64,000 nucleotides of DNA, taken from assembly GCF_010894455.1 (NCBI RefSeq), contig NZ_JAAIXY010000009.1, forward strand, positions 248,001 to 312,000, written 5' to 3'. Below are positions 1-64,000 of the stretch, one piece after another; position 1 is the stretch's first letter; each line of letters starts with the position of its first letter. Both the position numbers and the translations under genes were made by a program. The notes beneath the pieces were generated by a model, which saw only the letters and a list, made by a program, of their open reading frames with translations, was not told where the DNA came from and did no database searches. Source of the stretch: Myxococcus eversor. GTDB lineage: Bacteria > Myxococcota > Myxococcia > Myxococcales > Myxococcaceae.

Positions 1-16
1 AGCGCTCGCCCGAGGC

Positions 17-1450
17 TCAGGTCTCCGTCGGGGTGATGAGCTGCACCGTCTGGAAGGTGCCACCCTCGATGCGGAACAGCTCGTACTCGGATGGGGCCTC
101 GCCGGTGGCGTCGAAGTCCAGCATGCCGCTGGCGCCCTGCACGTTGATGACCTTGCCGGTGCTGACCTCGTTGCGCGCGTCGGTGAAGCGGCTGAAGCCC
201 AGGGGGTAGGTGGTGGCCGGGGTGCCCACGGGCGGCGTCAGCTTCGACAGGCCCACGGCGATGCGGTCTCCGGTGATGGGCTGCGGGTTGTTGACGTCCG
301 CCCCCGCGGCGTAGGCCGCGCCCAGCGCCACCAGGTACATGGCGTCGTAGGCGTGCGCGGTGAAGGAGAACTGGCCCGGGTCGGTGTTGTTGTTGGCCGC
401 GCGGAAGCGCTCCTTGAAGGTGTTGTACACGGTGTCGCCCGGACGGGCCTGCGCGGGAGAGGTGCCGTAGGCCCCTTCAATCTGGGTGCGCGCCGCGCCC
501 AGCGCCGTGAAGAGGCCCGAGTCCTTGCTGGCATCCGTGAAGAAGTAGACCTGCCCCGTGCGGCCCCGCGAGACGGCCTGGCTGATGATTTTCGCGTTGT
601 CCTCGGAGAAGCCCGCCATCACCGCCACGTCGGGCTTTGCGTCGACGAGGCGGGTCACCGCGGTGCTCACGTCCCCGTTGCGCTGGTACGGCGCGGAGGT
701 CGTCACCCGGCTGGAGCCCAGCCGGGTGAGAATCGTGTCGAACAGGCCCTGGCCATAGGCGTCGTCCACGTAGACCAGGCTCACGGAGCTCACGGCGGCG
801 AAGGGCCGGCTCTCGTCGGCCAGCGGCATGGCGTTGCGCACCAGGTCGGCGATGATGCGGCCCTGGAGCCGGTCCGAGGGCGCCGTGCGCCACACCAGGC
901 CCACGTCGCCGGACGCCGTCGTCTTGTCGCTCAGGTTGGCGATGTCCGCGCTGGTGGAGGTGTGCGTCATCAGCAGCACGTTGTTGGCGATGGTGACGCT
1001 GCTGACGGCGATGGTCTGCGCGCTGCCGGAGGTGAAGATGACCGGCACGCCCTTCTCCGTCACCAGCCACTCCGCCTGCGTCTTGGCCCGCGCCGGGTCG
1101 GAGCGGGTGTCGCAGATGAGGAGGTTGAAGCTCCGGCCGCCAATGCCCTCGCGCTGGTTGATCTCCGTGATGGCCAGCTTGATGGCGTTGAGCGCCTGGA
1201 CCTCCGACTCGTCCGGGCCGCCGGAGTTCGTCAGGGGCAGCGCCGCGCCCAGCAGGATGGGCCGTCCGGTGGTGGGGCCCACCACCTCGCCGCAGCCCTC
1301 CGGCTGGGGCAGGCAGAAGCCGGACGCCGAGCAGACCTGATTGGTGTCGCAGTCCGCGCTCGACTCACACTCGGTGAGGCCGCTCGCGGTGGTGAAGCTG
1401 CAGCCGGCCAGCAGCGCCGCGCAGCACGTCATGAGTCCCAGGGTCTTCAT
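17..1450 (-). CDS. ABC-type substrate-binding lipoprotein (periplasmic binding fold type I)
   Basis: A 477-residue lipoprotein. It has a short signal peptide with lipobox LLAGC (Cys17), then a Cys-rich stretch (about residues 27-53, seven Cys) and a branched-chain-amino-acid/ABC ligand-binding fold from about residue 65. That fold is recognised by the opening GRPILLGAALPLT segment and the later LVYVDDAYGQG and FTAHAYDAMYLVA segments. The ATG overlaps the stop codon of the upstream TPR gene by one base (TGATG), so the two are probably translated together. No permease or ATPase genes are near, so it may sense a ligand rather than feed an importer. The Cys-rich N-terminal insert is seen in many myxobacterial cell-surface lipoproteins and may form disulfides. 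The ligand is unknown. Confidence 0.85.
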   Translation of the reverse strand: MKTLGLMTCCAALLAGCSFTTASGLTECESSADCDTNQVCSASGFCLPQPEGCGEVVGPTTGRPILLGAALPLTNSGGPDESEVQALNAIKLAITEINQREGIGGRSFNLLICDTRSDPARAKTQAEWLVTEKGVPVIFTSGSAQTIAVSSVTIANNVLLMTHTSTSADIANLSDKTTASGDVGLVWRTAPSDRLQGRIIADLVRNAMPLADESRPFAAVSSVSLVYVDDAYGQGLFDTILTRLGSSRVTTSAPYQRNGDVSTAVTRLVDAKPDVAVMAGFSEDNAKIISQAVSRGRTGQVYFFTDASKDSGLFTALGAARTQIEGAYGTSPAQARPGDTVYNTFKERFRAANNNTDPGQFSFTAHAYDAMYLVALGAAYAAGADVNNPQPITGDRIAVGLSKLTPPVGTPATTYPLGFSRFTDARNEVSTGKVINVQGASGMLDFDATGEAPSEYELFRIEGGTFQTVQLITPTET

Positions 1451-2271
1451 CAGAAGCTGACCTCCAGGCCCGCGCCGGTACCGCGAGGCGCCAGCGTCAG
1501 CCGGACCTCGCCCTCCACGGGGGGGCCGTCTTTCGGATACAGGATGATGGCGGTGATGGCGCCGGCCAGGCCCACGCCGAAGCCGATGTCAGCGAGCAGC
1601 GCCTTGCTCTTGGTGCTGTCCGCGAAGGTCTGCTTGGTGTCTTCCGTGCGCGCCGCGTCGAACTTCTCGCGCTCGCTGGACGCCTGCATGCCGAAGAGCA
1701 CGCCCGCGCCCACGCCCAGCACGGCCACGCCGCCCACGGCGAACGCGGCGATCTTCTGCCGCTGGTAGGACTTCATCGCGCGAGCGAACTCGGCCTGCCG
1801 CTGCCGCTCGTTCTCCTCCTCCGCGCGCTTCGTCGCCAGTTGCTCCTCGTCCGCGCGGCGCCGGGCCGCGTCGGCCTCCTCCTGGAGCTTCTGGCGCTCG
1901 GCGTCGGCGGACGCCTGGGCCTGGTTCTCCTTGTCGAGCAGCATCCGCAGCTTGTCGATGCTGCGCGCGCTGCGCTTGAGCAGCGCCGGGTCCGTGCCCT
2001 CGGTGTTGCCGACGTACTGCTGGTACCAGGAGAGGGCCTCCTTCAAGTCGCCCGCGTTCTCCAGCGCCACGGCGATGTTGAAGATGAGGCGCGGGTTGGG
2101 CTGGGCCTCGTGGGCCTTCTTCAGCACCTCCGCCGCTTCGGCGTACTTGCCTGCCTGGTAGAGCCGCTCGCCGTCCTTGATGAGGGCCGCTGGATTCTTG
2201 GCGCCGCGCTGGGCGAGCGCCACCGGGGGCGACAGCACGAGTGCCGCCGACAAAACGAAGACCAGTCTCAT
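1450..2271 (-). CDS. TPR-repeat membrane/periplasmic protein of unknown function
   Basis: A 273-residue protein. The ATG at 2271 is preferred because it places a signal peptide (MRLVFVLSAALVLSPPVALA) at the N-terminus; an in-frame extension upstream would bury it. A TPR-like module (about residues 30-100, including GERLYQAGKYAEAAEVLKKAH) is followed by a long Glu/Ala/Arg-rich coiled coil (about 110-175). Two hydrophobic segments (about 180-200 and 230-250) come next. This architecture of TPR, coiled coil and C-terminal membrane segments is common in myxobacteria and has no assigned function. It is coupled to the downstream substrate-binding lipoprotein by a one-base TGATG overlap, so the pair may act together at the envelope. 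Confidence 0.8.
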   Translation of the reverse strand: MRLVFVLSAALVLSPPVALAQRGAKNPAALIKDGERLYQAGKYAEAAEVLKKAHEAQPNPRLIFNIAVALENAGDLKEALSWYQQYVGNTEGTDPALLKRSARSIDKLRMLLDKENQAQASADAERQKLQEEADAARRRADEEQLATKRAEEENERQRQAEFARAMKSYQRQKIAAFAVGGVAVLGVGAGVLFGMQASSEREKFDAARTEDTKQTFADSTKSKALLADIGFGVGLAGAITAIILYPKDGPPVEGEVRLTLAPRGTGAGLEVSF

Positions 2272-2341
2272 GATGGACACAAGCCTATCGCGGAGCCGGC
2301 CTTCGGTCGAAGAGGGGGACCTCACTCTTCGTGAAACGAGC

Positions 2342-2384
2342 CGGGGCCGCTCCTACCCAGCGAATGGGTCAGGAAGCGGCCCCG
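2342..2384 (-). terminator. Hairpin downstream of pckG
   Basis: A 10-bp GC-rich stem (2342-2351 with 2375-2384) with a second inner pairing (ACCC/GGGT) lies 31 bp beyond the pckG stop. On the minus strand the run after the hairpin has only a short T cluster, so it may be a weak intrinsic terminator or an mRNA 3'-end stabiliser that separates pckG from the TPR gene. Confidence 0.6.
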
Positions 2385-2415
2385 ACAGGTGCTTCAGGGC
2401 GCTACAGGCAGGCGA

Positions 2416-4209
2416 CTAGTTCTCCAGCCGCGAAATCAGCAGCTTGCGCTGGAGCGTCAGGGCCTCGGGAGCCTTGGTGCCCAGCTGCTCGAAGAAGACC
2501 TCCTGGCTCTTCAGCTCGGTCTTCCACTCGTCCTCCTTGATGGAGGTGGCCTCCGCGATGACGTCCGCGGGCACGTCCAGGCCCTTGAGGTTGAGGCCCT
2601 CGTCGGCGCGCGGCACCCAGCCCAGCAGCGTCTCCTTCGTGGGGACGCGGCCGTGCACGCGGTTCACCACCCACTCCAGCACGCGCATGTTGTCGCCGAA
2701 GCCCGGCCACAGGAACTTGCCGTTCTTGTCCTGCCGGAACCAGTTCACCTGGAAGATCTTCGGGAGCTGGGGAATGGTCTTCTGCATGTCCAGCCAGTGC
2801 TGGAGGTAGTCGCCCATGTGGTAGCCGCAGAAGGGCAGCATGGCCATCGGGTCGCGGCGCACCACGCCGACCTTGCCGGTGGCCGCGGCCGTCGTCTCGC
2901 TGCCCATCGTCGCGCCCAGGAACACGCCGTGGGTCCAGTTGAAGGCCTGGATGACGAGCGGAACCGTGGTGGAGCGACGGCCGCCGAAGATGAGGGCGGA
3001 GATGGGCACGCCCGTCGGGTCATTGGCCTTGGGGCTCAGCGCCGGGTTGTTGGACATGGGCGCGGTGAAGCGGCTGTTGGGGTGCGCCGCCTTCTCGGGG
3101 CTGCCCTTCTTCCAGGGGCGGCCCTGCCAGTCGGTGAGCTCCTCCGGAACCTCGCCGTCCTTGCCCTCCCACCACACGTCGCCGTCGGCCGTCATGGCCA
3201 CGTTCGTGAAGAGGGTGTCCTTGGAGATGGTCTCCATGGCGTTGGGGTTCGTCTTGTAGTTGGTGCCGGGGACGACGCCGAAGTAGCCGGCCTCCGGGTT
3301 GATGGCGTACAGGCGGCCATCCGGGCCCGGGCGCATCCAGGCGATGTCGTCGCCAACGGTCTCCACCTTCCAGCCCTTGTACTCGGCGGGCGGAATCATC
3401 ATCGCGAAGTTCGTCTTGCCGCAGGCGGACGGGAAGGCGGCGGCGACGTAGGTCGTCTCGCCCTTGGGGCTCGTCACGCCGAGGATGAGCATGTGCTCGG
3501 CGAGCCAGCCCTCCTCGCGGCCCAGGTAGCTGCCGATGCGCAGCGCGAGGCATTTCTTGCCCAGCAGCACGTTGCCGCCATATCCCGAGCCGAAGCTCCA
3601 GATGGTGTTGTCCTGGGGGAAGTGGCAGATGTAGCGGCGGTCCGGATTCACGTCGCCGGTGCTGTGCAGGCCGCGGTTGAAGTCGTCGCTGTCGCCCAGC
3701 ATGTCCAGCGCCTGCTTCCCCATGCGCGCCATGATGCGCATGTTGAGCACCACGTAGACGCTGTCGGTCAGCTCCACGCCGATCTTCGTGAAGGGGCTGC
3801 CGATGGGGCCCATGGCGTAGGGCACCACGTACATGGTGCGGCCCTTCATGCTGCCGGCGAAGTGCTGCTCCAGCTTGGTGTACGCCTCTTCCGGCTCCAT
3901 CCAGTTGTTGGTGGGGCCCGCGTCCGTCTTGTTGGGCGTACAGATGAACGTGAGGTGCTCCACGCGCGCCACGTCGTTCGGGTTGGAGCGGTGCAGATAG
4001 CAGCCCGGCCGCTTCTCCTGGTTCAGCGGGATGAGGATGCCCTCCGCCACCGCCTGGTCCGTGAAGCGCTTCTTCTCCTCCTCGGAGCCGTCGCACCAGA
4101 CGATGTTGTCCGGCTGGGTCATCTTGGCCATCTCGGCCACCCAGGCCAGCAGCGTGGGGTTCTTCGTGGGGGCCACTGAGGCCGCCGCCGCCACTTGCGT
4201 TGAAGCCAT
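2416..4209 (-). CDS. pckG: Phosphoenolpyruvate carboxykinase (GTP)
   Basis: A 597-residue cytosolic enzyme that converts oxaloacetate plus GTP to PEP, CO2 and GDP, the entry step of gluconeogenesis. This matters in an amino-acid-feeding predator. The kinase-1a P-loop ([10 protein letters not shown], about residues 256-265) and the following VGDDIAWM metal-binding motif are present. The length fits GTP-type enzymes (about 600 aa) and not ATP-type ones (about 530 aa). The ATG at 4209 was chosen over a longer frame because AAGGAAA lies just upstream and the MASTQ start fits the family. It is monocistronic: a hairpin follows it, and the divergent SLC13 transporter lies upstream. Confidence 0.97.
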
Positions 4210-4434
4210 GGAAGTTTCCTTGTGTTGTCTCAAGAGAGGGGACTCCCGATCCGGGTGAAAAAGGGCGAGGACCCTACCAGCGGGAGAGACGACAAAACTT
4301 CTGGAAGGGGCGCCCAAAAGCAACTGGCGTCCGGCAGTCAACCGCCCCTCCAGGCAGGGCTCTCCTAATTCCACTTATCAGCGCCCGGGCATCTAGTAGT
4401 TGACGGCGCGGTGCGGCAGGGACTCACTTCTCGC
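4210..4434. other. Intergenic region between divergent pckG and SLC13 transporter genes
   Basis: About 225 bp that should hold the promoters of both divergent genes. I see no convincing consensus -35/-10 pair or operator on either strand. A TTGAC motif at about 4400-4404 on the plus strand lacks a matching -10 element. Confidence 0.5.
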
Positions 4435-4470
4435 ACCCGGAGGGTACAGGTTGGGACCCCTCCGGGTTTT
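4435..4470 (+). promoter_or_regulatory. Leader hairpin with T-run abutting the transporter start codon
   Basis: A perfect 10-bp stem (4435-4444 with 4458-4467) and a 13-nt loop are followed by a T-run that runs straight into the ATG at 4471. The geometry resembles an intrinsic terminator or attenuator placed in the leader. The only GGAGG (4439-4443) is locked in the stem and is too far upstream to serve as the Shine-Dalgarno sequence for this ATG. Function is inferred from shape only. Confidence 0.5.
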
Positions 4471-6501
4471 ATGACCATCGCCATCGTGCTGGGCATCGTC
4501 GTCGTCGCGCTGGTGTTGTTCACCCTGGACACCATTCCCATCGAGGTCAGCTCGCTGGGGGTGGTGTGCCTGTTGGCGCTGACCGGCGTGTTGACGCCCG
4601 CGCAGGCGTTCGAGGGCTTCAGCAACGACACGGTCATCTTCATCTTCACCCTGCTGGCGATGACGCAGGGGCTGGCCTCCACGGGCGTGGTGCAGCTCGT
4701 CGGGCAGCGGCTGGCCTTCTTCGCGCGCTTCGGCCACCAGACCTTCGTCATGGCGATGATGGTGGTGGTGGCGGTGTTCTCGTCCGTCATCTCCAACACG
4801 GTGACGACGGCGGCGTTCCTGCCGGTGGCGATTGGCGCGGCGAACCGGGCCAAGGTGCCCAAGAGCAAGGTGCTGCTGCCGCTGGCGTATGCGTCGATGC
4901 TGGGCGGCATGGTGTTCCTGTTCGGCACGTCCACCAACCTCGTGATGTCCGCGGCGCTGGAACGCATGGGGATGCGGGGCATCGGCGTGGCGGAGCTGGC
5001 GCCCGTGGGCCTGCCGGTGGCCATCCTCGGCATCTTCGTCGTGGTGCTGCTGGGGCCGCTCCTGTTGCCCTCGCGCGAGGGCAAGGGCGGTGAGGAGGAG
5101 TGGACGCTGCGCGACTACCTCACGGAGGCGGTGCTGACGGAGGACTCGCGCTACATCGACAAGCCGCTGGCGGAAATCACCGAGGGCCTGGGCCTGCGCG
5201 TCATCGGCATCGTCCGCGACGGGCGCGCGGTGTCGGCCGTGCCCACGGAGGTGTTGCGCGGGGACGAGCGGCTCCTGGTGGAGGGCACGCGCGAGGACAT
5301 CCTCCGGGTGAAGGATTTGCGGGGCATCGAGATTCGCCCGGACCTGCGGCTGGCGGACGAGGAGCAACTCGACAAGGACACCGCGCTGGTGGAGGCCTCG
5401 GTGCCGTCGGGCAGCCCGCTGGTGGGCCGGAGCCTGAAGGAGGCGCTCTTCGTGGAGCGCTTCGGGCTGGTGTCGCTGGCGCTGCACCGCCACCCCAGCA
5501 TCCAGCGCGTCACCAAGCTCCAGTTGCTGGGCCGCATCTTCGGCGAGCGGCGCATGTCGCTGTTGCCGCTCGCGGTGGGAGACGTGCTGCTCTTGCGCGG
5601 ACCTCGGGCGAAGGTCGCGGAGCTGGCGGACGGCGGCGCCCTGGTGGTGCTGAGCGGCCACGACTACCAGCCGCCGCGCTACGGCAAGGCGCTGCTGGCG
5701 GTGACGCTGTTCCTGGGGGCGCTCGCGGCGGGCTCGCTGGATATCGTGCCGCTGTCGGTGGCGGGGCTCACCGGCATGCTGGCGATGATTGCGACGGGCT
5801 GCGTGGACGCGCGCAAGGCCTTCCGGGTGGACTGGCGCGTGGTGCTGCTCATCGGGTCGATGATGGCGCTGGGGCTGGCCATGGAGGTGAGCGGCGCGGG
5901 GAGGTTCCTGGGCCAGCGGGTGGCGGAGCTGGGCGACTACGGCGGGCCGCGCACGGTGCTGGTGGCGCTGATGCTGCTCACCATCATCCTGTCCGCGCCG
6001 ATGTCGAATCAGGCCGCCGCGCTGGTGGTGCTGCCGGTGGCCCTCAACGCGGCAACGCAACTGGGCGTGGACATGCGGCCGTTCGCCATGGGCGTGACGC
6101 TGGCGGCGAGCTGCTCGTTCATCACCCCGCTGGAGCCCAGCTGCGTGCTCGTCTACGGGCCGGGGCACTACCGCTTCACCGACTTCTTCCGGCTGGGCAC
6201 GCCGCTCACCGCGCTCCTGCTCTGCGTGCTGACGGTGGCGGTGCCGTGGGTGTGGCCGTTCGACGGGGCGAAGGCCCAGGCGTCCGTGTCAGTGGATGGC
6301 GGCGCGCAGGCCGACCTCGTCCAGCACGCGCGCCTCGTGGCCGAGCATCCACTCCAGTCGCTCGCGCACGGGGGCCTCATCGCCTCCGTTGGCGGTGACG
6401 GCCAGGCGGAAGAAGAGCGACTGGTGCCCGTCCTCGGACTGGGCCAGCTCTCCGTAGAAGCGGGCGAGCGCCGGGTCCGTGAGGCCTTCGGCGAGCAGTG
6501 A
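4471..6501 (+). CDS. SLC13-family anion transporter with two TrkA-C domains
   Basis: Inner-membrane transporter of the SLC13/divalent anion:Na+ symporter family. Transmembrane block one (about residues 1-195) contains the SNT signature (SNTVTTAAFLPVA) and FLFGTSTNLVMS. Two cytosolic TrkA-C (RCK_C) domains lie at about 213-300 and 308-385. A second membrane block (about 400-598) contains SNQAAALVVLP and SFITPLEPSCV. Family members normally end just after the last helix, about residue 600. Here about 78 further residues of non-membrane sequence run antisense into the 3' end of miaE (6289-6501) before a stop. Either the native stop is lost or the two genes truly overlap. The substrate (sulfate, dicarboxylate or other) cannot be told. 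Start: MTIAIVLG; a GTG at 4411 is an alternative. Confidence 0.85.
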   Translation: MTIAIVLGIVVVALVLFTLDTIPIEVSSLGVVCLLALTGVLTPAQAFEGFSNDTVIFIFTLLAMTQGLASTGVVQLVGQRLAFFARFGHQTFVMAMMVVVAVFSSVISNTVTTAAFLPVAIGAANRAKVPKSKVLLPLAYASMLGGMVFLFGTSTNLVMSAALERMGMRGIGVAELAPVGLPVAILGIFVVVLLGPLLLPSREGKGGEEEWTLRDYLTEAVLTEDSRYIDKPLAEITEGLGLRVIGIVRDGRAVSAVPTEVLRGDERLLVEGTREDILRVKDLRGIEIRPDLRLADEEQLDKDTALVEASVPSGSPLVGRSLKEALFVERFGLVSLALHRHPSIQRVTKLQLLGRIFGERRMSLLPLAVGDVLLLRGPRAKVAELADGGALVVLSGHDYQPPRYGKALLAVTLFLGALAAGSLDIVPLSVAGLTGMLAMIATGCVDARKAFRVDWRVVLLIGSMMALGLAMEVSGAGRFLGQRVAELGDYGGPRTVLVALMLLTIILSAPMSNQAAALVVLPVALNAATQLGVDMRPFAMGVTLAASCSFITPLEPSCVLVYGPGHYRFTDFFRLGTPLTALLLCVLTVAVPWVWPFDGAKAQASVSVDGGAQADLVQHARLVAEHPLQSLAHGGLIASVGGDGQAEEERLVPVLGLGQLSVEAGERRVREAFGEQ

Positions 6502-6912
6502 CAGCCGCTCGCAGGAGCGCGCCTCGATGACGGCGGCGACGAGCAGCCGGTCCAACCTGCGCTCCAACGCCGGCGTGCGCACCAGCTTCTGGAGTCCCTG
6601 GGCGTACGGGTCCCCCGCGTCCTTGGTGAGCGTCAGCCCGCGCGCCTCCATCAATTCGAGCACGCGGGCCAGGTGCGCGCTCTCCTCCCGCGCCAGCCGA
6701 GCCATCTGCGCCGGCAGGCCCGGCAGGTCCGGGTACGCCTGGAGCATGGAGAGGGCGTTGGCCGCGGCCTTCTTCTCGCAGTGGGCGTGGTCCACCAGCA
6801 CCGCGTCGAAGTGCTCCAGCGCCAGCGGGAGCCAGCGCGGGTCCGTGGCGCGATGGAGGATGACGGGGCCCTCTCCAGAGAGGGGACGGCGGGAAGGCGT
6901 GGGACGGCTCAT
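6289..6912 (-). CDS. miaE: tRNA-(ms2io6A37) hydroxylase
   Basis: A 207-residue diiron, ferritin-like monooxygenase that hydroxylates the isopentenyl group of ms2i6A at position 37 of tRNAs. The four-helix ligand pattern is visible: HCEKKAA, EESAH, EARSCER and SEDGHQ supply the Glu/His iron ligands. ATG at 6912 is preferred over an in-frame GTG 27 bp upstream, which adds residues outside the family core. It is convergent with the SLC13 gene, whose frame covers the last 213 bp of miaE on the other strand. The acetyltransferase gene lies 42 bp upstream on the same strand. Confidence 0.93.
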   Translation of the reverse strand: MSRPTPSRRPLSGEGPVILHRATDPRWLPLALEHFDAVLVDHAHCEKKAAANALSMLQAYPDLPGLPAQMARLAREESAHLARVLELMEARGLTLTKDAGDPYAQGLQKLVRTPALERRLDRLLVAAVIEARSCERLSLLAEGLTDPALARFYGELAQSEDGHQSLFFRLAVTANGGDEAPVRERLEWMLGHEARVLDEVGLRAAIH

Positions 6913-6954
6913 GGAGGGCGCGGACCGTACCGCATCCACACCCAGGGCCGCGAG

Positions 6955-7791
6955 CTACTCCACCAGCACCAGGCGCCACGTGCGGCCGGCCAGGTAGCCG
7001 ACCTTGCGGGCGATGCGCGCGGTGCTCTCGTCGCGCTCGTCCACGCGCATCGTCAGCCGGGGCAGCGAGGACAACAGGTGCCGGGAAATCTGCCCCAGGC
7101 ACAGCGTCGCGTGGCCCTTCTTGCGCTCGGCGGGGATGGTGTACAGGCCCTCCAGCTCCGCGCCGTACTGGGAGCGGCTGCCGATGTCGACCTTGAGCAC
7201 CAGCGCGTCCTTCTCCTCCAGCACGTACGTGCGGCGCTGGCGCACGCGCTGGATGACTCGCGCCTCGTAGCCGCGCGGGTCCTCCGACAGCGGGTCTCTC
7301 TCCAGGGCCTCGCGCACGTAGCCCTGGGCCAGGGGGAGCAGCCGGGGCAGGTCCTCCTCGCGGGCCAGCCGGAGGAGGGGATTGGTGAAGGGCCCCAGGT
7401 CATCCGCGGAGACGGAGAACAGCCGCTGGGTGCGCGACAGGCGGGGCTTGCCGGGGGCCAGGCTGCGCAGGAGCGCGTCCACGGAGGACTTGTCGCCCAC
7501 GGTGGCGCGCAGGCGCAGCGAGGAGGCGAGCGCGTCCGCGATGACGCTGGTGGCGCTGGCGTCGCTGGCGCTGGGGACGACGAGGCCTCCCTCACCGCCC
7601 ACGAAGACGGCGGCGGTGAGCGCCTGGTTGTCGAAGCGGCCGTAGAAGGCGAAGGGGATGCGGCCCCGCGCGGCGATGCCGAACTCCTCCAGCAACCCCA
7701 GCAGGTAGAGGTTGTGGACCGGGTCCTTCGAAAGCAGCGCCCGCAGGGCATCCGCGTCCTGAGGGCCTAGCTGTTCGACGGAGACGGGCAT
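6955..7791 (-). CDS. GNAT-family N-acetyltransferase
   Basis: A 278-residue cytosolic protein. The C-terminal half (about 130-278) is a GNAT fold with an acetyl-CoA-binding segment beginning LEGLYTIPAERKKGHA, close to the Q/RxxGxG/A motif, and ending in a typical MRVDERDESTARIARKVGY segment. The N-terminal half (about 1-125) resembles the DUF4081-type domain found in actinobacterial and myxobacterial GNATs (SKDPVHNLYLLGLLEEFG). The substrate is unknown. It shares strand and a short gap with miaE downstream. Confidence 0.85.
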   Translation of the reverse strand: MPVSVEQLGPQDADALRALLSKDPVHNLYLLGLLEEFGIAARGRIPFAFYGRFDNQALTAAVFVGGEGGLVVPSASDASATSVIADALASSLRLRATVGDKSSVDALLRSLAPGKPRLSRTQRLFSVSADDLGPFTNPLLRLAREEDLPRLLPLAQGYVREALERDPLSEDPRGYEARVIQRVRQRRTYVLEEKDALVLKVDIGSRSQYGAELEGLYTIPAERKKGHATLCLGQISRHLLSSLPRLTMRVDERDESTARIARKVGYLAGRTWRLVLVE

Positions 7792-7833
7792 TGAGGGGCG
7801 TGGGGGTCTCGGGACCTTACGCAGAACCGGGGC

Positions 7834-8460
7834 TCACGGGCCAGCCTCCTGGGGTACGCGGAATTCAAAGGGATACACCACCGTGGCGCTTCCGCCCCGG
7901 GAGGACGTCTGGAACCGGGCGTCCAGGAGCGAATCCAGGACGCACGCCTGCACCATGGGGTCCGGAATGGTGCTCACCAGCAGCTCCCCCCGTCTCATTT
8001 CGCCGGTGCCCCCACCCCGGGCCTCGATGAGGAAGCGAATCTTCACGCCCTGTGGGCCCCGGTTTCGCTGTGCGGCGTCCTGGAAACATTGCTGCACGAG
8101 CGGAGTGACGGCCTTGATGGCGGCCTGGAAGTCCGCGGGCGCGAGGTCCCCCTCGACGGACTCGATGATGGGCTCGGTGGTGATGACGCGGCGCAGGTCG
8201 GGCTGGTCGGGGCCGGGGAGGACGGGCACGGCGGTCTGCGGGGAGGGGAAGGCGGGGGGCGGGACGACGGGAGGGGGCCTGCGCGGGGGAGGCGTGGGCT
8301 CCGGGCGGACGGGTGCCTCGACGACGGGCGGTGGCTCGTCCGGGGGCGGGACGTAGACGGGCTGGGTGAGCCAGTAGGCCAGGGCGGCGATGAGCAGGAG
8401 GAGGCCCAGGCAGACCAGCGGGACGGTGACCCAACGGGTGGTGGAGCTCTGTCGAGACAT
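7834..8460 (-). CDS. TonB-like protein with AgmX/PglI C-terminal domain
   Basis: A 208-residue protein. A single N-terminal transmembrane helix (about residues 12-32) is followed by a Pro-rich periplasmic linker (about 35-85) and a C-terminal globular domain (about 95-208). The C-terminal domain (ITTEPI, a VQQCFQDA helix, KIRFLIEARGGG, AQFQTSSRGGSATVVYPFEF-like end) matches the AgmX/PglI C-terminal (TonB_C-related) family that is expanded in myxobacteria. Such proteins couple inner-membrane energy to envelope machines; the GltG gene at the right end of this window carries the same domain type. No ExbB/ExbD genes are adjacent, so its motor and client are unknown. Confidence 0.75.
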   Translation of the reverse strand: MSRQSSTTRWVTVPLVCLGLLLLIAALAYWLTQPVYVPPPDEPPPVVEAPVRPEPTPPPRRPPPVVPPPAFPSPQTAVPVLPGPDQPDLRRVITTEPIIESVEGDLAPADFQAAIKAVTPLVQQCFQDAAQRNRGPQGVKIRFLIEARGGGTGEMRRGELLVSTIPDPMVQACVLDSLLDARFQTSSRGGSATVVYPFEFRVPQEAGP

Positions 8461-8525
8461 AGGCTCGGTGGGGTGCGGGGAGAGGCCAGGGGCAGGATAT
8501 GCCCGGGTTCGGTGTCGGTGTTCGC

Positions 8526-9239
8526 TCAGCGCGTCGGGAGCTCGCGGACTTCCACTTCATCGAGGCCGAGCCGCTGGATTGTTTCCACGAGCCGCTCGGT
8601 TCCGACGATGACCGTCTGATAGCTGGCGAGTCGGAACAGGTCCCGGTCCGTGGGGATGGAGCGTGCTTCCAGGATGGGCTCCGTTGGAAGGCTGAACGTC
8701 AGCTCTCCGCACGTCGCGCAAGGAGGGGGCAGGTTCCGGGGGAGGCAATCCGGATGCAGCAGCCCGCGTGGCTCTAACTTGAGCTCCAGCAGTTCGGGTG
8801 GATTCGAGTCCCGAAGGCGCAGGTCCGTCTTGCAGCCCCGCAGTCCTCGCAGGCCCGTGGCCTGAAGCGCATCCAGTGCCTCTCCGCGGATGAGCAACGT
8901 CCAGGGGGTTGGAAACACCAGCGGTGGGAAGTTCCCGCGTCCCCGTCCTCGGAGCGCGCCGAACGTCGTTCCCGGTTCGAGCGGGACACCTTCGGGCACC
9001 AGCGGGCGCACCAGGTTCCGCAGTCGGGTGAACTCACCAAAGTCCTCTTCGACACGCGCCTTGAACTTCCCGTGCTCCGGAAGTTCCGAGAGGTCGACGG
9101 CGGGGTAGGCCTCTCCGATGCCGCTCCAGGTTTCATCGCAGGTGGGGCAGTGGAGGCCAGGCAAGAGCCATTGATGCTCTGTCCGCAGGTCCCAGGAGTA
9201 ACGTGACGGCGTCACGTTTCGCAGTCGGTAGAGCCGCAT
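8526..9239 (-). CDS. SitI-type double-CXXCG immunity protein
   Basis: A 237-residue cytosolic protein. Two zinc-ribbon-like half sites are seen: Cys31-x2-Cys34 (HCPTCDETW) and Cys174-x2-Cys177 (CATCGELTF). This is the layout of the Myxococcus double-CXXCG family (TIGR02264 from memory), later shown to be SitI6-type immunity proteins. The ATG at 9239 lies only 2 bp after the stop of the toxin gene, so translation is coupled. Its role is inferred: it would protect the cell from its own or a sibling's SitA toxin. A longer frame upstream of this ATG overlaps the toxin gene and is not used. The second site has the full CXXCG; the first has Asp after CXXC. Confidence 0.82.
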   Translation of the reverse strand: MRLYRLRNVTPSRYSWDLRTEHQWLLPGLHCPTCDETWSGIGEAYPAVDLSELPEHGKFKARVEEDFGEFTRLRNLVRPLVPEGVPLEPGTTFGALRGRGRGNFPPLVFPTPWTLLIRGEALDALQATGLRGLRGCKTDLRLRDSNPPELLELKLEPRGLLHPDCLPRNLPPPCATCGELTFSLPTEPILEARSIPTDRDLFRLASYQTVIVGTERLVETIQRLGLDEVEVRELPTR

Positions 9240-9241
9240 GG

Positions 9242-9979
9242 TCAGTAGATGTCTTCTTCCACGACGGGAAACAGCGGGAGGGACCTCTTGCCGTGGTACG
9301 GGACGACAGGTCCCGACAGGTCGAAGCGAAAAATCATCTGCGTGGCGAAGAGGTGGATGGCCTGCCGTCCCGCTCGTCGGTTGTTCTCGATGTAGCTCGC
9401 CCACTCCCAATTCCAGGGGCCTCCGGCCGTGCCTCGGTGGATCTCCTGGCGAATCTGCTTGTCGACGATGAGCGTCCACTCGTGGATGTTCACGCCCCTG
9501 GAGAGGAACCACTCCTTGAAGGCCTGAGGGAACACGTGGTGTTTGACCCAGGTCCGCTTGGGGGCGTCTTCCGACTCCTTGGCGAGCCGTGCCGCGTACT
9601 CCGCGCTCGTCTCATTCCAGGGGATGATGAAGATGGGTTCCGCGTTCTCCGGGAGTCCTTGGGTGCTTCCCCAGTAGCGTTGAGGATGGACAGGCGTGGG
9701 GAACGGACGCGCTGTTCCCGAGCGCGGTGGTGGCGGAGGGGGTGGCCGGATGGGCACCACCGCCTGGGCGCGCGCGATGCGACTCGGGTCGACATCCTCG
9801 CAGGCGTAGAGGCCGCAGGCTTCCACCCCGCAGATGAACAGGGTGCAGCGGTCCTCCTCCGGAGCGTCACACTCCCCGGTTTCCGACTCCGCGGTCTCCC
9901 ATCGTTGCTGAGGAAGGGGCGTCGCGGCGCACGACGCCACCAGCAAGCCGCTCAGCATCCATCTCAATTGAGAAACCAT
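9242..9979 (-). CDS. SitA6-type polymorphic toxin lipoprotein
   Basis: A 245-residue lipoprotein. The signal peptide has lipobox VASC (Cys17); a Cys-rich segment (about 37-60) and a poly-Pro linker (about 79-85) follow. The C-terminal domain (about 140-245) holds His147-His148 in HHVFPQAFKEWF, then GVNIHEWT and QEIHRG, the signature of the Myxococcus TIGR02269/DUF2380 family. In M. xanthus these are SitA toxins, passed between siblings by TraAB-dependent outer membrane exchange. The His-rich motif suggests a metal-dependent nuclease. Start ATG 9979 is supported by GGAAGG five bases upstream. It is followed at 2 bp by its immunity gene and preceded at 25 bp by a patatin lipoprotein gene. Confidence 0.82.
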   Translation of the reverse strand: MVSQLRWMLSGLLVASCAATPLPQQRWETAESETGECDAPEEDRCTLFICGVEACGLYACEDVDPSRIARAQAVVPIRPPPPPPPRSGTARPFPTPVHPQRYWGSTQGLPENAEPIFIIPWNETSAEYAARLAKESEDAPKRTWVKHHVFPQAFKEWFLSRGVNIHEWTLIVDKQIRQEIHRGTAGGPWNWEWASYIENNRRAGRQAIHLFATQMIFRFDLSGPVVPYHGKRSLPLFPVVEEDIY

Positions 9980-10004
9980 GGGCACCTTCCATCCCATTGC
10001 TGAC

Positions 10005-11846
10005 TCAGTCGCAGGAGCGCTGGCCGGGCTTGCCGTCCGTGCACTGGCCCATGGGCGCGAAGTGGGACTCCGCCTCCGCGACGACCTCGTCCACGGGACG
10101 GGCGCACTCGGCTTCCGCGAGCGTGCCGCGAATCTCGAACAGGCGCAGCACCTCCGCGCACCGTTGCTGGAAGGTCTTCACCCCGTCCTTGAAGAGCGGA
10201 CGCATCACCTGGGGAGAGAAGGCGTACCCGCTCGCCGTCGCCAGCTCGGACTCCGGGCGGAACATCCACGAGGAGCGCCAGCTCGACGCCACCTGCTCGA
10301 AGCGGGCGGGGCCCATCCACATGCTCGTGGCGGCCTGGAGCGAGCGCGCTTCCGTCGGCACGAAGCCCGTGCCCGTGCGACGGCAGTAGGTCGGCACCGC
10401 GGTGGGGTCCGCCACGTTCGCCAGCCGCAGCGCGCAGACGTTGTACTCCGCGAAGCGCCGGCCCACGGCCGCCAGCTCCGCCTGCTGCACCTCGCCCACG
10501 CGCGGCTGTGCGACGAACAGGTCGATGGTCCGCAACAACATGCCGACCGCGTGCTCCGGCGGGGGCACGGGCGTGGGGTCCAGCCCGCCGGTGGAGATGA
10601 CGAGCACCCGCTCCGCGCCGCGCTGCACGGCCTGCAGCAGCGGCAGCCCCGAGCGCACTCCGCCATCCAGGAACGTGCCCTGGTAGCGCCCCGAGCTCGA
10701 GGGAATCCAGGGCACCGGCTCCGCGAGCACCGGCTCGACGATGGACGCCACCACCGCGTTGATGAGGCCGTCCACGCGCTGCGCGTCCGTCCACGTGGGC
10801 GGGAAGTCCGCCGGGTCCTGGTCACTGATTCCGAAGACGTCCCCCGTGTTGAAGTCCACCGAGACGGACACCAGCTCCGTGCCGTTGGTGAGCTGCGCGG
10901 GGATGACGGCGGCGCGCAGCTTGCCCTCCACCCCGTCGAAGCGGACCAGCCCCTTCAGGTCCGAGGCAATCTTCCAAATCCAGGTCGAATTGACGCAGTA
11001 GAGGTCCGACTCCACCGAGCACGTGTAGTTGCCGAGGAGCATGTCCCGCGCCTTCTGCTCCTGGCCGGGCGTGTGGAACAGGTCCACCATCGTGCTGATG
11101 AGCGCGCCGGTGCTGGTGCCCGCCGCCAGGTCGATGCGCGCGTCCCCGCACCCCTCCGGCTCGGGCCTGCCCCGGCACTGCTCCATCAGCCCGAGCAGCC
11201 GCCACATGATGCCGGCGCTGAAGGCCCCATTCGCTCCGCCGCCGCTGAGCACCACCGCGTTGGACGGGCGCCCCAGCTTGCGACTCCAGCGGCGGGCGCT
11301 CACGTATTGCGCGGCGGACTCGGCGCCCTCACGCAGGCCCTGCTTGAGCAGGAAGGGGTTCATCGGGTCCTGGAGCGAGTCGCCCAGCGCGGCCAGCGAC
11401 GCGGCGATGCCCATCGCGTTGCCGATGAAGCGCTGCGCATCGACCTCGGCGGCGGTGGGCGCCGTCGGGTCCACGGTGCCCGGCGTCGCGGGCAGGCCCC
11501 ACAGTCCCCCCGCCACGGTCTTCCTCAAGAAGGTGTCGTAACAGGCGGAGTTGCTGCCACCCGCGCTCGTGCGCAGACACTCCACCTGCTCCGCGATGAC
11601 CTCGGAGGAGTCCCCGAGGGCGGACATCCACTTCGCGACCTCTGACGGGTTGGCGTAGGCGTCCACCAGGTGCGAGCGCGTCAGGCGCCCCACGCGCTCG
11701 CGCAGGGACGTGGGCAGCGGCGGCGGAGTCTTGGGCTCCGAGGGCGCGTTGAGCTCCTCGAGGATGTAGCCGGTTCGCAGGAAGCAGCCGCTCGACAGGG
11801 TGGCCATCGCCGTCAGGCACAGCAGGTACGTGCTACTTCGGTTCAC
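10005..11846 (-). CDS. Patatin-like phospholipase lipoprotein
   Basis: A 613-residue lipoprotein (lipobox LSSGC, Cys21). The patatin Ser-Asp dyad domain spans about 195-410: oxyanion loop SGGGANGAFSAG (201 on), nucleophile elbow GTSTG (243-247, Ser245) and catalytic DGG (Asp394). Expected activity is lipid acyl hydrolysis at the periplasmic or outer-membrane face. The first 190 residues are helical and family-specific; the last 200 carry several Cys and no recognised domain. It sits 25 bp upstream of the SitA-type toxin gene on the same strand, so it is probably co-transcribed with the toxin and immunity pair. Canonical M. xanthus sit operons carry a SitB lipoprotein there instead. Confidence 0.88.
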   Translation of the reverse strand: MNRSSTYLLCLTAMATLSSGCFLRTGYILEELNAPSEPKTPPPLPTSLRERVGRLTRSHLVDAYANPSEVAKWMSALGDSSEVIAEQVECLRTSAGGSNSACYDTFLRKTVAGGLWGLPATPGTVDPTAPTAAEVDAQRFIGNAMGIAASLAALGDSLQDPMNPFLLKQGLREGAESAAQYVSARRWSRKLGRPSNAVVLSGGGANGAFSAGIMWRLLGLMEQCRGRPEPEGCGDARIDLAAGTSTGALISTMVDLFHTPGQEQKARDMLLGNYTCSVESDLYCVNSTWIWKIASDLKGLVRFDGVEGKLRAAVIPAQLTNGTELVSVSVDFNTGDVFGISDQDPADFPPTWTDAQRVDGLINAVVASIVEPVLAEPVPWIPSSSGRYQGTFLDGGVRSGLPLLQAVQRGAERVLVISTGGLDPTPVPPPEHAVGMLLRTIDLFVAQPRVGEVQQAELAAVGRRFAEYNVCALRLANVADPTAVPTYCRRTGTGFVPTEARSLQAATSMWMGPARFEQVASSWRSSWMFRPESELATASGYAFSPQVMRPLFKDGVKTFQQRCAEVLRLFEIRGTLAEAECARPVDEVVAEAESHFAPMGQCTDGKPGQRSCD

Positions 11847-11959
11847 GAGGGTCCCCCGTCAAGGAGCGCATGGCGGGGTCCCAGGAAGCGGACGGCGAGG
11901 CACCCCTTCGTCACATCGCGACGGTGACGTTAGCGCATGAGGCCCACGAGGGAGAGATG

Positions 11960-11996
11960 ACAAACGAAAGGCCCACCCCTGGGGAGAGGTGGGCCT
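11960..11996 (-). terminator. Rho-independent terminator of the 12026-12976 gene
   Basis: A perfect 9-bp stem (11969-11977 with 11988-11996) on the minus strand is followed by TTTCGTTTGT. It lies 30 bp past the stop of the membrane-protein gene and shields the phospholipase/sit genes from readthrough. Confidence 0.85.
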
Positions 11997-12025
11997 GGAC
12001 TTCGAGCCGTGGGGTCGCGAGGGCC

Positions 12026-12976
12026 CTACGGATACACCTCGCGACGTGTCGTCGTGGTGGTGCCGCCGCGCGGCGGGGTGATGACGCCTTCCGCGTGGAC
12101 GCGCTGGCGCTTGCTCACGCCCAGCCCCGCGCCGAGCACCGAGGCGATGAGCCCCAGGAGCAGCGCGCCGAAGACGCCCCAGAAGGCGTGCCCCGTCTTG
12201 TCCGCGGCCTGGAGCGCGCCCTGCTGCACCTGCTCACCCACCTGGCCCACCTTCGCCTTGGCGCTGTCAATCTGCGTCTGGACGCGGTTGGCGACGTCCT
12301 CCGAGTCCGCCCGCGACAGCCGCGTGTTCTCCGCGATGGAGGTGACGAGCACCTCGCGGTCCAGATTCCCCGTGCGCACGGCGGTGGTGACGACGTCCTT
12401 GGTGGCCGCCTCGAGCTGATTGGCGGTGATGCTCGGCTTGCCCTCGGCCTTGAGCCGCTGATTCACCGGAGCGAGCGCGTCATTGGCATCCAGACCGAAC
12501 GCCTGGGCCGCGTTCCCACCCTGGGAGGCCGCGCCCGCCACGGCCGCGCCGGTGGCTCCCACCACGCCCGTGGTGGCCTTGAAGGCCGTGCCGACGATGG
12601 TGGACAGCAGCATGCCGATGAGGACGACGCCGGCAATCGTCGTCAGTCCCCACATCACCGCGCCGTGCATCGCGCCGCCACCCTTGTCCACCACGCCCGC
12701 GGTGCGCGCGGCCAGGAAGCCGCCGATGAAGAGGGCGATGAGCGGGGCGATGAGGCCCCAGATGCCAGTGCCGATGCCCGCCGAGCGCGCGCTGCCGGGA
12801 TTGCTCGGGTCCACGGAGGACAGGCCGAGCGCGAGGCCCAGCGAGTACAACAGGATGAGCACGCCGAGCGCGACGACGGTACCGCCGAGAATGGCGCCCC
12901 AGCTCAGCTTGAAAGGCGTTCCCGCGCTGGCGCCGATGACGCCAGGTTTCTCGTTCTCCACGATGGTGGTTGCCAT
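12026..12976 (-). CDS. Multi-pass membrane protein of unknown function
   Basis: A 316-residue protein. Hydrophobic segments are at about 23-50 (SWGAILGGTVVALGVLILLY), 72-92, 105-130 and 265-285. The glycine-rich helices resemble TIGR04086/YrzE-like small membrane domains. A soluble, Ala/Asp/Gln-rich helical domain lies between the last two membrane parts (about 160-260), and there is a short basic C-terminal tail ending in TTTTTRREVYP. Start ATG 12976 is fixed by a perfect AGGAGG eight bases upstream. Directly upstream of that site is a two-part inverted repeat that could control translation. A strong terminator follows. Function unknown; stress-related membrane roles are plausible but unproven. 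Confidence 0.75.
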   Translation of the reverse strand: MATTIVENEKPGVIGASAGTPFKLSWGAILGGTVVALGVLILLYSLGLALGLSSVDPSNPGSARSAGIGTGIWGLIAPLIALFIGGFLAARTAGVVDKGGGAMHGAVMWGLTTIAGVVLIGMLLSTIVGTAFKATTGVVGATGAAVAGAASQGGNAAQAFGLDANDALAPVNQRLKAEGKPSITANQLEAATKDVVTTAVRTGNLDREVLVTSIAENTRLSRADSEDVANRVQTQIDSAKAKVGQVGEQVQQGALQAADKTGHAFWGVFGALLLGLIASVLGAGLGVSKRQRVHAEGVITPPRGGTTTTTRREVYP

Positions 12977-12984
12977 GGGCCGGG

Positions 12985-13033
12985 CCTCCTGCCGCGGTGA
13001 GCACCCAGGGACGGGCGTGCTCGGGTCCGCGGC
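12985..13033 (-). promoter_or_regulatory. Structured leader and Shine-Dalgarno of the membrane-protein gene
   Basis: On the minus strand, two nested perfect stems (13027-13033 with 12991-12997, 7 bp; 13017-13022 with 12999-13004, 6 bp) form one long hairpin. Its 3' edge touches AGGAGG (12985-12990) of the gene starting at 12976. It could gate ribosome access or serve as an operator. Confidence 0.5.
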
Positions 13034-13110
13034 AAACATGGGCATCGTCGGGCACCGGACGATTCCACCCCCGAAGGACGCTCCCTCGGTGAGAGGGAGA
13101 CGGCAGGGGC

Positions 13111-14058
13111 TCACCGCAGGCCGAGTGCCGCGATGAGCACCTCCTCGCGCGCGACGACGGGCGAGCGGGGAAGGGCTTCCAATGAGAAGGCTCGCACCAG
13201 CGTGTCGAGTGTCCTGGGGCTCCCATCGCCCAGTCCGCTCCACGCGGCGAGCAGGCCGAGCACCCGCTCGGGAGCAAGTCCGCGTGCCCTCAACTCCGCG
13301 AGCGCGAAGGCACCCTCGCGCTTGGCGAGGCGCTTGCCGTCTTCTCCATGCACGAGCGGGACGTGGAGGAAGTCGGGCGCCCGCTCACCCAGTGCCGTGT
13401 AGAGCTGGAGCTGGCGGGGTGTGGACGACAGCAGGTCATCCCCGCGCAGCACGTGGGTGATGCCGGTGGCCGCGTCATCCACGACGACGGCGAGCTGATA
13501 GCTGGCGACTCCGTCATTGCGGCGCACCACGAAGTCGCCCACCACCGCGTCCACGTCCTGCGCGGAGGGCCCCATCAGCGCGTCGATGAAGCGCACCTCT
13601 CCAGGACGGGCGCGGAAGCGGTACGCGGGGGCTCGCGTCTTCGCGCGCTCGGCGCGTTGCGCCACGGTGAGGTGGGCGCAGGTGCCGGGGTAGCGAGGGC
13701 CCTCCTCGGAGAGTCCGTGAGGCGCGCTGGCGGCGCGGGCAATCTCGCCCCGGGTACAGAAGCACGGGTAGACGAGGCCTTCCTTCTCCAGCGTGGCGAG
13801 CGCCTCGCGATAGAGGTCGTCGCGCTGACTCTGGACCAGGGGTGTCTCGTCCCAGTCGAGGCCGAGCCAGCGCAGGTCCGCCATCAAGTCGTCCACGTAC
13901 TGGGGCTTGCAGCGCGCGCGGTCCAGGTCCTCGATGCGAAGGAGGAAGCGGCCACCGGCGGCGCGGGCCTGGAGCCAGCCGAGCAGCGCGCTGCGGATGT
14001 TGCCCAGGTGCATGCGCCCGGTGGGGCTGGGAGCGAAGCGCCCGCGAAAGCCGCTCAC
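13111..14058 (-). CDS. gluQ: Glutamyl-Q tRNA(Asp) synthetase
   Basis: A 315-residue GluQRS, which attaches glutamate to the queuosine of tRNA(Asp). It matches the catalytic half of GluRS without the anticodon-binding domain. Visible motifs are the HIGH-equivalent HLGN (17-20) in FAPSPTGRMHLGN, a KRLAKR variant of KMSKS, and the zinc site Cys99-x-Cys101, Tyr123-x3-Cys127 typical of this family. The start is a GTG that overlaps the stop of the upstream PEGA gene (GTGA), so the genes are translationally coupled. About 134 bp separate it from the downstream membrane-protein gene. Confidence 0.95.
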   Translation of the reverse strand: MSGFRGRFAPSPTGRMHLGNIRSALLGWLQARAAGGRFLLRIEDLDRARCKPQYVDDLMADLRWLGLDWDETPLVQSQRDDLYREALATLEKEGLVYPCFCTRGEIARAASAPHGLSEEGPRYPGTCAHLTVAQRAERAKTRAPAYRFRARPGEVRFIDALMGPSAQDVDAVVGDFVVRRNDGVASYQLAVVVDDAATGITHVLRGDDLLSSTPRQLQLYTALGERAPDFLHVPLVHGEDGKRLAKREGAFALAELRARGLAPERVLGLLAAWSGLGDGSPRTLDTLVRAFSLEALPRSPVVAREEVLIAALGLR

Positions 14059-15272
14059 GGTCGGACCAGCGGCTTGCGGATGGGGTCCACGGGCCTCCGG
14101 ATGGGCGCGGGCGCGGCGGGCTTCACCGGCTCCGACGTGGGGACGGCGTACACGGTCTGCGCGGCGCGAGTGACACGCGAGGCACCCGGCGTGGGCGACA
14201 GGGGCACGGCTTCCGCCAGCCCCGCTTCCACGCCGCGAGAGGCGAGCTGCGCCGCGAGCGCACGCAGGGGCTCCCCGGCATCGAGCAGCTCCAGGTCCAT
14301 CGCGAGGCGAGGCAGCCTGCGAGGCGTCGAATCGCCCGGGGCGAACACGAAGGCATCGAGCGCGAGCCCGGTGCCCGAGCGGGACAGGGTGCCGAATACG
14401 ACGAGGTCCGCGCTCGCCTCGCGTCCCAGCGTCGCGGCGGCCTGGAGCGCGGAGGCGTCGAGTTGATTGCCGGAGAGGGCGAGGGCCAGCGAGGCCGAGG
14501 TGCCGGTGCCGGGGGGCTGAATCGTGGTGGTGACCTCGCGCTCGGAGACGGCCTCCACGATGCCGCCCACGGGCTCACCGGAGGGAAGGGTGGCGCGCCA
14601 CAGGTGCGCGCCGGGTGGCACCTGCGTGACGCGCACGGGCGTGGTGCCGGCGGAGGCGCCATCGAGGAGGACCTCGAGGCCCTGGGGAAAGGACTCGAAG
14701 CGCAGGACGCCGCGAGGTTGGATGGCGTGGGCCGCGCGGACGCGCTCGACGGTGTGGGCGAAGAGGGGCGAGGTGGCGGCGAGGGGCAGCGAGCGACCCG
14801 GGGCCACGGCCAACGCGTGGGTGAGGGAGTCCACGGCTTCGTCATCGCGACCGACGGCGTAGCGCACGGCGGCGCGCAGGGCGTACGTGTCGGCGAGCGC
14901 GGAGCCATCCTGGAGGTGGGTGGCGTTCGCGGCGTAGGCGTCCAGGGCGCGGCCGAGGGCGGACTCCGCGCGGGTGAAGTCACGGGCCGCGCGCGCGGTG
15001 ACGGCTTCCTGCACGGCGGCCTGGGCGGCGGTGAGTGCGTCCGCTTGCGCGTCGGGGACGGGGGCCACGGGGGGCTCCGCGAGAGCCAGTCCCGCCATGC
15101 CGTGGATTTCCGAGGCGAGTCGCGCGGCGAGTCGGGGACCGGCGCGCGCGGGCACGTCTCCGGAGACGGCCTGGAAGGGCAGCACGGCCACCTTCTTCCG
15201 AGGCGCGCGCTGGGGCGCGGCGATGGAAGAGGCACCCAGGAGGAGGCAGAGCAGGAGCGCGAGTCGCGTCAT
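14055..15272 (-). CDS. PEGA-domain secreted protein
   Basis: A 405-residue exported protein. The signal peptide is MTRLALLLCLLLGASSIAA. A KKVAVLPFQAVSGD opening is typical of TolB-N/GlpF-like proteins that act on the envelope. A TPR-like helical region lies at about 95-190, and a PEGA beta-domain at about 195-265 (GVLRFESFPQGLEVLLDG, PVRVTQVPPGAH). The C-terminal half holds a second AVLPF-like region and a Pro-rich tail. PEGA domains often bind surface or S-layer components. Its stop overlaps the gluQ GTG start. Function unknown. Confidence 0.8.
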   Translation of the reverse strand: MTRLALLLCLLLGASSIAAPQRAPRKKVAVLPFQAVSGDVPARAGPRLAARLASEIHGMAGLALAEPPVAPVPDAQADALTAAQAAVQEAVTARAARDFTRAESALGRALDAYAANATHLQDGSALADTYALRAAVRYAVGRDDEAVDSLTHALAVAPGRSLPLAATSPLFAHTVERVRAAHAIQPRGVLRFESFPQGLEVLLDGASAGTTPVRVTQVPPGAHLWRATLPSGEPVGGIVEAVSEREVTTTIQPPGTGTSASLALALSGNQLDASALQAAATLGREASADLVVFGTLSRSGTGLALDAFVFAPGDSTPRRLPRLAMDLELLDAGEPLRALAAQLASRGVEAGLAEAVPLSPTPGASRVTRAAQTVYAVPTSEPVKPAAPAPIRRPVDPIRKPLVRP

Positions 15273-15373
15273 GGTCGGAGCGGCGAGGAGCCGACCGAAT
15301 TCCTAGCACGGAGCCGAGAGCGGCGCTCCGCCCGGCCGTTGTGGGCCGGGGCCCGCGCTTTGTCGTGCTGCTG

Positions 15374-15670
15374 TCAGAACCGTCCGCTCATGGACCTCCT
15401 GCCTGTCAGCGGGCTCCCCGTGGTGGTGGTCGACTCCCCGCGGCTCCATGGGAAGGTGAGTGCGAGCGCGAGTCCCGCCAGTCCCACGATGCAGTAGATG
15501 AGGCGCGCGAGAGCGCTCGCCTGCCCCTGCGTGGCGCCACCGAAGATGGCGTTCACGAGGTTCCAGTTGAAGAAGCCAATCAGGCCCCAGTTGATGGCGC
15601 CGATGATGGCGAGCGCGGCCGTCACCTTCGCGAGTGTGGACCTGAGGCGGTCTCCGTCCTGTCGTTCCAT
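15374..15670 (-). CDS. DUF378 small membrane protein
   Basis: A 98-residue protein. Two transmembrane helices (about 15-40 and 58-75) surround the DUF378 signature INWGLIGFFNWNLVNAIFGG. The family (YuzA type) is widespread with no known function. The start is supported by AGAGGAG seven bases upstream. The C-terminal tail is basic and Ser/Thr-rich. A gap of about 100 bp separates it from the downstream PEGA gene. Confidence 0.9.
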   Translation of the reverse strand: MERQDGDRLRSTLAKVTAALAIIGAINWGLIGFFNWNLVNAIFGGATQGQASALARLIYCIVGLAGLALALTFPWSRGESTTTTGSPLTGRRSMSGRF

Positions 15671-15936
15671 GGCCTGTCTCCTCTTGTCGTCATGAGTTTG
15701 AGCCGAAGGTGCTCGGTGCCTCTCGGCGAGACCGGGGCCGTCGGTGTCCTTCGGTCTTCAATCTACGGAGCCCCTGGAGCGCTCGACACGATGGCCTGCT
15801 CGCCCTCGTGGTTCGCGGCGCTGCGGTCGAGGTGTCCCGCTCATGCTCACCGAGGCCGGGAGCGTTCCACCGACAGCACGACCTTCCGAGGGGCCCCGCT
15901 GAGTCCGCGACTGCGCACCGTCATTCATTGGGTGCC
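15671..15936. other. Intergenic region between divergent DUF378 and AsmA genes
   Basis: About 266 bp that should hold both promoters. A 6-bp inverted repeat (AGACCG...CGGTCT, about 15729-15756) is visible. I see no convincing consensus promoter, and the plus-strand frame that continues through it lacks a plausible start site. Confidence 0.5.
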
Positions 15937-18024
15937 ATGAACCAGGGTGATGCGATGGAACAGGATGCACGGAACAGGAAGGACCCCTCTCGTCACCGCG
16001 CCTTGAAGGTCGCGCTTGGCGTCGTGGTCATGGCGCTGGTGCTGGTCATCGGCGTGTTGGTGGCGAATCCTTCCTGGCTCGCGCAGCGGCTGCGCGGACA
16101 GGTGGAGACAGCCGCCACCCGGGCCCTTGGCCACAAGGTGACTCTCGAGAAGCTCGACGCCCAGTGGTTTCCCAAACCCGGCGCCACGATGACGAACTTC
16201 CGGGCCGAGGGCGAAGGCAACGAGCCGCCCTTCCTGGAGGCTTCACGCGCGACGGCCACCGTTCAGCTCTGGCCGCTCATCCGCAGCTTCGGCAAGGACG
16301 TCCGCGTGGGCTCGGTGAAGCTGGAGGAGCCCCGGGTGAACCTGGTCCGGCGCGCTGATGGGACCTGGAACTACCAGTCGGTCGGAAGTGCTCCGGCAAC
16401 CCCCAGCACTGGCGATGGCAAGGAGTCCGGGACGGAGGCTTCCGTGGAGCGCCTTCGGATTGAGAACGGCGTCGTACAGGTGACGGACCAGCAGGCGGCG
16501 GGAGGCACGGCCGCGGTCGCGGTCCAGGACCTCGATGCGGACTTGAAGCACGTGGGACCAGGCCTGCCACTCGAGGGCACGCTGAAAGCAGCGGTGGCCG
16601 ACTCGAAACAGAACGTGGAGATGGACCTCAAGGTCGACCCGCTGCCCGCCGGCATGCCCGTGCCCGGTGAGCCGTGGCCCAAGGTGACGATGAAGCTGCG
16701 CGCCAAGGACCTCTCGGTGAGCGCGGTGCGTGACTTCCTGCCGCCCTCGGCGACCGCCTACTTCACCGGAGGCCTGGTGGATGTCGACGCGGAGGTGACG
16801 ACGAAGTTGCAGGGGCAGTACGCAGTCGTGGGCCATGGAGCGGCGAAGGGGCTGAAGCTCCGAGGTGACCCGGCGAGCGGCGCGTTCGATTTCAACTCGC
16901 TCATCGACCCCGAGCACCTGAAGGCCACGAAGGTGAACTTCACGCGCCTCTCACTCGCGGGGCCGGGTGTTGACCTGGGGGGAACGGCCTCGGTGCAGAT
17001 GGCGCCTGCGCGTATCCGTTTCGCGCTGGAGGGGAAGGAGCTCGACCTGCAACATCTGCTCGGTGCACTGCCGCCCAGCGCGCCGAAGAAGGAGTCCACT
17101 TCCAAGGCGGCTGCTGCCAAGACCACCGCGCTGCCTGCCTCCATGCGTGCGCGGCTTGGAAAGGTGGATGTGGACGGGACGCTCAAGCTCGGGACGCTTC
17201 GTCACGGGAATCTCCAGGCGACGAACGTGGATGCGCAGGCGAAGTTGGACGAAGGGGTGCTGCTCATCGAGAAGGGTGGGGCGACGGTGTACGGCGGGCG
17301 CGCGGACCTCACGGGGACGAAGGTGGACCTCACGAAGTCGCAGCCCGCGTGGACGTTGAAGGCGAACCTGCAGGGCATGGACACCGCACAGGCCTTCCAG
17401 GCGTTGTCAGGACAGTCGTCGCTGCAAGGCCTCGCGAGTGGTGAGTTGCAGCTCAACGGCAGTGGTCTGGACTGGGCGCGGGTGCGCAACGGTGTCACGG
17501 GGAACGGGAGCGTGCGGCTGAGCAACGGGGTGCTCACGACGGCGGACCTTGGTGGGGCGGTGACGCCGGCCCTGACGAAGGGGCTCACGGCGCTGGGGCA
17601 CAAGGGGGCGGCGGGGACGGTGCAGCAGGCGGGGAAGGGCACGCGGTTCAAGGACTTGAACGCGAAGTTCAGCGTCAAGGATGGATGGGTGTCATTCACG
17701 CAGCCCATGGCGTTCCAGTCGGACCTGGGCAACGGAACGTTGGATGGCCGGGTGGGGTTGGATCAGCGTTTGGAACTCAAGGGCACGGTTGAGGCGTCCA
17801 AGGAGTTCGTCTCGGGTCTCACGGGAGGCGCGGTTCCCATCAAGGCGCCGGTGTCCGTTCCGGTCACCATCACCGGGACACTGAAGGCGCCCAAGGTGAG
17901 CACGGGAGGCGCGGCGGATATCGCGAAGGGACTGTTGCCCGGGGTGTCGAAGGGCATCGAGAACCCCGTGAATCAGGCGCGCAAGAGCCTGGGCGACCTC
18001 TTGAAACGACCCGGCAAGAAGTAG
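15937..18024 (+). CDS. AsmA-family inner-membrane-anchored protein
   Basis: A 695-residue protein. One N-terminal transmembrane helix (about 24-43) is followed by a large periplasmic domain. The early VTLEKLDAQWFPKPG segment and the late AsmA_2-type region (LQLNGSGLDWARVRNGVTGNGSVRLSNGVL, about 500 on) identify the AsmA/TamB-like family. These proteins form long beta-groove bridges proposed to carry phospholipids between membranes. The start is uncertain: ATG 15937 is used, and ATG 15955 with an AGGG upstream is an alternative. The gene stands alone, followed after 80 bp by a phosphoesterase gene. Confidence 0.88.
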   Translation: MNQGDAMEQDARNRKDPSRHRALKVALGVVVMALVLVIGVLVANPSWLAQRLRGQVETAATRALGHKVTLEKLDAQWFPKPGATMTNFRAEGEGNEPPFLEASRATATVQLWPLIRSFGKDVRVGSVKLEEPRVNLVRRADGTWNYQSVGSAPATPSTGDGKESGTEASVERLRIENGVVQVTDQQAAGGTAAVAVQDLDADLKHVGPGLPLEGTLKAAVADSKQNVEMDLKVDPLPAGMPVPGEPWPKVTMKLRAKDLSVSAVRDFLPPSATAYFTGGLVDVDAEVTTKLQGQYAVVGHGAAKGLKLRGDPASGAFDFNSLIDPEHLKATKVNFTRLSLAGPGVDLGGTASVQMAPARIRFALEGKELDLQHLLGALPPSAPKKESTSKAAAAKTTALPASMRARLGKVDVDGTLKLGTLRHGNLQATNVDAQAKLDEGVLLIEKGGATVYGGRADLTGTKVDLTKSQPAWTLKANLQGMDTAQAFQALSGQSSLQGLASGELQLNGSGLDWARVRNGVTGNGSVRLSNGVLTTADLGGAVTPALTKGLTALGHKGAAGTVQQAGKGTRFKDLNAKFSVKDGWVSFTQPMAFQSDLGNGTLDGRVGLDQRLELKGTVEASKEFVSGLTGGAVPIKAPVSVPVTITGTLKAPKVSTGGAADIAKGLLPGVSKGIENPVNQARKSLGDLLKRPGKK

Positions 18025-18104
18025 GGGCAGAAGCCGCTTCCCCTCCATCCGCATCCAGGGAGAATGCCCGCACCCGGCCGGCCGTTGCCCGGGCGGGAGA
18101 TTCG

Positions 18105-18959
18105 ATGCGCTTCATCCACTGCTCCGACGTCCACATCACCGACGACTACTTCGCGCTGCCCCTGCGCCGGCTCGGCTGGCGTCGCTGGGTCGCCCTGGCG
18201 GAGCTCACCGTGGGTGGCCGCGCGAAGCGCTATGCCCGCGCGCCCCACGCCCTCTCCGCCATCGCCCGCGAGATGCAACGCCACACCGCCGACCACTTCA
18301 TCCTCTCCGGCGACCTCACGGCCTACGCGCTCGACAGCGAGTTCCGCGGCGCCCGTGAAGCCCTGGGCTCCCTCGCGGACGACCCGCGCCGCTGCACCAT
18401 CATCCCCGGCAACCACGACGTCTACACGCCGGGCAGCCACCGGAAGGGCCGCTTCGCGCACCACTTCGGCCACCTGCTGGAGAGCGACCTGCCGGAGTAC
18501 CGCCGCGAAGGCGCCTTCCCCTTCGTGCGCCTCGTGGGCACCGAGGCCGCCGTGGTGGGCCTGCTGTCCGCCCGCGTCCCCCTCTCTCCGGGCCTGTCCT
18601 ACGGCACCATCGGCGATGCCCAGCTCGCGGGACTCGAGGCCCTGCTGAAGGACCCCCGGCTGGACGGGCGCGCCGTGTTCGTCGTCGTCCACCACGCCCC
18701 GCTGACCCGCAAGGGAGAGGCGGACCATTGGCACCACGGCCTGCGTGACGCCCAGGCCCTGCTGCGCCTGCTCCCGGGTCCTCGCTACGCGGTGCTCCAC
18801 GGCCACATCCACCACCGCTACCACCACCCCGCCACCGCCGAGCGCCCCCACATCTTCGGCGCCGGGTCCTCCACCGAGGCCGGCAACGAGGGTTACTGGC
18901 TCATCGAGGTGGCCGGGGGCCAGGTGGTCGGCGGCCAGCCCCAGACGCCAGCCCTGTGA
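18105..18959 (+). CDS. Calcineurin-like metallophosphoesterase
   Basis: A 284-residue cytosolic enzyme. The complete metal-binding set of the class III phosphodiesterase type is visible: D-x-H (SDVHIT, residues 8-10), GD (LSGDLTAYA), GNHD (IPGNHDVYT), H (VVVHHAP) and GHxH (LHGHIHHRYHH). It is CpdA/Icc-like in length. The next gene encodes a class III nucleotide cyclase 31 bp downstream on the same strand, so a cyclic-nucleotide phosphodiesterase role is an attractive guess, but the substrate cannot be read from sequence. Start ATG is supported by GGGAG five bases upstream. Confidence 0.9.
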   Translation: MRFIHCSDVHITDDYFALPLRRLGWRRWVALAELTVGGRAKRYARAPHALSAIAREMQRHTADHFILSGDLTAYALDSEFRGAREALGSLADDPRRCTIIPGNHDVYTPGSHRKGRFAHHFGHLLESDLPEYRREGAFPFVRLVGTEAAVVGLLSARVPLSPGLSYGTIGDAQLAGLEALLKDPRLDGRAVFVVVHHAPLTRKGEADHWHHGLRDAQALLRLLPGPRYAVLHGHIHHRYHHPATAERPHIFGAGSSTEAGNEGYWLIEVAGGQVVGGQPQTPAL

Positions 18960-18990
18960 CAGCCAGCGCTCATGGCGGTAGAAAGCGCTC

Positions 18991-20613
18991 ATGACGCATC
19001 CTGCTCACGCACCGCCGTCCACGGATTTGAGCCTGGAAGAGTACAAGGCCCTGCGCGCCCTTCAGCGCGCCGTGGATGACCTGCTGGAAGAGAGCCTCCG
19101 CGAGCGAGAGAACCTCGCCCAGTCCTTCCGCCGCTGCTTCCCGTCCATCCTCGCCCTCACCGGCGCCCGCGCCGTGGCGCTGACCACGCGCGACGAGGAC
19201 CTGCGCGTGCAGACCTGGACCGAGGGCGACTGGGGCGAGGACTTCCCCGGCCCCCTGCTCGAAGGCGCCTCCGGGGCCCGACGCCTGGGAGGCGGCACGC
19301 TCGTCACCCAGCCGCTCGACGTCGCCGGAGACCGCGTGGGCTCCTTCGGGCTGCTCTTCGCGGGGGACCACACGTCACCGGACGCCTCCGCGCGGGCCCT
19401 GCGCGTGCTGGACACCATCGCCGAGCAGCTCGACACGGTGCTGTGCATGGTCCACACCGCGTCGGAGAAGCACCAGCTCATCATCCAGTGCAATGCCCAC
19501 CTGGCCAACCCCGTGTTCGAGGTGGGCATGGACCAGGCCGTGCTGACGCTGGCCCAGCGCGTGCGCCTGCCGACCTTCCTCCTGCTGTACCGCGACGCCG
19601 TGCGCACCCAGGTGCTGCACTACCGCATGTACCGCCACGGCCACCTGGAGTTCGAGAGCGGAGAGCAGCCCAGCCCGGAGTTGGAGAAGGCCCTGCGCCA
19701 GTACGGCCACCGGCTCCTCGCCACCGAAGGCTCCGCGCTGCACCAACTGCTCCCCGGCCGCACCACGGAGGCGGTGCTCATCTCCGGCGCCGCCACCAGC
19801 GAGCCCCTGGGCAAAATCGCGGTCTCCTGCGACGAGGGCTTCTCCGCCTACGCCATGGACCTCATCCGCGTCCTGGCCTCCACGCTCAGCCAGCGCCTGC
19901 TCGACTACAACCGTGAGCGCATCCACCTGTCGCAGTTCTTCCCCAACGCCATCATCGACGCGCTGCTGCAGGACCCCAACTACGCCCAGCACCTGCGTGC
20001 GCAGGACCAGGAAGTCGGCATCCTCTTCGCGGACATCAACGGCTTCACCCGCATCTGCGAGCACGGCTTCGACAGCCCGCGCAGCATCGCCCGCTTCGTG
20101 GACGAGTGGAGCGCGCGCGCCGTGGACAGCATCTGGGAGCACGGCGGCGTGTTCGACAAGATGGTCGGCGACTGCGTCATCGGCCTCTTCGGTCCGCCCT
20201 TCTTCAAGTCCAGCCGCGTGGAGCGCGCGCAGGCCACCGTGCGCGCCGCGTGTGACATCCAGGCGCTCACCGCCGCGCTGGGCGCTCGCGAAGAGGTGGT
20301 TGCGCTGTGCGAGCGCGTGAAGCTGCCCGGCCTGGGCGTGGCCGTGGGCGTCAACCTGGCGAATGCCAACTGTGGCCTCTTCGGCCCCAACCGGCAGTAC
20401 ACCGCCTTCTCCAGTGGGATGAACCAGGCCGCGCGACTCCAGTCGCTGGCGGGCTTCCGGGAGACGCTGGTGATGGCGAGCGCGCGGGAGGCGTTGGTGG
20501 ACTCGCGAGAGCCGTTCGTCCAGCGCCTGCGCTTCGGCGCGCTCACGGAGACGCCGGTGAAGAACGTGGCGCAGCCCTTGCGCCACTACCGCATGGACCC
20601 GCTCACGCCGTGA
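18991..20613 (+). CDS. GAF-containing class III adenylate/guanylate cyclase
   Basis: A 540-residue cytosolic protein. Two GAF-like sensor regions (about 25-150 and 155-300) precede a class III cyclase domain (about 338-525). Metal ligands Asp348 (LFADINGFT) and Asp394 (KMVGDCVIGLFG), the base-specifying Lys390, and transition-state Asn478/Arg482 (NQAARLQ) are present. The second base-specifying position, normally Asp or Thr before YT, is Gln469 here (NRQYTAF), so nucleotide choice is unclear. It probably forms an operon with the phosphoesterase 31 bp upstream, giving a possible make-and-break pair for a cyclic nucleotide. Its stop overlaps the convergent gene by 11 bp. Confidence 0.9.
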   Translation: MTHPAHAPPSTDLSLEEYKALRALQRAVDDLLEESLRERENLAQSFRRCFPSILALTGARAVALTTRDEDLRVQTWTEGDWGEDFPGPLLEGASGARRLGGGTLVTQPLDVAGDRVGSFGLLFAGDHTSPDASARALRVLDTIAEQLDTVLCMVHTASEKHQLIIQCNAHLANPVFEVGMDQAVLTLAQRVRLPTFLLLYRDAVRTQVLHYRMYRHGHLEFESGEQPSPELEKALRQYGHRLLATEGSALHQLLPGRTTEAVLISGAATSEPLGKIAVSCDEGFSAYAMDLIRVLASTLSQRLLDYNRERIHLSQFFPNAIIDALLQDPNYAQHLRAQDQEVGILFADINGFTRICEHGFDSPRSIARFVDEWSARAVDSIWEHGGVFDKMVGDCVIGLFGPPFFKSSRVERAQATVRAACDIQALTAALGAREEVVALCERVKLPGLGVAVGVNLANANCGLFGPNRQYTAFSSGMNQAARLQSLAGFRETLVMASAREALVDSREPFVQRLRFGALTETPVKNVAQPLRHYRMDPLTP

Positions 20614-20986
20614 GGTGCGAGGCCGCGTAGCGCCGGGAGAAGTGGATCCACCGGCGCTCGTCCACCTCCACCTGCCACTCGGAGTTGGGCGTCAGCGGCA
20701 GCCGCTGCTTGAGGAAGCTCTCCAGGTGGTCTGCGGCCTTCACCGGCGTGAGGCCCGGCGCGCGGAACGCGATGTGGAGTGACACTTCCAGCCCGTCGGA
20801 GACGTCAACGGATGCGCAGATGCGCAACGCGCCCACGCGCCGCTGATAGAGCGTGTTCTGCCCGGGCCAGACGGCGGGTTCAGAATCCCGACGTACGGCC
20901 GCGAGCCAGTTGGACGGCTGGAGGATGAAGTCGAGCAGGTCGCTGCTCGCTTCTTCCGTCGTTGCGTGCTCCTGGATGGAAAGCAT
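20603..20986 (-). CDS. Hypothetical protein
   Basis: A 127-residue soluble protein without recognised domain or signal peptide. ATG 20986 is chosen because GGAGG lies six bases upstream; an in-frame ATG 48 bp earlier lacks this. The sequence is mixed alpha/beta (LHIAFRAPGLTPVKAADHLESFLKQ) and could be a small ligand-binding or regulatory fold. It is convergent with the cyclase gene, the 3' ends overlapping by 11 bp, and lies upstream of rlmN on the same strand with a gap of about 150 bp in which the rlmN stop comes first. Not recognised. Confidence 0.6.
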   Translation of the reverse strand: MLSIQEHATTEEASSDLLDFILQPSNWLAAVRRDSEPAVWPGQNTLYQRRVGALRICASVDVSDGLEVSLHIAFRAPGLTPVKAADHLESFLKQRLPLTPNSEWQVEVDERRWIHFSRRYAASHLTA

Positions 20987-21183
20987 CGCCCACCTCCCCT
21001 GGGAAGCCGATGGAAAGAATGTGCCCACGGCCATGGAGCGTGCAAGAGGCCCCCCGCGGAAACCTCGCGGGTGTCATCCAGCGACACAAGCATGCGAAAT
21101 CAGGTGTGGGGTCGGGACCGCGGTCGTCGACGGCGCACGTTAACGAGGGCGGCTGACATGCGCGCGCCCAACCCGTCCGCCGC

Positions 21184-22263
<1,080 letters not shown>

Positions 22264-22411
22264 GGCCAGGGCTCCAGATAACACACCCGGGCCGGTGTCA
22301 CCCGGGGGCGAGGGCCACGGCGGGACTCCCACCCGGTATGCATGGCGTACGGCCCGGCAAGCCCCCGGTGGGAGCTGACGGTGCGGGCGACCGTGCACAC
22401 CTTCTCCGGCC
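22264..22411. other. Divergent promoter region with inverted repeat
   Basis: About 148 bp between rlmN and the GCS2-type gene. A perfect 8-bp inverted repeat (22326-22333 CTCCCACC with 22367-22374) and repeated CACCCGGG words are visible. It could be an operator or leader hairpin. No clear -35/-10 pair is seen. Confidence 0.35.
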
Positions 22412-23902
22412 ATGGGGCTCGCGATTGAGCAGGAGGAATTTCTTCCGGAGGACTACGCCCGGTTCTCGCAGCGGCTCGCGGAGAACCTGGAGGCGCTGCG
22501 CGCGCTCCTGGCTCGGCCGGGCTTCGGAGAAGGACCGACGACGATTGGGGCGGAGCTGGAGCTGTTCCTCGTCGACTCGATGGGCTTTCCGTTGCCGGTG
22601 AACCAGCGGGTGCTGGCGAACACGGAGGACCCGCGCGTGACGTTGGAGGTGGACCGCTTCAACCTGGAGGTGAACCTGCGCCCGGGTCCGCTGGCGGGGC
22701 GGCCCTTCACCGCGCTCCAGGCGGAGTTCGAGGACTCGCTGCGAGAGGTGCGGCGCGCGGCGGCGACGCAGGGCGCGCGGGTGGCGGCCATCGGCATCCT
22801 GCCCACGCTGCGGGTGGCGGACCTGGGCCCCCACGCGCTCACCGCGCAGACGCGCTACCACGCGTTGAATGCGGCCATCCGTCAACGGCGCACGGCCCCC
22901 TTCCAGGTGGCCATCAACGGGGAAGAGGAGGCGCTGAAGCTCGCGTGGGAAGACGTGACGCTGGAGGGGGCGAACACGTCGCTCCAGTTTCATCTGCGCG
23001 TGGCGCCGAAGGACTTCGCGCGCCTCTACAACGCCGCGCAGCTCGCCACCGCGCCCGTGCTGGCCGTCTCCGGGAACTCGCCGCTGTTCCTGGGGCGCAA
23101 GCTCTGGGACGAGACGCGGGTGGCGCTGTTCCGTCAGGCGATGGATGACCGGGGCGAGCCGGGCGAGGGCGGCTTCCAACCCCATGCGCGCGTGACGTTC
23201 GGCCACGGGTGGGCCCGCGAGGGTGCGTACGAGCTGTTCGCGGAGGCGGTGGCGCTGCACCCGCCGCTGTTGCCGGTGGTGGGCACGGAGTCCGCGCTGG
23301 AGCGCGTGGCGGAGGGTGGCGTGCCTGGGTTGGAGGAGCTGCGCCTGCATCAGGGCACCGTGTGGTCCTGGAATCGCGCCGTCTATGACCCGAAGGACGA
23401 AGGCCACCTGCGCATCGAGCTGCGCGCGTTGCCCGCGGGCCCCACCGTCGTGGACATGGCGGCCAACGGCGCCTTCCTGTTGGGGCTGACGCTCGGGCTG
23501 GCCGAGCGAATGGACGCGCTCCTGCCGGCGCTGCCCTTCGCGCATGCGGCCGGGAACTTCATCCGCGCATCGCGACGGGGACTGGACGCGGAGCTGCTGT
23601 GGCCGGGCGAGTCCGCGCCGAGCCCGCGCGTCGTGCCCGTGGTGGATCTGCTGCGCCAGCTCATCCCGGTGGCGCGGCGAGGGCTCCTGTCGGCGGGAGT
23701 GGAGGCCGACGAGGTGGACCGGATGCTGGGCATCATCGCCCGGCGCGTGGAGCTGCGGTGCACGGGCGCGCGCTGGCAGCGACAGATGTTGACCCGCCTG
23801 GAGGCGCAGATGCCTCGCCAGGATGCGCTGGCGGCGATGCTGGAGCGATACATGGAACACGCTGCTTCAGGGCTGCCCGTGCACGAGTGGCCCGCGGAGT
23901 GA
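22412..23902 (+). CDS. Glutamate-cysteine ligase family 2 (GCS2-type) protein
   Basis: A 496-residue cytosolic ATP-dependent carboxylate-amine ligase. The N-terminal TTIGAELELFLVD segment supplies the metal-binding Glu residues of the GCS2 fold; the core contains TSLQFHLRV, LAVSGNSPLFLGRKLWDETRVALF, RIELRALPAGPTVVDM, and a helical C-terminus. The GCS2 family includes glutamate-cysteine ligases and carboxylate-amine ligases of unknown product, so glutathione or related thiol synthesis is likely but not certain. No glutathione synthetase gene is adjacent. It is divergent from rlmN. Confidence 0.82.
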   Translation: MGLAIEQEEFLPEDYARFSQRLAENLEALRALLARPGFGEGPTTIGAELELFLVDSMGFPLPVNQRVLANTEDPRVTLEVDRFNLEVNLRPGPLAGRPFTALQAEFEDSLREVRRAAATQGARVAAIGILPTLRVADLGPHALTAQTRYHALNAAIRQRRTAPFQVAINGEEEALKLAWEDVTLEGANTSLQFHLRVAPKDFARLYNAAQLATAPVLAVSGNSPLFLGRKLWDETRVALFRQAMDDRGEPGEGGFQPHARVTFGHGWAREGAYELFAEAVALHPPLLPVVGTESALERVAEGGVPGLEELRLHQGTVWSWNRAVYDPKDEGHLRIELRALPAGPTVVDMAANGAFLLGLTLGLAERMDALLPALPFAHAAGNFIRASRRGLDAELLWPGESAPSPRVVPVVDLLRQLIPVARRGLLSAGVEADEVDRMLGIIARRVELRCTGARWQRQMLTRLEAQMPRQDALAAMLERYMEHAASGLPVHEWPAE

Positions 23903-24025
23903 GGGTTGGCGCATGAGACCCGCCGGGCAGGCGTCCGGAGGGTTGTGCGTTGCGAGGAGGCTGGTCTCGGGTTGAATATCAGCCCGCCCGGCGCGTCAGC
24001 GGCCGAGCACCCCGCCTCCGCGCTC

Positions 24026-25453
24026 ATGCTCCGACTCCTCCCGTCGCTGTTGCTGCTCGTCGTCTTCGGTAGTGCCTGCTCCACCCTGCGCGGTCGCGCC
24101 GACGAGCTGGCTCGCAACGGCCAGTTCGTCGAGGCCGCCGCCATCTACGACGAACTGGTCACCAAAAGCCCCTTCGAGAAGGACCTCGTCAACGAGCGCG
24201 ACGGCCTGCGCGGCAAGGCGCTGGGACAGCTGCTGGGCAACGCCCGGCGCTATCGGCTGGAGGGCATCGACGAGAAGGCCGAGGACGACCTCCTGCGCTT
24301 CCTGGACCGTCGCGCGCAGTGGAACTCCAAGCTGAACGGCGGTCTGGAGAGCTCGCTGCTGGAGGAGATGGAGGGCACGCACAAGCACCTGCGCCTCGCC
24401 ATCAGCACGCCCGCGAAACAGGGGCTCGCGCTGAGCGCGGAGGAGACGCTCGCGCGCAAGCGCCCGCTGCTCGCGCACAAGGAGATGGTCGTCATCCATC
24501 GCGAGATGGAGTCCGTGGTGCTCCAGAGCGGCAAGGAGGGCTGCCAGAGACTGCGAGACGTGCCCTCGGAGGACGCGCCCCACTGGCGCGAACTGGTGTC
24601 GCGCTACTGCCGTCACTGGCGCGAGTTCGCCCCCGAGCCGCCCCCGGCCCCCGAGCTCACCGCGTCACCGACGTGGACGGGCCATGTGCAGGGCCTGGAC
24701 GCCGCGCGCATGGACCTTCTGCGCACCCGGCTCACGCACGCCTTCGAGGCCTCGCCCTGGTTCTCTCCCGCCGCGCGCTCCCACCCGGAGCTGTCGCTCG
24801 CCGGCCGCTTCGCCACGCTCCGCGACAGCCGCTCCGTCGAGCTGACCGCCCCCTACTACGAGAAGGTCCCCTACACCGACCACGAGGAGCGCAAGGAGAC
24901 GATTGAGGAGCCCTACGACACGGAGGAGGAGTACACGGACAAGGACGGCAAGAAGCAGACGCGCAAGGTGACCAAGGTGCGCACGTACACACGCGACTTC
25001 ACCGTCGAAGTGACGCGCTACAGGGACGTAGCTCGCACCTTCGAGTTTCACGCGCTGCGTCTCTCGGTGGAACACCAGCTCACCTTGTCATCCACGGGCG
25101 TACTGGATGTCCGGCGTGGGCCGATGTCGGCGGTACTCCAGGACCACCTCTCCGAGTCCGCCTACGAGCACGACGTCTCCTTCGGCCCCGGCGACGTGTC
25201 CCCCAGCCGCGCGAACTTCACCTCGCCCGAGTCCTGGCTCGAAGCACGCGTGGAACAGATGAGCGCGCGCTTCGCCCAGTCACTCCAGGACCACTGGCGC
25301 GAGTCCTACTGCACCACGCCCGCACGCACATTGGATGAGGCCGCCCGCTGTGCGCGTGCCGGCCTCGCGCTCCCTACTCCGGCATACCAGGTTCTTTCCG
25401 AAGTCCTCGGGGACGACGCAGCGCGTGTGCCGTCCTTGTTCGTGACGCGGTGA
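24026..25453 (+). CDS. Secreted lipoprotein of unknown function
   Basis: A 475-residue lipoprotein with lipobox GSAC (Cys18). A TPR-like start (GRADELARNGQFVEAAAIYDEL, residues 22-43) is followed by a helical region and then a highly charged segment at about 290-330 (DHEERKETIEEPYDTEEEYTDKDGK) that is probably surface-exposed and flexible. The C-terminal third is beta-rich. No enzyme motif is seen. The ATG has no good Shine-Dalgarno; a TTG about 54 bp upstream behind GAGGAGG is an alternative that lengthens the signal peptide. Not recognised beyond lipoprotein status. Confidence 0.75.
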   Translation: MLRLLPSLLLLVVFGSACSTLRGRADELARNGQFVEAAAIYDELVTKSPFEKDLVNERDGLRGKALGQLLGNARRYRLEGIDEKAEDDLLRFLDRRAQWNSKLNGGLESSLLEEMEGTHKHLRLAISTPAKQGLALSAEETLARKRPLLAHKEMVVIHREMESVVLQSGKEGCQRLRDVPSEDAPHWRELVSRYCRHWREFAPEPPPAPELTASPTWTGHVQGLDAARMDLLRTRLTHAFEASPWFSPAARSHPELSLAGRFATLRDSRSVELTAPYYEKVPYTDHEERKETIEEPYDTEEEYTDKDGKKQTRKVTKVRTYTRDFTVEVTRYRDVARTFEFHALRLSVEHQLTLSSTGVLDVRRGPMSAVLQDHLSESAYEHDVSFGPGDVSPSRANFTSPESWLEARVEQMSARFAQSLQDHWRESYCTTPARTLDEAARCARAGLALPTPAYQVLSEVLGDDAARVPSLFVTR

Positions 25454-25616
25454 CGCGGTGCAGGAGCGGCGCGTCATGTACTCAGCGGGTCAATCGCGAC
25501 TGAGTTGAGACCGGGTGGATTGTTCCCGCCTTCTGACGTGAAATACCCGTGAGTGCGGGTCAGACTGGTTTGTCACTATTCGTACTCAGCAGCGGAAATT
25601 TCACACAGAGGACCGT

Positions 25617-26429
25617 ATGCATCCGAATGAAAGCCGAAGCCTCGCTCGTCGTAGGACGCTCGTGATGTGGATGGCTTCTTCCCTGGCGCTGGCCGCGTGC
25701 GGAGCCCCGGAGCTGGAGGAGGCCGCTTCCCCGCAGGACGCTGTCGTCGTGCAGCAGTCCGGCGCCCTGGAGACGGAAGAGCTCGTCGCGGATCGCCGCA
25801 TCATCGTCTACCTCACCGGCAGCCAGTCGCTGTACTCGGTGCAGGATGGCAAGGCGACGCTGGTGGCCAAGCGCAGCGGCGCGCCGTCGGTGTCTCCGGA
25901 TGGCCGCGAGGTCGTCTACGCGAAGCTGCCGGACTCGTGGGACGTGGGTGACGCGGTGACGCGCACCGAGCTGCACGTCTACAACGTGAAGAACGGCAAG
26001 GACGACCAGCTGACGTCGGGCCATGACGACCAGGACCCGTCGTGGACGCCGGACGGCAAGCGCATCCTGTTCCAGTCGAAGAAGCGCTCGGGGCTGACTT
26101 CGTTCTGGAGCGTGAAGGGCAACGGCAAGGACCTGGACCAGGTCACGAACGCGGGCTGCACCAAGGCCAATGACCCGGCCTTCGTACCCACGCCCGCGAG
26201 CAGCACCGGCGTGCAGTGGGCGCCGAATGAGCGCCGCATCATCGTCTACTTCACGTCCCAGACGAGCGACAGCGAAGTCCGCGTGATGAGCTTCAACCAG
26301 AACCTCGGTGTCGCGTCCGCCTACAGCCTGGGCAAGGGCACCCATCCCCGGTGGACCGAGCGTGGCACCGTCATCTTCACGCGCAAGGTGAACGGCCGCG
26401 ACGTCCAGGTCGAAGTGAGCGTGCAGTAG
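25617..26429 (+). CDS. TolB-like beta-propeller lipoprotein
   Basis: A 270-residue lipoprotein with lipobox ALAACG (Cys about 29). PD40/WD40-like propeller blades of the TolB type follow: VSPDGREVVYAK, PSWTPDGKRILFQSKK and HPRWTERGTVIFTRK are typical blade edges. With only about four to five blades it is shorter than TolB. It probably binds a protein or glycan at the cell surface. The start has GAGGA five bases upstream. It is monocistronic, convergent with the response-regulator gene. Confidence 0.8.
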   Translation: MHPNESRSLARRRTLVMWMASSLALAACGAPELEEAASPQDAVVVQQSGALETEELVADRRIIVYLTGSQSLYSVQDGKATLVAKRSGAPSVSPDGREVVYAKLPDSWDVGDAVTRTELHVYNVKNGKDDQLTSGHDDQDPSWTPDGKRILFQSKKRSGLTSFWSVKGNGKDLDQVTNAGCTKANDPAFVPTPASSTGVQWAPNERRIIVYFTSQTSDSEVRVMSFNQNLGVASAYSLGKGTHPRWTERGTVIFTRKVNGRDVQVEVSVQ

Positions 26430-26586
26430 AGTTTCAAGGCGCGGCGCGAGCTGGGCGCGTCGCGGGCAGGGCTGACTCCGCTGGGGAGTCAGGCAGTCGG
26501 CTTCGATGAGGTTGAATGGCCGCGCGCGGGGAGGAGGGGCAACGGAGGCCCTCGCTCGCCGCGGCAAACCTCACTCGGGGGCTTCT
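26430..26586. terminator. Convergent intergenic region with stem-loop
   Basis: About 157 bp between the propeller lipoprotein and the response-regulator gene, which converge. An 8-bp perfect stem (26472-26479 with 26485-26492, loop of 5) may end transcription in either direction, but neither side has a T-run. Confidence 0.4.
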
Positions 26587-27366
26587 TCAGCCCTCGTCCT
26601 CGGCGCCTCGACGCAACCCCAGCATCTTGCGCAGCTCCCGTGCGGACTGGCGGCTGATCTCCACCGCGTGTCCCCGAGCCGTGCGCGCCAGGTACCCACC
26701 CGTCTCCAATGGCTCCAGCCGCGCGACATGGCGCAGGTTGAGCAGCGCCCTGCGGTGCACGCGGTGGAACAACTCCTCGGGCAGCTTCTCCGCCAGCTCG
26801 TTGAGGGTGAAGTCGGTGAGGAACTCGCCCTGCGTGGTGAACACCGTCACCAGCTCGTCGTCGAGCGATGCGTGGGAAATCGTCTCCGGGTCCACCAGGA
26901 CGATGCCCTGCCGCGTGGGGATGGGCAGCCGTGGCAGCGCGCGCGGTGGCGGCGCGGCCTTCTCCGGAGACGGTGTGGTGTCGCGCGGGCGGGCATCGGC
27001 CTCCAGTCGCGCGCGGGTGCGCTCCAGGGCCTTCTGCAGTCGCGCGGGCTCCACGGGCTTGAGCACGTAGTCCACGGCGCCGTGCTCGAAGGCCTCCACG
27101 GCGTGCTCGGCGTGCGCGGTACACAGCACCACGCGCGGGCGTCCCTCGGGCAGGAGGGCCAGCGCGTCCAGTCCGCTGAGGCCGGGCATGTGGATGTCCA
27201 GCAGCACCACGTCCACGCCGCCCGCGCGCACCGCGGCGAGCACGGCCTCTCCATCCGCCGCCTCGCCGCACACCTCCACGTCGGGCAGGGCGCCCAAGAG
27301 GCGCGACAGCCGCTTGCGGGCGAGCAGCTCGTCATCCGCGATGAGGACTCGCAGTGGTGGGCTCAT
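26587..27366 (-). CDS. LytTR-family response regulator
   Basis: A 259-residue two-component regulator. The receiver domain (residues 5-118) has acidic pocket Asp11-Asp12, phosphoacceptor Asp57 (VVLLDIHMPG) and a Lys in VLKPVEP. A Pro-rich linker (about 125-155) leads to a LytTR DNA-binding domain (about 155-250: ISHASLDDELVTVFTTQGEF, LPEELFHRVHRRALLNLRHV). LytTR regulators bind 9-bp direct repeats upstream of targets; no obvious repeat is seen nearby. Its ATG overlaps the stop of the kinase gene by four bases (ATGA), so the two are coupled. Confidence 0.95.
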   Translation of the reverse strand: MSPPLRVLIADDELLARKRLSRLLGALPDVEVCGEAADGEAVLAAVRAGGVDVVLLDIHMPGLSGLDALALLPEGRPRVVLCTAHAEHAVEAFEHGAVDYVLKPVEPARLQKALERTRARLEADARPRDTTPSPEKAAPPPRALPRLPIPTRQGIVLVDPETISHASLDDELVTVFTTQGEFLTDFTLNELAEKLPEELFHRVHRRALLNLRHVARLEPLETGGYLARTARGHAVEISRQSARELRKMLGLRRGAEDEG

Positions 27367-28418
27367 GTGACGACTCCATGCAGGGGGCCCGAGCGGGGCA
27401 GGGTGACGGTGACGCGGGTGCGGCCTTTTTCACTGCTCAACGCCAGGTGCGCACGGTCGCCATAGGCGAGGGCCAGGCGGCGCTCCACGGTGGGCAGGCC
27501 CGCGCTGCCTTCGCGAGGGCCCTTGGACGCTCCGGGGTTCTCAATCGCCACCTCCACGTCCTGCTCGTGGACGCGGACGCCCAGCGAGAGCAGGCCCCGG
27601 TGGCCCGCGGCCGGGCCGTGCTTCACCGCGTTCTCCGCCAGCGGCAGCAGCACGAGCGGCGGCACCTGCACGTTCTCCGCGCCCGTGGACACGTCCAGCG
27701 TGAGCTGGAACAGCTCCGGGTCTCTCAGGAGGTGCAGGTCGAAGAGGGTGCGCATCAGCGCCAGCTCTTCCGACAGGGGCCACGTGGCCTTGCGCACGCC
27801 GGCGAGCACCGAGCGCAGCATGGTGGACAGCCGCAGCACGGCGGCCTCGGCCACGGCGCCGTCCTCGCGGCACCACTCGGCGATGGCGTTGAGCGTGTTG
27901 AAGAGGAAGTGCGGGTCCAGGTGGCTGCGCAGCGCGAGCAGTTGCGCCTGCTCCGCCTCCAGCGCGAAGCGGGCCGCTCGGGCGCGCTCCTTCGCGAGTG
28001 ACTCCTCGAAGCCGATGTCCCGCCCCAGCCCCCAGCCGCCCACCAGGAACAGCGCGTTGCACACGATGAGGTTGGTGGGCTGCGTCAGGAAGGTGGGCCC
28101 CATGCCCAGGAGCTTCGGCAGCACGAAGCCGGAGGTGAGCACCACGCCGCTGCCCACGGTGCCGTACATCAGCACGCGCACTCCGCCGTGGCTCAAGTCC
28201 AGGCCGCCCGGGAAGAGGATGCGGTAGGAGACGGGGGCCACGCCCACGAAGAGCAGGCACATCAGCACGCCCAGGTGGGGCGCGAGCGGCTCGTGGCTGA
28301 AACTCGTCTGCGCGGCGACCAGGGGCGCGGACACCAGGAGGATGGGCACGAGCCTGCGGGGCTCCGCGAGGGCCCGCAGCGTGGCGCGGACGATGGACCC
28401 TTCAGGCTTCTCCGACAT
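27363..28418 (-). CDS. LytS-type membrane histidine kinase
   Basis: A 351-residue sensor kinase. Six hydrophobic segments (about residues 20-150) form the membrane sensor. The His_kinase (PF06580) domain starts near 175 with LRSHLDPHFLFNTLNAIAEW, the His in DPHFLFN being the phosphoacceptor, followed by a HATPase region (LLPLAENAVKHGP, GSAGLPTVERRLALAYG). Paired with the downstream LytTR regulator by a 4-bp overlap. Start ATG 28418 has GGAG very close upstream, so initiation could be weak. A short ORF for a 40-residue membrane peptide lies just upstream. Confidence 0.93.
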   Translation of the reverse strand: MSEKPEGSIVRATLRALAEPRRLVPILLVSAPLVAAQTSFSHEPLAPHLGVLMCLLFVGVAPVSYRILFPGGLDLSHGGVRVLMYGTVGSGVVLTSGFVLPKLLGMGPTFLTQPTNLIVCNALFLVGGWGLGRDIGFEESLAKERARAARFALEAEQAQLLALRSHLDPHFLFNTLNAIAEWCREDGAVAEAAVLRLSTMLRSVLAGVRKATWPLSEELALMRTLFDLHLLRDPELFQLTLDVSTGAENVQVPPLVLLPLAENAVKHGPAAGHRGLLSLGVRVHEQDVEVAIENPGASKGPREGSAGLPTVERRLALAYGDRAHLALSSEKGRTRVTVTLPRSGPLHGVVT

Positions 28419-28449
28419 GCTCCAGAGGGAGCCTACACCCTTGGACCGC

Positions 28450-28572
28450 TCACTGCGCGGGCTGCTCCTCCACCTCCAACTCGAAGGCATCGACGAGGAT
28501 GCTGCCCGCCAGGACGACGGGAAAGAGGAGGATGGCCGCGAGGACGAGGAGGGGCGTGGGCAGGGTGAGCAT
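28450..28572 (-). CDS. Candidate 40-residue membrane peptide
   Basis: A short ORF (MLTLPTPLLVLAAILLFPVV then a hydrophilic tail ending in ELEVEEQPAQ) encoding one strong transmembrane helix and an acidic C-terminus. GGAG lies six bases upstream of the ATG. It lies 31 bp upstream of the sensor-kinase gene on the same strand and may modulate that kinase, as small membrane peptides do in other systems. It could also be a chance ORF in GC-rich DNA. Confidence 0.4.
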   Translation of the reverse strand: MLTLPTPLLVLAAILLFPVVLAGSILVDAFELEVEEQPAQ

Positions 28573-28587
28573 TGCGGGCTCCGGAGT

Positions 28588-28608
28588 CTGGGCAGCATGC
28601 CTGCCCAG
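28588..28608 (-). terminator. Stem-loop downstream of hemG
   Basis: A perfect 8-bp stem with a 5-nt loop (28588-28595 with 28601-28608), 73 bp past the hemG stop and immediately upstream of the Shine-Dalgarno of the 40-residue ORF. No T-run, so it may be a weak terminator or a leader element. Confidence 0.4.
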
Positions 28609-28680
28609 TCTGACGTGGCCTCGGGCTCGCGCTGTCCCCTCCACCCTGGACGGTCGTTTCCCCGACTCGAGCAGTCGCCC

Positions 28681-30850
<2,170 letters not shown>

Positions 30851-30866
30851 CGGCGCGCGGGACGCG

Positions 30867-31451
30867 TCACGGATACAGCATCTGCGCCTGCCAGCCATCC
30901 GGCCCGCGCAGATACAGGTGTCGGTCGTGCAGGCGGCTGGTGCGCGAGTGCCAGAACTCGATGCGGTCCGGCACCACGCGGAAGCCGGACCAGTGCGGAG
31001 GCCGGGGCACGTCGCCCCCGGCGTAGCGCTGTTCGACTTCCTCCACGCGCGTCTCCAACTCGTCGCGCGAGCCCAGGCGCTGGCTCTGGAGGCTGGCCCA
31101 CGCGCCCACCTGGCTGCCGCGCGCTCGGCTCTTGAAGTACGCGTCCGCCTCCTCGTCGGAGACGACCTCCACGCGGCCCTCCACGCGAACCTGCTCCTCC
31201 AGCGGCTGCCAGTAGAAGCACAGCGCGGCGAAGGGATGGGCGAGCAGCTCGCGGCCCTTGCGGCTCTCGTGGTTGGTGAAGAACACGAAGCCGCGCGAAT
31301 CGAAGTCCTTGAGCAGCACGACGCGCGCGCTGGGGCGACCGTCGGGGCCCACGGTGGCCACCACCACCGCGTTGGGGTCCACCGGGATGGCCTTCTTGGC
31401 GCGCTCGAAGAGGTCCGAGAACCGCTGGATGGGGTCGGGAGGTATCAGCAC
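30867..31451 (-). CDS. pdxH: Pyridoxamine 5'-phosphate oxidase (FprA-like)
   Basis: A 194-residue FMN enzyme converting pyridoxine/pyridoxamine 5'-phosphate to pyridoxal 5'-phosphate. Family motifs VVLLKDFDSRGFVFFTN, SRKGRELLAHPFAALCFYW, VRVEGRVE and the C-terminal RLHDRHLYLRG are clear. In M. xanthus the gene next to csgA, fprA, encodes this family. Convergent with csgA, divergent from glgA. The near-minimal length (about 195-220 in family) is complete. Confidence 0.95.
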   Translation of the reverse strand: MLIPPDPIQRFSDLFERAKKAIPVDPNAVVVATVGPDGRPSARVVLLKDFDSRGFVFFTNHESRKGRELLAHPFAALCFYWQPLEEQVRVEGRVEVVSDEEADAYFKSRARGSQVGAWASLQSQRLGSRDELETRVEEVEQRYAGGDVPRPPHWSGFRVVPDRIEFWHSRTSRLHDRHLYLRGPDGWQAQMLYP

Positions 31452-31528
31452 GGGCGCAACATAAGGGACAGGAAAAGGGCGCGCACGTTCGCGGTTGACT
31501 CATCCCGTGCAACCGTCATCGTTGTCAC

Positions 31529-32962
31529 ATGAAGATTCTCTTCATCTCCTCGGAGGTGGCGCCGTTCTCCAAGACGGGAGGGCTGGGGGACGTGGCGGGG
31601 GCGCTGCCCGTCGCGCTCGCCGCCCTGGGCCATGACGTCAAGGTCGTCACCCCGCGTTACCGCGACTTGCGGGACGCAGGGCGGCTGTCGCCCACGGGGC
31701 AGTCGCTCCAGCTTCGCTTCCCCTTTGGAGAGCAGGGCGGCCCCATCCTCTCCGCGTGGGTGTCGGAGCGGCTGGAGGTCCTCTTCCTGGAGAACGAGTA
31801 CTTCTTCGGCAACCGCCAGGGCCTGTACGGCGATGCGTTGGGCGAGTTCGGCGACAACCCCCGGCGCTTCGCCTATCTGTCCGTGGGCGCGCTCCAGGCC
31901 GCCCAGCGGGTGGGTTTCGCGCCGGACATCATCCACGCGAACGACTGGCAGACGGGGCTCGTCCCGGTGGCGCTGCGCCGAGGCTTCCAGGCCACCGCGC
32001 TGGGCCGCGCCAAGAGCGTGTTCACCATCCACAACCTCGCGTACCAGGGCCAGTTCCCCAAGGACGCGATGGCGGACCTCGGCTTGCCGTGGGACCTGTT
32101 CACCTCCGAGGGAGGGCTGGAGTTCTACGACACGGTCAACCTGCTCAAGGGGGGCCTGGTCTTCGCCGACGCGCTCACCACGGTGTCGCCCACGTACGCG
32201 CGTGAAATCCAGACGCCCGAGCAGGGCTACGGCCTGGACGGCCTCCTGCGCCGCCGCGCCCACCGGCTGCACGGCATCCTCAACGGCGTGGACACCGACG
32301 AGTGGAACCCGGCCACGGACCCGTTCCTCCCCGCGCGCTTCACGCCCCGGGAGCTGGAGGGCAAGGCGGTGTGCAAGCGCGAGTTGCTCCAGCGCTTCGG
32401 GCTGCCGGCGGGCGACGCGCCGGTGTTCGCCATCGTCAGCCGGCTGGCGTGGCAGAAGGGCATGGACCTGCTCCTGGAGGCGCTGCCCTCCGCGCTCCAG
32501 GCGGATATCCGCTTCGTGGGCGTGGGCAGCGGCGAGGGCCCGCTGGAGGAGGGGATGCGCGCGTTGCAGGCCCGTTACCCGAAACAGGTCTCCGTGCACC
32601 TGGGGTTCGACCCGGCGCTGTCACATCTGGTGGAGGCGGGGGCGGACTTCTTCCTCATGCCCAGCCGGTATGAGCCGTGCGGCCTGAATCAGATGTACTC
32701 CCTGCGTTACGGGACGGTGCCCATCGTCCGGGCCACCGGCGGGCTGGTGGATACGGTGGAGGGAGGGCTGGACGGCAACGGAATCCTCTTCGAGGCCTTC
32801 CACCGGGCCGCCCTCCTGGCCGCCTTCCGCCGGGCCCTCTCCCTCTACGCGGACCCGCCCCGACTCGCGGATTTCAGGCGACGGGGCATGGAGAAGGACT
32901 TTTCCTGGGACGCGTCCGCCACCCGGTACGAGAGCCTGTATTCAGGTCTCGTGGCTGAATAA
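31529..32962 (+). CDS. glgA: Glycogen synthase (ADP-glucose)
   Basis: A 477-residue GT5 enzyme that extends alpha-1,4-glucan from ADP-glucose. The N-terminal ADP-glucose motif K15-T-G-G-L (EVAPFSKTGGLGDV), the GYGLDGLLRRRAHRLHGILNGVD region and the C-terminal EPCGLNQMYSLRYG motif are present. No Shine-Dalgarno is visible before ATG 31529; a TTGACT element (31495-31500) sits so close that transcription might begin at or near the ATG, which would give a leaderless mRNA. Divergent from pdxH; no other glycogen genes are near. Confidence 0.96.
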   Translation: MKILFISSEVAPFSKTGGLGDVAGALPVALAALGHDVKVVTPRYRDLRDAGRLSPTGQSLQLRFPFGEQGGPILSAWVSERLEVLFLENEYFFGNRQGLYGDALGEFGDNPRRFAYLSVGALQAAQRVGFAPDIIHANDWQTGLVPVALRRGFQATALGRAKSVFTIHNLAYQGQFPKDAMADLGLPWDLFTSEGGLEFYDTVNLLKGGLVFADALTTVSPTYAREIQTPEQGYGLDGLLRRRAHRLHGILNGVDTDEWNPATDPFLPARFTPRELEGKAVCKRELLQRFGLPAGDAPVFAIVSRLAWQKGMDLLLEALPSALQADIRFVGVGSGEGPLEEGMRALQARYPKQVSVHLGFDPALSHLVEAGADFFLMPSRYEPCGLNQMYSLRYGTVPIVRATGGLVDTVEGGLDGNGILFEAFHRAALLAAFRRALSLYADPPRLADFRRRGMEKDFSWDASATRYESLYSGLVAE

Positions 32963-32997
32963 TGGGTGCGGATAGAAAATCGCAGTAGGCTTGTGCC

Positions 32998-33915
32998 GTG
33001 GCGGAAGCTCCGGACCTGGGTGGTTATGAGGTAGTCGGCCGGTTGGCTGTCGGCGGCATGGCGGAGGTGTACCAGGCGAGAGCCCGGTCCACGACGCAGA
33101 GGTCGCCCGGCGAGCCAGACGAAGTCGTCATCAAACGACTGCATCCGTCGTTTCGCAGCGACACGGCCTATGTGAAGGCCTTCGTCGACGAGGCGAAGCT
33201 GACGGTGCGCTTGAGACATGCGCACATCGTCCGGACGTTCCGCCTGTTCAAGGCGGGGCCGGACTACCTGATGGTGCAGGAGCTCGTGAGTGGCCGGACG
33301 CTCGGCTACATGCAGGAGCTGTTGCTCAAGGCCGGCGCGGCGATGCCGCCCGAGTCCGCCTGCTACATCGCCTGGTGCATGCTCAAGGCGCTCGACTACA
33401 TCCATCGGGCGAAGGTGGGGGAGAACGGCGCCACCATCGTCCACCGCGACGTGAATCCGGCCAACGTGCTGCTGGGCATCAACGGAGACGTGAAGGTGAC
33501 GGACTTCGGCGTGGCGGAAGTGGAAGGGATGATGCGCGGTGACGCGGGGGCGCTGCGCGGCACGCTGCCGTACATGAGCCCCGAGCAGGTGCTGGGGCAG
33601 GCGGTGGATTCGCGCACGGACCTGTACGCGGTGGGCGTCATCCTGTGGGAGTTGTTCGCCAGCCGGCGGCTGCACACCGGGGACAACGAGTCGGACCTGA
33701 TGCACCGGGTGCGCGACGGGCGGGTGCCGCTCTTGTCGTCGGTGACGTCGGACCTGCCGGACTACGCGGTGCAGGTGGTGCGCAAGGCGCTGTTCGCGGA
33801 CCGGGTGCGGCGCTTCCAGACGGCGGCGGAGTTCATCAAGGCGCTGGAGGCGCTGTCCCGTCGAGCGGGTTGGCCCCTCACGGTGGAGGCACTCCAGCCC
33901 CTGCTGGGCGGCTGA
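32998..33915 (+). CDS. Ser/Thr protein kinase (Pkn type)
   Basis: A 305-residue eukaryote-like kinase with GTG start. Glycine loop ([11 protein letters not shown], 15-25), Lys46 (VVIKRL), [11 protein letters not shown] catalytic loop, DFG (TDFGVAE) and an APE-like PYMSPEQ are all present, so it should be active. There is no transmembrane segment or C-terminal sensor domain: it ends soon after the kinase fold. Its stop overlaps the next ATG by one base (TGATG), coupling it to an LEA-like lipoprotein. Substrate unknown; myxobacteria encode about 100 such kinases. Confidence 0.92.
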
Positions 33916-34403
33916 TGCGCGCGCGTCGCGAGCTGTTGACGGTGTTGATGGGTGCCGCCCTGGTGGGCTCCGGGTGCCTGGGCGCGGTGCCCTTCCAGCC
34001 GCGCGCGTATGACGACGCGGTGCGGGTCGAGTCGCTGAGCGTGGACTTCCATGCGGACGGCTCGGGCGTGCTCGACGTGGGGCTTCAGGTGAAGAACCCG
34101 TCGTCGGACGCGGCCACGCTCACGTCGGTGGACTTCGAGCTGTGGGTGGACGGACGGCGAGTCGCCGCGGGGCAGCAGCATGTAGACGCGGCGCTGCCTC
34201 CCGATGGGAATGCTCCGCTGCGCGTGCTCTTCCCGCTGGCCGCCGAGCGCGTCACCGCCGTCACCGGAGATGCGGCGGTGCCGGTGCGCGTGCGCGGTGG
34301 CGTGGTGCTGCGCTTCGGGCGCACGGAGCGGCGCGCGCCCTTCCGGGTGCAGGGCTCGCAGAAGCTGACGCATGTGCCGCCGCTCGACAGCGCGGGCGAC
34401 TGA
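33915..34403 (+). CDS. LEA/WHy-like lipoprotein
   Basis: A 162-residue lipoprotein with lipobox GSGC (Cys about 21). The remainder is a single immunoglobulin-like beta-domain of the LEA-2/WHy type: SLSVDFHADGSGVLDVGLQVKNPSS, then VDFELWVDGRRVAAGQ, and a C-terminal strand with RAPFRVQG. LEA-2-like lipoproteins in bacteria are envelope proteins of unclear role. It is translationally coupled to a Ser/Thr kinase. A larger relative of the same family lies at 40132-40974 in this window. Confidence 0.75.
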   Translation: MRARRELLTVLMGAALVGSGCLGAVPFQPRAYDDAVRVESLSVDFHADGSGVLDVGLQVKNPSSDAATLTSVDFELWVDGRRVAAGQQHVDAALPPDGNAPLRVLFPLAAERVTAVTGDAAVPVRVRGGVVLRFGRTERRAPFRVQGSQKLTHVPPLDSAGD

Positions 34404-34422
34404 AGCGCGCGGGCCGTGCCGC

Positions 34423-35766
34423 TCAGGACTTGGCGGCCGAGGACTCCGCGCGAGTCTCCTTGGCGCGGGGCTCCTTGCCGGGCGTGGCGCTCTTGAGCCG
34501 GGACATGCGCACGCGGTCGATGCGGGCGCCTTCCTTGTTGGACACGACGAACTGCCAGCCGTTGTACGTGAAGCGCTCGCCCACGTCGGGCAGGTGTCCC
34601 GCCAGCGATGACAGGTAGCCGCCCAGCGTGTCGAAGTCGCCCTCGGGCAGCGGGAAGCCGAAGGCCTGGGTGAAGCGGTCCACCTCCATGGCGGCGTCCA
34701 CCATGAAGCTGCCGTCGGCCATCTTCTCCACCTGCTTCTCCTCCACCTCGAACTCGTCGCCGATGTCGCCGACGATTTCGCGCAGGATGTCCTCCAGCGT
34801 GACGATTCCCATGAAGCCGCCGTACTCGTCGACGACGATGGCCATGTGAATCTTGCGCTTCTGCATGTCGCGCAGCAGGTCGCCGATGGGCTTCATCCAC
34901 GGCACGAAGTGCGCCGGGCGGATGATGTCCTGCAGGACGATGAGCTCCGGGTGCTGGAGCAGCGGGATGATGTCGCGCGCGTGCAACACACCGATGATGT
35001 GGTCCACGTCGTCCCGGTACACGGGGATGCGCGAGTGGTTCTCCTCGGCCAGGAGTCGCAGCAGGTCCTCGGAGGAGATGGTGCTGTCCACCGTGACGAC
35101 TTCCGTGCGCGGCACCATGACGTCACGGCAGCGCTTGTCGGACAGCTCGAAGATGGAGCGGATGAGCTGCGGGGCGCTCTTGTCGACCTCGTTCTTCGCC
35201 GCCTGCGCGGCCAGGAGCTTCTCCAACTCCTCCAGCGGCGGAGGCGGGGGCTCGAAGCGCAGCGTGCGGCCGAACGTGCGCGCCACCAGGTTGAGCACCC
35301 CCAGCACGAAGCGCATGGGCGGATACAGCACCGTCACCAGCAGCGACACGACGCCGGACAACCGCATCGCCCAACGCTCCGGGTTGGCGTTGGCGAGCCC
35401 GCGCATGGTGACTTCCATGAGGCTGGCCAGCACGCCGACGAACAGCGCGCCCGCGGCGACGGTGGCCACCGGCAACCAGGCGGCCTCACCGTAGCGCGTC
35501 AAATCCAGCATGCGCGGCGGGACGAAGGCGCCGATGGCCGCGGCGAGGAAGCCGCTCAGCAGCGTGCCCAGGCGCAGCGCGGTGGCGGTGGCCTCGCGCT
35601 CCGTCTTGTGGCGCAGGACGCGGCGGCTCGACGCGCCGGGATGCTGCTCCGCCAACTCCTGGGCGCGCAGGTCGGAGGTTCCGTAAAGCGCGGACTCCGC
35701 CGCGGCGACCAGAGACCTGACGAAGCACAGCGCCAGGCAGGCGACCCAGAGGGCCCAGGTAGGCAT
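34423..35766 (-). CDS. CNNM/CorC-type transporter (hemolysin C family)
   Basis: A 447-residue inner-membrane protein. An N-terminal DUF21 membrane domain with about four helices (residues 1-170) is followed by a CBS pair (about 205-325, MVPRTEVVTVDSTIS, HSRIPVYRDDVDHIIGVLHARD, HMAIVVDEYGGFMGIVTLEDILREIVGDI) and a CorC_HlyC C-terminal domain (about 340-425). The family exports Mg2+/Co2+ or supports their balance. A Lys/Arg/Ser-rich tail follows. The Glu-rich CBS linker is intact. The neighbouring genes on both sides are transcribed from the other strand. Confidence 0.92.
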   Translation of the reverse strand: MPTWALWVACLALCFVRSLVAAAESALYGTSDLRAQELAEQHPGASSRRVLRHKTEREATATALRLGTLLSGFLAAAIGAFVPPRMLDLTRYGEAAWLPVATVAAGALFVGVLASLMEVTMRGLANANPERWAMRLSGVVSLLVTVLYPPMRFVLGVLNLVARTFGRTLRFEPPPPPLEELEKLLAAQAAKNEVDKSAPQLIRSIFELSDKRCRDVMVPRTEVVTVDSTISSEDLLRLLAEENHSRIPVYRDDVDHIIGVLHARDIIPLLQHPELIVLQDIIRPAHFVPWMKPIGDLLRDMQKRKIHMAIVVDEYGGFMGIVTLEDILREIVGDIGDEFEVEEKQVEKMADGSFMVDAAMEVDRFTQAFGFPLPEGDFDTLGGYLSSLAGHLPDVGERFTYNGWQFVVSNKEGARIDRVRMSRLKSATPGKEPRAKETRAESSAAKS

Positions 35767-35820
35767 AGAGGCCCGTTCTTAACCCGTGCTAAGGGTCCGT
35801 TCCACCCCGCTGGAGCCCCG

Positions 35821-36606
35821 ATGCCCGCTCGCGTGTATTCCCTTGGAGCACTCCTGGCCCTCCTCGTGCCCGCCGTCGCTGGCGCGTGGCCGGTGGACAT
35901 GGTCCTCCCGCTGGAGGCGGGCAAGGAGCGCTTCCAGAAGCTGGCGGCCGTGGAATGGGTGGAGGTGGAGGACGCCTCCATCGCCAGCGCGGAGGTGCTC
36001 CCGGGCACCAACGAACTGTTGCTCACCGGTCAGAAGGAAGGGCGCACGCTCCTCCTCCTGTTCGCGGAGGGGCGCTTCGCGGTGTGGCGCCTCACGGTGG
36101 GAAATCCGCCCGCGGAGGACGTGGCGCCCAAGCTGGCCTCCGCGCGCAAGGCGTGTCCGGACCTGAAGGCCACGCAGGGCGCGGAGCGCTCGCTCACGGC
36201 CACGGTGAAGGACGCCGCGTGTCGCGCCGCGCTGCTGGAGGTGCTGCGCACGGACGCTTACGTGGCGCGGGAGTTGGAGCTGACCTTCGACGTGCCGGCG
36301 CTCCAGGAGCAGCTCGCCTCGGTCGTCTCGGCGCTCCAGCCGCTGGGGTTGGAGGCGAGCTACAGCGGCGCGGGCCTGGTGGTGACGGGCACCGCGAGCC
36401 GCGAGGACTGGCGCCGCTCACTGTGGGAGCTGTTCCGCCGCTCCGTGGGCCGCGTGCCGCTGGAGGACCGGGTGGAGCTGAAGGCCCCGGAACCTCCCGC
36501 CGCCGTGCCGGACGCGGGCCCCGCCGTCCAGGTGGAGCCGCCGGTGGAGGTGGAGATCCTCTCTCCGCCTCCGAAGAAGGCGCCGCGCAAGAAGCGCGGA
36601 GGCTAG
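35821..36606 (+). CDS. Secreted protein with pilus-assembly/secretin N-terminal domain
   Basis: A 261-residue exported protein. The signal peptide is MPARVYSLGALLALLVPAVA. Residues about 30-90 (MVLPLEAGKERFQKLAAVEW then VLPGTNELLLTGQKEGRT) match the CpaC/RcpA-like 'pilus formation protein N-terminal' beta-domain that normally precedes a secretin. A second repeat-like domain (about 155-210, YSGAGLVVTGTASRED) resembles BON/secretin N-domains. A Pro-rich, Lys-rich tail ends the protein. There is no secretin barrel, so it is a stand-alone periplasmic module. Its stop overlaps the convergent lipoprotein gene by 4 bp. Confidence 0.7.
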   Translation: MPARVYSLGALLALLVPAVAGAWPVDMVLPLEAGKERFQKLAAVEWVEVEDASIASAEVLPGTNELLLTGQKEGRTLLLLFAEGRFAVWRLTVGNPPAEDVAPKLASARKACPDLKATQGAERSLTATVKDAACRAALLEVLRTDAYVARELELTFDVPALQEQLASVVSALQPLGLEASYSGAGLVVTGTASREDWRRSLWELFRRSVGRVPLEDRVELKAPEPPAAVPDAGPAVQVEPPVEVEILSPPPKKAPRKKRGG

Positions 36607-38156
36607 GGCGTCGTCTCGCGCAGGATGAGGAGTCCGCGCGACGTGTCCACCGTGTAGATGAAGCCATCGCCCGGCACTCGGATGCCGATGGCGCCGTCGT
36701 AGAAGCTCTCGCCTCGTCCCGCGTCGTCCGGCCGGAAGGTGTTGTAGTGGGCCATCTCGCGCGGGCTCTCCGGGGTGGAGACGTCCAGCACGCGCACGCC
36801 CTCGTGGTACCAGGCGACGTAGAGCTTCGTCCCGGACAGCACCATGTTGTGGATGGAGACGTAGTCGCGCATCCGGTGCTCGCCGATGAGCTTCACCGAG
36901 GCCGGGTCCGTCACGTCGAGCACGCGCAGGTGCGCGCCCCAGTCCTCGCCCCCCTCGAAGGCGATGAGCCGCTCGCCATAGCGCGCGACGGCGTTGGCGT
37001 GGCTGGTGGAGTGCGCGTAGCGGTAGGAGCCGAGCTGCCGGGGTGTCCCGCTCGGGTTCAGCTCGCCGATGACGTAGCCGGCGCGCCAGAAGTTGACGTA
37101 GAGCCGCCCCTCGAAGACGAACATGTCGTGCGGCCCGTAGGAACTCGCGGCGTCGAAGCCCGCGGCCTGGAAGGCGCCCGTCAGCTCCGGAGACAAAGGC
37201 TGGGTGACGTCGTAGACGAGCACCTCTCCAGTGGGCGCGGGCGACGCGGCGAACAGCGTGTTCTCGTACACGAACACGGTGTGCACGTTGGTGCGGGTGC
37301 CCGTGGAGAACACCTCCACGGGGTGAGCGGGGTCGGTCAGGTCGAAGACGATGACGCCGCGCACGCCGCTGGCCACGTAGAGCGCGTTGCCATGGGCCCA
37401 GACGCCGTTCCAGTACGTGTCATTGGTGCGCTGGATGTGCTCCGTCAGCACGGGCTGGCTCGGATTGCTCACGTCGTAGACGAAGAGGCCGCCGCCGAGC
37501 GCGACGACGTAGGCGTGTCCATGCGCGATGTACACGTCGACGGGCAGGCCGGGTGCCACGGCCGTCTCGGACACCCGCTCCATGCCGGAGGACTCCGGCT
37601 CGTCCACGCGGGCGGTGACCTTCACCGCGTCGAAGGTGCCCTCACCCTCCACGCGTCCGTTGAGACATTCCACGTAGCAGCCTTGCAACCGGTCGGTCTC
37701 GGGCGACTGGCAGCCAAGGAACGAGCGGCGACGGACGCCATTCGTTCCTTCCGTGCGAGAGCCCGAGATGTAGACGTTGCCGCCCGCGCCCACCTGTCGC
37801 GCGTCCAGCGTCAGGCCTCCGGCGTACTGGGTGCCGGTGGAGGCCAGCCGCATGGACTGGGACGAGAAGCTGTAGGTGTTTCCGTAGCGCGGGTTCCTCG
37901 CGCGGACGTGCAGGGTGTAGACGCCCTCCAGTTCCAGCGTCGCGAGCTCTCCGGGTCTACAGCCGCTCGTGCCGAAGCTGGTCACGCTTCCGCAGGTATT
38001 GGAGGCCGTGTCGACCGTGCACGCCGCGAAGGCGCCCGTGTCCTTCCAGTCGCCCTCGTCCGCCCCGCCCGAGGGCTCCGGAGTCGGTGGTGGCTTGTCG
38101 TCGCTGCAGGCCGTCAGGGCCAGGGTCACCGCGGCCAGCATCAACAGGGCACGCAT
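36603..38156 (-). CDS. LVIVD-repeat lipoprotein
   Basis: A 517-residue lipoprotein (lipobox LTAC). An N-terminal Cys-containing beta-domain of about 150 residues precedes a beta-propeller of LVIVD-type blades (VYIAHGHAYVVALGGGLFVYDVSNP, LYVASGVRGVIVFDLTDPAHP, LRVLDVTDPASV, LYVAWYHEGVRVLDVSTP). LVIVD proteins are surface, often choice-of-anchor, proteins of unknown ligand. Start ATG 38156 is preferred because AGGA lies eight bases upstream; ATG 38165 is the alternative. Convergent with the pilus-domain gene. Confidence 0.85.
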   Translation of the reverse strand: MRALLMLAAVTLALTACSDDKPPPTPEPSGGADEGDWKDTGAFAACTVDTASNTCGSVTSFGTSGCRPGELATLELEGVYTLHVRARNPRYGNTYSFSSQSMRLASTGTQYAGGLTLDARQVGAGGNVYISGSRTEGTNGVRRRSFLGCQSPETDRLQGCYVECLNGRVEGEGTFDAVKVTARVDEPESSGMERVSETAVAPGLPVDVYIAHGHAYVVALGGGLFVYDVSNPSQPVLTEHIQRTNDTYWNGVWAHGNALYVASGVRGVIVFDLTDPAHPVEVFSTGTRTNVHTVFVYENTLFAASPAPTGEVLVYDVTQPLSPELTGAFQAAGFDAASSYGPHDMFVFEGRLYVNFWRAGYVIGELNPSGTPRQLGSYRYAHSTSHANAVARYGERLIAFEGGEDWGAHLRVLDVTDPASVKLIGEHRMRDYVSIHNMVLSGTKLYVAWYHEGVRVLDVSTPESPREMAHYNTFRPDDAGRGESFYDGAIGIRVPGDGFIYTVDTSRGLLILRETTP

Positions 38157-38165
38157 GGAGCTCAT

Positions 38166-38399
38166 CCTGAGGAGAGTGGGGTGTGTCCGCGTCGGTGGGA
38201 CGCCGACGTGTTCATATCGCGACGGCGGGCTCTTCGCCTGTCGTGTGCGCGGAGCACGTGTCCGCGTGGGAAGGGTCGACGCCGGGGACGTTTCAGGGTG
38301 TGCCGTGAGGAGGCCGGCATGAGGTATGACGGCGCGAAGTATCCGGACCGGCCGTGACGTGCGGGTGCGTCATGTCGCCGGGGTCTTCTGGAGGAGCCG
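38166..38399. other. Divergent intergenic region with a 12-codon uORF
   Basis: 234 bp between the LVIVD gene (minus) and the next plus-strand gene. It holds a small inverted repeat (CGTCGG...CCGACG) and, at 38319-38357 on the plus strand, a 12-codon ORF (MRYDGAKYPDRP) with a perfect AGGAGG five bases before its ATG, 42 bp before the next gene start. The uORF may be a leader peptide or chance. Confidence 0.4.
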
Positions 38400-39407
38400 A
38401 TGCGATTCTCGATGCGGTCGACTTCACTGGTGTTGGGCCTGACGCTGCTCGCGCCGCTGGGGGCGAGCGCCCAGTTCGATGATGGTGAGGCGTCACTCAC
38501 CGCGCCCACGGAGCCGGAGCGGGGTTGTCCGAAGCGCCCGGACCTGGTGCCCTTCACGCCGCGCGCGCAGATAGGCATGGAGGGTTCGGGCTGGCTGGTG
38601 CACCAGGCCATCATCCCCGAGTCGAAGGACACCTTCTTCAAGGGCCGTGAGCGGGAGCGCTCGGGTGTGAAGCGGGTGCCGGAGGAGGAGGCGCGGAGGT
38701 ACGGCGCACCGGACCCGACCATCCCGCTGTGGGTGTTCGGCAAGGCGGACGCGCCGGCCTGTCGCGCGCTGCCCGTCCACTGGTGGGCGGCGCGGATGGG
38801 GGCGACGGACGCGGACCGCAAGACGTTCCTCATGGCGGAGATTGAAGTGGACTGCGACGTGCTGCCGCCCGGGCGCCTGTCCGGTACGCCGGTGGCGCTG
38901 CGGCAGAAGGATGAGCCCACGGGGTGCAAGCTGCGCAGGCCCACCGAGCGCGAGACGGGCAAGGACGGAGAGGGCCTGCCGCCCGATGTGCTGGAGTTCA
39001 TCCCCGTGCGCGACTGCGAGTCGCCGGAGTGCCTGCGGCTGTGGGAGCGCATCGGCACGAGCTGGGATGACACCACCACGGTGGGCGACTTCACGGTGTC
39101 GTGGATGGAGCGCAAGGGGAAGAAGGACCCGTGCGACTGGCCCACCGAGGACCTCTCGTTGCTGCTCTTCCGTCCGCCTGGCTCGCTCACCCCGGCGCTG
39201 CTGCGCAATGGGGGCACGCAGTTCTTCGGAGGCCTGCATGACAGCTCGGGGCTGAGGTTCGTGCTCAGTCGGGACCTCGGTTCGCTCTACATGCACGAGG
39301 CCGCGAAGCCGAAGGCCGCTCCGAAGGCGGTGCGTTACGGGAGTCCGACGGAGGAGGATTTGATTCTCACCCGGCGCACGCTGTCTCCGTGCAAGGTGAA
39401 GCGCTGA
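38400..39407 (+). CDS. Secreted protein of unknown function
   Basis: A 335-residue exported protein with a clear signal peptide (MRFSMRSTSLVLGLTLLAPLGASA). The mature part holds eight Cys (CPKRPDLVPF, ACRALPVHWW, VDCDVLP, GCKLRRP, RDCESPECLRLW, PCDWPTED), probably disulfide-bonded. No catalytic motif or known fold is recognised. The start has GGAGGA five bases upstream. It may be a myxobacteria-specific envelope protein. Confidence 0.75.
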   Translation: MRFSMRSTSLVLGLTLLAPLGASAQFDDGEASLTAPTEPERGCPKRPDLVPFTPRAQIGMEGSGWLVHQAIIPESKDTFFKGRERERSGVKRVPEEEARRYGAPDPTIPLWVFGKADAPACRALPVHWWAARMGATDADRKTFLMAEIEVDCDVLPPGRLSGTPVALRQKDEPTGCKLRRPTERETGKDGEGLPPDVLEFIPVRDCESPECLRLWERIGTSWDDTTTVGDFTVSWMERKGKKDPCDWPTEDLSLLLFRPPGSLTPALLRNGGTQFFGGLHDSSGLRFVLSRDLGSLYMHEAAKPKAAPKAVRYGSPTEEDLILTRRTLSPCKVKR

Positions 39408-39420
39408 GTCCGAGCGCCCT

Positions 39421-40119
39421 TCACCGCGCGGGGGCTTCCGTCCACTTCCCCTGCCGGGTCGGCTCGCGCAGGGCCTTGTGGAGCGCGGTGAGGAAGCGCT
39501 TCCTCGGCCATGACTCCGCGCCAAACCTCGCCAGGTGCTCGGTCTCCACCTGGCAGTCCACGAGTTGGAAGCCCCACTCCTTGAAGCGCTCCACCGACGA
39601 CACGAAGGCCACCTTCGACGCGTCCGGCGCGAGCGCGAACATGCTCTCACCGAAGAACGCCGCGCCCAGTGACACGCCGTACAGGCCGCCCTTCAACTCG
39701 CCGCCCTGCCACGCCTCCACCGAGTGCGCGAAGCCCCGCTCGTGCAGCTCGACGTACGCCTCCAGCATCTCGTCTGTAATCCACGTCCCGTTCTGCCCGG
39801 GACGCGTCACGCGGCCACACTCGGTGATGACGCGCGCGAAGGCCGTGTCGTAGCGAACCTCGTACTCGCCCCGGGCCATCGCCTTGCGCAGGCTGCGGCC
39901 CACATGCAGCGAGTCCGGCGTCAGCACGAAGCGAGGGTCCGGCGAGTGCCAGAGGATGGGGTCCCCCTCGCTGAACCACGGGAAGATGCCGCGCGAGTAC
40001 GCGGCCAGCAGCCGTTCGGGGCTCAGGTCCCCGCCCACGGCCAGCACTCCGCTCTTGTCAGCGCGCTCCGGAGGCGGGAACAGCTCCGGGTGCTCGTCAC
40101 TCAACAGGTAGATGGGCAC
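39421..40119 (-). CDS. aat: Leucyl/phenylalanyl-tRNA-protein transferase
   Basis: A 232-residue L/F-transferase that adds Leu or Phe to N-terminal Arg/Lys residues, marking proteins for ClpAP degradation (N-degron pathway). The family signature is intact: LLAAYSRGIFPWFSEGDPILWHSPDPR, GTWITDEMLEAYVELHERGFAHSVEAW, LKGGLYGVSLGAAFFGESMF and LVDCQVETEHLARFGA. Full family length. The LEA-like lipoprotein gene precedes it on the same strand by 12 bp. No clpS or clpA nearby. Confidence 0.97.
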   Translation of the reverse strand: MPIYLLSDEHPELFPPPERADKSGVLAVGGDLSPERLLAAYSRGIFPWFSEGDPILWHSPDPRFVLTPDSLHVGRSLRKAMARGEYEVRYDTAFARVITECGRVTRPGQNGTWITDEMLEAYVELHERGFAHSVEAWQGGELKGGLYGVSLGAAFFGESMFALAPDASKVAFVSSVERFKEWGFQLVDCQVETEHLARFGAESWPRKRFLTALHKALREPTRQGKWTEAPAR

Positions 40120-40131
40120 GCACCGCGCACT

Positions 40132-40974
40132 CTACCGGGACACGTTCAGCTTCACCTCGCCCGAGAGTGAATACGGCACCCGCATCAGTGGACCGGTCAG
40201 CTCTCCCGTCACCCCGTAGGGCAGGACCCCCCGGGAGATGAGCGCCTTCACCTCCGGCCCCCACGAGTCCTTCGTCACCGCCACCTCCACCGGGTACACC
40301 CCCGTGGCGGACGCATCCACGCTGTCCGACTGCGCCAGCGTCCCACTGTCCAGCGCCTTGCCCGCCACCGCCATCTGCCACGTCAGCCCGCTGAGCTTCA
40401 GCGGGAACGGGTTGGGGTTCCGGATGCCCAGCCGGAGGTTCAACTGCACCTCCTCGGCGGAGTAGCGCGCCCCGTCCAGCTCCTCCACGACGATGGTGGG
40501 AAGCCGGGGCACGCGCACCGCGCGACTCGCGGCGAAGGGCACCTGCTCTTCGGCGTCACCCGAGCGCACCACCAGCACCCCGCGCAGCGCCAGGAGCACC
40601 GTGCCGCCCTGCGCGCTCAGCCGCGCCAGGTCCTCCGCGCTTTGTACGTAGGCCGCGCGCTCTTCGAAAGACACGTCCCCGGGAGTGCCCGGCGTAAGCC
40701 GCGTCTCCAATTTCAGGGTGCCCTTCTTCAGCACCTTCCCCTCCGAGACGAGCTCGTAGTCGACGCGCTCCACCACGCCGGGCGCGGTGCTGGCCACCTG
40801 GGCGCTGTAGCGCAGGGTGGCCTCTGTCAGCCCCTGCGACACCACGGACGTGTCCTGAGCGGTGAGGGTGGCGGAACCAGCCGGCCGGGTGGGGGACGAG
40901 GCACACCCCATCCCCACCAGGAGCAGTGCGGCAAGCTGGACGACGGGCGAAGTCGAGCGCATCACGCTAGACAT
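40132..40974 (-). CDS. LEA type 2-like lipoprotein
   Basis: A 280-residue lipoprotein (lipobox VGMGC). Two LEA-2/WHy beta-domains follow: one around 55-140 (ATLRYSAQVASTAPGVVERVDYEL) and one around 175-270 (EVQLNLRLGIRNPNPFPLKLSGLTWQM then GVYPVEV). It is a larger relative of the kinase-linked lipoprotein at 33915-34403. ATG 40974 is used; ATG 40962 is an alternative. It lies 12 bp upstream of aat, probably co-transcribed. Role unknown; LEA-2 domains are linked to desiccation tolerance in other organisms. Confidence 0.75.
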   Translation of the reverse strand: MSSVMRSTSPVVQLAALLLVGMGCASSPTRPAGSATLTAQDTSVVSQGLTEATLRYSAQVASTAPGVVERVDYELVSEGKVLKKGTLKLETRLTPGTPGDVSFEERAAYVQSAEDLARLSAQGGTVLLALRGVLVVRSGDAEEQVPFAASRAVRVPRLPTIVVEELDGARYSAEEVQLNLRLGIRNPNPFPLKLSGLTWQMAVAGKALDSGTLAQSDSVDASATGVYPVEVAVTKDSWGPEVKALISRGVLPYGVTGELTGPLMRVPYSLSGEVKLNVSR

Positions 40975-41030
40975 TGTGTGCACCCCGGAAGCCGCCCCCA
41001 AGGGCTTTTCCGCTAGACTGTCCACCACTC

Positions 41031-41669
41031 GTGGTCCGACGCCGCCCCAACTTCAACAAGACGGTCCGCTCCCTCATCCGGGACATCGCGACGAAGCTGC
41101 CGGAGTTCGCCCACGTGAAGGCGGGCCGCATCCTGGTGGTCGCGGGTGAGGCGCGCCGTGCCTCTCGCGGCACCGTGAAGCCGCTGTGCTTCCGGGGCGG
41201 CAAGTCCACGGACCGCACCGGGCGCCGCAAGCCCGTCATCCGCATCCGCGGCCGGCGCATGCTGTACTGCATCACCCTGCGGCCCCTCTTCTTCAGGGGC
41301 TCCACCGCCCAGGCCCGCCTGGAGACGGTGCTGCACGAGCTCTTCCACCTGTCGCGCCGCTTCGACGGCACCCTGCACTCGGGCCGGCGCCACGCCGTGC
41401 TCGGCAAGGACTTCGCCCGGAAGCTGCGCCCGCTCGTGCGTCGCTACCTCAAGATGTGCCCTCCGGAGCTGCTCTCCGCCCTGGCCCTCACCGGCGAGGT
41501 GCGCGTCCTCCAGTGGCTGGAACGCCCAGGTCCCGCCTACGTCCCGGGGACGCACCGACGTGTGCGCAAGGTCTACACCGAGGACCAGCTCTATTACGGC
41601 ATCGCACGCATGGTGACGCCCAAGCCCCGCGTCCCGCGTGAAGCCGTCGTCCGCCTCAAAGTCCACTGA
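41031..41669 (+). CDS. Putative HExxH zinc metallopeptidase
   Basis: A 212-residue cytosolic protein, rich in Arg. The motif His102-Glu-Leu-Phe-His106 (VLHELFHLSRRF) with a third His at 116 or 121 is a zinc-peptidase site and resembles a group of putative phage/bacterial metallopeptidases. The N-terminal half is basic (RRRPNFNKTVRSLIRDIATK) and could bind nucleic acid. Start is GTG 41031, which lacks a good Shine-Dalgarno; a TTG 57 bp upstream overlaps the divergent gene and is less likely. Divergent from the LEA-like gene. Target unknown. Confidence 0.65.
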   Translation: MVRRRPNFNKTVRSLIRDIATKLPEFAHVKAGRILVVAGEARRASRGTVKPLCFRGGKSTDRTGRRKPVIRIRGRRMLYCITLRPLFFRGSTAQARLETVLHELFHLSRRFDGTLHSGRRHAVLGKDFARKLRPLVRRYLKMCPPELLSALALTGEVRVLQWLERPGPAYVPGTHRRVRKVYTEDQLYYGIARMVTPKPRVPREAVVRLKVH

Positions 41670-41723
41670 CAGTCCGCTTCCTGGCCACCCTGTACACCCC
41701 AGGACACTGTTCGTCTGAATCGT

Positions 41724-41752
41724 TTGACTTTGATAATGAGTATCAATATCGT
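41724..41752 (+). promoter_or_regulatory. Promoter and Fur box of the heme-uptake operon
   Basis: A -35 box TTGACT (41724-41729), a 17-bp spacer and a -10 box TATCGT (41747-41752) form a sigma-70-like promoter. A Fur box GATAATGAGTATCAATATC (41732-41750) lies between and over the elements and matches the 19-bp consensus at 16 positions. Iron-loaded Fur should block RNA polymerase here. This is the best regulatory site in the window. Confidence 0.85.
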
Positions 41753-41780
41753 CCGTCGCGTTTCAGACAGCGGAGTGGTG

Positions 41781-41960
41781 ATGCGCGACGGATGCCAGCA
41801 GGGCGGTGAAGCGGGCGAGTTGCGGTGTCTGTGCGGAAGTCTGCTGGCGAGGTTGGTGCCGGAGGGTGTGGAGCTGAAGTGCCGTCGTTGCCACCGCACG
41901 CGGGTGGTGCCGCTGGAGCGGCCGCCGGGTGGTGCGAGCGCGACGGCCGCACGCGGCTGA
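41781..41960 (+). CDS. Com-like zinc-ribbon protein
   Basis: A 59-residue cytosolic protein. Residues about 14-45 (LRCLCGSLLARLVPEGVELK followed by CRRCHR) match the short Mu-like Com zinc-ribbon, with four Cys ligands in CxC...CxxC spacing. In phage Mu, Com binds an mRNA leader to switch on translation; a similar RNA- or DNA-binding role is possible. ATG 41781 has GGAG five bases upstream and lies 28 bp after the promoter -10. Frames starting earlier would begin inside the promoter. It is the first gene of the heme operon, 135 bp before the receptor. Confidence 0.6.
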   Translation: MRDGCQQGGEAGELRCLCGSLLARLVPEGVELKCRRCHRTRVVPLERPPGGASATAARG

Positions 41961-42095
41961 GCGGGTGGGAGTGCCTGGGCGGGACAAGGCCCGGGGTGTG
42001 TCGAGAGTTGACTGAGGCCAGAGGCCCTCGAGCCCAGTGCCCCGCGGGGACTCCGTCAGAGGGAGTCCTATCGGCCATGAGTTGGAGGACGTGGA

Positions 42096-44243
42096 ATGCG
42101 TGGGAGTTGGTGTCTCCTCGTGCTGGCGTGTGCCGCCCCTGATGTGGCGTGGGGCCGCGCGTCGCCCCAGGCGGAGCAGCCAGCTCCTTCGTCGAATGCG
42201 TCCACGAATGAAGCTGTGCCCGTCGCGGCGGAGTCCGACTCCTCCATGACGAGCGGTTCCGAGGTCTCGCGTGAAGCCGTCCCGGAGGAGCCCGTCTCCG
42301 CCGCGTCGAGCGACTCCGAGGCCGAGGAGAAAGTGTCGAAGCAGGCCGAGGTCGTCGCGGGTCCAGGGGCCTCGACGACCTCGGCATCTTCGACATCCGC
42401 CGAGCAGGATGACGTCCCGGTGGCGCGCACGGTGGTGACGGCGTCGCGCACGCAGGAGCGCCTGGGCGAGACGCCCGTGGCCACCGAGGTCATCACCCGC
42501 GCGGACATCGTCGCGAGCGGCGCCCGGGACGCGTCGGAGCTGCTCGCCGCGCATCCCGGATTGGAAGTGGCGCAGACCTTCGCCGGAGCGTCGCTCCAGG
42601 TGCAGGGCCTGGGGCCCGAGTACGTGCTGGTGCTGGTGGACGGAGAGCGCGTCGCGGGTCGTGTCGCGGGCAGCGTGGACCTGTCGCGCTTGTCGCTCGA
42701 GGACGTGGAGCAGGTGGAGATCGTCAAGGGCCCGTCGTCGGTGCTCTACGGCAGTGACGCGGTGGGCGGCGTGGTGAACTTCATCACGCGCCGGGCGCGC
42801 AAGCCGCTCGGTGGTGAGCTGCGCGCGGCCTACGGCGCGCTGGAGCGGCTGGACCTGGACGCGACGGGCGAGGCGCGGGGCGACGGCTGGGGCCTTCGTC
42901 TCAGCGGTGGCCTGCAGCGCCGCGCGTCCTATGACCTGGACACCGCCGACGTGGGCACCACGGGCAGCAGCCTGGAGGGCTTCGACGTCTCCGCCAGTGG
43001 AGACCTGAAGGGCGAAGGGCCGCTGTCGATGGAGGGCTCCGCCGGCTTCTCGCGGCGCACCCAGCGCGGCGTGGACATGGGCGTCGCGGGCGCGGTGTTC
43101 GACCGGGCGAGCCGCGACACGTCCATCACCTCGCGGCTGGCGCCGTCGTGGAAGTTGAACGGCGACGCGACGCTGCGGGTGGAGGGCTCCTATACCCACT
43201 TCCAGCGCCGCTACCTGAGAGACCAGCGTCGCGCCTCCGCGCTGGACACGGTGGAGGACACGCGCGAGCAGCAGGGTCGACTGGGCACGCAGCTCGACGC
43301 GCGCGTGGGCGAGCGACATGCGTTCGTCGTCGGCGCGGAGTTCCTGGGCGAGTGGCTGGTCGCGGACCGGCTGGAGACGGGCGGGGGAGACCGGGGCCGT
43401 GCGTCGCTGTACGCGCAGGACAGCTGGACGCTCGCGACGGGGCCCAAGCTCGTCGTCGTTCCGGGCGCGCGCGTGGATGTGGACACGCAGTTCGGCACGG
43501 CCGTCACGCCTCGGCTCGCGGCGAAGATTGACCCCTTGTCGTGGCTCACCGTGCGCGGCAGCTACGGCTGGGGCTTCCGGGCGCCGGGCTTCCAGGAGCT
43601 GCTGATCGACTTCGAGAACCCCACCGTCGGCTACGTGGTGCGCGGCAACCCGGACCTGAAGCCGGAGCGCTCGCGCAGCTTCAGCCTGTCCACGGAAGTT
43701 CGGCCGTCGGATGCGTCACTCCTCTGGGTGAGCGCGTATCAGCACTCGCTGCGCGACATGATTGCCTCCACGCTGGAACAGGGTGGGGCGCAGCAGCTCT
43801 TCACGTACACCAACGTGGCGCGTGCACGCGTGAGGGGCGGCGAGCTGGGCCTGCGTCAGCGCTTCCCGTGGCGCCTGTCCGGCGAGGTGGCCTACACGCT
43901 CACTGACGGACACGACGAGGAACTGGACCGGGCGCTGGAAGGCCAGGCGCTTCATCGGCTCACCGCGCAGGCCACGTGGCGTCACCGCGAGTGGGGTCTG
44001 GAGACGTGGGTCCGCGCGGCGCTCGTCGGCAAGCGGCCCTTCTATCCGGATACGGACGGTGACGGTGTCGCCAATCCCTACCAGTCCGATGCCTATGTCA
44101 CGGTGGATGCCCGAATCGCTTGGAGGGCGCGTGAGTCGCTCCAGTTCTTCGTGCTGGGCTCCAACCTCGCGGACGCGGGCAACCCCACGGACCTGCCCAT
44201 TCCGCCTCGCACCTTCCAGGCCGGCGTCTCGTTCCGGCTGTGA
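42096..44243 (+). CDS. TonB-dependent heme/iron receptor
   Basis: A 715-residue outer-membrane receptor. The N-terminus is MRGSWCLLVLACAAPDVAWG and is followed by a Ser/Glu/Ala-rich linker (about 20-105). A TonB box-like RTVVTAS, a plug domain (about 110-240, LVLVDGERVAGR, GPSSVLYGSDAVGGVVNFIT) and a 22-strand barrel follow. FRAP-box and NPDL motifs (GFRAPGFQELL; VRGNPDLKPERS), characteristic of heme/hemoglobin receptors of the HemR/HmuR type, are present, and the last residues (AGVSFRL) fit barrel ends. No His lies between the FRAP and NPDL motifs, where classical heme receptors carry one. SD GGAGGA precedes the ATG. Under the Fur-controlled promoter. Confidence 0.93.
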   Translation: MRGSWCLLVLACAAPDVAWGRASPQAEQPAPSSNASTNEAVPVAAESDSSMTSGSEVSREAVPEEPVSAASSDSEAEEKVSKQAEVVAGPGASTTSASSTSAEQDDVPVARTVVTASRTQERLGETPVATEVITRADIVASGARDASELLAAHPGLEVAQTFAGASLQVQGLGPEYVLVLVDGERVAGRVAGSVDLSRLSLEDVEQVEIVKGPSSVLYGSDAVGGVVNFITRRARKPLGGELRAAYGALERLDLDATGEARGDGWGLRLSGGLQRRASYDLDTADVGTTGSSLEGFDVSASGDLKGEGPLSMEGSAGFSRRTQRGVDMGVAGAVFDRASRDTSITSRLAPSWKLNGDATLRVEGSYTHFQRRYLRDQRRASALDTVEDTREQQGRLGTQLDARVGERHAFVVGAEFLGEWLVADRLETGGGDRGRASLYAQDSWTLATGPKLVVVPGARVDVDTQFGTAVTPRLAAKIDPLSWLTVRGSYGWGFRAPGFQELLIDFENPTVGYVVRGNPDLKPERSRSFSLSTEVRPSDASLLWVSAYQHSLRDMIASTLEQGGAQQLFTYTNVARARVRGGELGLRQRFPWRLSGEVAYTLTDGHDEELDRALEGQALHRLTAQATWRHREWGLETWVRAALVGKRPFYPDTDGDGVANPYQSDAYVTVDARIAWRARESLQFFVLGSNLADAGNPTDLPIPPRTFQAGVSFRL

Positions 44244-44271
44244 GTCCCTCTCGAAAACTCAAGGAGCCCGA

Positions 44272-44994
44272 ATGTCCCGCCCCCCCTTCTTCTCTGTGTC
44301 CCGTTTCGGCCGTGCCGCCGCGGTCCTGTGCCTGACTGGCCTGCTGTCCGCCTGTGGTGACGACCTGGTCCCCACGCCGGGGGATGACGATGACAACACG
44401 CCGGACCCGTCGGAAGTCGAGGTGCCGGCCAATGGCACGCACGTGCGCCACGTGGGCAATGCGGACGGCTCCATCACCACGGTCGTCGACGCCACGAGCA
44501 AGGAGGCTTGGGTGGGCCTGGATTTGGATACGGGCCTGCAGGTGAGCGCGAGCGAGGACGCCGCGTGGGACTTGTCCTTCCAGCGCTTCGGCATCCGCTC
44601 GCGAGGTGGCGTGAATGGCACGGGCGGCGTGGAGGTGGCGGTGCTGCCCTCGCAGGACTTCCTCCAGCTCACGCAGGCGCCCGCGAGCGGCTTCGCGGTC
44701 GACGCGGATGACGGCGCCGACGAGGGCTCGGACCCGGACACCGTCTTCCAGGCCAATGGTGGCTGGTACGCCTACGACGTGACGACGCACAAGCTGTCGC
44801 CGCGCGCGCAGGTGTACGTCGTGCGCTCCGATTCGAGGGCGTACTTCAAGGTGGAGATGCTGTCCTACTACGACGACGCCGGCACGCCCGCGATGCTCAA
44901 GCTGCGCTGGACGAAGGTGACGGCGCCCGTCTCCGGAGGCGCGCTCGAGGATGGCGTCTCTCCCAGTGGTTCCCCTGTCGAAGTGTCTCACTGA
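44272..44994 (+). CDS. HmuY-like heme-binding lipoprotein
   Basis: A 240-residue lipoprotein (lipobox LSAC) with a low-complexity Asp-rich spacer (about 35-45) and then a HmuY-type beta-domain (WDLSFQRFGIRSRGGVNGTGGVEV; LSPRAQVYVVRSDSRAYFKVEMLSYY). In Porphyromonas, HmuY takes heme from hemoglobin and passes it to the HmuR receptor, which matches its position just after the receptor gene here (28 bp gap). AAGGAG lies six bases before the ATG. Heme ligands are not certain. Confidence 0.88.
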   Translation: MSRPPFFSVSRFGRAAAVLCLTGLLSACGDDLVPTPGDDDDNTPDPSEVEVPANGTHVRHVGNADGSITTVVDATSKEAWVGLDLDTGLQVSASEDAAWDLSFQRFGIRSRGGVNGTGGVEVAVLPSQDFLQLTQAPASGFAVDADDGADEGSDPDTVFQANGGWYAYDVTTHKLSPRAQVYVVRSDSRAYFKVEMLSYYDDAGTPAMLKLRWTKVTAPVSGGALEDGVSPSGSPVEVSH

Positions 44995-45026
44995 AGTCGA
45001 AGTCCTCCTCTCCCCTGGTGTCTGCC

Positions 45027-46118
45027 ATGATTTCCCAACCTGCTCCCACGGCGTCTTCCTCCGAGCCCACCGCCCTCCGTCAGCGCTGGCAGTCGCTGCT
45101 CGAGGCCCAGCCGCGCACGCGTATCCGTGATGCGGCCGAACAACTTGGCGTGAGCGAGGCGCAGTTGCTCGCCACCGGTGTGGGTGAAGACGTCGTCCGG
45201 TTGGACCTGCGTCTCGACACGTTGCTGCCTCGCCTGGAGTCGCTGGGCAAGGTGATGACGCTCACGCGCAACGAGAGCGCCGTGCACGAGAAGCGCGGCC
45301 TGTACCGCAACGTCGAGGTGAACGGGGCTGTCGCGCTGGTGCTGGACGAGAACATCGACCTGCGGCTGTTCCTCATGCGCTGGCGCTTCGGCTTCGCGTT
45401 CCGTGAGGCTCGTCCGGAGGGCACGCGGCGCAGCCTGCACTTCTTCGACGGCACGGGCATGGCCGTGCACAAAATCTACCTGGAGGACGAGTCCGGCGTC
45501 GGCGCGTACGACCGCCTGGTGGAGGACTACGCCCACGCGGAGCAGTCGCGCGTGGTGCCGGTGGAGGCGGCCTCCGCGCCGGAGGTTCCCCGGCCGGATG
45601 GCGACATCGACGTGGCGGGCCTGGTGTCCGGCTGGCGCGGGCTCCAGGACACGCATGACTTCTTCCCGCTCCTGCGTCGCTTCAAGGTGGCGCGGACGCA
45701 GGCGCTCCGATTGGTGGGCAGCGAGCTGACCACGCCCGTGGCCCCGGCTTCCCTGACGTGGACGCTGGAGAAGGTGGCGGCCTCGGGCCAGCCCATCATG
45801 GTGTTCGTGGGCAACCCTGGCGCCATCCAGATTCACACCGGCCCGGTGCACACCGTGCGCGCCATGGGCCCGTGGATGAACGTGTTGGACCCGAGCTTCA
45901 ACCTGCACCTGCGCACGGACCACATCCACACGGCCTGGGTTGTCCGCAAGCCCACGCGTGATGGCGTCGTCACCTCGCTGGAGCTGTTTGACGCGGCCGG
46001 TGAGAACATCGCGCTGCTCTTCGGCAAGCGGAAGCCCGGCATCCCCGAGCAGCCCGAATGGCGGGCGCTGATGGAGGAGTTGATCGCCGCGCTGCCCGCG
46101 ACTGGGGCGGAATCATGA
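45027..46118 (+). CDS. hmuS: HmuS/HemS-like hemin-handling protein
   Basis: A 363-residue cytosolic protein with two HemS/ChuX-like repeats (about 20-175 and 195-350), each with an ALG-type core (RDAAEQLGVSEAQLLATGVG; FFPLLRRFKVARTQALRLVG) and an equivalent of the heme-binding His region (NVLDPSFNLHLRTDHIHTAWV). Proteins of this type store or release iron from imported heme. ATG 45027 is used; GTG 45018 is possible. Its stop overlaps the hmuT start by 4 bp. Confidence 0.92.
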   Translation: MISQPAPTASSSEPTALRQRWQSLLEAQPRTRIRDAAEQLGVSEAQLLATGVGEDVVRLDLRLDTLLPRLESLGKVMTLTRNESAVHEKRGLYRNVEVNGAVALVLDENIDLRLFLMRWRFGFAFREARPEGTRRSLHFFDGTGMAVHKIYLEDESGVGAYDRLVEDYAHAEQSRVVPVEAASAPEVPRPDGDIDVAGLVSGWRGLQDTHDFFPLLRRFKVARTQALRLVGSELTTPVAPASLTWTLEKVAASGQPIMVFVGNPGAIQIHTGPVHTVRAMGPWMNVLDPSFNLHLRTDHIHTAWVVRKPTRDGVVTSLELFDAAGENIALLFGKRKPGIPEQPEWRALMEELIAALPATGAES

Positions 46119-47083
46119 AGCGCGTCACCGTGCTCCTGGCGGCACTGCTGATGTCGCAGGCCGCGCTGGCCTCGACGCCCGCCGCGACTGCCGCGCCCGC
46201 TGCTCCGAAGACGGCACCGGCACCCACGACTCCGGCGCCCGAAGCAGCGAAGACGGCACAGGCTCCCGTCGCGGCGAAGACGGCACCGGCCGCCGCCGCG
46301 CCGAAGCTGGTGACGGTGGGGCCCGCTGTCACGGAGACGGTGTTCGCGCTTGGCGCGGGCGCGCAGGTGGTGGGAGTCGACGACACCAGCCTGGCGCTGC
46401 CCGTGGCCCGGAGCCGGCCGAAGGTGGGCTACCAGCGCGCGCTGGCCGTGGAGCCCCTGCTCGCGCTCGGCGCGTCGTGGCTGCTGGCGACGGAGGAAGC
46501 GGGACCTCCGGGTGTCCTTGAGCAACTTCGCACGGCGGGAATGGACGTCGTCGTGTTGTCCAACCTGCCCACGCTGGATGTGGCGCGGCAGCGCATCCGG
46601 ACGCTCGCCACGAAGCTGGGCCGGGTGTCCGAGGGTGAGGCGCTCGTCGCGGAGCTGGAGGCGGACCTGAAGCGCGCCGCTGCTCGGGCCGCCTCGGCGA
46701 AGCAGGCGAAGCCCAAGCGCATCCTCGCGCTGTATGCCCGGGGCGCCAACGCCCTCATGGTCGCGGGCAAGGACACCGCCACCGACGAGCTCATCCGGCT
46801 GGCGGGCGGCGTGAATGCCGTGACGAGCTACACCGGCCACCGGCCGCTCACGGCCGAGGCGGTGGTGGGCGCGGCGCCCGACATCATCCTGCTTCCCGCC
46901 GGCACGCTGGAGGCCGTCGGAGGTGAAGCGGGGCTTCGGCAGGTCCCCGGCCTGTCCCAGGCGCAGGGCTGGAAGCTGACCACCATCGAGGACGTCCACT
47001 TCATGAGCCTGGGGCCCAAGCTGGGCAAGGCCGTGCAGCGCTTGCAGGACGGCATGGGACTTCCGGCGCAGGACGGGACATGA
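46115..47083 (+). CDS. hmuT: Periplasmic hemin-binding protein (HmuT)
   Basis: A 322-residue secreted protein. The signal peptide (MKRVTVLLAALLMSQAALA) is followed by an unusual Ala/Pro/Lys-rich linker of about 40 residues (about 20-62) and a class III substrate-binding fold (APKLVTVGPAVTETVFALGAG; RALAVEPLLALGASWLL; IVELPAG-like DIILLPAGTLE). It binds heme in the periplasm and feeds the HmuUV transporter. Overlaps hmuS and hmuU by 4 bp at both ends. Confidence 0.93.
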   Translation: MKRVTVLLAALLMSQAALASTPAATAAPAAPKTAPAPTTPAPEAAKTAQAPVAAKTAPAAAAPKLVTVGPAVTETVFALGAGAQVVGVDDTSLALPVARSRPKVGYQRALAVEPLLALGASWLLATEEAGPPGVLEQLRTAGMDVVVLSNLPTLDVARQRIRTLATKLGRVSEGEALVAELEADLKRAAARAASAKQAKPKRILALYARGANALMVAGKDTATDELIRLAGGVNAVTSYTGHRPLTAEAVVGAAPDIILLPAGTLEAVGGEAGLRQVPGLSQAQGWKLTTIEDVHFMSLGPKLGKAVQRLQDGMGLPAQDGT

Positions 47084-48177
47084 GCGCTTCGGACGTGGCA
47101 CCCACTCCCGCGACCTATCCGGCGCGGGAGCAGGTGAAGGTACCTGGCGGGCGTCCTCGCCCGTGGTTCGTGCTGGGCGCCGCGCTCGTGGTCGTCACGC
47201 TCACGTCGCTTTCGGTGGGCTCATACCGGGTGCCACTGCTGGGGCTGTTTGGAAGTGTGCTGGAGGCGTTGGGGCTGGAGACGGGCTATCGGCTGGAGCC
47301 GATGCAGCAGGCGGTGCTGCTGTCCATCCGTCTGCCGCGCGTGGTGCTCGGGGTGATGGTGGGCGCGGTGCTTGCCACCAGCGGCGCCGCGCTCCAGGCG
47401 CTGTTTCGCAACCCGCTCGTGGAGCCGGGCCTCCTGGGGACCTCCAGCGGCGCGGCCCTGGGCGCGGTGACGGCCATCGTCCTGGACGCGGCCCTCAGCT
47501 CGCGGCTGGGGCCGTTCCGTCTGCTCGTGGTACCGGGCGCGGCGTTCCTGGGCGCGCTGAGTGCCACGGTGCTCGCGCAGCGGCTGGGCGGGGGCGGTGG
47601 ACGCACGGAGACGGCGCGCATCCTCCTGGCGGGCGTGGCGGTGAGCGCGGGCGCGGGCGCGGGGATTGGCCTGCTCACGCAGATGGCCACCGATGCTCAG
47701 CTTCGCACCATCACCTTCTGGACCTGGGGCAGTCTGGCCGGCGCCTCCTGGAGTGTGGTGGTGGCATCCACGGTGCCGCTGCTCATCGCGCTGGTGTTGC
47801 TGCTGAAGGATTCACGCTCGCTCAACCTGCTGCTCCTGGGAGAGCGCGAGGCGTGGCACCTGGGCGTGGACGTGGAGAAGCTGAAGCGACGGCTCGTCCT
47901 CGCGGCGGCGCTGGGTGTCGGCGCGGCGGTGTCCGTCTCGGGCGTCATCGGCTTCGTGGGGTTGCTCGTCCCCGCGCTGTTGCGGCTCGCGCTCGGGCCG
48001 GACCACCGGCGGTTGATGGGGGCCTCCGCGCTCCTGGGCTCGGCGTTGCTCGTCGCCTCGGATGTGCTGGCTCGCACGGCGGCGGTGCCCCAGGAGCTTC
48101 CCATCGGTGCGCTCACGTCCATGCTGGGTGTCCCTGTCTTCGTCTCGCTGCTGGTGCGCGGCAAGGGGATGTCATGA
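47080..48177 (+). CDS. hmuU: Heme ABC transporter permease (HmuU)
   Basis: A 365-residue FecCD-family permease with about nine to ten transmembrane helices. LATSGAALQALFRNPLVEPGLLGTSSGAALGA and AVSVSGVIGFVGLLVPALLRLALGPDH are the family signatures. It has a Pro-rich cytosolic start of about 30 residues. Four-base overlaps with hmuT and hmuV. Confidence 0.95.
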   Translation: MSASDVAPTPATYPAREQVKVPGGRPRPWFVLGAALVVVTLTSLSVGSYRVPLLGLFGSVLEALGLETGYRLEPMQQAVLLSIRLPRVVLGVMVGAVLATSGAALQALFRNPLVEPGLLGTSSGAALGAVTAIVLDAALSSRLGPFRLLVVPGAAFLGALSATVLAQRLGGGGGRTETARILLAGVAVSAGAGAGIGLLTQMATDAQLRTITFWTWGSLAGASWSVVVASTVPLLIALVLLLKDSRSLNLLLLGEREAWHLGVDVEKLKRRLVLAAALGVGAAVSVSGVIGFVGLLVPALLRLALGPDHRRLMGASALLGSALLVASDVLARTAAVPQELPIGALTSMLGVPVFVSLLVRGKGMS

Positions 48178-48977
48178 GCCTGGAGGCACGGGGAATCGAG
48201 GTGTGGCGAGGCCGGGGGCGCACGCTCGGGCCGCTGTCCCTGGAGCTGGTGCCCGGCGAGGTCCTCGCCGTGGTGGGCCCGAATGGCGCGGGCAAGTCCA
48301 CGCTGCTCTCGGCTTTCTGCGGAGAGCTGAGCTGCACCGTGGGAGAGGTGCTGCTGGACGGACGCCCGCTGTTGAAGTGGCCACCCCGGGAGCGCGCGCT
48401 GCGGCTGGGCGTGCTTCCCCAGGAGTCGTCCCTCGGGTTCGGCTTCACCGTGCTGGAGGTCGCGCTGCTGGGGCGCAGTCCTCACGCGACGCGCGGCGAG
48501 GGGAGCGTGGACATGGAGGCGGCGCTGGCCTCGCTGGAGGTGATGGACATCCGGCACCTGTCGTCGCGGCCGTACACCTCGCTCTCAGGTGGAGAGCGGC
48601 AGCGGGTGCAGCTCGCGCGCGTGCTCGCGCAACTCTGGGAAGCGCCCGCGCACGGTCATCGTTATCTGTTGCTCGACGAGCCGACCTCGAGCCTGGACTT
48701 GTCGCATCAACATCTCGTGCTGGAGGAAGCAACGCGCTTCGCGCGGCAGGGCGGCGCAGTGCTCGCGGTGCTTCATGATTTGAACCTGGCCGCGCGTTAT
48801 GCGCACCGCATCGCGGTCCTCAAGGACGGCAAGCTGGTGGAGCTGGGGGCTCCCGCTCAGGTGCTTCGACCGGACCTCATCGCGAGCACCTTCGGTCTCC
48901 AGGTCCGTGTCGTCGAGTATCCGGATTCACCCGCGCCTTTCATCATTCCGTCAGGCCGGGCTCCGCCTCCCGCGTGA
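48174..48977 (+). CDS. hmuV: Heme ABC transporter ATPase (HmuV)
   Basis: A 267-residue ABC ATPase. Walker A (VGPNGAGKSTL, about 35-45), signature LSGGERQRV, Walker B (YLLLDEPTSSLD) and H-loop (VLHDLNLAA) are intact. Powers hmuU. Last gene of the operon; the region after its stop holds no convincing terminator. The ATG overlaps the hmuU stop by 4 bp. Confidence 0.95.
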   Translation: MSLEARGIEVWRGRGRTLGPLSLELVPGEVLAVVGPNGAGKSTLLSAFCGELSCTVGEVLLDGRPLLKWPPRERALRLGVLPQESSLGFGFTVLEVALLGRSPHATRGEGSVDMEAALASLEVMDIRHLSSRPYTSLSGGERQRVQLARVLAQLWEAPAHGHRYLLLDEPTSSLDLSHQHLVLEEATRFARQGGAVLAVLHDLNLAARYAHRIAVLKDGKLVELGAPAQVLRPDLIASTFGLQVRVVEYPDSPAPFIIPSGRAPPPA

Positions 48978-49292
48978 GCGGGTGGCTTCGAATTTCGCAG
49001 GTTGCTTCTCGCGGGGGTGTGCGGCGAACCCGGCCCCCCTCCAGGTTTCACCGCCGGGCGCCCGCCCCCGCGAGGAGTGCTTTTTGATACGGCGTCACGT
49101 CTCGCTGCCTGCTCGCCTCCAAGGCTCGAGCAGGCGGGCAGGCTGACGTTGTCGGATGGCTGACATGGGTTCACCGCGGATGCGAGCAGGCGGGGGACCC
49201 CCGCGCCTCCTGCTCATGCTGTCCTTCGAGGACGCCGTGTTGTCCTGCCGCGCACCCGTCACCCCCGTGGCGGACGTGGAGGTGGCACGGCG
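48978..49292. other. Gap after the heme operon
   Basis: 315 bp with no credible gene. An 8-bp stem (49108-49115 with 49127-49134) is the main structure but has no T-run. GGAGG at about 49278-49282 serves the next gene, which starts with TTG. Confidence 0.5.
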
Positions 49293-50966
49293 TTGGGTTT
49301 CAAGTCGGCGGTTCGCGCGGGTGGGTGGGCGCTCGTGTTCTGGGTGCTGGGCGTGGCGTTGCTGGCCTGTGGTGGCGCGGGCTCGGAGGAGGAGAGGCCG
49401 TGTGACGCGGCTTGCGAGGCTTCCGATGAAGCCTGCCGGCTGGCCGCGTGCTCCGCCGCACCCGATGAGTCGGTGAAGGCGCAGGCCGACTGCTCCGCGC
49501 TTCCCGCTGGAGGTCGGTGTCTGGGGCCTCGCGTGGTGGAGCGCTGTGATGACGGGCAGCTTTCGCGCGTGGACTGCGCGGCGGGCGAGGCCTGTGTCGA
49601 ATCCGAGTCGGGTGGCGGTGCTCGCTGTGAGGTCGGTGCGGCCTGTGTGGAGAGCACGTCGCGTTGCTCGGCCACGGGGGCGTTGGAGCGATGCTCGGCG
49701 GGGCGTTGGCTGGAGGAGCCGTGTGAGGCGGGCTGTGTCGCGGAGGGGAACCGGGGCTGGTGTGGTGCACCGGGACGGACGCTGAGTGGCATCGCCCGCT
49801 ATGAGCGGCGCCTGCCCGATGCGGCCTTCCATGACTGGACGTCGGAGACGGAGTGGGTGCCGGCGCGTGGCTTCCTCGTCGCGTCCTTTCAGGCAGGCTC
49901 GCTCATCGACCTGGGGGTGACGGACGGGGTGGGTCGCTTCACCGTGCGCCTGCCGACGGAGGTGGGCCCGGAGGACCTCGTCGTCGTGTACGCGGCGGGG
50001 CAGGGGAAGAAGGGCACGGTGGACTACGCGGTGGCGGACCCGGGCTTGTCCGGTGCGCAGGTGCTGCCCGTGACACCAGGTGCCTCCGCGCGATTGTGGA
50101 GCTGGGCTCGGCCGACGCAGGCGCTGCTGGAGTCGCCCGTGGTCGCCATCGAGGAGTCGGAGGGTTCAGGCGCGGCGGCGGTGTTCGAGGCGGTGAGCGC
50201 GGCGTGGAACAGCACGCGTGAGCGCTATGGACGCACCGGGCTGCCCGTGGTGGCGTGGTTGGGTTTCGGTACGACATGGTCTTGTGGAGCGTGCTTCGCG
50301 CCGTGGCAGGTGACGGCGGCGGGGCGACGCTGGGGCGCACAGTTGTGGTTGCCGGGAGACGCTGACGCCGCGTGGTGGTCCGAGGCGATGGTGCTCCACG
50401 AGTTGGGCCACTGGGCGATGGCGAGCCATGGGACGAGTCCCTCCGAGGGTGGTCCTCATTACGTCGGCGTGCCCACCTTCCCGGGACAGGCGTGGAGCGA
50501 GGGATGGGCCACGTGGTTCAGCTCCGACACGCGCGGCAATCCCCGCTACTACGACAGGCAGGGCGGGACGATGTTCTGGTTGGACCTGGAGACGCGCTCG
50601 CCGGAGCTGGCCTCGTGGTCTCGACCGCGGCCCGAGGAGGGACTGCTCCAGCCGATTGAAGAGAACGAGGTGGCCGCGATGCTCTATCGGCTGGGCACTG
50701 GCACGTCGTCACGGCAGGCCATGTATGAGGCGCTCGCGGCTCCGTCGATGAACCTGGCGCCGTGGGCGCGGGGTTATCGCAAGCACACGTGGCGGATGGT
50801 GGAGGGGAGGCAGGTGGACGTGGTGGAGACGGCGGAGGCCGCGCCGTGTCTCGCGGACTTCCTGGACACGTTGATGTGCGAGGGCTACCCGCGCGCCTTG
50901 ATGGACGCCGCCACCGAGCCGACCGTGGCGTATCCGTATCCCAGTCATGAACCTCTGTGCCGGTGA
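49293..50966 (+). CDS. HExxH metalloprotease-like lipoprotein
   Basis: A 557-residue lipoprotein (lipobox LLACG). A Cys-rich N-terminal third (about 30-165, some 18 Cys) resembles the disulfide-rich stalks of myxobacterial surface proteins. The catalytic-type region has His369-Glu-Leu-Gly-His373 (VLHELGHWAM) and downstream Glu403 (WSEGWATWF), giving a gluzincin-type HExxH plus Glu zinc site. A peptidase acting outside the cell is likely. The start is TTG 49293, supported by GGAGG ten bases upstream. Not assigned to a named peptidase family. Followed by a short coupled ORF. Confidence 0.75.
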   Translation: MGFKSAVRAGGWALVFWVLGVALLACGGAGSEEERPCDAACEASDEACRLAACSAAPDESVKAQADCSALPAGGRCLGPRVVERCDDGQLSRVDCAAGEACVESESGGGARCEVGAACVESTSRCSATGALERCSAGRWLEEPCEAGCVAEGNRGWCGAPGRTLSGIARYERRLPDAAFHDWTSETEWVPARGFLVASFQAGSLIDLGVTDGVGRFTVRLPTEVGPEDLVVVYAAGQGKKGTVDYAVADPGLSGAQVLPVTPGASARLWSWARPTQALLESPVVAIEESEGSGAAAVFEAVSAAWNSTRERYGRTGLPVVAWLGFGTTWSCGACFAPWQVTAAGRRWGAQLWLPGDADAAWWSEAMVLHELGHWAMASHGTSPSEGGPHYVGVPTFPGQAWSEGWATWFSSDTRGNPRYYDRQGGTMFWLDLETRSPELASWSRPRPEEGLLQPIEENEVAAMLYRLGTGTSSRQAMYEALAAPSMNLAPWARGYRKHTWRMVEGRQVDVVETAEAAPCLADFLDTLMCEGYPRALMDAATEPTVAYPYPSHEPLCR

Positions 50967-50973
50967 AGCCGTG

Positions 50974-51126
50974 ATGCGCATCTTGGTGAAGCAGGGGCCC
51001 GTTCTGGAGTCCGTGGTGTCGATGATGAAGCGTGTCTGGCGGGACGGTCAGGAGGCCCTCGTTCACCGGGGTGTTGTTTCGGTGGTGGGGCTCGTTGCCC
51101 GGGTTCGCGAGGGAGCGTGCTCATGA
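50974..51126 (+). CDS. Candidate 50-residue peptide, coupled to next gene
   Basis: An ORF with GTG or ATG start (50971/50974) 5-8 bp after the stop of the metalloprotease-like gene and a stop that overlaps the next ATG (ATGA at 51123-51126). The product is basic then hydrophobic (VSVVGLVARV). Third-position GC is high, like neighbours. The Shine-Dalgarno is poor. It may be a real coupling peptide or chance. Confidence 0.35.
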   Translation: MRILVKQGPVLESVVSMMKRVWRDGQEALVHRGVVSVVGLVARVREGACS

Positions 51127-51983
51127 CCTCGCGACGACGCATCGCGGGTGCGGTGCTGGCCCTGGCACTGATTGGAGCGCTCTCGGCGGGAGTGGCCTCA
51201 GGGGTGGAGCGAGCCCGAGGCAAGCCGCGCAAGCCTCCCGAGCCTCCGCCTCCCTTCTCCCAGCGAGATGACGCGCCATCACACGGGCCTCGTCAGGACG
51301 AGGATGCATCGCGGCTCACGACGCGGACTCAGGCTGCTCCAGTGTCACCTTCGAGAACGCTGTCGGCGGCACATGTGTCGACCGCGTCACCACCGAAGGT
51401 GAACTCGGGTGGGGAACGGCAGGGGCGCGAGGCCGTCCACATCGCGCCCAGGCGAGGTGTCGTGGCGGGCGAAGAACCCACGGAAGAATCCCCGGAAGAG
51501 ACCACGGCCACGGAGTTGAGCGGAGGCTCCTTGGCGGGGCTCACCACGCGAGTGCCCGCGCCGATGCGCGTGAGCTGGCGCGTGGTGGACGCCGAGGCGG
51601 GAGGGCTCCGGCTCGTGGCCGAGGTCGAACGAAGGGCGGGCTTCAACGTGCCTATCGCGGTGAGCATCGTGCTGCCGCCGGACGCGCGGCTCGTCGAAGG
51701 GACGACGGAGTTCGTTCTCCCGGAAGGCACGGGAGAGGACGTGCGCGCGGTGCCTTGCGTGGTGAGCGTGACGCAGGGCGTGGTGCCGCCGACGGACCTC
51801 GTGCTGGTGGCCCATGCGGAAGGCTCGGCCTTCGGTGCCCATGCGGAGGCGCGCTACACCTTCGGACGACAGAGTCTCGTCGACAGGCGGCCGTCGCCCA
51901 CGGGGCCCGTGCTGCCAGCACGCTTCGTTTCGGGCGATGCGCCGGAGTCTTCCGAGGACTCCGATGAGGATGATGCTCCCTGA
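51123..51983 (+). CDS. Secreted or membrane-anchored protein of unknown function
   Basis: A 286-residue protein. A hydrophobic N-terminal segment (residues 8-27, IAGAVLALALIGALSAGVAS) may be a signal anchor. A long Pro/Ser/Thr-rich disordered region (30-145) leads to a beta-rich domain (about 148-250: APMRVSWRVVDAEAGGLRLVAEVERR; IAVSIVLPPDARLVEGTTEFVLPEG). ATG 51123 is preceded by AGGGAG at seven bases; a GTG 6 bp earlier is possible. The tail is acidic. Function unknown; located between a metalloprotease-like gene and an EamA transporter gene. Confidence 0.7.
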   Translation: MTSRRRIAGAVLALALIGALSAGVASGVERARGKPRKPPEPPPPFSQRDDAPSHGPRQDEDASRLTTRTQAAPVSPSRTLSAAHVSTASPPKVNSGGERQGREAVHIAPRRGVVAGEEPTEESPEETTATELSGGSLAGLTTRVPAPMRVSWRVVDAEAGGLRLVAEVERRAGFNVPIAVSIVLPPDARLVEGTTEFVLPEGTGEDVRAVPCVVSVTQGVVPPTDLVLVAHAEGSAFGAHAEARYTFGRQSLVDRRPSPTGPVLPARFVSGDAPESSEDSDEDDAP

Positions 51984-52125
51984 GGGATGCCCATCGCGGC
52001 ATGAACCGCCGTGGCCTCCAGTGCTTCATCTCTGACGGAGAGTCGCTCCCTTCGCATGAGGACTGCGAGACGCGCGGGGACGCGCTACATACGGGCTCAC
52101 TTCCGCGGTCGAGGAGCCACGTCCG

Positions 52126-52974
52126 TTGCAAACCGCTGCCCTGGGATTGGTGCTGGTCTCCGCGTTCCTCCACGCGTCATGGAACGCGATGCTCAAGCGG
52201 CATCCGAACCCCGAGGCGGGCGTCGTGGGCGTCATCATGGTGGCGGTGGTGGGTGGTGGCCTCTGGGCACTTGGGATGCGAGGAGAAGCCTTCCCGTCCA
52301 CGAGGGGGCTGGTCTGGGCGCTCGGGGCAGGAGCGTGTGAGAGCGTCTATCTGGCGGCGCTCTCCCGTGCGCTGAACCGCGCTCCGCTGGGGCTCGCGTA
52401 CACGGTGTCACGCGGCGGGGCGATGTTGCTGGTCTGGCCCGTGTCCGTGCTGGCCCTGGGCGAGTCCGTCTCCGCGTGGACCGTCACGGGAGCCGTGGTG
52501 CTGGGTGGCGGGCTCGCGGTGATGCACCTGTCTCGGCCCACGGGGCGCGCGGCTTCCGGAGTCGCGTGGGCCGCGCTGTCGGCGGTGGCCATCGCGGGCT
52601 ATCACCTGAGCTACAAGATGGCGCTCTCCGAAGGAGCACAGCCACCGGCACTCTTCACCACGGGCCTGCTCGTCGCGTTGCCCGTGCTGCTGCTGGAGCG
52701 GAGTCGACAGATGGGATGGGCCGGCCTCCAGAGAGAAGCATGGAGCCGTCCCGGACTGGTCGTCTTCGCGGGAGCCATCTGCATGTTGTCGTTCGCGCTG
52801 CTGCTCTCGGCGCTGAACGACAGCGGGGCAGGGGCGGTGCTCACGCTGCGCAACACGTCCATTGCCTTCGCGCTGGCACTGGCCGCGCTTCAGGGTGAAC
52901 GACTCGGACGTCGCCAGCTGGCGGGCGCGGCCCTGGTCTCCGTGGGCGCGGTGTTGCTGGGCATGCCCACGTAG
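52126..52974 (+). CDS. EamA/DMT-family transporter
   Basis: A 282-residue inner-membrane protein with ten predicted helices in two EamA halves (1-135 and 145-282: AFLHASWNAMLKRHPNP; NRAPLGLAYTVSRGGAMLLVWPVSVL; SYKMALSEG; LRNTSIAFALALAALQGERLG). Family members export metabolites, amino acids or drugs. Start is TTG 52126, supported by GAGGAG nine bases upstream. The gene is followed by a repeat region and a convergent TPR gene. Confidence 0.9.
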   Translation: MQTAALGLVLVSAFLHASWNAMLKRHPNPEAGVVGVIMVAVVGGGLWALGMRGEAFPSTRGLVWALGAGACESVYLAALSRALNRAPLGLAYTVSRGGAMLLVWPVSVLALGESVSAWTVTGAVVLGGGLAVMHLSRPTGRAASGVAWAALSAVAIAGYHLSYKMALSEGAQPPALFTTGLLVALPVLLLERSRQMGWAGLQREAWSRPGLVVFAGAICMLSFALLLSALNDSGAGAVLTLRNTSIAFALALAALQGERLGRRQLAGAALVSVGAVLLGMPT

Positions 52975-53004
52975 CCAGTGGTTGCCGCTACGGCTCCTCG
53001 ATGA

Positions 53005-53163
53005 GGGCGGGCCACGCGAAGGGTGAAGGGCGAGGCTCCAGGTCGGACCTTCCCGCCGGAGCGGGAAGGGACCATGCGAAGCCGTCGAGCCTGCTCGGCA
53101 AAGGACGAGGCTCCATGCCAGCCCTCTCCGCCAGCGCGGGGAAGGACCGCGCGAAGCCATCGT
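53005..53163 (-). repeat. Degenerate 75-bp tandem repeat
   Basis: Two full copies of a unit about 75 bp long, marked by GCGAAG at 53151 and 53076, plus a shorter partial copy 60 bp further (53016). On the minus strand the units read as GC-rich DGFARSFPAL-like words in one frame, but no start codon with a ribosome site is seen. The repeat lies between two convergent genes; it may be an interspersed element of a myxobacterial family or part of a transcript end. Confidence 0.6.
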
Positions 53164-53165
53164 GC

Positions 53166-55085
53166 CTACTGCGCCTTGGCGGATGCACCCAGCCGCTTCA
53201 AGGCGAGCTGCGCGTCCTCATGGTTCGGCTGGAGCTTCAGCGCCGCCTCATACTCCTGCTTCGCCTCATCCAGCCGCTTCGACGCCTCCAGGAGCTGCCC
53301 CAGCGCGTTGTGCGGCTCGGCGAAGGTCGGGTCCACCTGAGAGGAGCCCCGGAAGGACTTCTCCGCGTCCTTCGCGTTGCCCTGCTGGTACAGCGCGTGC
53401 CCCAGATACAGCAACAACAGCGAGTTGCGAGGCTCCACCGCCAGCGCGTCGCTCAGCACCTTGCGAGCCTTCGCGCCGTCGCCACCACGCAGGTACAGGA
53501 AGCCCAGCTCGGCCCGCGCTTCAATCTGCGCCGGGTCCTTCGCCACCACTTCCTCCAGCTCCGTCACCGCCAGGTCCGGACGACCGCGCCGCGAGTGGAC
53601 GATGCCCAGCCGCGCCAGCGCCGCCGTGTCCGCCTCCTCGCCCTCCTTGGGCCGCAGGTACGTCTCCGCGCCCGGATAGTCCCCCATGGCCATCAGCAGG
53701 TCCGCCAGCGCCAGCTTCGCCACGCGGTGGTTCGGGTCCTCTTTCAGGATCTCCAGGTACAAGGGCTGCGCCTTCGCCGACACCCGCTTCTTCGCGTAGG
53801 TGTCCGCCAGCGCCAGCCGGTTCTCCACCGTGGGCGCCAGCGCGATGCATTCCTCGTACTGCGCAATCGCGCCGTCCAGGTCACCCTTGGCCTTCAACGC
53901 CTCGGCGTAGCCCGACTTCGCGGCGGCATCCTTGGGGAACGCCTCCACCGCCGTCTTCAGCGTGGCCACGGCCTCCTCGGCCTTGCCCAGCGACAGGTAC
54001 GCGCGCGCGAGGCCCTGATAGGCCTCCGTCGTCCGCTTCCCGTCGTCGGTGCTCTTCTCGATGGCCTTCTTGAACGCCTCCACCGCCTGCTTCTTCTTGC
54101 CCTGCTCCAGGTACAGGTGGCCCAGTTGCGTGTACGGCCCGCTGGACCGACGCGGCTCCAGCACCAGCGCCTTCTCGAAGGACTTGGTGGCGCGCACGTT
54201 GTCGCCCAACTGGTAGTACGCGAGCCCCAGATTGAAGTGGGCCTCCGCGTACTTCGAGTCCGCCGCGATGGCCTTGAGGAACGCCTCGGTCGCCTTGCGC
54301 GGGTCGCCCTTCTCGTTCAGCGCCACGCCCAGGTTGTTCTGCGCGCGCGCGTGCTTCGGGTCCGCGGCGATGGCGCGCTGGTACTCGGCGATGGCGCCGT
54401 CGAAGTCGTTCTCACGCAGCAGCAGGACGCCCAGGTTGTAGTGCGCCTCCGCGTCGCCCAGCTTCTCCCTCGTTGCCTCGCGCAGCGTCTCCTTGGCCTC
54501 GCCGTTGAGCCCCTTCTCCGCCAGCGCCTTGCCCAGGTTCACCCGGGCGACGTTCAGCTTGGAGTCCATCTTCAGCGCTTCACGGTACGCCTCGATGGCG
54601 TCGTCCGTGCGGTTGGCGCGCTGGAGCGCCTCGCCCAGGTTGAAGCGCAGCTCCGCGTCCTTCGGCGAAAGCTCCACCGCCATCGAGTACTGGCTGATGG
54701 CCACGTCATTCTCGTCCAGCACGCGGGCCAGCAGGCCCCGCTCCGAGCGCAGCGACGCGTCCTCGGGGAACGCCGCGATGGCCTGGTCCAACAGCGTGCG
54801 CGCCGCCTCCGCGTCACCCGCCAGCCGCAGCGCCCGACCCAGCGCGAGCCTCGGCGGAATCAGGTCCGGCTCCACCTCCACCAGCTTCTTCAGCGGCTCC
54901 ACGGCCTTCTTCGGCTTGTTCAGCGCGAGGAAGGCCGTGCCCAGGCGATAGAGCGCATCCGCGTCGTCCGGGGACGCGCGCAGCCGGGCACTCTCCACCG
55001 CGGCGGTGCGCTCGAGCGCGGCCGCGTCCGGCGGAGGCGCCTGGGCGGTGAGCAACTGGAGGACTAGGACGCCGGCTTTCGTCAT
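53166..55085 (-). CDS. Large TPR-repeat secreted protein
   Basis: A 639-residue protein made of about 16 TPR-type helix-turn-helix repeats (units such as AEAHYNLGVLLLRENDFDGAI, AYQGLARAYLSLGKAEEAV). Its N-terminal start, MTKAGVLVLQLLTAQAPPPD, is a probable signal sequence. ATG 55085 overlaps the stop of the upstream lipoprotein gene by one base (TGATG); a longer frame would read through that gene. Being last in the block after the GltG/E/D genes, it may be a periplasmic scaffold for the gliding machinery. This link rests on gene order only. Confidence 0.8.
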   Translation of the reverse strand: MTKAGVLVLQLLTAQAPPPDAAALERTAAVESARLRASPDDADALYRLGTAFLALNKPKKAVEPLKKLVEVEPDLIPPRLALGRALRLAGDAEAARTLLDQAIAAFPEDASLRSERGLLARVLDENDVAISQYSMAVELSPKDAELRFNLGEALQRANRTDDAIEAYREALKMDSKLNVARVNLGKALAEKGLNGEAKETLREATREKLGDAEAHYNLGVLLLRENDFDGAIAEYQRAIAADPKHARAQNNLGVALNEKGDPRKATEAFLKAIAADSKYAEAHFNLGLAYYQLGDNVRATKSFEKALVLEPRRSSGPYTQLGHLYLEQGKKKQAVEAFKKAIEKSTDDGKRTTEAYQGLARAYLSLGKAEEAVATLKTAVEAFPKDAAAKSGYAEALKAKGDLDGAIAQYEECIALAPTVENRLALADTYAKKRVSAKAQPLYLEILKEDPNHRVAKLALADLLMAMGDYPGAETYLRPKEGEEADTAALARLGIVHSRRGRPDLAVTELEEVVAKDPAQIEARAELGFLYLRGGDGAKARKVLSDALAVEPRNSLLLLYLGHALYQQGNAKDAEKSFRGSSQVDPTFAEPHNALGQLLEASKRLDEAKQEYEAALKLQPNHEDAQLALKRLGASAKAQ

Positions 55086-55723
55086 CACAGGTTCTCCACG
55101 TAGGGACTGGCACGCGCGTCGAACGTCTTCTTGGCGAGGGCCGTCTTCTTGGCCTCCCAAGCCTCTCGCGTCGTCTTCTCTTCCTTCTGTTCCTCGGAGA
55201 GGTCGGCGAGCTCCTCCTTCACCTCCGCCTCACACTCGGCCACCTGCTCCTCGAACTCCTTCGGGTCCAGCTTCTCGCTGCCTTCGACCTTCGCCTTGCG
55301 CGCGGCCGTCAGCTTGGCGAACTCGAACCTGGCGAAGGCGCAGTTGCGCGACAGCTCCGACACGTCACGCAGGCCCACCGACAGCCGCTGCTTGGCGCGC
55401 AGGTACTCCACGCGGGCCTCGGACTCCTCGATGGCCAGCTTCGCCACCTCGCGGGAGACCTCGTCCGTCGCGCGGTCCACCTCGTCCTCCGCCGCCTCCT
55501 GGCGGGAGCGGGCGCGGCGGATGTTGTCGCGGGCACGGTCAATCTCGTTGTTGTTCTCGTCCACCTTGTCGACGGCGAGCGCCAGCTCGTTCTCCGCCTC
55601 CAGCAGCTCGATGCGGACTTCGAACGGGAGCTTCTTCACCAGCGAGCCGGGCACCTTCATGCCGTAGCTGGGGCCACACGCGGCCAGGAAGAGCGGAAGG
55701 GTGAGCAGGACGATGTGCTTCAT
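55085..55723 (-). CDS. Coiled-coil lipoprotein
   Basis: A 212-residue lipoprotein (lipobox LAAC, Cys16; MKHIVLLTLPLFLAACG). The rest is largely charged alpha-helix with long coiled-coil stretches (about 40-110, ELLEAENELALAVDKVDENN; and about 150-205, Glu/Lys-rich). Two Cys sit near 125 and 160. No enzyme motif. It overlaps the upstream lipoprotein gene by 4 bp (ATGA) and the downstream TPR gene by one base (TGATG). It could be a rod-like periplasmic spacer in the gliding complex. Function inferred from context. Confidence 0.75.
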   Translation of the reverse strand: MKHIVLLTLPLFLAACGPSYGMKVPGSLVKKLPFEVRIELLEAENELALAVDKVDENNNEIDRARDNIRRARSRQEAAEDEVDRATDEVSREVAKLAIEESEARVEYLRAKQRLSVGLRDVSELSRNCAFARFEFAKLTAARKAKVEGSEKLDPKEFEEQVAECEAEVKEELADLSEEQKEEKTTREAWEAKKTALAKKTFDARASPYVENL

Positions 55724-56238
55724 GGAACGGTCGCCTCGAAGCTGCCGAAGATGGTGCGGCCGGAATAGATGTCGATGCCGTTGATGAAGGTGACGTGGAA
55801 GTCACCCGTGACGCGCTGGCCCTGCCCGGTGGGGATGCGGTCCACCACCAGCGTGCCGCGCTCCAACTGCGGGAAGGCACGCACGGGCTCATCCAGCACG
55901 CTGCGGCCGATGACGCCGCGCTGCGCGCCACCTTCCAGGGCCTCGGCCAGGTTGATGGTGAGCCCGCCGGTGTAGCCCTCGGGAATCATGTCCCCCACGC
56001 GCGCGCTGACCTTCAGCACGGTGTTCACCCCGGAGCCCTGGGGCGTGACGAAGTTGACGGACAGCTCTCCCTCGGCCAGCACCGCCTCCGCGCGCTTGTA
56101 CTTGAGGTCCAACAACGGCGACACGCTGCCTTCCAGCGCGCCGCCCTCGTCGCTACACGCGCACAGCCCGGCCACCAGCGCCAGGCTCGCCAGGGCCCTC
56201 AGGCCGTGCGCGCGTGTCGGGTGAAGACGCGCGCTCAC
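55720..56238 (-). CDS. Secreted lipoprotein of unknown function
   Basis: A 172-residue lipoprotein with lipobox LCAC. Start GTG 56238 is chosen because GGAAGG lies seven bases upstream and GTGA overlaps the stop of gltD by four bases; a GTG 6 bp earlier has too short a spacer. The mature part is a beta-rich domain (LSVNFVTPQGSGVNTVLKVS; DFHVTFINGIDIYSGRTIFGSFEATVP), lipocalin- or adhesin-like in feel but not recognised. It is translationally coupled to the GltD-like gene and to the next lipoprotein gene, so it may be an outer-membrane-linked component. Confidence 0.7.
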   Translation of the reverse strand: MSARLHPTRAHGLRALASLALVAGLCACSDEGGALEGSVSPLLDLKYKRAEAVLAEGELSVNFVTPQGSGVNTVLKVSARVGDMIPEGYTGGLTINLAEALEGGAQRGVIGRSVLDEPVRAFPQLERGTLVVDRIPTGQGQRVTGDFHVTFINGIDIYSGRTIFGSFEATVP

Positions 56239-59200
56239 TTGCACGCCTTCCAGCCCGCGGTGTCCACGTCCGCTCCATTGAGCGAGCCCACGTCCTTGAG
56301 GACGGCCAGGTCCCGCCGCGCCCCGTCCACGTCGCCGAAGCGGCAGCGCAGCGCGGCCAGGTTGAGGCGCGCCTTGTCGTAGGTGGGGTCGGAGTCCATC
56401 GCCTTGGCGTACGCGGCGCGCGCGCCCATGGCGTCACCCATGTTGAGCAGCGCCCAGCCCAGCGCCGAGTGCGCCGAGGCCTTGGTGTCCTGAAGCTCCG
56501 TCACGCGGCCGAACGTCAACTGCGCCACGCCGAACTGACGGGCCTCCAGGTACGCCATGCCCAGCGCTTCCAGCGACTCCACGCTGAGCGTGCGCTCGGC
56601 CTTCTTGCGCAGGTCATCCAACACGGCCAGCTGCGTGGGCGCGCCCGGCTGGGGCACCGGCAGCGCGGCCTGCTCGGACCGCGAGCGGCAGCCCACCACC
56701 GCGGCGCTGAAGACATCCAGCGACTCCGCGCGGGACAGACACGCCTTGAACGCCTCCTCCGAGCGCGACTTCAGCGGACCGACCTGCTCCTTCACCGCCG
56801 CCTGGAACTGCTGCGACTCCGACGCGGACAGGCCCGCCGGCACCGGCGTGGACTCCACGACGTCCGCGATGTGTCCGTACGCCAGCGCCAGCCGCCACAG
56901 CGAGGCCACCGCCCACTCGGGATAACCCAGCGACGCGGCCTGCGTGTAGATGCCCTCCAGGCTCTGGAGCGCGGCGACCTTCTCCTCCACCTTGTCCGCC
57001 GGCAGGTCCTTGTAGCCGCGGTAGAGAATCTCGCCCAGGTACCACAGGCCCTTGGCCGCCTCCTCCGTCTGGCCGTCGGGGCCCTGCACCGCAGTGGTGA
57101 GCGTGGCCACCAGCGCGTCCGCGGACGTCGTGGGCGCGGTGACTGCCTGGACCTCCGCCAGCACCGCCGCCGCTCCCGCGCTGCGCGGGTTCAGCTTCAG
57201 CGCGGAGTCCGCCGCCAGCTTCGCGCGCGGGTAGTCCTTCGCCTTCAGCCGCGCCTCGGCCAAGAGCACCAGCACCTCCGACTTGCGAGCGCCGGAGACC
57301 TCCGCCGCCGTCTCGAGATTCCGGGCCGCTTCCTTGTACTCACCCAGCGCCATGCGCAGCCGCGCGCCGGCAAGCCAGCCATCCACGCCGGCGATGTCCG
57401 CGCCCAGCTTCTGGCCCACCTGCTCGAACCACGTGGCCGCCTCGCCGAACGCCGCCGCTTCCGCCGCGTGCCGGCCGAGCGTCAGCAGCACATCCGACAT
57501 GTACTGGCTCTTGGGGTAGTCCTGCGACAGCTTGGTGCCCAGCTCGCGCTCGGCCTGCAAGTCGCGCTTCTCGCGCGCCGCCGTGAAGGCGCCGTACAGG
57601 GCCTTCTCGCCGATGTCGCTGTTCTTGTTCTCGTCGGCCACCTTCACGAGGCCCTGGATGACGTCGCCCGTCTCCTGGGCGCTCTGCAGCGCCAGCTCGT
57701 CCAGCGCCTCGGCGCGGCTCTGGGTGAGGATCTTCTGCACCTCCGCGCGGAAGTTGCCGGGCAGCGGCGAGGTGAGGAACTTCTTGCCCGTCTCGTCCAG
57801 GCCCTTGAAGTCGTTGACCTGCCGCAAGCTGTCCAGCGCCAGGTTGCCGGCGACGGTGGCTTCCTTGTGCTGCGGATGGGTGAGGGCGAAGGCGGTGAAC
57901 AGCTCCGCCGCCTTGGGGTAGTCGCCGTCCTCGTAGAAGGCGCGGGCGATGTTGAACTTCACGTCCAGGACGTTGGGGCTCTTGGGGTAGCGCGACACGT
58001 ACTCCGCGCCGAGCAGCTTCATCGCCTGACGCGCGTCCGCGACTTCATACGCGTTGCGCTTGAGCGCCTCCTCCGGCTTGAGCGTGGAGAAGTGCGCGAG
58101 CAGCGCGGCGTAGAGGGCCTCTTCCTCGCCCTTGACGTCCTTCGCCTTCGCCTCGTAGCGGGCCAGCTCCTCGAACTGACGCGCGGCGCGCGTGTAGTCC
58201 TTGGCGGAGAAGAGCGCCTCCGCGCGGTTCTTCATCATCGGCCGCACGTACTGGTCGGGACGGAAGAGGCTCAGGTACGCCTCGTACGCCTCGGCGGTGC
58301 TCAGGTAGAGCTCCTTCTCCTCCTTCTTCTGCGCCGCCAGGTGGAGCAGGGTGGCCAGGTCGCGCCCCATCTCCTCCAGCTCCACGAGCTGCTTCTTGCG
58401 GTCCACCTCCGCCAGCTCCGGGTCCGTCTTGGACTGCACCGCCGCGCGGACCAGGATGCGCAGGTCCTCGGGCTCCGGCAGCACCTTGCCCTTGGACGCC
58501 TTGATGGCGTCGTAGAGCTTCTGGCCTCGCTCCAAATCCAGCTCGGGGTCGTGCTGGATCTCCATCAGCTTGCGCAGCGCGGGGATGGCCCACTCGTACT
58601 GCTGCTTGATGAAGTAGCGGTTGCCCAGCTTGTCGAGCGCCAGCGCGTAGGTGGCGCGGCTCTCGCTGAGCTTCTCGAAGTAGTTGAGCGCGCCCTTGGG
58701 GGGCTTCGCCTCCGTGTAGCTGTAGACGAGGTCGAGCAGCGCCTCGCGCTTCACGTTGAGCGCCTTCTTCACGTCCATGCCCGGCAGCGGGGCGCTGGCG
58801 GCCGCGGCCTCGAAGAAGGTCACCGCCTCCGCGTGCTTGGCCTGGTTGACGCGAATCCAGCCCATCTTGTAGCGGGCCAGGTCGTGCACCGGGGAGGGCG
58901 GGGCCTCGAGAATCGCCTGGTAGTGGCGCTCGGCTTCGACGAGGTCGGCCTTGTCGAAGAAGTGGTCTCCGAGAATCTGCTCCGACTCCAGCCGCAGCGG
59001 GCTGTTGGGGAACTTGCGCGTCAGGTCGCCGAGCGTCTTGAGCATCTCGTCGAACTGACCGAGCTCGCGCTGCTCGTGCGCCAGGTAGAACGTCACCTGG
59101 TCCCCGTCCTTGAAGTCCGGGTACTCGCGCAGCAGCCGGTAGTACATCTGCACGGCCTTCTGCTTCATCAGCCGCGTCTCGGGGGAGACGATGGCGCCCG

Positions 59201-59507
59201 AGGCTCCCTCTGGCCGCGACTCGGCCTGGAGGTAGTACACGTAGCGGCTCTTCTCCACGTACAGCTCGGCCAGCCGGAACTGGAGGTCCGGGAGGTACGG
59301 CGCGTTGCGGCTCTTGGAGATGAGCTTCTCCGTCTCGCCGATGGCGCGGTCCACCTTGAAGATGTCGCGCTTGAGCTTGGCGATGAACTCGTCGCGCTCC
59401 TTCGCCTTGGAGACAATCGGGTTGAGGCCAGGGCCCTCGCGGCCCGCGCCTCCGGGGGACGCCGCCAGCAGGGCAGCGGTAATCAGGCCGGTCAGGTGGC
59501 CGGTCAT
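56235..59507 (-). CDS. gltD: GltD/AgmU-like TPR gliding-motility protein
   Basis: A 1090-residue periplasmic protein with a signal peptide (MTGHLTGLITAALLAASPGG) and about 20 or more TPR/Sel1-like repeats over almost its whole length. M. xanthus GltD (AgmU) is a TPR protein of about 1200 aa in the gliding (focal adhesion) complex that spans the envelope and decorates the helical Agl/Glt track. The order after GltG and GltE is the order of the M. xanthus MXAN_4867-4870 region. Overlaps gltE by 4 bp. The exact orthology is inferred from order and TPR make-up. Confidence 0.7.
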   Translation of the reverse strand: MTGHLTGLITAALLAASPGGAGREGPGLNPIVSKAKERDEFIAKLKRDIFKVDRAIGETEKLISKSRNAPYLPDLQFRLAELYVEKSRYVYYLQAESRPEGASGAIVSPETRLMKQKAVQMYYRLLREYPDFKDGDQVTFYLAHEQRELGQFDEMLKTLGDLTRKFPNSPLRLESEQILGDHFFDKADLVEAERHYQAILEAPPSPVHDLARYKMGWIRVNQAKHAEAVTFFEAAAASAPLPGMDVKKALNVKREALLDLVYSYTEAKPPKGALNYFEKLSESRATYALALDKLGNRYFIKQQYEWAIPALRKLMEIQHDPELDLERGQKLYDAIKASKGKVLPEPEDLRILVRAAVQSKTDPELAEVDRKKQLVELEEMGRDLATLLHLAAQKKEEKELYLSTAEAYEAYLSLFRPDQYVRPMMKNRAEALFSAKDYTRAARQFEELARYEAKAKDVKGEEEALYAALLAHFSTLKPEEALKRNAYEVADARQAMKLLGAEYVSRYPKSPNVLDVKFNIARAFYEDGDYPKAAELFTAFALTHPQHKEATVAGNLALDSLRQVNDFKGLDETGKKFLTSPLPGNFRAEVQKILTQSRAEALDELALQSAQETGDVIQGLVKVADENKNSDIGEKALYGAFTAAREKRDLQAERELGTKLSQDYPKSQYMSDVLLTLGRHAAEAAAFGEAATWFEQVGQKLGADIAGVDGWLAGARLRMALGEYKEAARNLETAAEVSGARKSEVLVLLAEARLKAKDYPRAKLAADSALKLNPRSAGAAAVLAEVQAVTAPTTSADALVATLTTAVQGPDGQTEEAAKGLWYLGEILYRGYKDLPADKVEEKVAALQSLEGIYTQAASLGYPEWAVASLWRLALAYGHIADVVESTPVPAGLSASESQQFQAAVKEQVGPLKSRSEEAFKACLSRAESLDVFSAAVVGCRSRSEQAALPVPQPGAPTQLAVLDDLRKKAERTLSVESLEALGMAYLEARQFGVAQLTFGRVTELQDTKASAHSALGWALLNMGDAMGARAAYAKAMDSDPTYDKARLNLAALRCRFGDVDGARRDLAVLKDVGSLNGADVDTAGWKACK

Positions 59508-61234
59508 GGGGTCTCCTCGATGCAGCGGCTCTCGATGCTGACCCGGTACGACTTGAGCTCGTCGTTCCAGTATTCGCCGTCGAAGCGGAAGGCGACGCTG
59601 TCGGGCGTCAGGAGCTGCTCATCCTCGGGCGCCACGAGTTTCGCGCCCTTCTTCACGCGCTCGTACAGCTTCAATCCCACTTCGTATTCCATCAGTCGAA
59701 CCTGCTCCGCGGCGCGCAGGAGCGTGTCCGCCTCCTGGCGCACGGCCTCCGCCAGTCGCGCGTCGTACACGCGCACGGCCTCGGCGCGGGACAAGTCGTA
59801 CAGCTTCGTCAGGTGCGTGAAGAGCCGGTCGCCGAAGCTGCCGGCGTAGCGGCCCAGGCGCTCGCCCTCCAGGTCCAGCGTCTCCACGAAGCGCGAGGCG
59901 CGCTGGGTGCCACCGTGCGAGTTGGCCGCGCGGCGCAGGCGGATGTCCTGGGTGAGGTCGTCGCGGTTGTGCACCGCCTCCAGCGAGTCCGCGAACCTGC
60001 GCGTCAGCTCCTTCGCGGCGCGCTTGGCGGGCAGGTAGTGGCAGAGGTCGCGGTAGATGAGGGCGCGCAGCAGGTACTTGTCCGGCAGGAACTCGTCGCG
60101 GAACGACGGCGCGTCCAGGGTGGTGAGGATGCCCAGCGACGCGCGCAGCTCACCCAGCTTGTAGCGGGTCCACGCTTCTTCCAGGTAGAGGCTGGCGCGG
60201 CCCGGGTCCAGCTCCGGCAGCTTCACCAGGTTGTACGCCTCCAGCGCGCCCGGGTAGTCCAGGCGCTCGTAGCGCAGTCGGGCCACCGCGAGCGCCGCCT
60301 CGTTGCGCGCCTCGCGGGTGAGCTTCTCGTCCTTGGACAGGCCCAGGAAGTCGGCGATGAGCTCCTCGGAGGGCTCCTTCACCTGCTTGAGCCGGGTGAC
60401 GAGCAGCGCGAACTTCGCGCGGCTGGCCTCGGCGCTCGTCTCCGACAGCTTGGCGAAGTGCGTGTTGGCCCAGCGCTCGTTGCCCACGCGCAGGTCCACG
60501 AGGCCCTGCTGGTAGTGCGCGTACGCGCCCGTGTCCTCGGGGAGGAAGCCCAGGTCCAACGCGCCGAAGACCTGCTCGTCGATCATCACGTCGTCGTGCG
60601 GCCGGTCCGTCAGCTCCTTCAGCGTGTCGAGCGCGCGAGGGATGACGTTCGGGTTGGAGCGCTCACGGGCGATGCGCGCCAGGTACGACGCACCCGCGTG
60701 TGTCAGCCCCAGGTCGATGAGGCTCCGGGCGAGGAAGTACTGCGCCCAGGCGTAGTTGTCGTCCGTCTTGGGCGCGGCCTGGAGCCAGGCGTAGAGGGGC
60801 CCGGCGGCGGCGCGCGGCTTGCCGTCGAAGTAGTCCTTCAACGCCTGGTCGAAGACGCCCGGGTCCACCTTCTGCGGGACGGGCGGCGGCGCCTCGGCGG
60901 CGGCCTGCGGCTTCTTGTCGGTGGCGGGAGCCGTCGCGGCGGGCGTGCCCTCGGTGCCGGTTGCCGGCGCACCGGCCTCGGCGCCGGGCGTGGCCGGTGT
61001 GCCCTGCGTGGGCTTCGCGCCGGACGCGGCGGGCGCACCTTGCGCGGGCTTCGCGCCGGGCGCGGCGGCGGGCGTACCCGGAGCGGGCTTGGACGCGGCG
61101 GCGGGCGTGGCCTTCGCGCCAGAGGGCGGCGGTGGCATGGGCAGCGAGCCACCGCCAGACTGGGCGGGGGCCCTCGCTGGAGACACGACGAGCGCGGCGC
61201 TGGCGAGCGCGGCGATGAGTGAGCGAGAGGTCAT
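59504..61234 (-). CDS. gltE: GltE/AglT-like TPR gliding-motility protein
   Basis: A 576-residue exported protein. The signal peptide is MTSRSLIAALASAALVVSPARA. A low-complexity Ala/Pro/Gly/Lys/Thr linker (about 25-115, with repeats of the GAKP/AQGxPA type) precedes TPR-like helical repeats (from about 125, including YAWAQYFLARSLIDLGLT and LYLEEAWTRYKLGELRASLG). M. xanthus GltE (AglT) is a periplasmic TPR protein of the gliding motor complex. 4-bp overlaps join it to the barrel gene and to gltD. Assigned by order, size and TPR content. Confidence 0.68.
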   Translation of the reverse strand: MTSRSLIAALASAALVVSPARAPAQSGGGSLPMPPPPSGAKATPAAASKPAPGTPAAAPGAKPAQGAPAASGAKPTQGTPATPGAEAGAPATGTEGTPAATAPATDKKPQAAAEAPPPVPQKVDPGVFDQALKDYFDGKPRAAAGPLYAWLQAAPKTDDNYAWAQYFLARSLIDLGLTHAGASYLARIARERSNPNVIPRALDTLKELTDRPHDDVMIDEQVFGALDLGFLPEDTGAYAHYQQGLVDLRVGNERWANTHFAKLSETSAEASRAKFALLVTRLKQVKEPSEELIADFLGLSKDEKLTREARNEAALAVARLRYERLDYPGALEAYNLVKLPELDPGRASLYLEEAWTRYKLGELRASLGILTTLDAPSFRDEFLPDKYLLRALIYRDLCHYLPAKRAAKELTRRFADSLEAVHNRDDLTQDIRLRRAANSHGGTQRASRFVETLDLEGERLGRYAGSFGDRLFTHLTKLYDLSRAEAVRVYDARLAEAVRQEADTLLRAAEQVRLMEYEVGLKLYERVKKGAKLVAPEDEQLLTPDSVAFRFDGEYWNDELKSYRVSIESRCIEETP

Positions 61235-61866
61235 TCCGTGGCGCCGAAGTTGAACGCGGTACCGAGCTGGACCACGGGGACGTTGATGATGCGCGAGGCC
61301 CCCGCGAACACGACGTTGTTCGTCACGTCGAGGCGGAAGGACAGCGTCTTGCCGGAGAACATGCGCACGCCCAGGCCCAGGTTGATGGCGGGGCGGAAGC
61401 CGTCCTGGCGATCAATCTTCACCACCGTGCCGCCGCCGATCAGGAACGCCTCGAAGTGCAGCACGGAGCTGTTGAGCACCGCCGTCTTGCCGTAGAGCGG
61501 GCTCCACACGAGGTCCGAGCCCACCATCCACTGCACCTGGTCCTCGAACGCGGAGGCGGTGGGGGCCACGTCGAAGTCGCGCTCCAACTGACGGCGCAGC
61601 GACGTCTGGATGTTGTAGCTGTAGGTGCCCCGGCCCACCTGCCACGCGAAGGTGTCGCTGAAGTGGTACGTGTACGAGACGCTTCCGGTGAGGCCCTTGT
61701 AGAAGGCGTCGGCCGGCAGCACGCCGACCCCGAGGTACAGCTCGTGATTCATCCGGTACTGCCGCTCCTGGATGGCGGAGACGGCGCCGGGATTCTCGAG
61801 CGCCTCGGCCTGTGCGCGGGCAAGGCCGGGCGCCAGGAACAAGAGGATGAGCAGGGCGTATCGCAC
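61231..61866 (-). CDS. gltF: Outer-membrane beta-barrel protein of the gliding block (GltF-like by position)
   Basis: A 211-residue exported protein (signal peptide MRYALLILLFLAPGLARAQA). Alternating beta-strands (MNHELYLGVGVLPADAFYKG, GSVSYTYHFSDTFAWQVGRGTYS, LHFEAFLIGGGTVVKID, NVPVVQLGTAFNFG) give an 8- to 10-strand outer-membrane-barrel pattern of the myxobacterial OMP_b-brl type. It occupies the GltF place between the GltG- and GltE-like genes, so it may be GltF; GltF is usually described as a small envelope protein. It could act as an outer-membrane anchor. The symbol is tentative. The stop overlaps the next ATG by 4 bp. Confidence 0.6.
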   Translation of the reverse strand: MRYALLILLFLAPGLARAQAEALENPGAVSAIQERQYRMNHELYLGVGVLPADAFYKGLTGSVSYTYHFSDTFAWQVGRGTYSYNIQTSLRRQLERDFDVAPTASAFEDQVQWMVGSDLVWSPLYGKTAVLNSSVLHFEAFLIGGGTVVKIDRQDGFRPAINLGLGVRMFSGKTLSFRLDVTNNVVFAGASRIINVPVVQLGTAFNFGATE

Positions 61867-61921
61867 GGTGGGGGCTTCCTGGCGGATGAGCGGAACGAAA
61901 CGCGGGAGGGGAGAGCCCGCG

Positions 61922-64000
61922 TCAGTAGCCGACGGAGTTGAAGAGGAACGGGTAGGTGATGATGACCACGCCGCCCTTGGGAGCGGGGAAGGTCCAGGAC
62001 TTCAGATTGGTGAGGATGCACGCCTCGACGGAGGCATTGCGCAGCGTGGAGGACTTCGTCTTCGCCGCGGCCACGCGGCCGTTGGCGCCGATGGTCCACT
62101 CCAGCACCACCTTGCCGGCGAGGCCCGGGTCCTTGAGCAGCGCGCGCTCGTAGCAGCCGTGCACTTCGTTCAGGTGGCTGTTGATGACGCGGGCCACGGC
62201 CTCGCGGTCCACGGTGCCCTGGGTGGAGGCGATGCTGCGCGCGGTGGCGCGCGTGACGGTGCCGCCGACCTTCCCCTTGCCCACCGAGCCCACGCCCAGC
62301 GCGCCGATGCCGCCGCCGCCCTTGCCGCGCAACAGCTCCGCGCCCAGCGTCGCGCCGCCGCCCTTGCCGCCGCCGCCCAGGCCGAACGTGCCCAGGCCCG
62401 CGTTGGCGATGGGCGCCTTCCCGATGAGGCCCGACAGCTTGTAGTTGGAGTTCTTCACGTTCTTGCTGCCCGGGCCGCTGCCCAGCTTGTCCACGGCGGC
62501 GAGCAGGTCATTCGTGGCGGGCCCCGCGGCGGACAGCTTGGCCAGCGCCTTGAGCGCCTTGTTCTCCGCGGCCACGGGCTTGGCGGGCTGCTGCTGCTGC
62601 ACGGGCGCGGCCTTCTCCACCGGCTTGGGAGGCGCCTTCTCGGCGATCTTCTCCTTGGGCGGCGCCTTCTTCTTGATGGCCTCCAGCTTCTGCTTCGCCT
62701 CTTCCTTCTTCTTCGGCTCGGGGGCGATGAGGCGCAGCGCGACGGGCGGCAGGTTCTTCTGCGTGAAGTCCGCCGTCTCCGGCGTCGCGGGCTTGAGCAC
62801 GATGAACGCGGCCATGACCGCCGCGAAGAGGACGAAGGTCGACAGCGCCAGCCAGGGCAGGCCCTTGAGCGGGTTGATGAACACGCGCGCGGGGATGGGC
62901 GCGGCGTAGGCCACCAGCGACATCTGGCCCTGCGTCAGCCGGGCGCCCACGCCCTCGCGCAGGGTGATGAAGCGGCGACTGCCATCGGACTCCAGCGCGG
63001 CGCCGGTGACGGGCGTGAAGCGGCCGTCGGTGCCGCTCTTCTCCACCTCGGTGCCCGGAGGCACGAAGAGGCGGAAGGCGCCGTTGGCCGACTCGGCCAG
63101 CGTGAAGGGGCCGGTGCTCTCCGGCAGCGTGAAGCCCCACAGCGGCATCGCCTCCGGGAGGTCCAGCGAGGCCTTCACCGGCAGCTTCTTGTCCGGCTTG
63201 AAGCGGCGCGCGTCGCGGCGGACGGTGCCCCAGTACAGCTCCAGGTAGAGCTGGGGGGCGCCCTTGCCCGGGTCCAGGCGGGGCGCGTGCGTGGGCCGCG
63301 ACACCGTGGCGCGAGCCTCCTGGAGCAGCGGCCCCTGCGGCTCGGGCAGCGCGTCCAACGCGACGTCCGCGAGCAGGTCATCCGCCAGCAGCATGCCGGT
63401 GTTGACGGCCTGCGGCGGCTCCTGCGTCACCCGGCGGCGCACGGACGGCACGGTGCCGGCGGGCACGGGCTGGGGGGCCTGCATCGGCACGGGCTGGGGC
63501 GCGGCGGCCACGTGGGCCTGGGCGTTGATGGAGGCCTGCGGCGCGTGGGTGACGGGCGCCGGCAGGGGCACCATCGCGGGCGCGGCGGACTGCTGCGGGA
63601 AGCTGGCCTGCGTCGCCGCGTGCGCGGGGTGATGCTGCGGCGACGGCACGGCGCGAATCGCGGGCACGGTGGTGGCCAGCGGCTGCGCGGGCGAAGCGTT
63701 GGGGCGCAACTGGCGCACGGGCGCGCCCTGCTGCTGCGCGGGGGCCATGGGCTGCGGCGGCGCGGGCTGCGGCGTGCCGAACAGCGCGGCCACTTCTGGC
63801 GGCGGCTGCGGCTTGGCCTCCTGCGGCTTCTGGGCGAGCACGCGCGTCTTCAGGACGAACGGGCCGCACAGCACCTCGTCCACCGAGCGGATCTCACACG
63901 CGGTGACGCGGTGGCCGTTGACGAACAGGCCCGTGGTGGTGCCCGCGTCCTGGATGGCCGCGCGGCCATTCTGGAAGTAGAGCAACGCGTGGCGCGGCTC
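61922..64000 (-). CDS. gltG: GltG/PglI, FHA and TonB-like gliding-motility protein (partial, cut by window end)
   Basis: At least 692 residues are present; the N-terminus lies beyond position 64000. The visible part starts in an FHA domain (LLYFQNGRAAIQDAGTTTG, VNGHRVTACEIRSVDEVLCG), goes through a long Ala/Pro/Gln-rich cytosolic segment and a second domain (about LELYWGTVRRDARRFKPDKK to EGVGARLTQGQMSLV), one transmembrane helix (LALSTFVLFAAVMAAFIVL), a Lys/Pro-rich TonB-like periplasmic linker and ends in an AgmX/PglI C-terminal domain (GCYERALLKDPGLAGKVVLEW, VVIITYPFLFNSVGY). M. xanthus GltG is the inner-membrane part that links the AglRQS motor to the periplasmic TPR proteins. The related NfsG of spore coat assembly is the main alternative. 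Confidence 0.75.
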   Translation of the reverse strand, partial: EPRHALLYFQNGRAAIQDAGTTTGLFVNGHRVTACEIRSVDEVLCGPFVLKTRVLAQKPQEAKPQPPPEVAALFGTPQPAPPQPMAPAQQQGAPVRQLRPNASPAQPLATTVPAIRAVPSPQHHPAHAATQASFPQQSAAPAMVPLPAPVTHAPQASINAQAHVAAAPQPVPMQAPQPVPAGTVPSVRRRVTQEPPQAVNTGMLLADDLLADVALDALPEPQGPLLQEARATVSRPTHAPRLDPGKGAPQLYLELYWGTVRRDARRFKPDKKLPVKASLDLPEAMPLWGFTLPESTGPFTLAESANGAFRLFVPPGTEVEKSGTDGRFTPVTGAALESDGSRRFITLREGVGARLTQGQMSLVAYAAPIPARVFINPLKGLPWLALSTFVLFAAVMAAFIVLKPATPETADFTQKNLPPVALRLIAPEPKKKEEAKQKLEAIKKKAPPKEKIAEKAPPKPVEKAAPVQQQQPAKPVAAENKALKALAKLSAAGPATNDLLAAVDKLGSGPGSKNVKNSNYKLSGLIGKAPIANAGLGTFGLGGGGKGGGATLGAELLRGKGGGGIGALGVGSVGKGKVGGTVTRATARSIASTQGTVDREAVARVINSHLNEVHGCYERALLKDPGLAGKVVLEWTIGANGRVAAAKTKSSTLRNASVEACILTNLKSWTFPAPKGGVVIITYPFLFNSVGY

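Follow-up and report, generated by a model that had tools for sequence, protein, structure and literature searches.

The Com protein of phage Mu activates translation of the mom mRNA and is known as a regulator with one target; its site is next to the structure that covers the start of mom. A SELEX study concluded that the motif read by Com is CC(N)2-3GAG, placed in a hairpin loop that a C-G pair closes; its GA is essential, the selected RNA carries a second core, GAG(N)2CC, across a stem of 3-4 nt, and the SHAPE reactivity of the GA drops upon Com binding (Nowacka et al. 2019, PMC6483171). ChuP of Chromobacterium is a small protein heading the Fur-controlled chuPRSTUV operon, and its description (PMC9131926) proposes that it activates two receptor genes post-transcriptionally via HPRE sequences in their leaders; it also acts on vbuA.

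We analysed a stretch of 64,000 nt of Myxococcus eversor (the window; NCBI RefSeq assembly GCF_010894455.1, contig NZ_JAAIXY010000009.1, positions 248,001 to 312,000; genome of 11.4 Mb in 124 contigs), in which a gene that we call ZnR recalls both systems. As in Mu, a small Cys4 protein is encoded just ahead of its putative target gene, and the putative RNA site is a short hairpin whose loop reads C..GA, another GA lying on the far side of the stem. As with HmuP/HemP/ChuP, ZnR, judging from sequence, heads a heme receptor operon under Fur control. The features of the locus are as follows.

41724..41752, + strand: sigma-70-like promoter, TTGACT-N17-TATCGT
41732..41750, + strand: Fur box overlapping the promoter (19-mer match 16/19 on the + strand, 17/19 on the - strand)
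41781..41960, + strand: ZnR, 59-aa Com-like zinc-ribbon gene (Shine-Dalgarno GGAG at 41772-41775)
41961..42095, + strand: leader of 135 nt from ZnR to the receptor ATG
42013..42043, + strand: RNA element (extent of the match to model R1)
42048..42068, + strand: hairpin B, GGACTCC-GTCAGAG-GGAGTCC
42071..42085, + strand: hairpin C, UCGGC-CAUGA-GUUGG, with three G-U pairs
42096..44243, + strand: TonB-dependent receptor, the proposed target (heme assigned from operon context)
44272..44994, + strand: HmuY-family protein
45018..46118, + strand: HemS/ChuX heme protein
46058..47083, + strand: periplasmic binding protein HmuT (longest ORF)
47080..48177, + strand: FecCD-type permease HmuU
48174..48977, + strand: heme ABC transporter ATPase HmuV

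The initial annotation of this DNA had described a promoter with a Fur box on top of it, a short Cys4 ORF with a Shine-Dalgarno sequence, a 135-bp leader and a position at the head of a heme operon, and we recovered all of these. The promoter is the one sigma-70-like site found in 40000-46000, where 0.2 are expected, and shuffled versions of the window contained no Fur box at the match level of 41732-41750, as scored with the 19-mer that we take to be the Fur consensus. For HmuT, the ATG at 46115, which overlaps the HemS stop, is a likelier start than that of the longest ORF. Upstream of the promoter, a 231-aa ORF (40974-41669) shows a weak likeness to the phage-type metallopeptidase PF18894 (E 0.0016, below the cut-off); it adjoins ZnR in many Myxococcus-type loci.

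The association with Fur extends to other loci. We scanned 41 of the 64 collected ZnR sequences: 26 have a Fur-like site matching at least 13/19 positions in the 150 nt ahead of ZnR, compared with 21 of 820 random windows from the same loci; the remaining 15 have no site at that level.

Comparison of homologues indicates that the ZnR ORF is a genuine gene, conserved and under purifying selection. The annotation had made its case depend on such conservation, and homologues are present at E<=1.4e-17 in 25 of the 27 genomes of the genus (own genome included) and at E<=1e-4 in 59 of 195 Myxococcota genomes, with a single match per genome. Over a 34-codon core, 26 Myxococcaceae-type sequences give pN/pS = 0.12, with variation at 10 first, 6 second and 24 third codon positions. 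The proposed search ahead of TonB receptors in other myxobacteria was also productive, and gene order is kept: the receptor was matched in 13 of 24 loci examined, 12 of these 13 are Myxococcaceae-like (L037-L047, L058), and in all 12 ZnR precedes the receptor and HmuY. In L050, ZnR lies farther upstream of the receptor. The genes upstream of ZnR in the window were not found in L043, L044, L045 and L058, where ZnR is still with the receptor (L046 begins too near ZnR to judge them). Across the 195 Myxococcota genomes, ZnR occurs in 44 of the 48 that bear HemS and in 15 that do not.

Outside Myxococcaceae, ZnR adjoins fur in some loci (confirmed by Pfam in L054, read from reading frames in the others), follows an FTR1-like gene in L048 and L053 (by eye) and lies directly ahead of porin-like genes in L051 and L052; L051 and L140 are one locus, because genomes G109 and G198 share one contig. 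The porin of L048 has a weak likeness to PF07396 (E 0.0054, below the cut-off), and OprB is the gene after the element both in L128, where the element adjoins ZnR, and in L165, where it lies away from it. For Geobacter and relatives, porins under Fur control, of which one is an OprB and another weakly resembles PF07396, have been predicted in a paper whose relevant portions mention neither the ZnR gene nor the RNA element (Rodionov et al. 2004, PMC545781). ZnR and the element also occur in further lineages, through metagenome-assembled deltaproteobacterial records; in Candidatus Binatia the ZnR protein is present, with no element nearby. In L052 (9962-11491), ZnR and the porin-like gene share one stop-free open frame, with the element sitting in the join. 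A recent phage origin of ZnR is not supported because tblastn of one ZnR homologue gave no match in phages (E<=1) or plasmids (E<=0.1), and a ZnR profile search of viral contigs was empty.

The ribbon cysteines of the window ZnR are at positions 16, 18, 34 and 37, with an additional Cys5, and the family consensus is RC-x-CGSLLARLV-xx-GVELKCRRCKR-x4-PL. The knuckles C16-x-C18 and C34-x-x-C37 are invariant in 48 aligned ZnR sequences, whereas five Com sequences have C-x-x-C in both. These five (Mu and 4 of 20 Com loci collected) made up a Com profile, to which ZnR aligned by hhalign over 33 columns at 94.9% and E 4.6e-8, this E-value being that of a single comparison; the one gap falls in the first knuckle. 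The window ZnR matches no Pfam or NCBIfam model at E<=1, and PF10122 (Zn_ribbon_Com) matches neither it nor five homologues at that threshold; four of these homologues have no Pfam match, and the fifth has two sub-threshold matches to zinc ribbons other than Com. A PF10122 search of the own genome gave six weak matches, none at the ZnR locus. A search of solved structures yielded no family, the AlphaFold model has four strands at low confidence (pLDDT 67), and Foldseek with this low-confidence model found no significant fold match. The annotation's zinc ribbon of the Com type therefore stands as far as profile similarity goes but not in the form of the first knuckle or in family membership: by its sequence ZnR is Com-like, outside PF10122 as defined, and it probably binds zinc. 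In G521 (L232/L246), which was not part of the 48-sequence alignment, Tyr replaces the second Cys, and a regular element and a TonB-receptor-like frame still follow.

In the aligned leaders, one block is more conserved than its surroundings, and the same block occurs downstream of ZnR in distant loci (alignment A4 is without L023, L025, L027 (299-nt leader) and L077). This RNA element, with the consensus GGC-CNGM-G[GA]N-(5-9 nt)-N[CU]C-CNGM-GCC, or more narrowly GGC-CNGM-GGY-(C..GA loop)-RCC-CNGM-GCC, is a 26-nt hairpin in which a 4x4 CNGM/CNGM internal loop separates two 3-bp stems and the apical loop reads C..GA; its core in the window (42016-42041) reads GGC-CAGA-GGC-CCUCGA-GCC-CAGU-GCC. 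In 39 chosen copies, from which near-identical Myxococcaceae copies were left out, 99.6% of pair cells are paired and there are 19 double changes, values that none of 500 shuffles reach. The 12 copies from outside the model genomes give 98.6% and 9 double changes (again 0/500 shuffles), a set that leans toward the model because its copies were found with it; both stems vary, and stem 1 is GAC/GUC twice. These are 12 of 13 new adjacent elements, that of G521 having been left out though it is regular. Five covariation measures were computed in total, and on two the alignments do not clearly beat the shuffles: the number of pairs with any double change was reached in 343/500 (39 copies) and 32/500 shuffles (12 copies), which is not clearly above chance, and that of further pair types in 500/500 and 499/500, which is not above chance.

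Position 2 of the internal loop is never C on both strands in the 39 copies, as if a fully paired internal loop were avoided. The C..GA loop is present in 31 of 39 (1.3 in letter shuffles) and is closed by C-G in 26 of 39, and CNG[A/C] lies directly 5' of the stem. The pattern CC(N)2-3GAG can be read in 32 of 39 elements, sometimes in the internal loop, a match of letters only; the element loop thus resembles the Com SELEX target at this level. None of 4227 Rfam models matched the window at its gathering score, and in eight element-bearing loci the two Rfam matches at E<=5 (1.2 and 3.1) are not at the element. RNAalifold, applied to the Myxococcaceae leaders alone, prefers an alternative pairing, CUGaGGC/GCCCAG, which we rejected because the proposed stems show compensation across lineages.

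Gene and element occur together. With strict filters and a cut-off of E<=0.1, model R1 matches 64 of the 195 Myxococcota genomes; tightening it to E<=0.005 leaves 54. Every one of these 54 carries ZnR, a count that is inflated for cis copies (partly linkage) because the element was found beside the gene. The converse is independent of cis linkage: the element is absent at E<=0.005 from all 136 ZnR-less Myxococcota genomes, eight of which have weak matches at E<=0.1. Five ZnR genomes have no match at E<=0.005 (G058, G060, G091, G117, G193); on inspection the element is present in G193 (E 0.008), G060 and G091, and none was seen in G058 (best match E 0.148). The ZnR loci with no element nearby are L050, L054, L059, L060, L100, L127 and L129-L131. 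Weak R1 matches were judged to be chance by eye, from reading-frame context, low-complexity sequence or lack of a C..GA loop, in G009, G013, G011, G126, G141, G140, G056, G088, G090, G101, G205, G201, G262, G058 and at G091:C72; that at G091:C13 (E 0.194) is an element on inspection, with 5/6 pairs, as in G060.

A second group of 235 genomes gave 22 ZnR matches, of which two (G629, G591) are false positives with no cysteine ribbon. In 16 genomes the element lies directly downstream of ZnR on the same strand, and 13 of these are not in model R1 (G199, G202 and G204 were used in it). At E<=0.002 there are 13 R1 matches, every one immediately behind ZnR on the same strand; relaxing to E<=0.005 gives 16 in that position and 3 that are not. 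Four of the 20 genuine ZnR genomes have no element match, and six ZnR-less genomes have matches at E 0.0026-0.02, all six covered by open reading frames, although two of them, in G597 and G455, have a C..GA loop and may be genuine.

Some genomes offer natural tests of this link. The sister genomes G137 and G139 (loci L175 and L176) have the same operon and Fur promoter, TTGACTTTGATAATGACTATCAATACC, and both ZnR and the element are absent; the promoter is followed by a short leader, which contains hairpin C, and then by the receptor, and elsewhere in these genomes there are only chance-level element matches. Since hairpin C is kept there without ZnR, it may not by itself block the receptor. Conversely, the only good element copy lies away from ZnR in G040, G060 and G091, and G055 has a second copy away from it. 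The genes behind these distant copies encode an OprB porin in G040 and candidate outer-membrane proteins otherwise (signal peptides judged by a home-made score). The target gene of the G060 type is found in 6 of 24 family genomes, with the element upstream in the ZnR-bearing G060, G091 and G055 and none upstream in the ZnR-less G103 and G087 (G090 was not readable). In L164 the frame after the element continues into a radical-SAM/TRAM protein, and the target gene is broken or misread, because similarity to the G060 target runs on in another frame. L132 (G092) has two element copies about 1 kb apart, each before a different candidate outer-membrane gene, the second encoding a PF13557 protein.

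What the element might do is suggested by folding. Predictions for 22 of 32 loci have its 3' arm pairing downstream, as the 5' arm of a competing hairpin in several relatives (L164, L165 and L166 were folded with the end one base short). Such pairing is not favoured in the other 10, and L019 and L143 are predicted to prefer the element itself; for the window the prediction of the competing pairing is only moderate (0.64). In L048, L051, L136 and L138 the competitor is predicted to be a strong hairpin with a U-rich run behind it, which recalls an intrinsic terminator, and L240 has a terminator-like arrangement by eye; in L049 the predicted hairpin takes in the Shine-Dalgarno sequence. Of 39 Myxococcaceae leaders, 37 have a further stem that ends in the first GG of the receptor's GGAGG (7.3 expected from shuffles, maximum 14), with changes such as CCGAC/GUCGG. 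Its window version is weak; there, the 3' arm of hairpin C includes the first GG of the receptor Shine-Dalgarno sequence (GGAGG, 42084-42088).

If the 3' arm of the element pairs downstream when free, as these models predict, a protein holding the element would turn expression on. We consider it likely that ZnR, like Com, is an activator that binds RNA, acting on the receptor leader by antitermination or by freeing translation, and layered on Fur. Under iron scarcity Fur would leave the promoter and ZnR would be made as the first cistron; it would bind the 26-nt hairpin in the leader of the next gene, whose 3' arm (GAGCCC or similar) would be kept from downstream pairing. A free arm would form a terminator in some relatives and a hairpin near the receptor Shine-Dalgarno sequence in others, probably in the window too. 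The outcome would be an AND-gate, in which receptor synthesis needs both Fur off and ZnR present. The annotation had anticipated a protein that acts on the leader of the receptor mRNA and adds a second layer to the control by Fur, and conservation, the covarying element, the co-travel of the two and the Com-like loop all argue for it. Its narrower proposal, control of receptor translation, agrees with the Shine-Dalgarno platforms of some loci but not with those relatives that look like transcription antitermination. We regard as doubtful a variant in which the metal (or heme) occupancy of the Com-like ribbon itself gates the holding of the element, which would make it a metal-responsive antiterminator of outer-membrane uptake genes that, in some lineages, also commands a trans regulon.

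The element could instead be a self-standing metal- or heme-sensing riboswitch, ZnR being merely another gene of the iron operon. Its structure, the terminator-like and Shine-Dalgarno platforms and the position ahead of candidate uptake genes would suit such a switch, as would the weak matches with a C..GA loop in two ZnR-less genomes (G597, G455). However, a riboswitch should often occur without ZnR, and this is at odds with its absence at E<=0.005 from the 136 ZnR-less Myxococcota genomes and with the joint absence of gene and element from G137 and G139; the fit of the loop to the Com SELEX target also points to a protein, and we think a riboswitch unlikely. The genomic association also speaks against ZnR being a zinc or iron chaperone, or a DNA-binding protein of the iron operon, with the element serving another regulator: four cysteines, the iron-operon context and the homologues adjoining fur are what one would expect of such a protein, but the similarity to Com, the tight link with the element and their joint absence make this account very improbable.

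A further alternative is that ZnR binds the element yet represses or autoregulates, so that it damps its own mRNA or the output of the receptor. Gene and element are neighbours, and in G457, G199 and G656 the element overlaps the end of the ZnR match, much as the 3' end of com contains the Com site in Mu, so feedback on ZnR could occur. Against this, the competing hairpin is usually the favoured fold without ZnR (22/32 loci), so a stabilised element should release rather than block; the distant copies precede other genes, and the nearest analogues, Com and ChuP, are activators. We give this reading little chance, and we infer that ZnR binds RNA and activates the receptor.

Activation by ZnR would differ from the described systems in several respects. 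Whereas Com is known from a phage, ZnR seems to regulate iron and heme uptake from the chromosome and to have an RNA element of its own: it is Fur-linked and ahead of outer-membrane genes, its element has two 3-bp stems and a 4x4 internal loop, some relatives have terminator-like platforms, and element copies exist away from the gene. BglG, SacY and LicT hold a short hairpin, the RAT, that overlaps the 5' arm of a terminator, and so allow read-through. The ZnR element is predicted to overlap a terminator in the same way in some relatives, but protein and RNA sequence differ, and we know of no PTS control in the ZnR system. The HemP/HmuP model PF10636 matches neither ZnR at E<=1 nor anything in its own genome, and a HemP match was found in 1 of 195 Myxococcota genomes; to our knowledge, HmuP has no Cys4 ribbon. 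The HPRE sequences quoted for ChuP differ from the ZnR element, although both contain GCCAG. The best reading of the analogy is that ZnR would fill the role that HmuP/ChuP has in proteobacteria.

Among the matches listed for the open-access literature there is no earlier report of a ZnR-RNA element pair. The recurrence of the pair in distant bacteria, ahead of genes for outer-membrane proteins, is suggestive of a yet undescribed RNA switch that governs the uptake of iron and heme. ZnR would give myxobacteria a counterpart of HmuP and explain a gating of outer-membrane receptors beyond Fur, and its loci would supply many natural Com-type protein-RNA pairs from which to learn how one zinc ribbon reads a hairpin.

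Some individual loci depart from the common pattern. A record titled Comamonas sp. KCTC 72670 (L041) holds a Myxococcaceae-type ZnR-receptor locus and is probably a contamination or mislabelling. In L139 (G117), ZnR is apparently decaying, with its leading RC altered, in a genome with neither HemS nor a strong element match. A ZnR subfamily with RCxCHRLLAR comprises L230, L231, L233, L234 and L137; no element lies between ZnR and the next gene in the first four, and L137 has one. Lastly, G203 carries two ZnR genes (C273, C368), with an element downstream of each.
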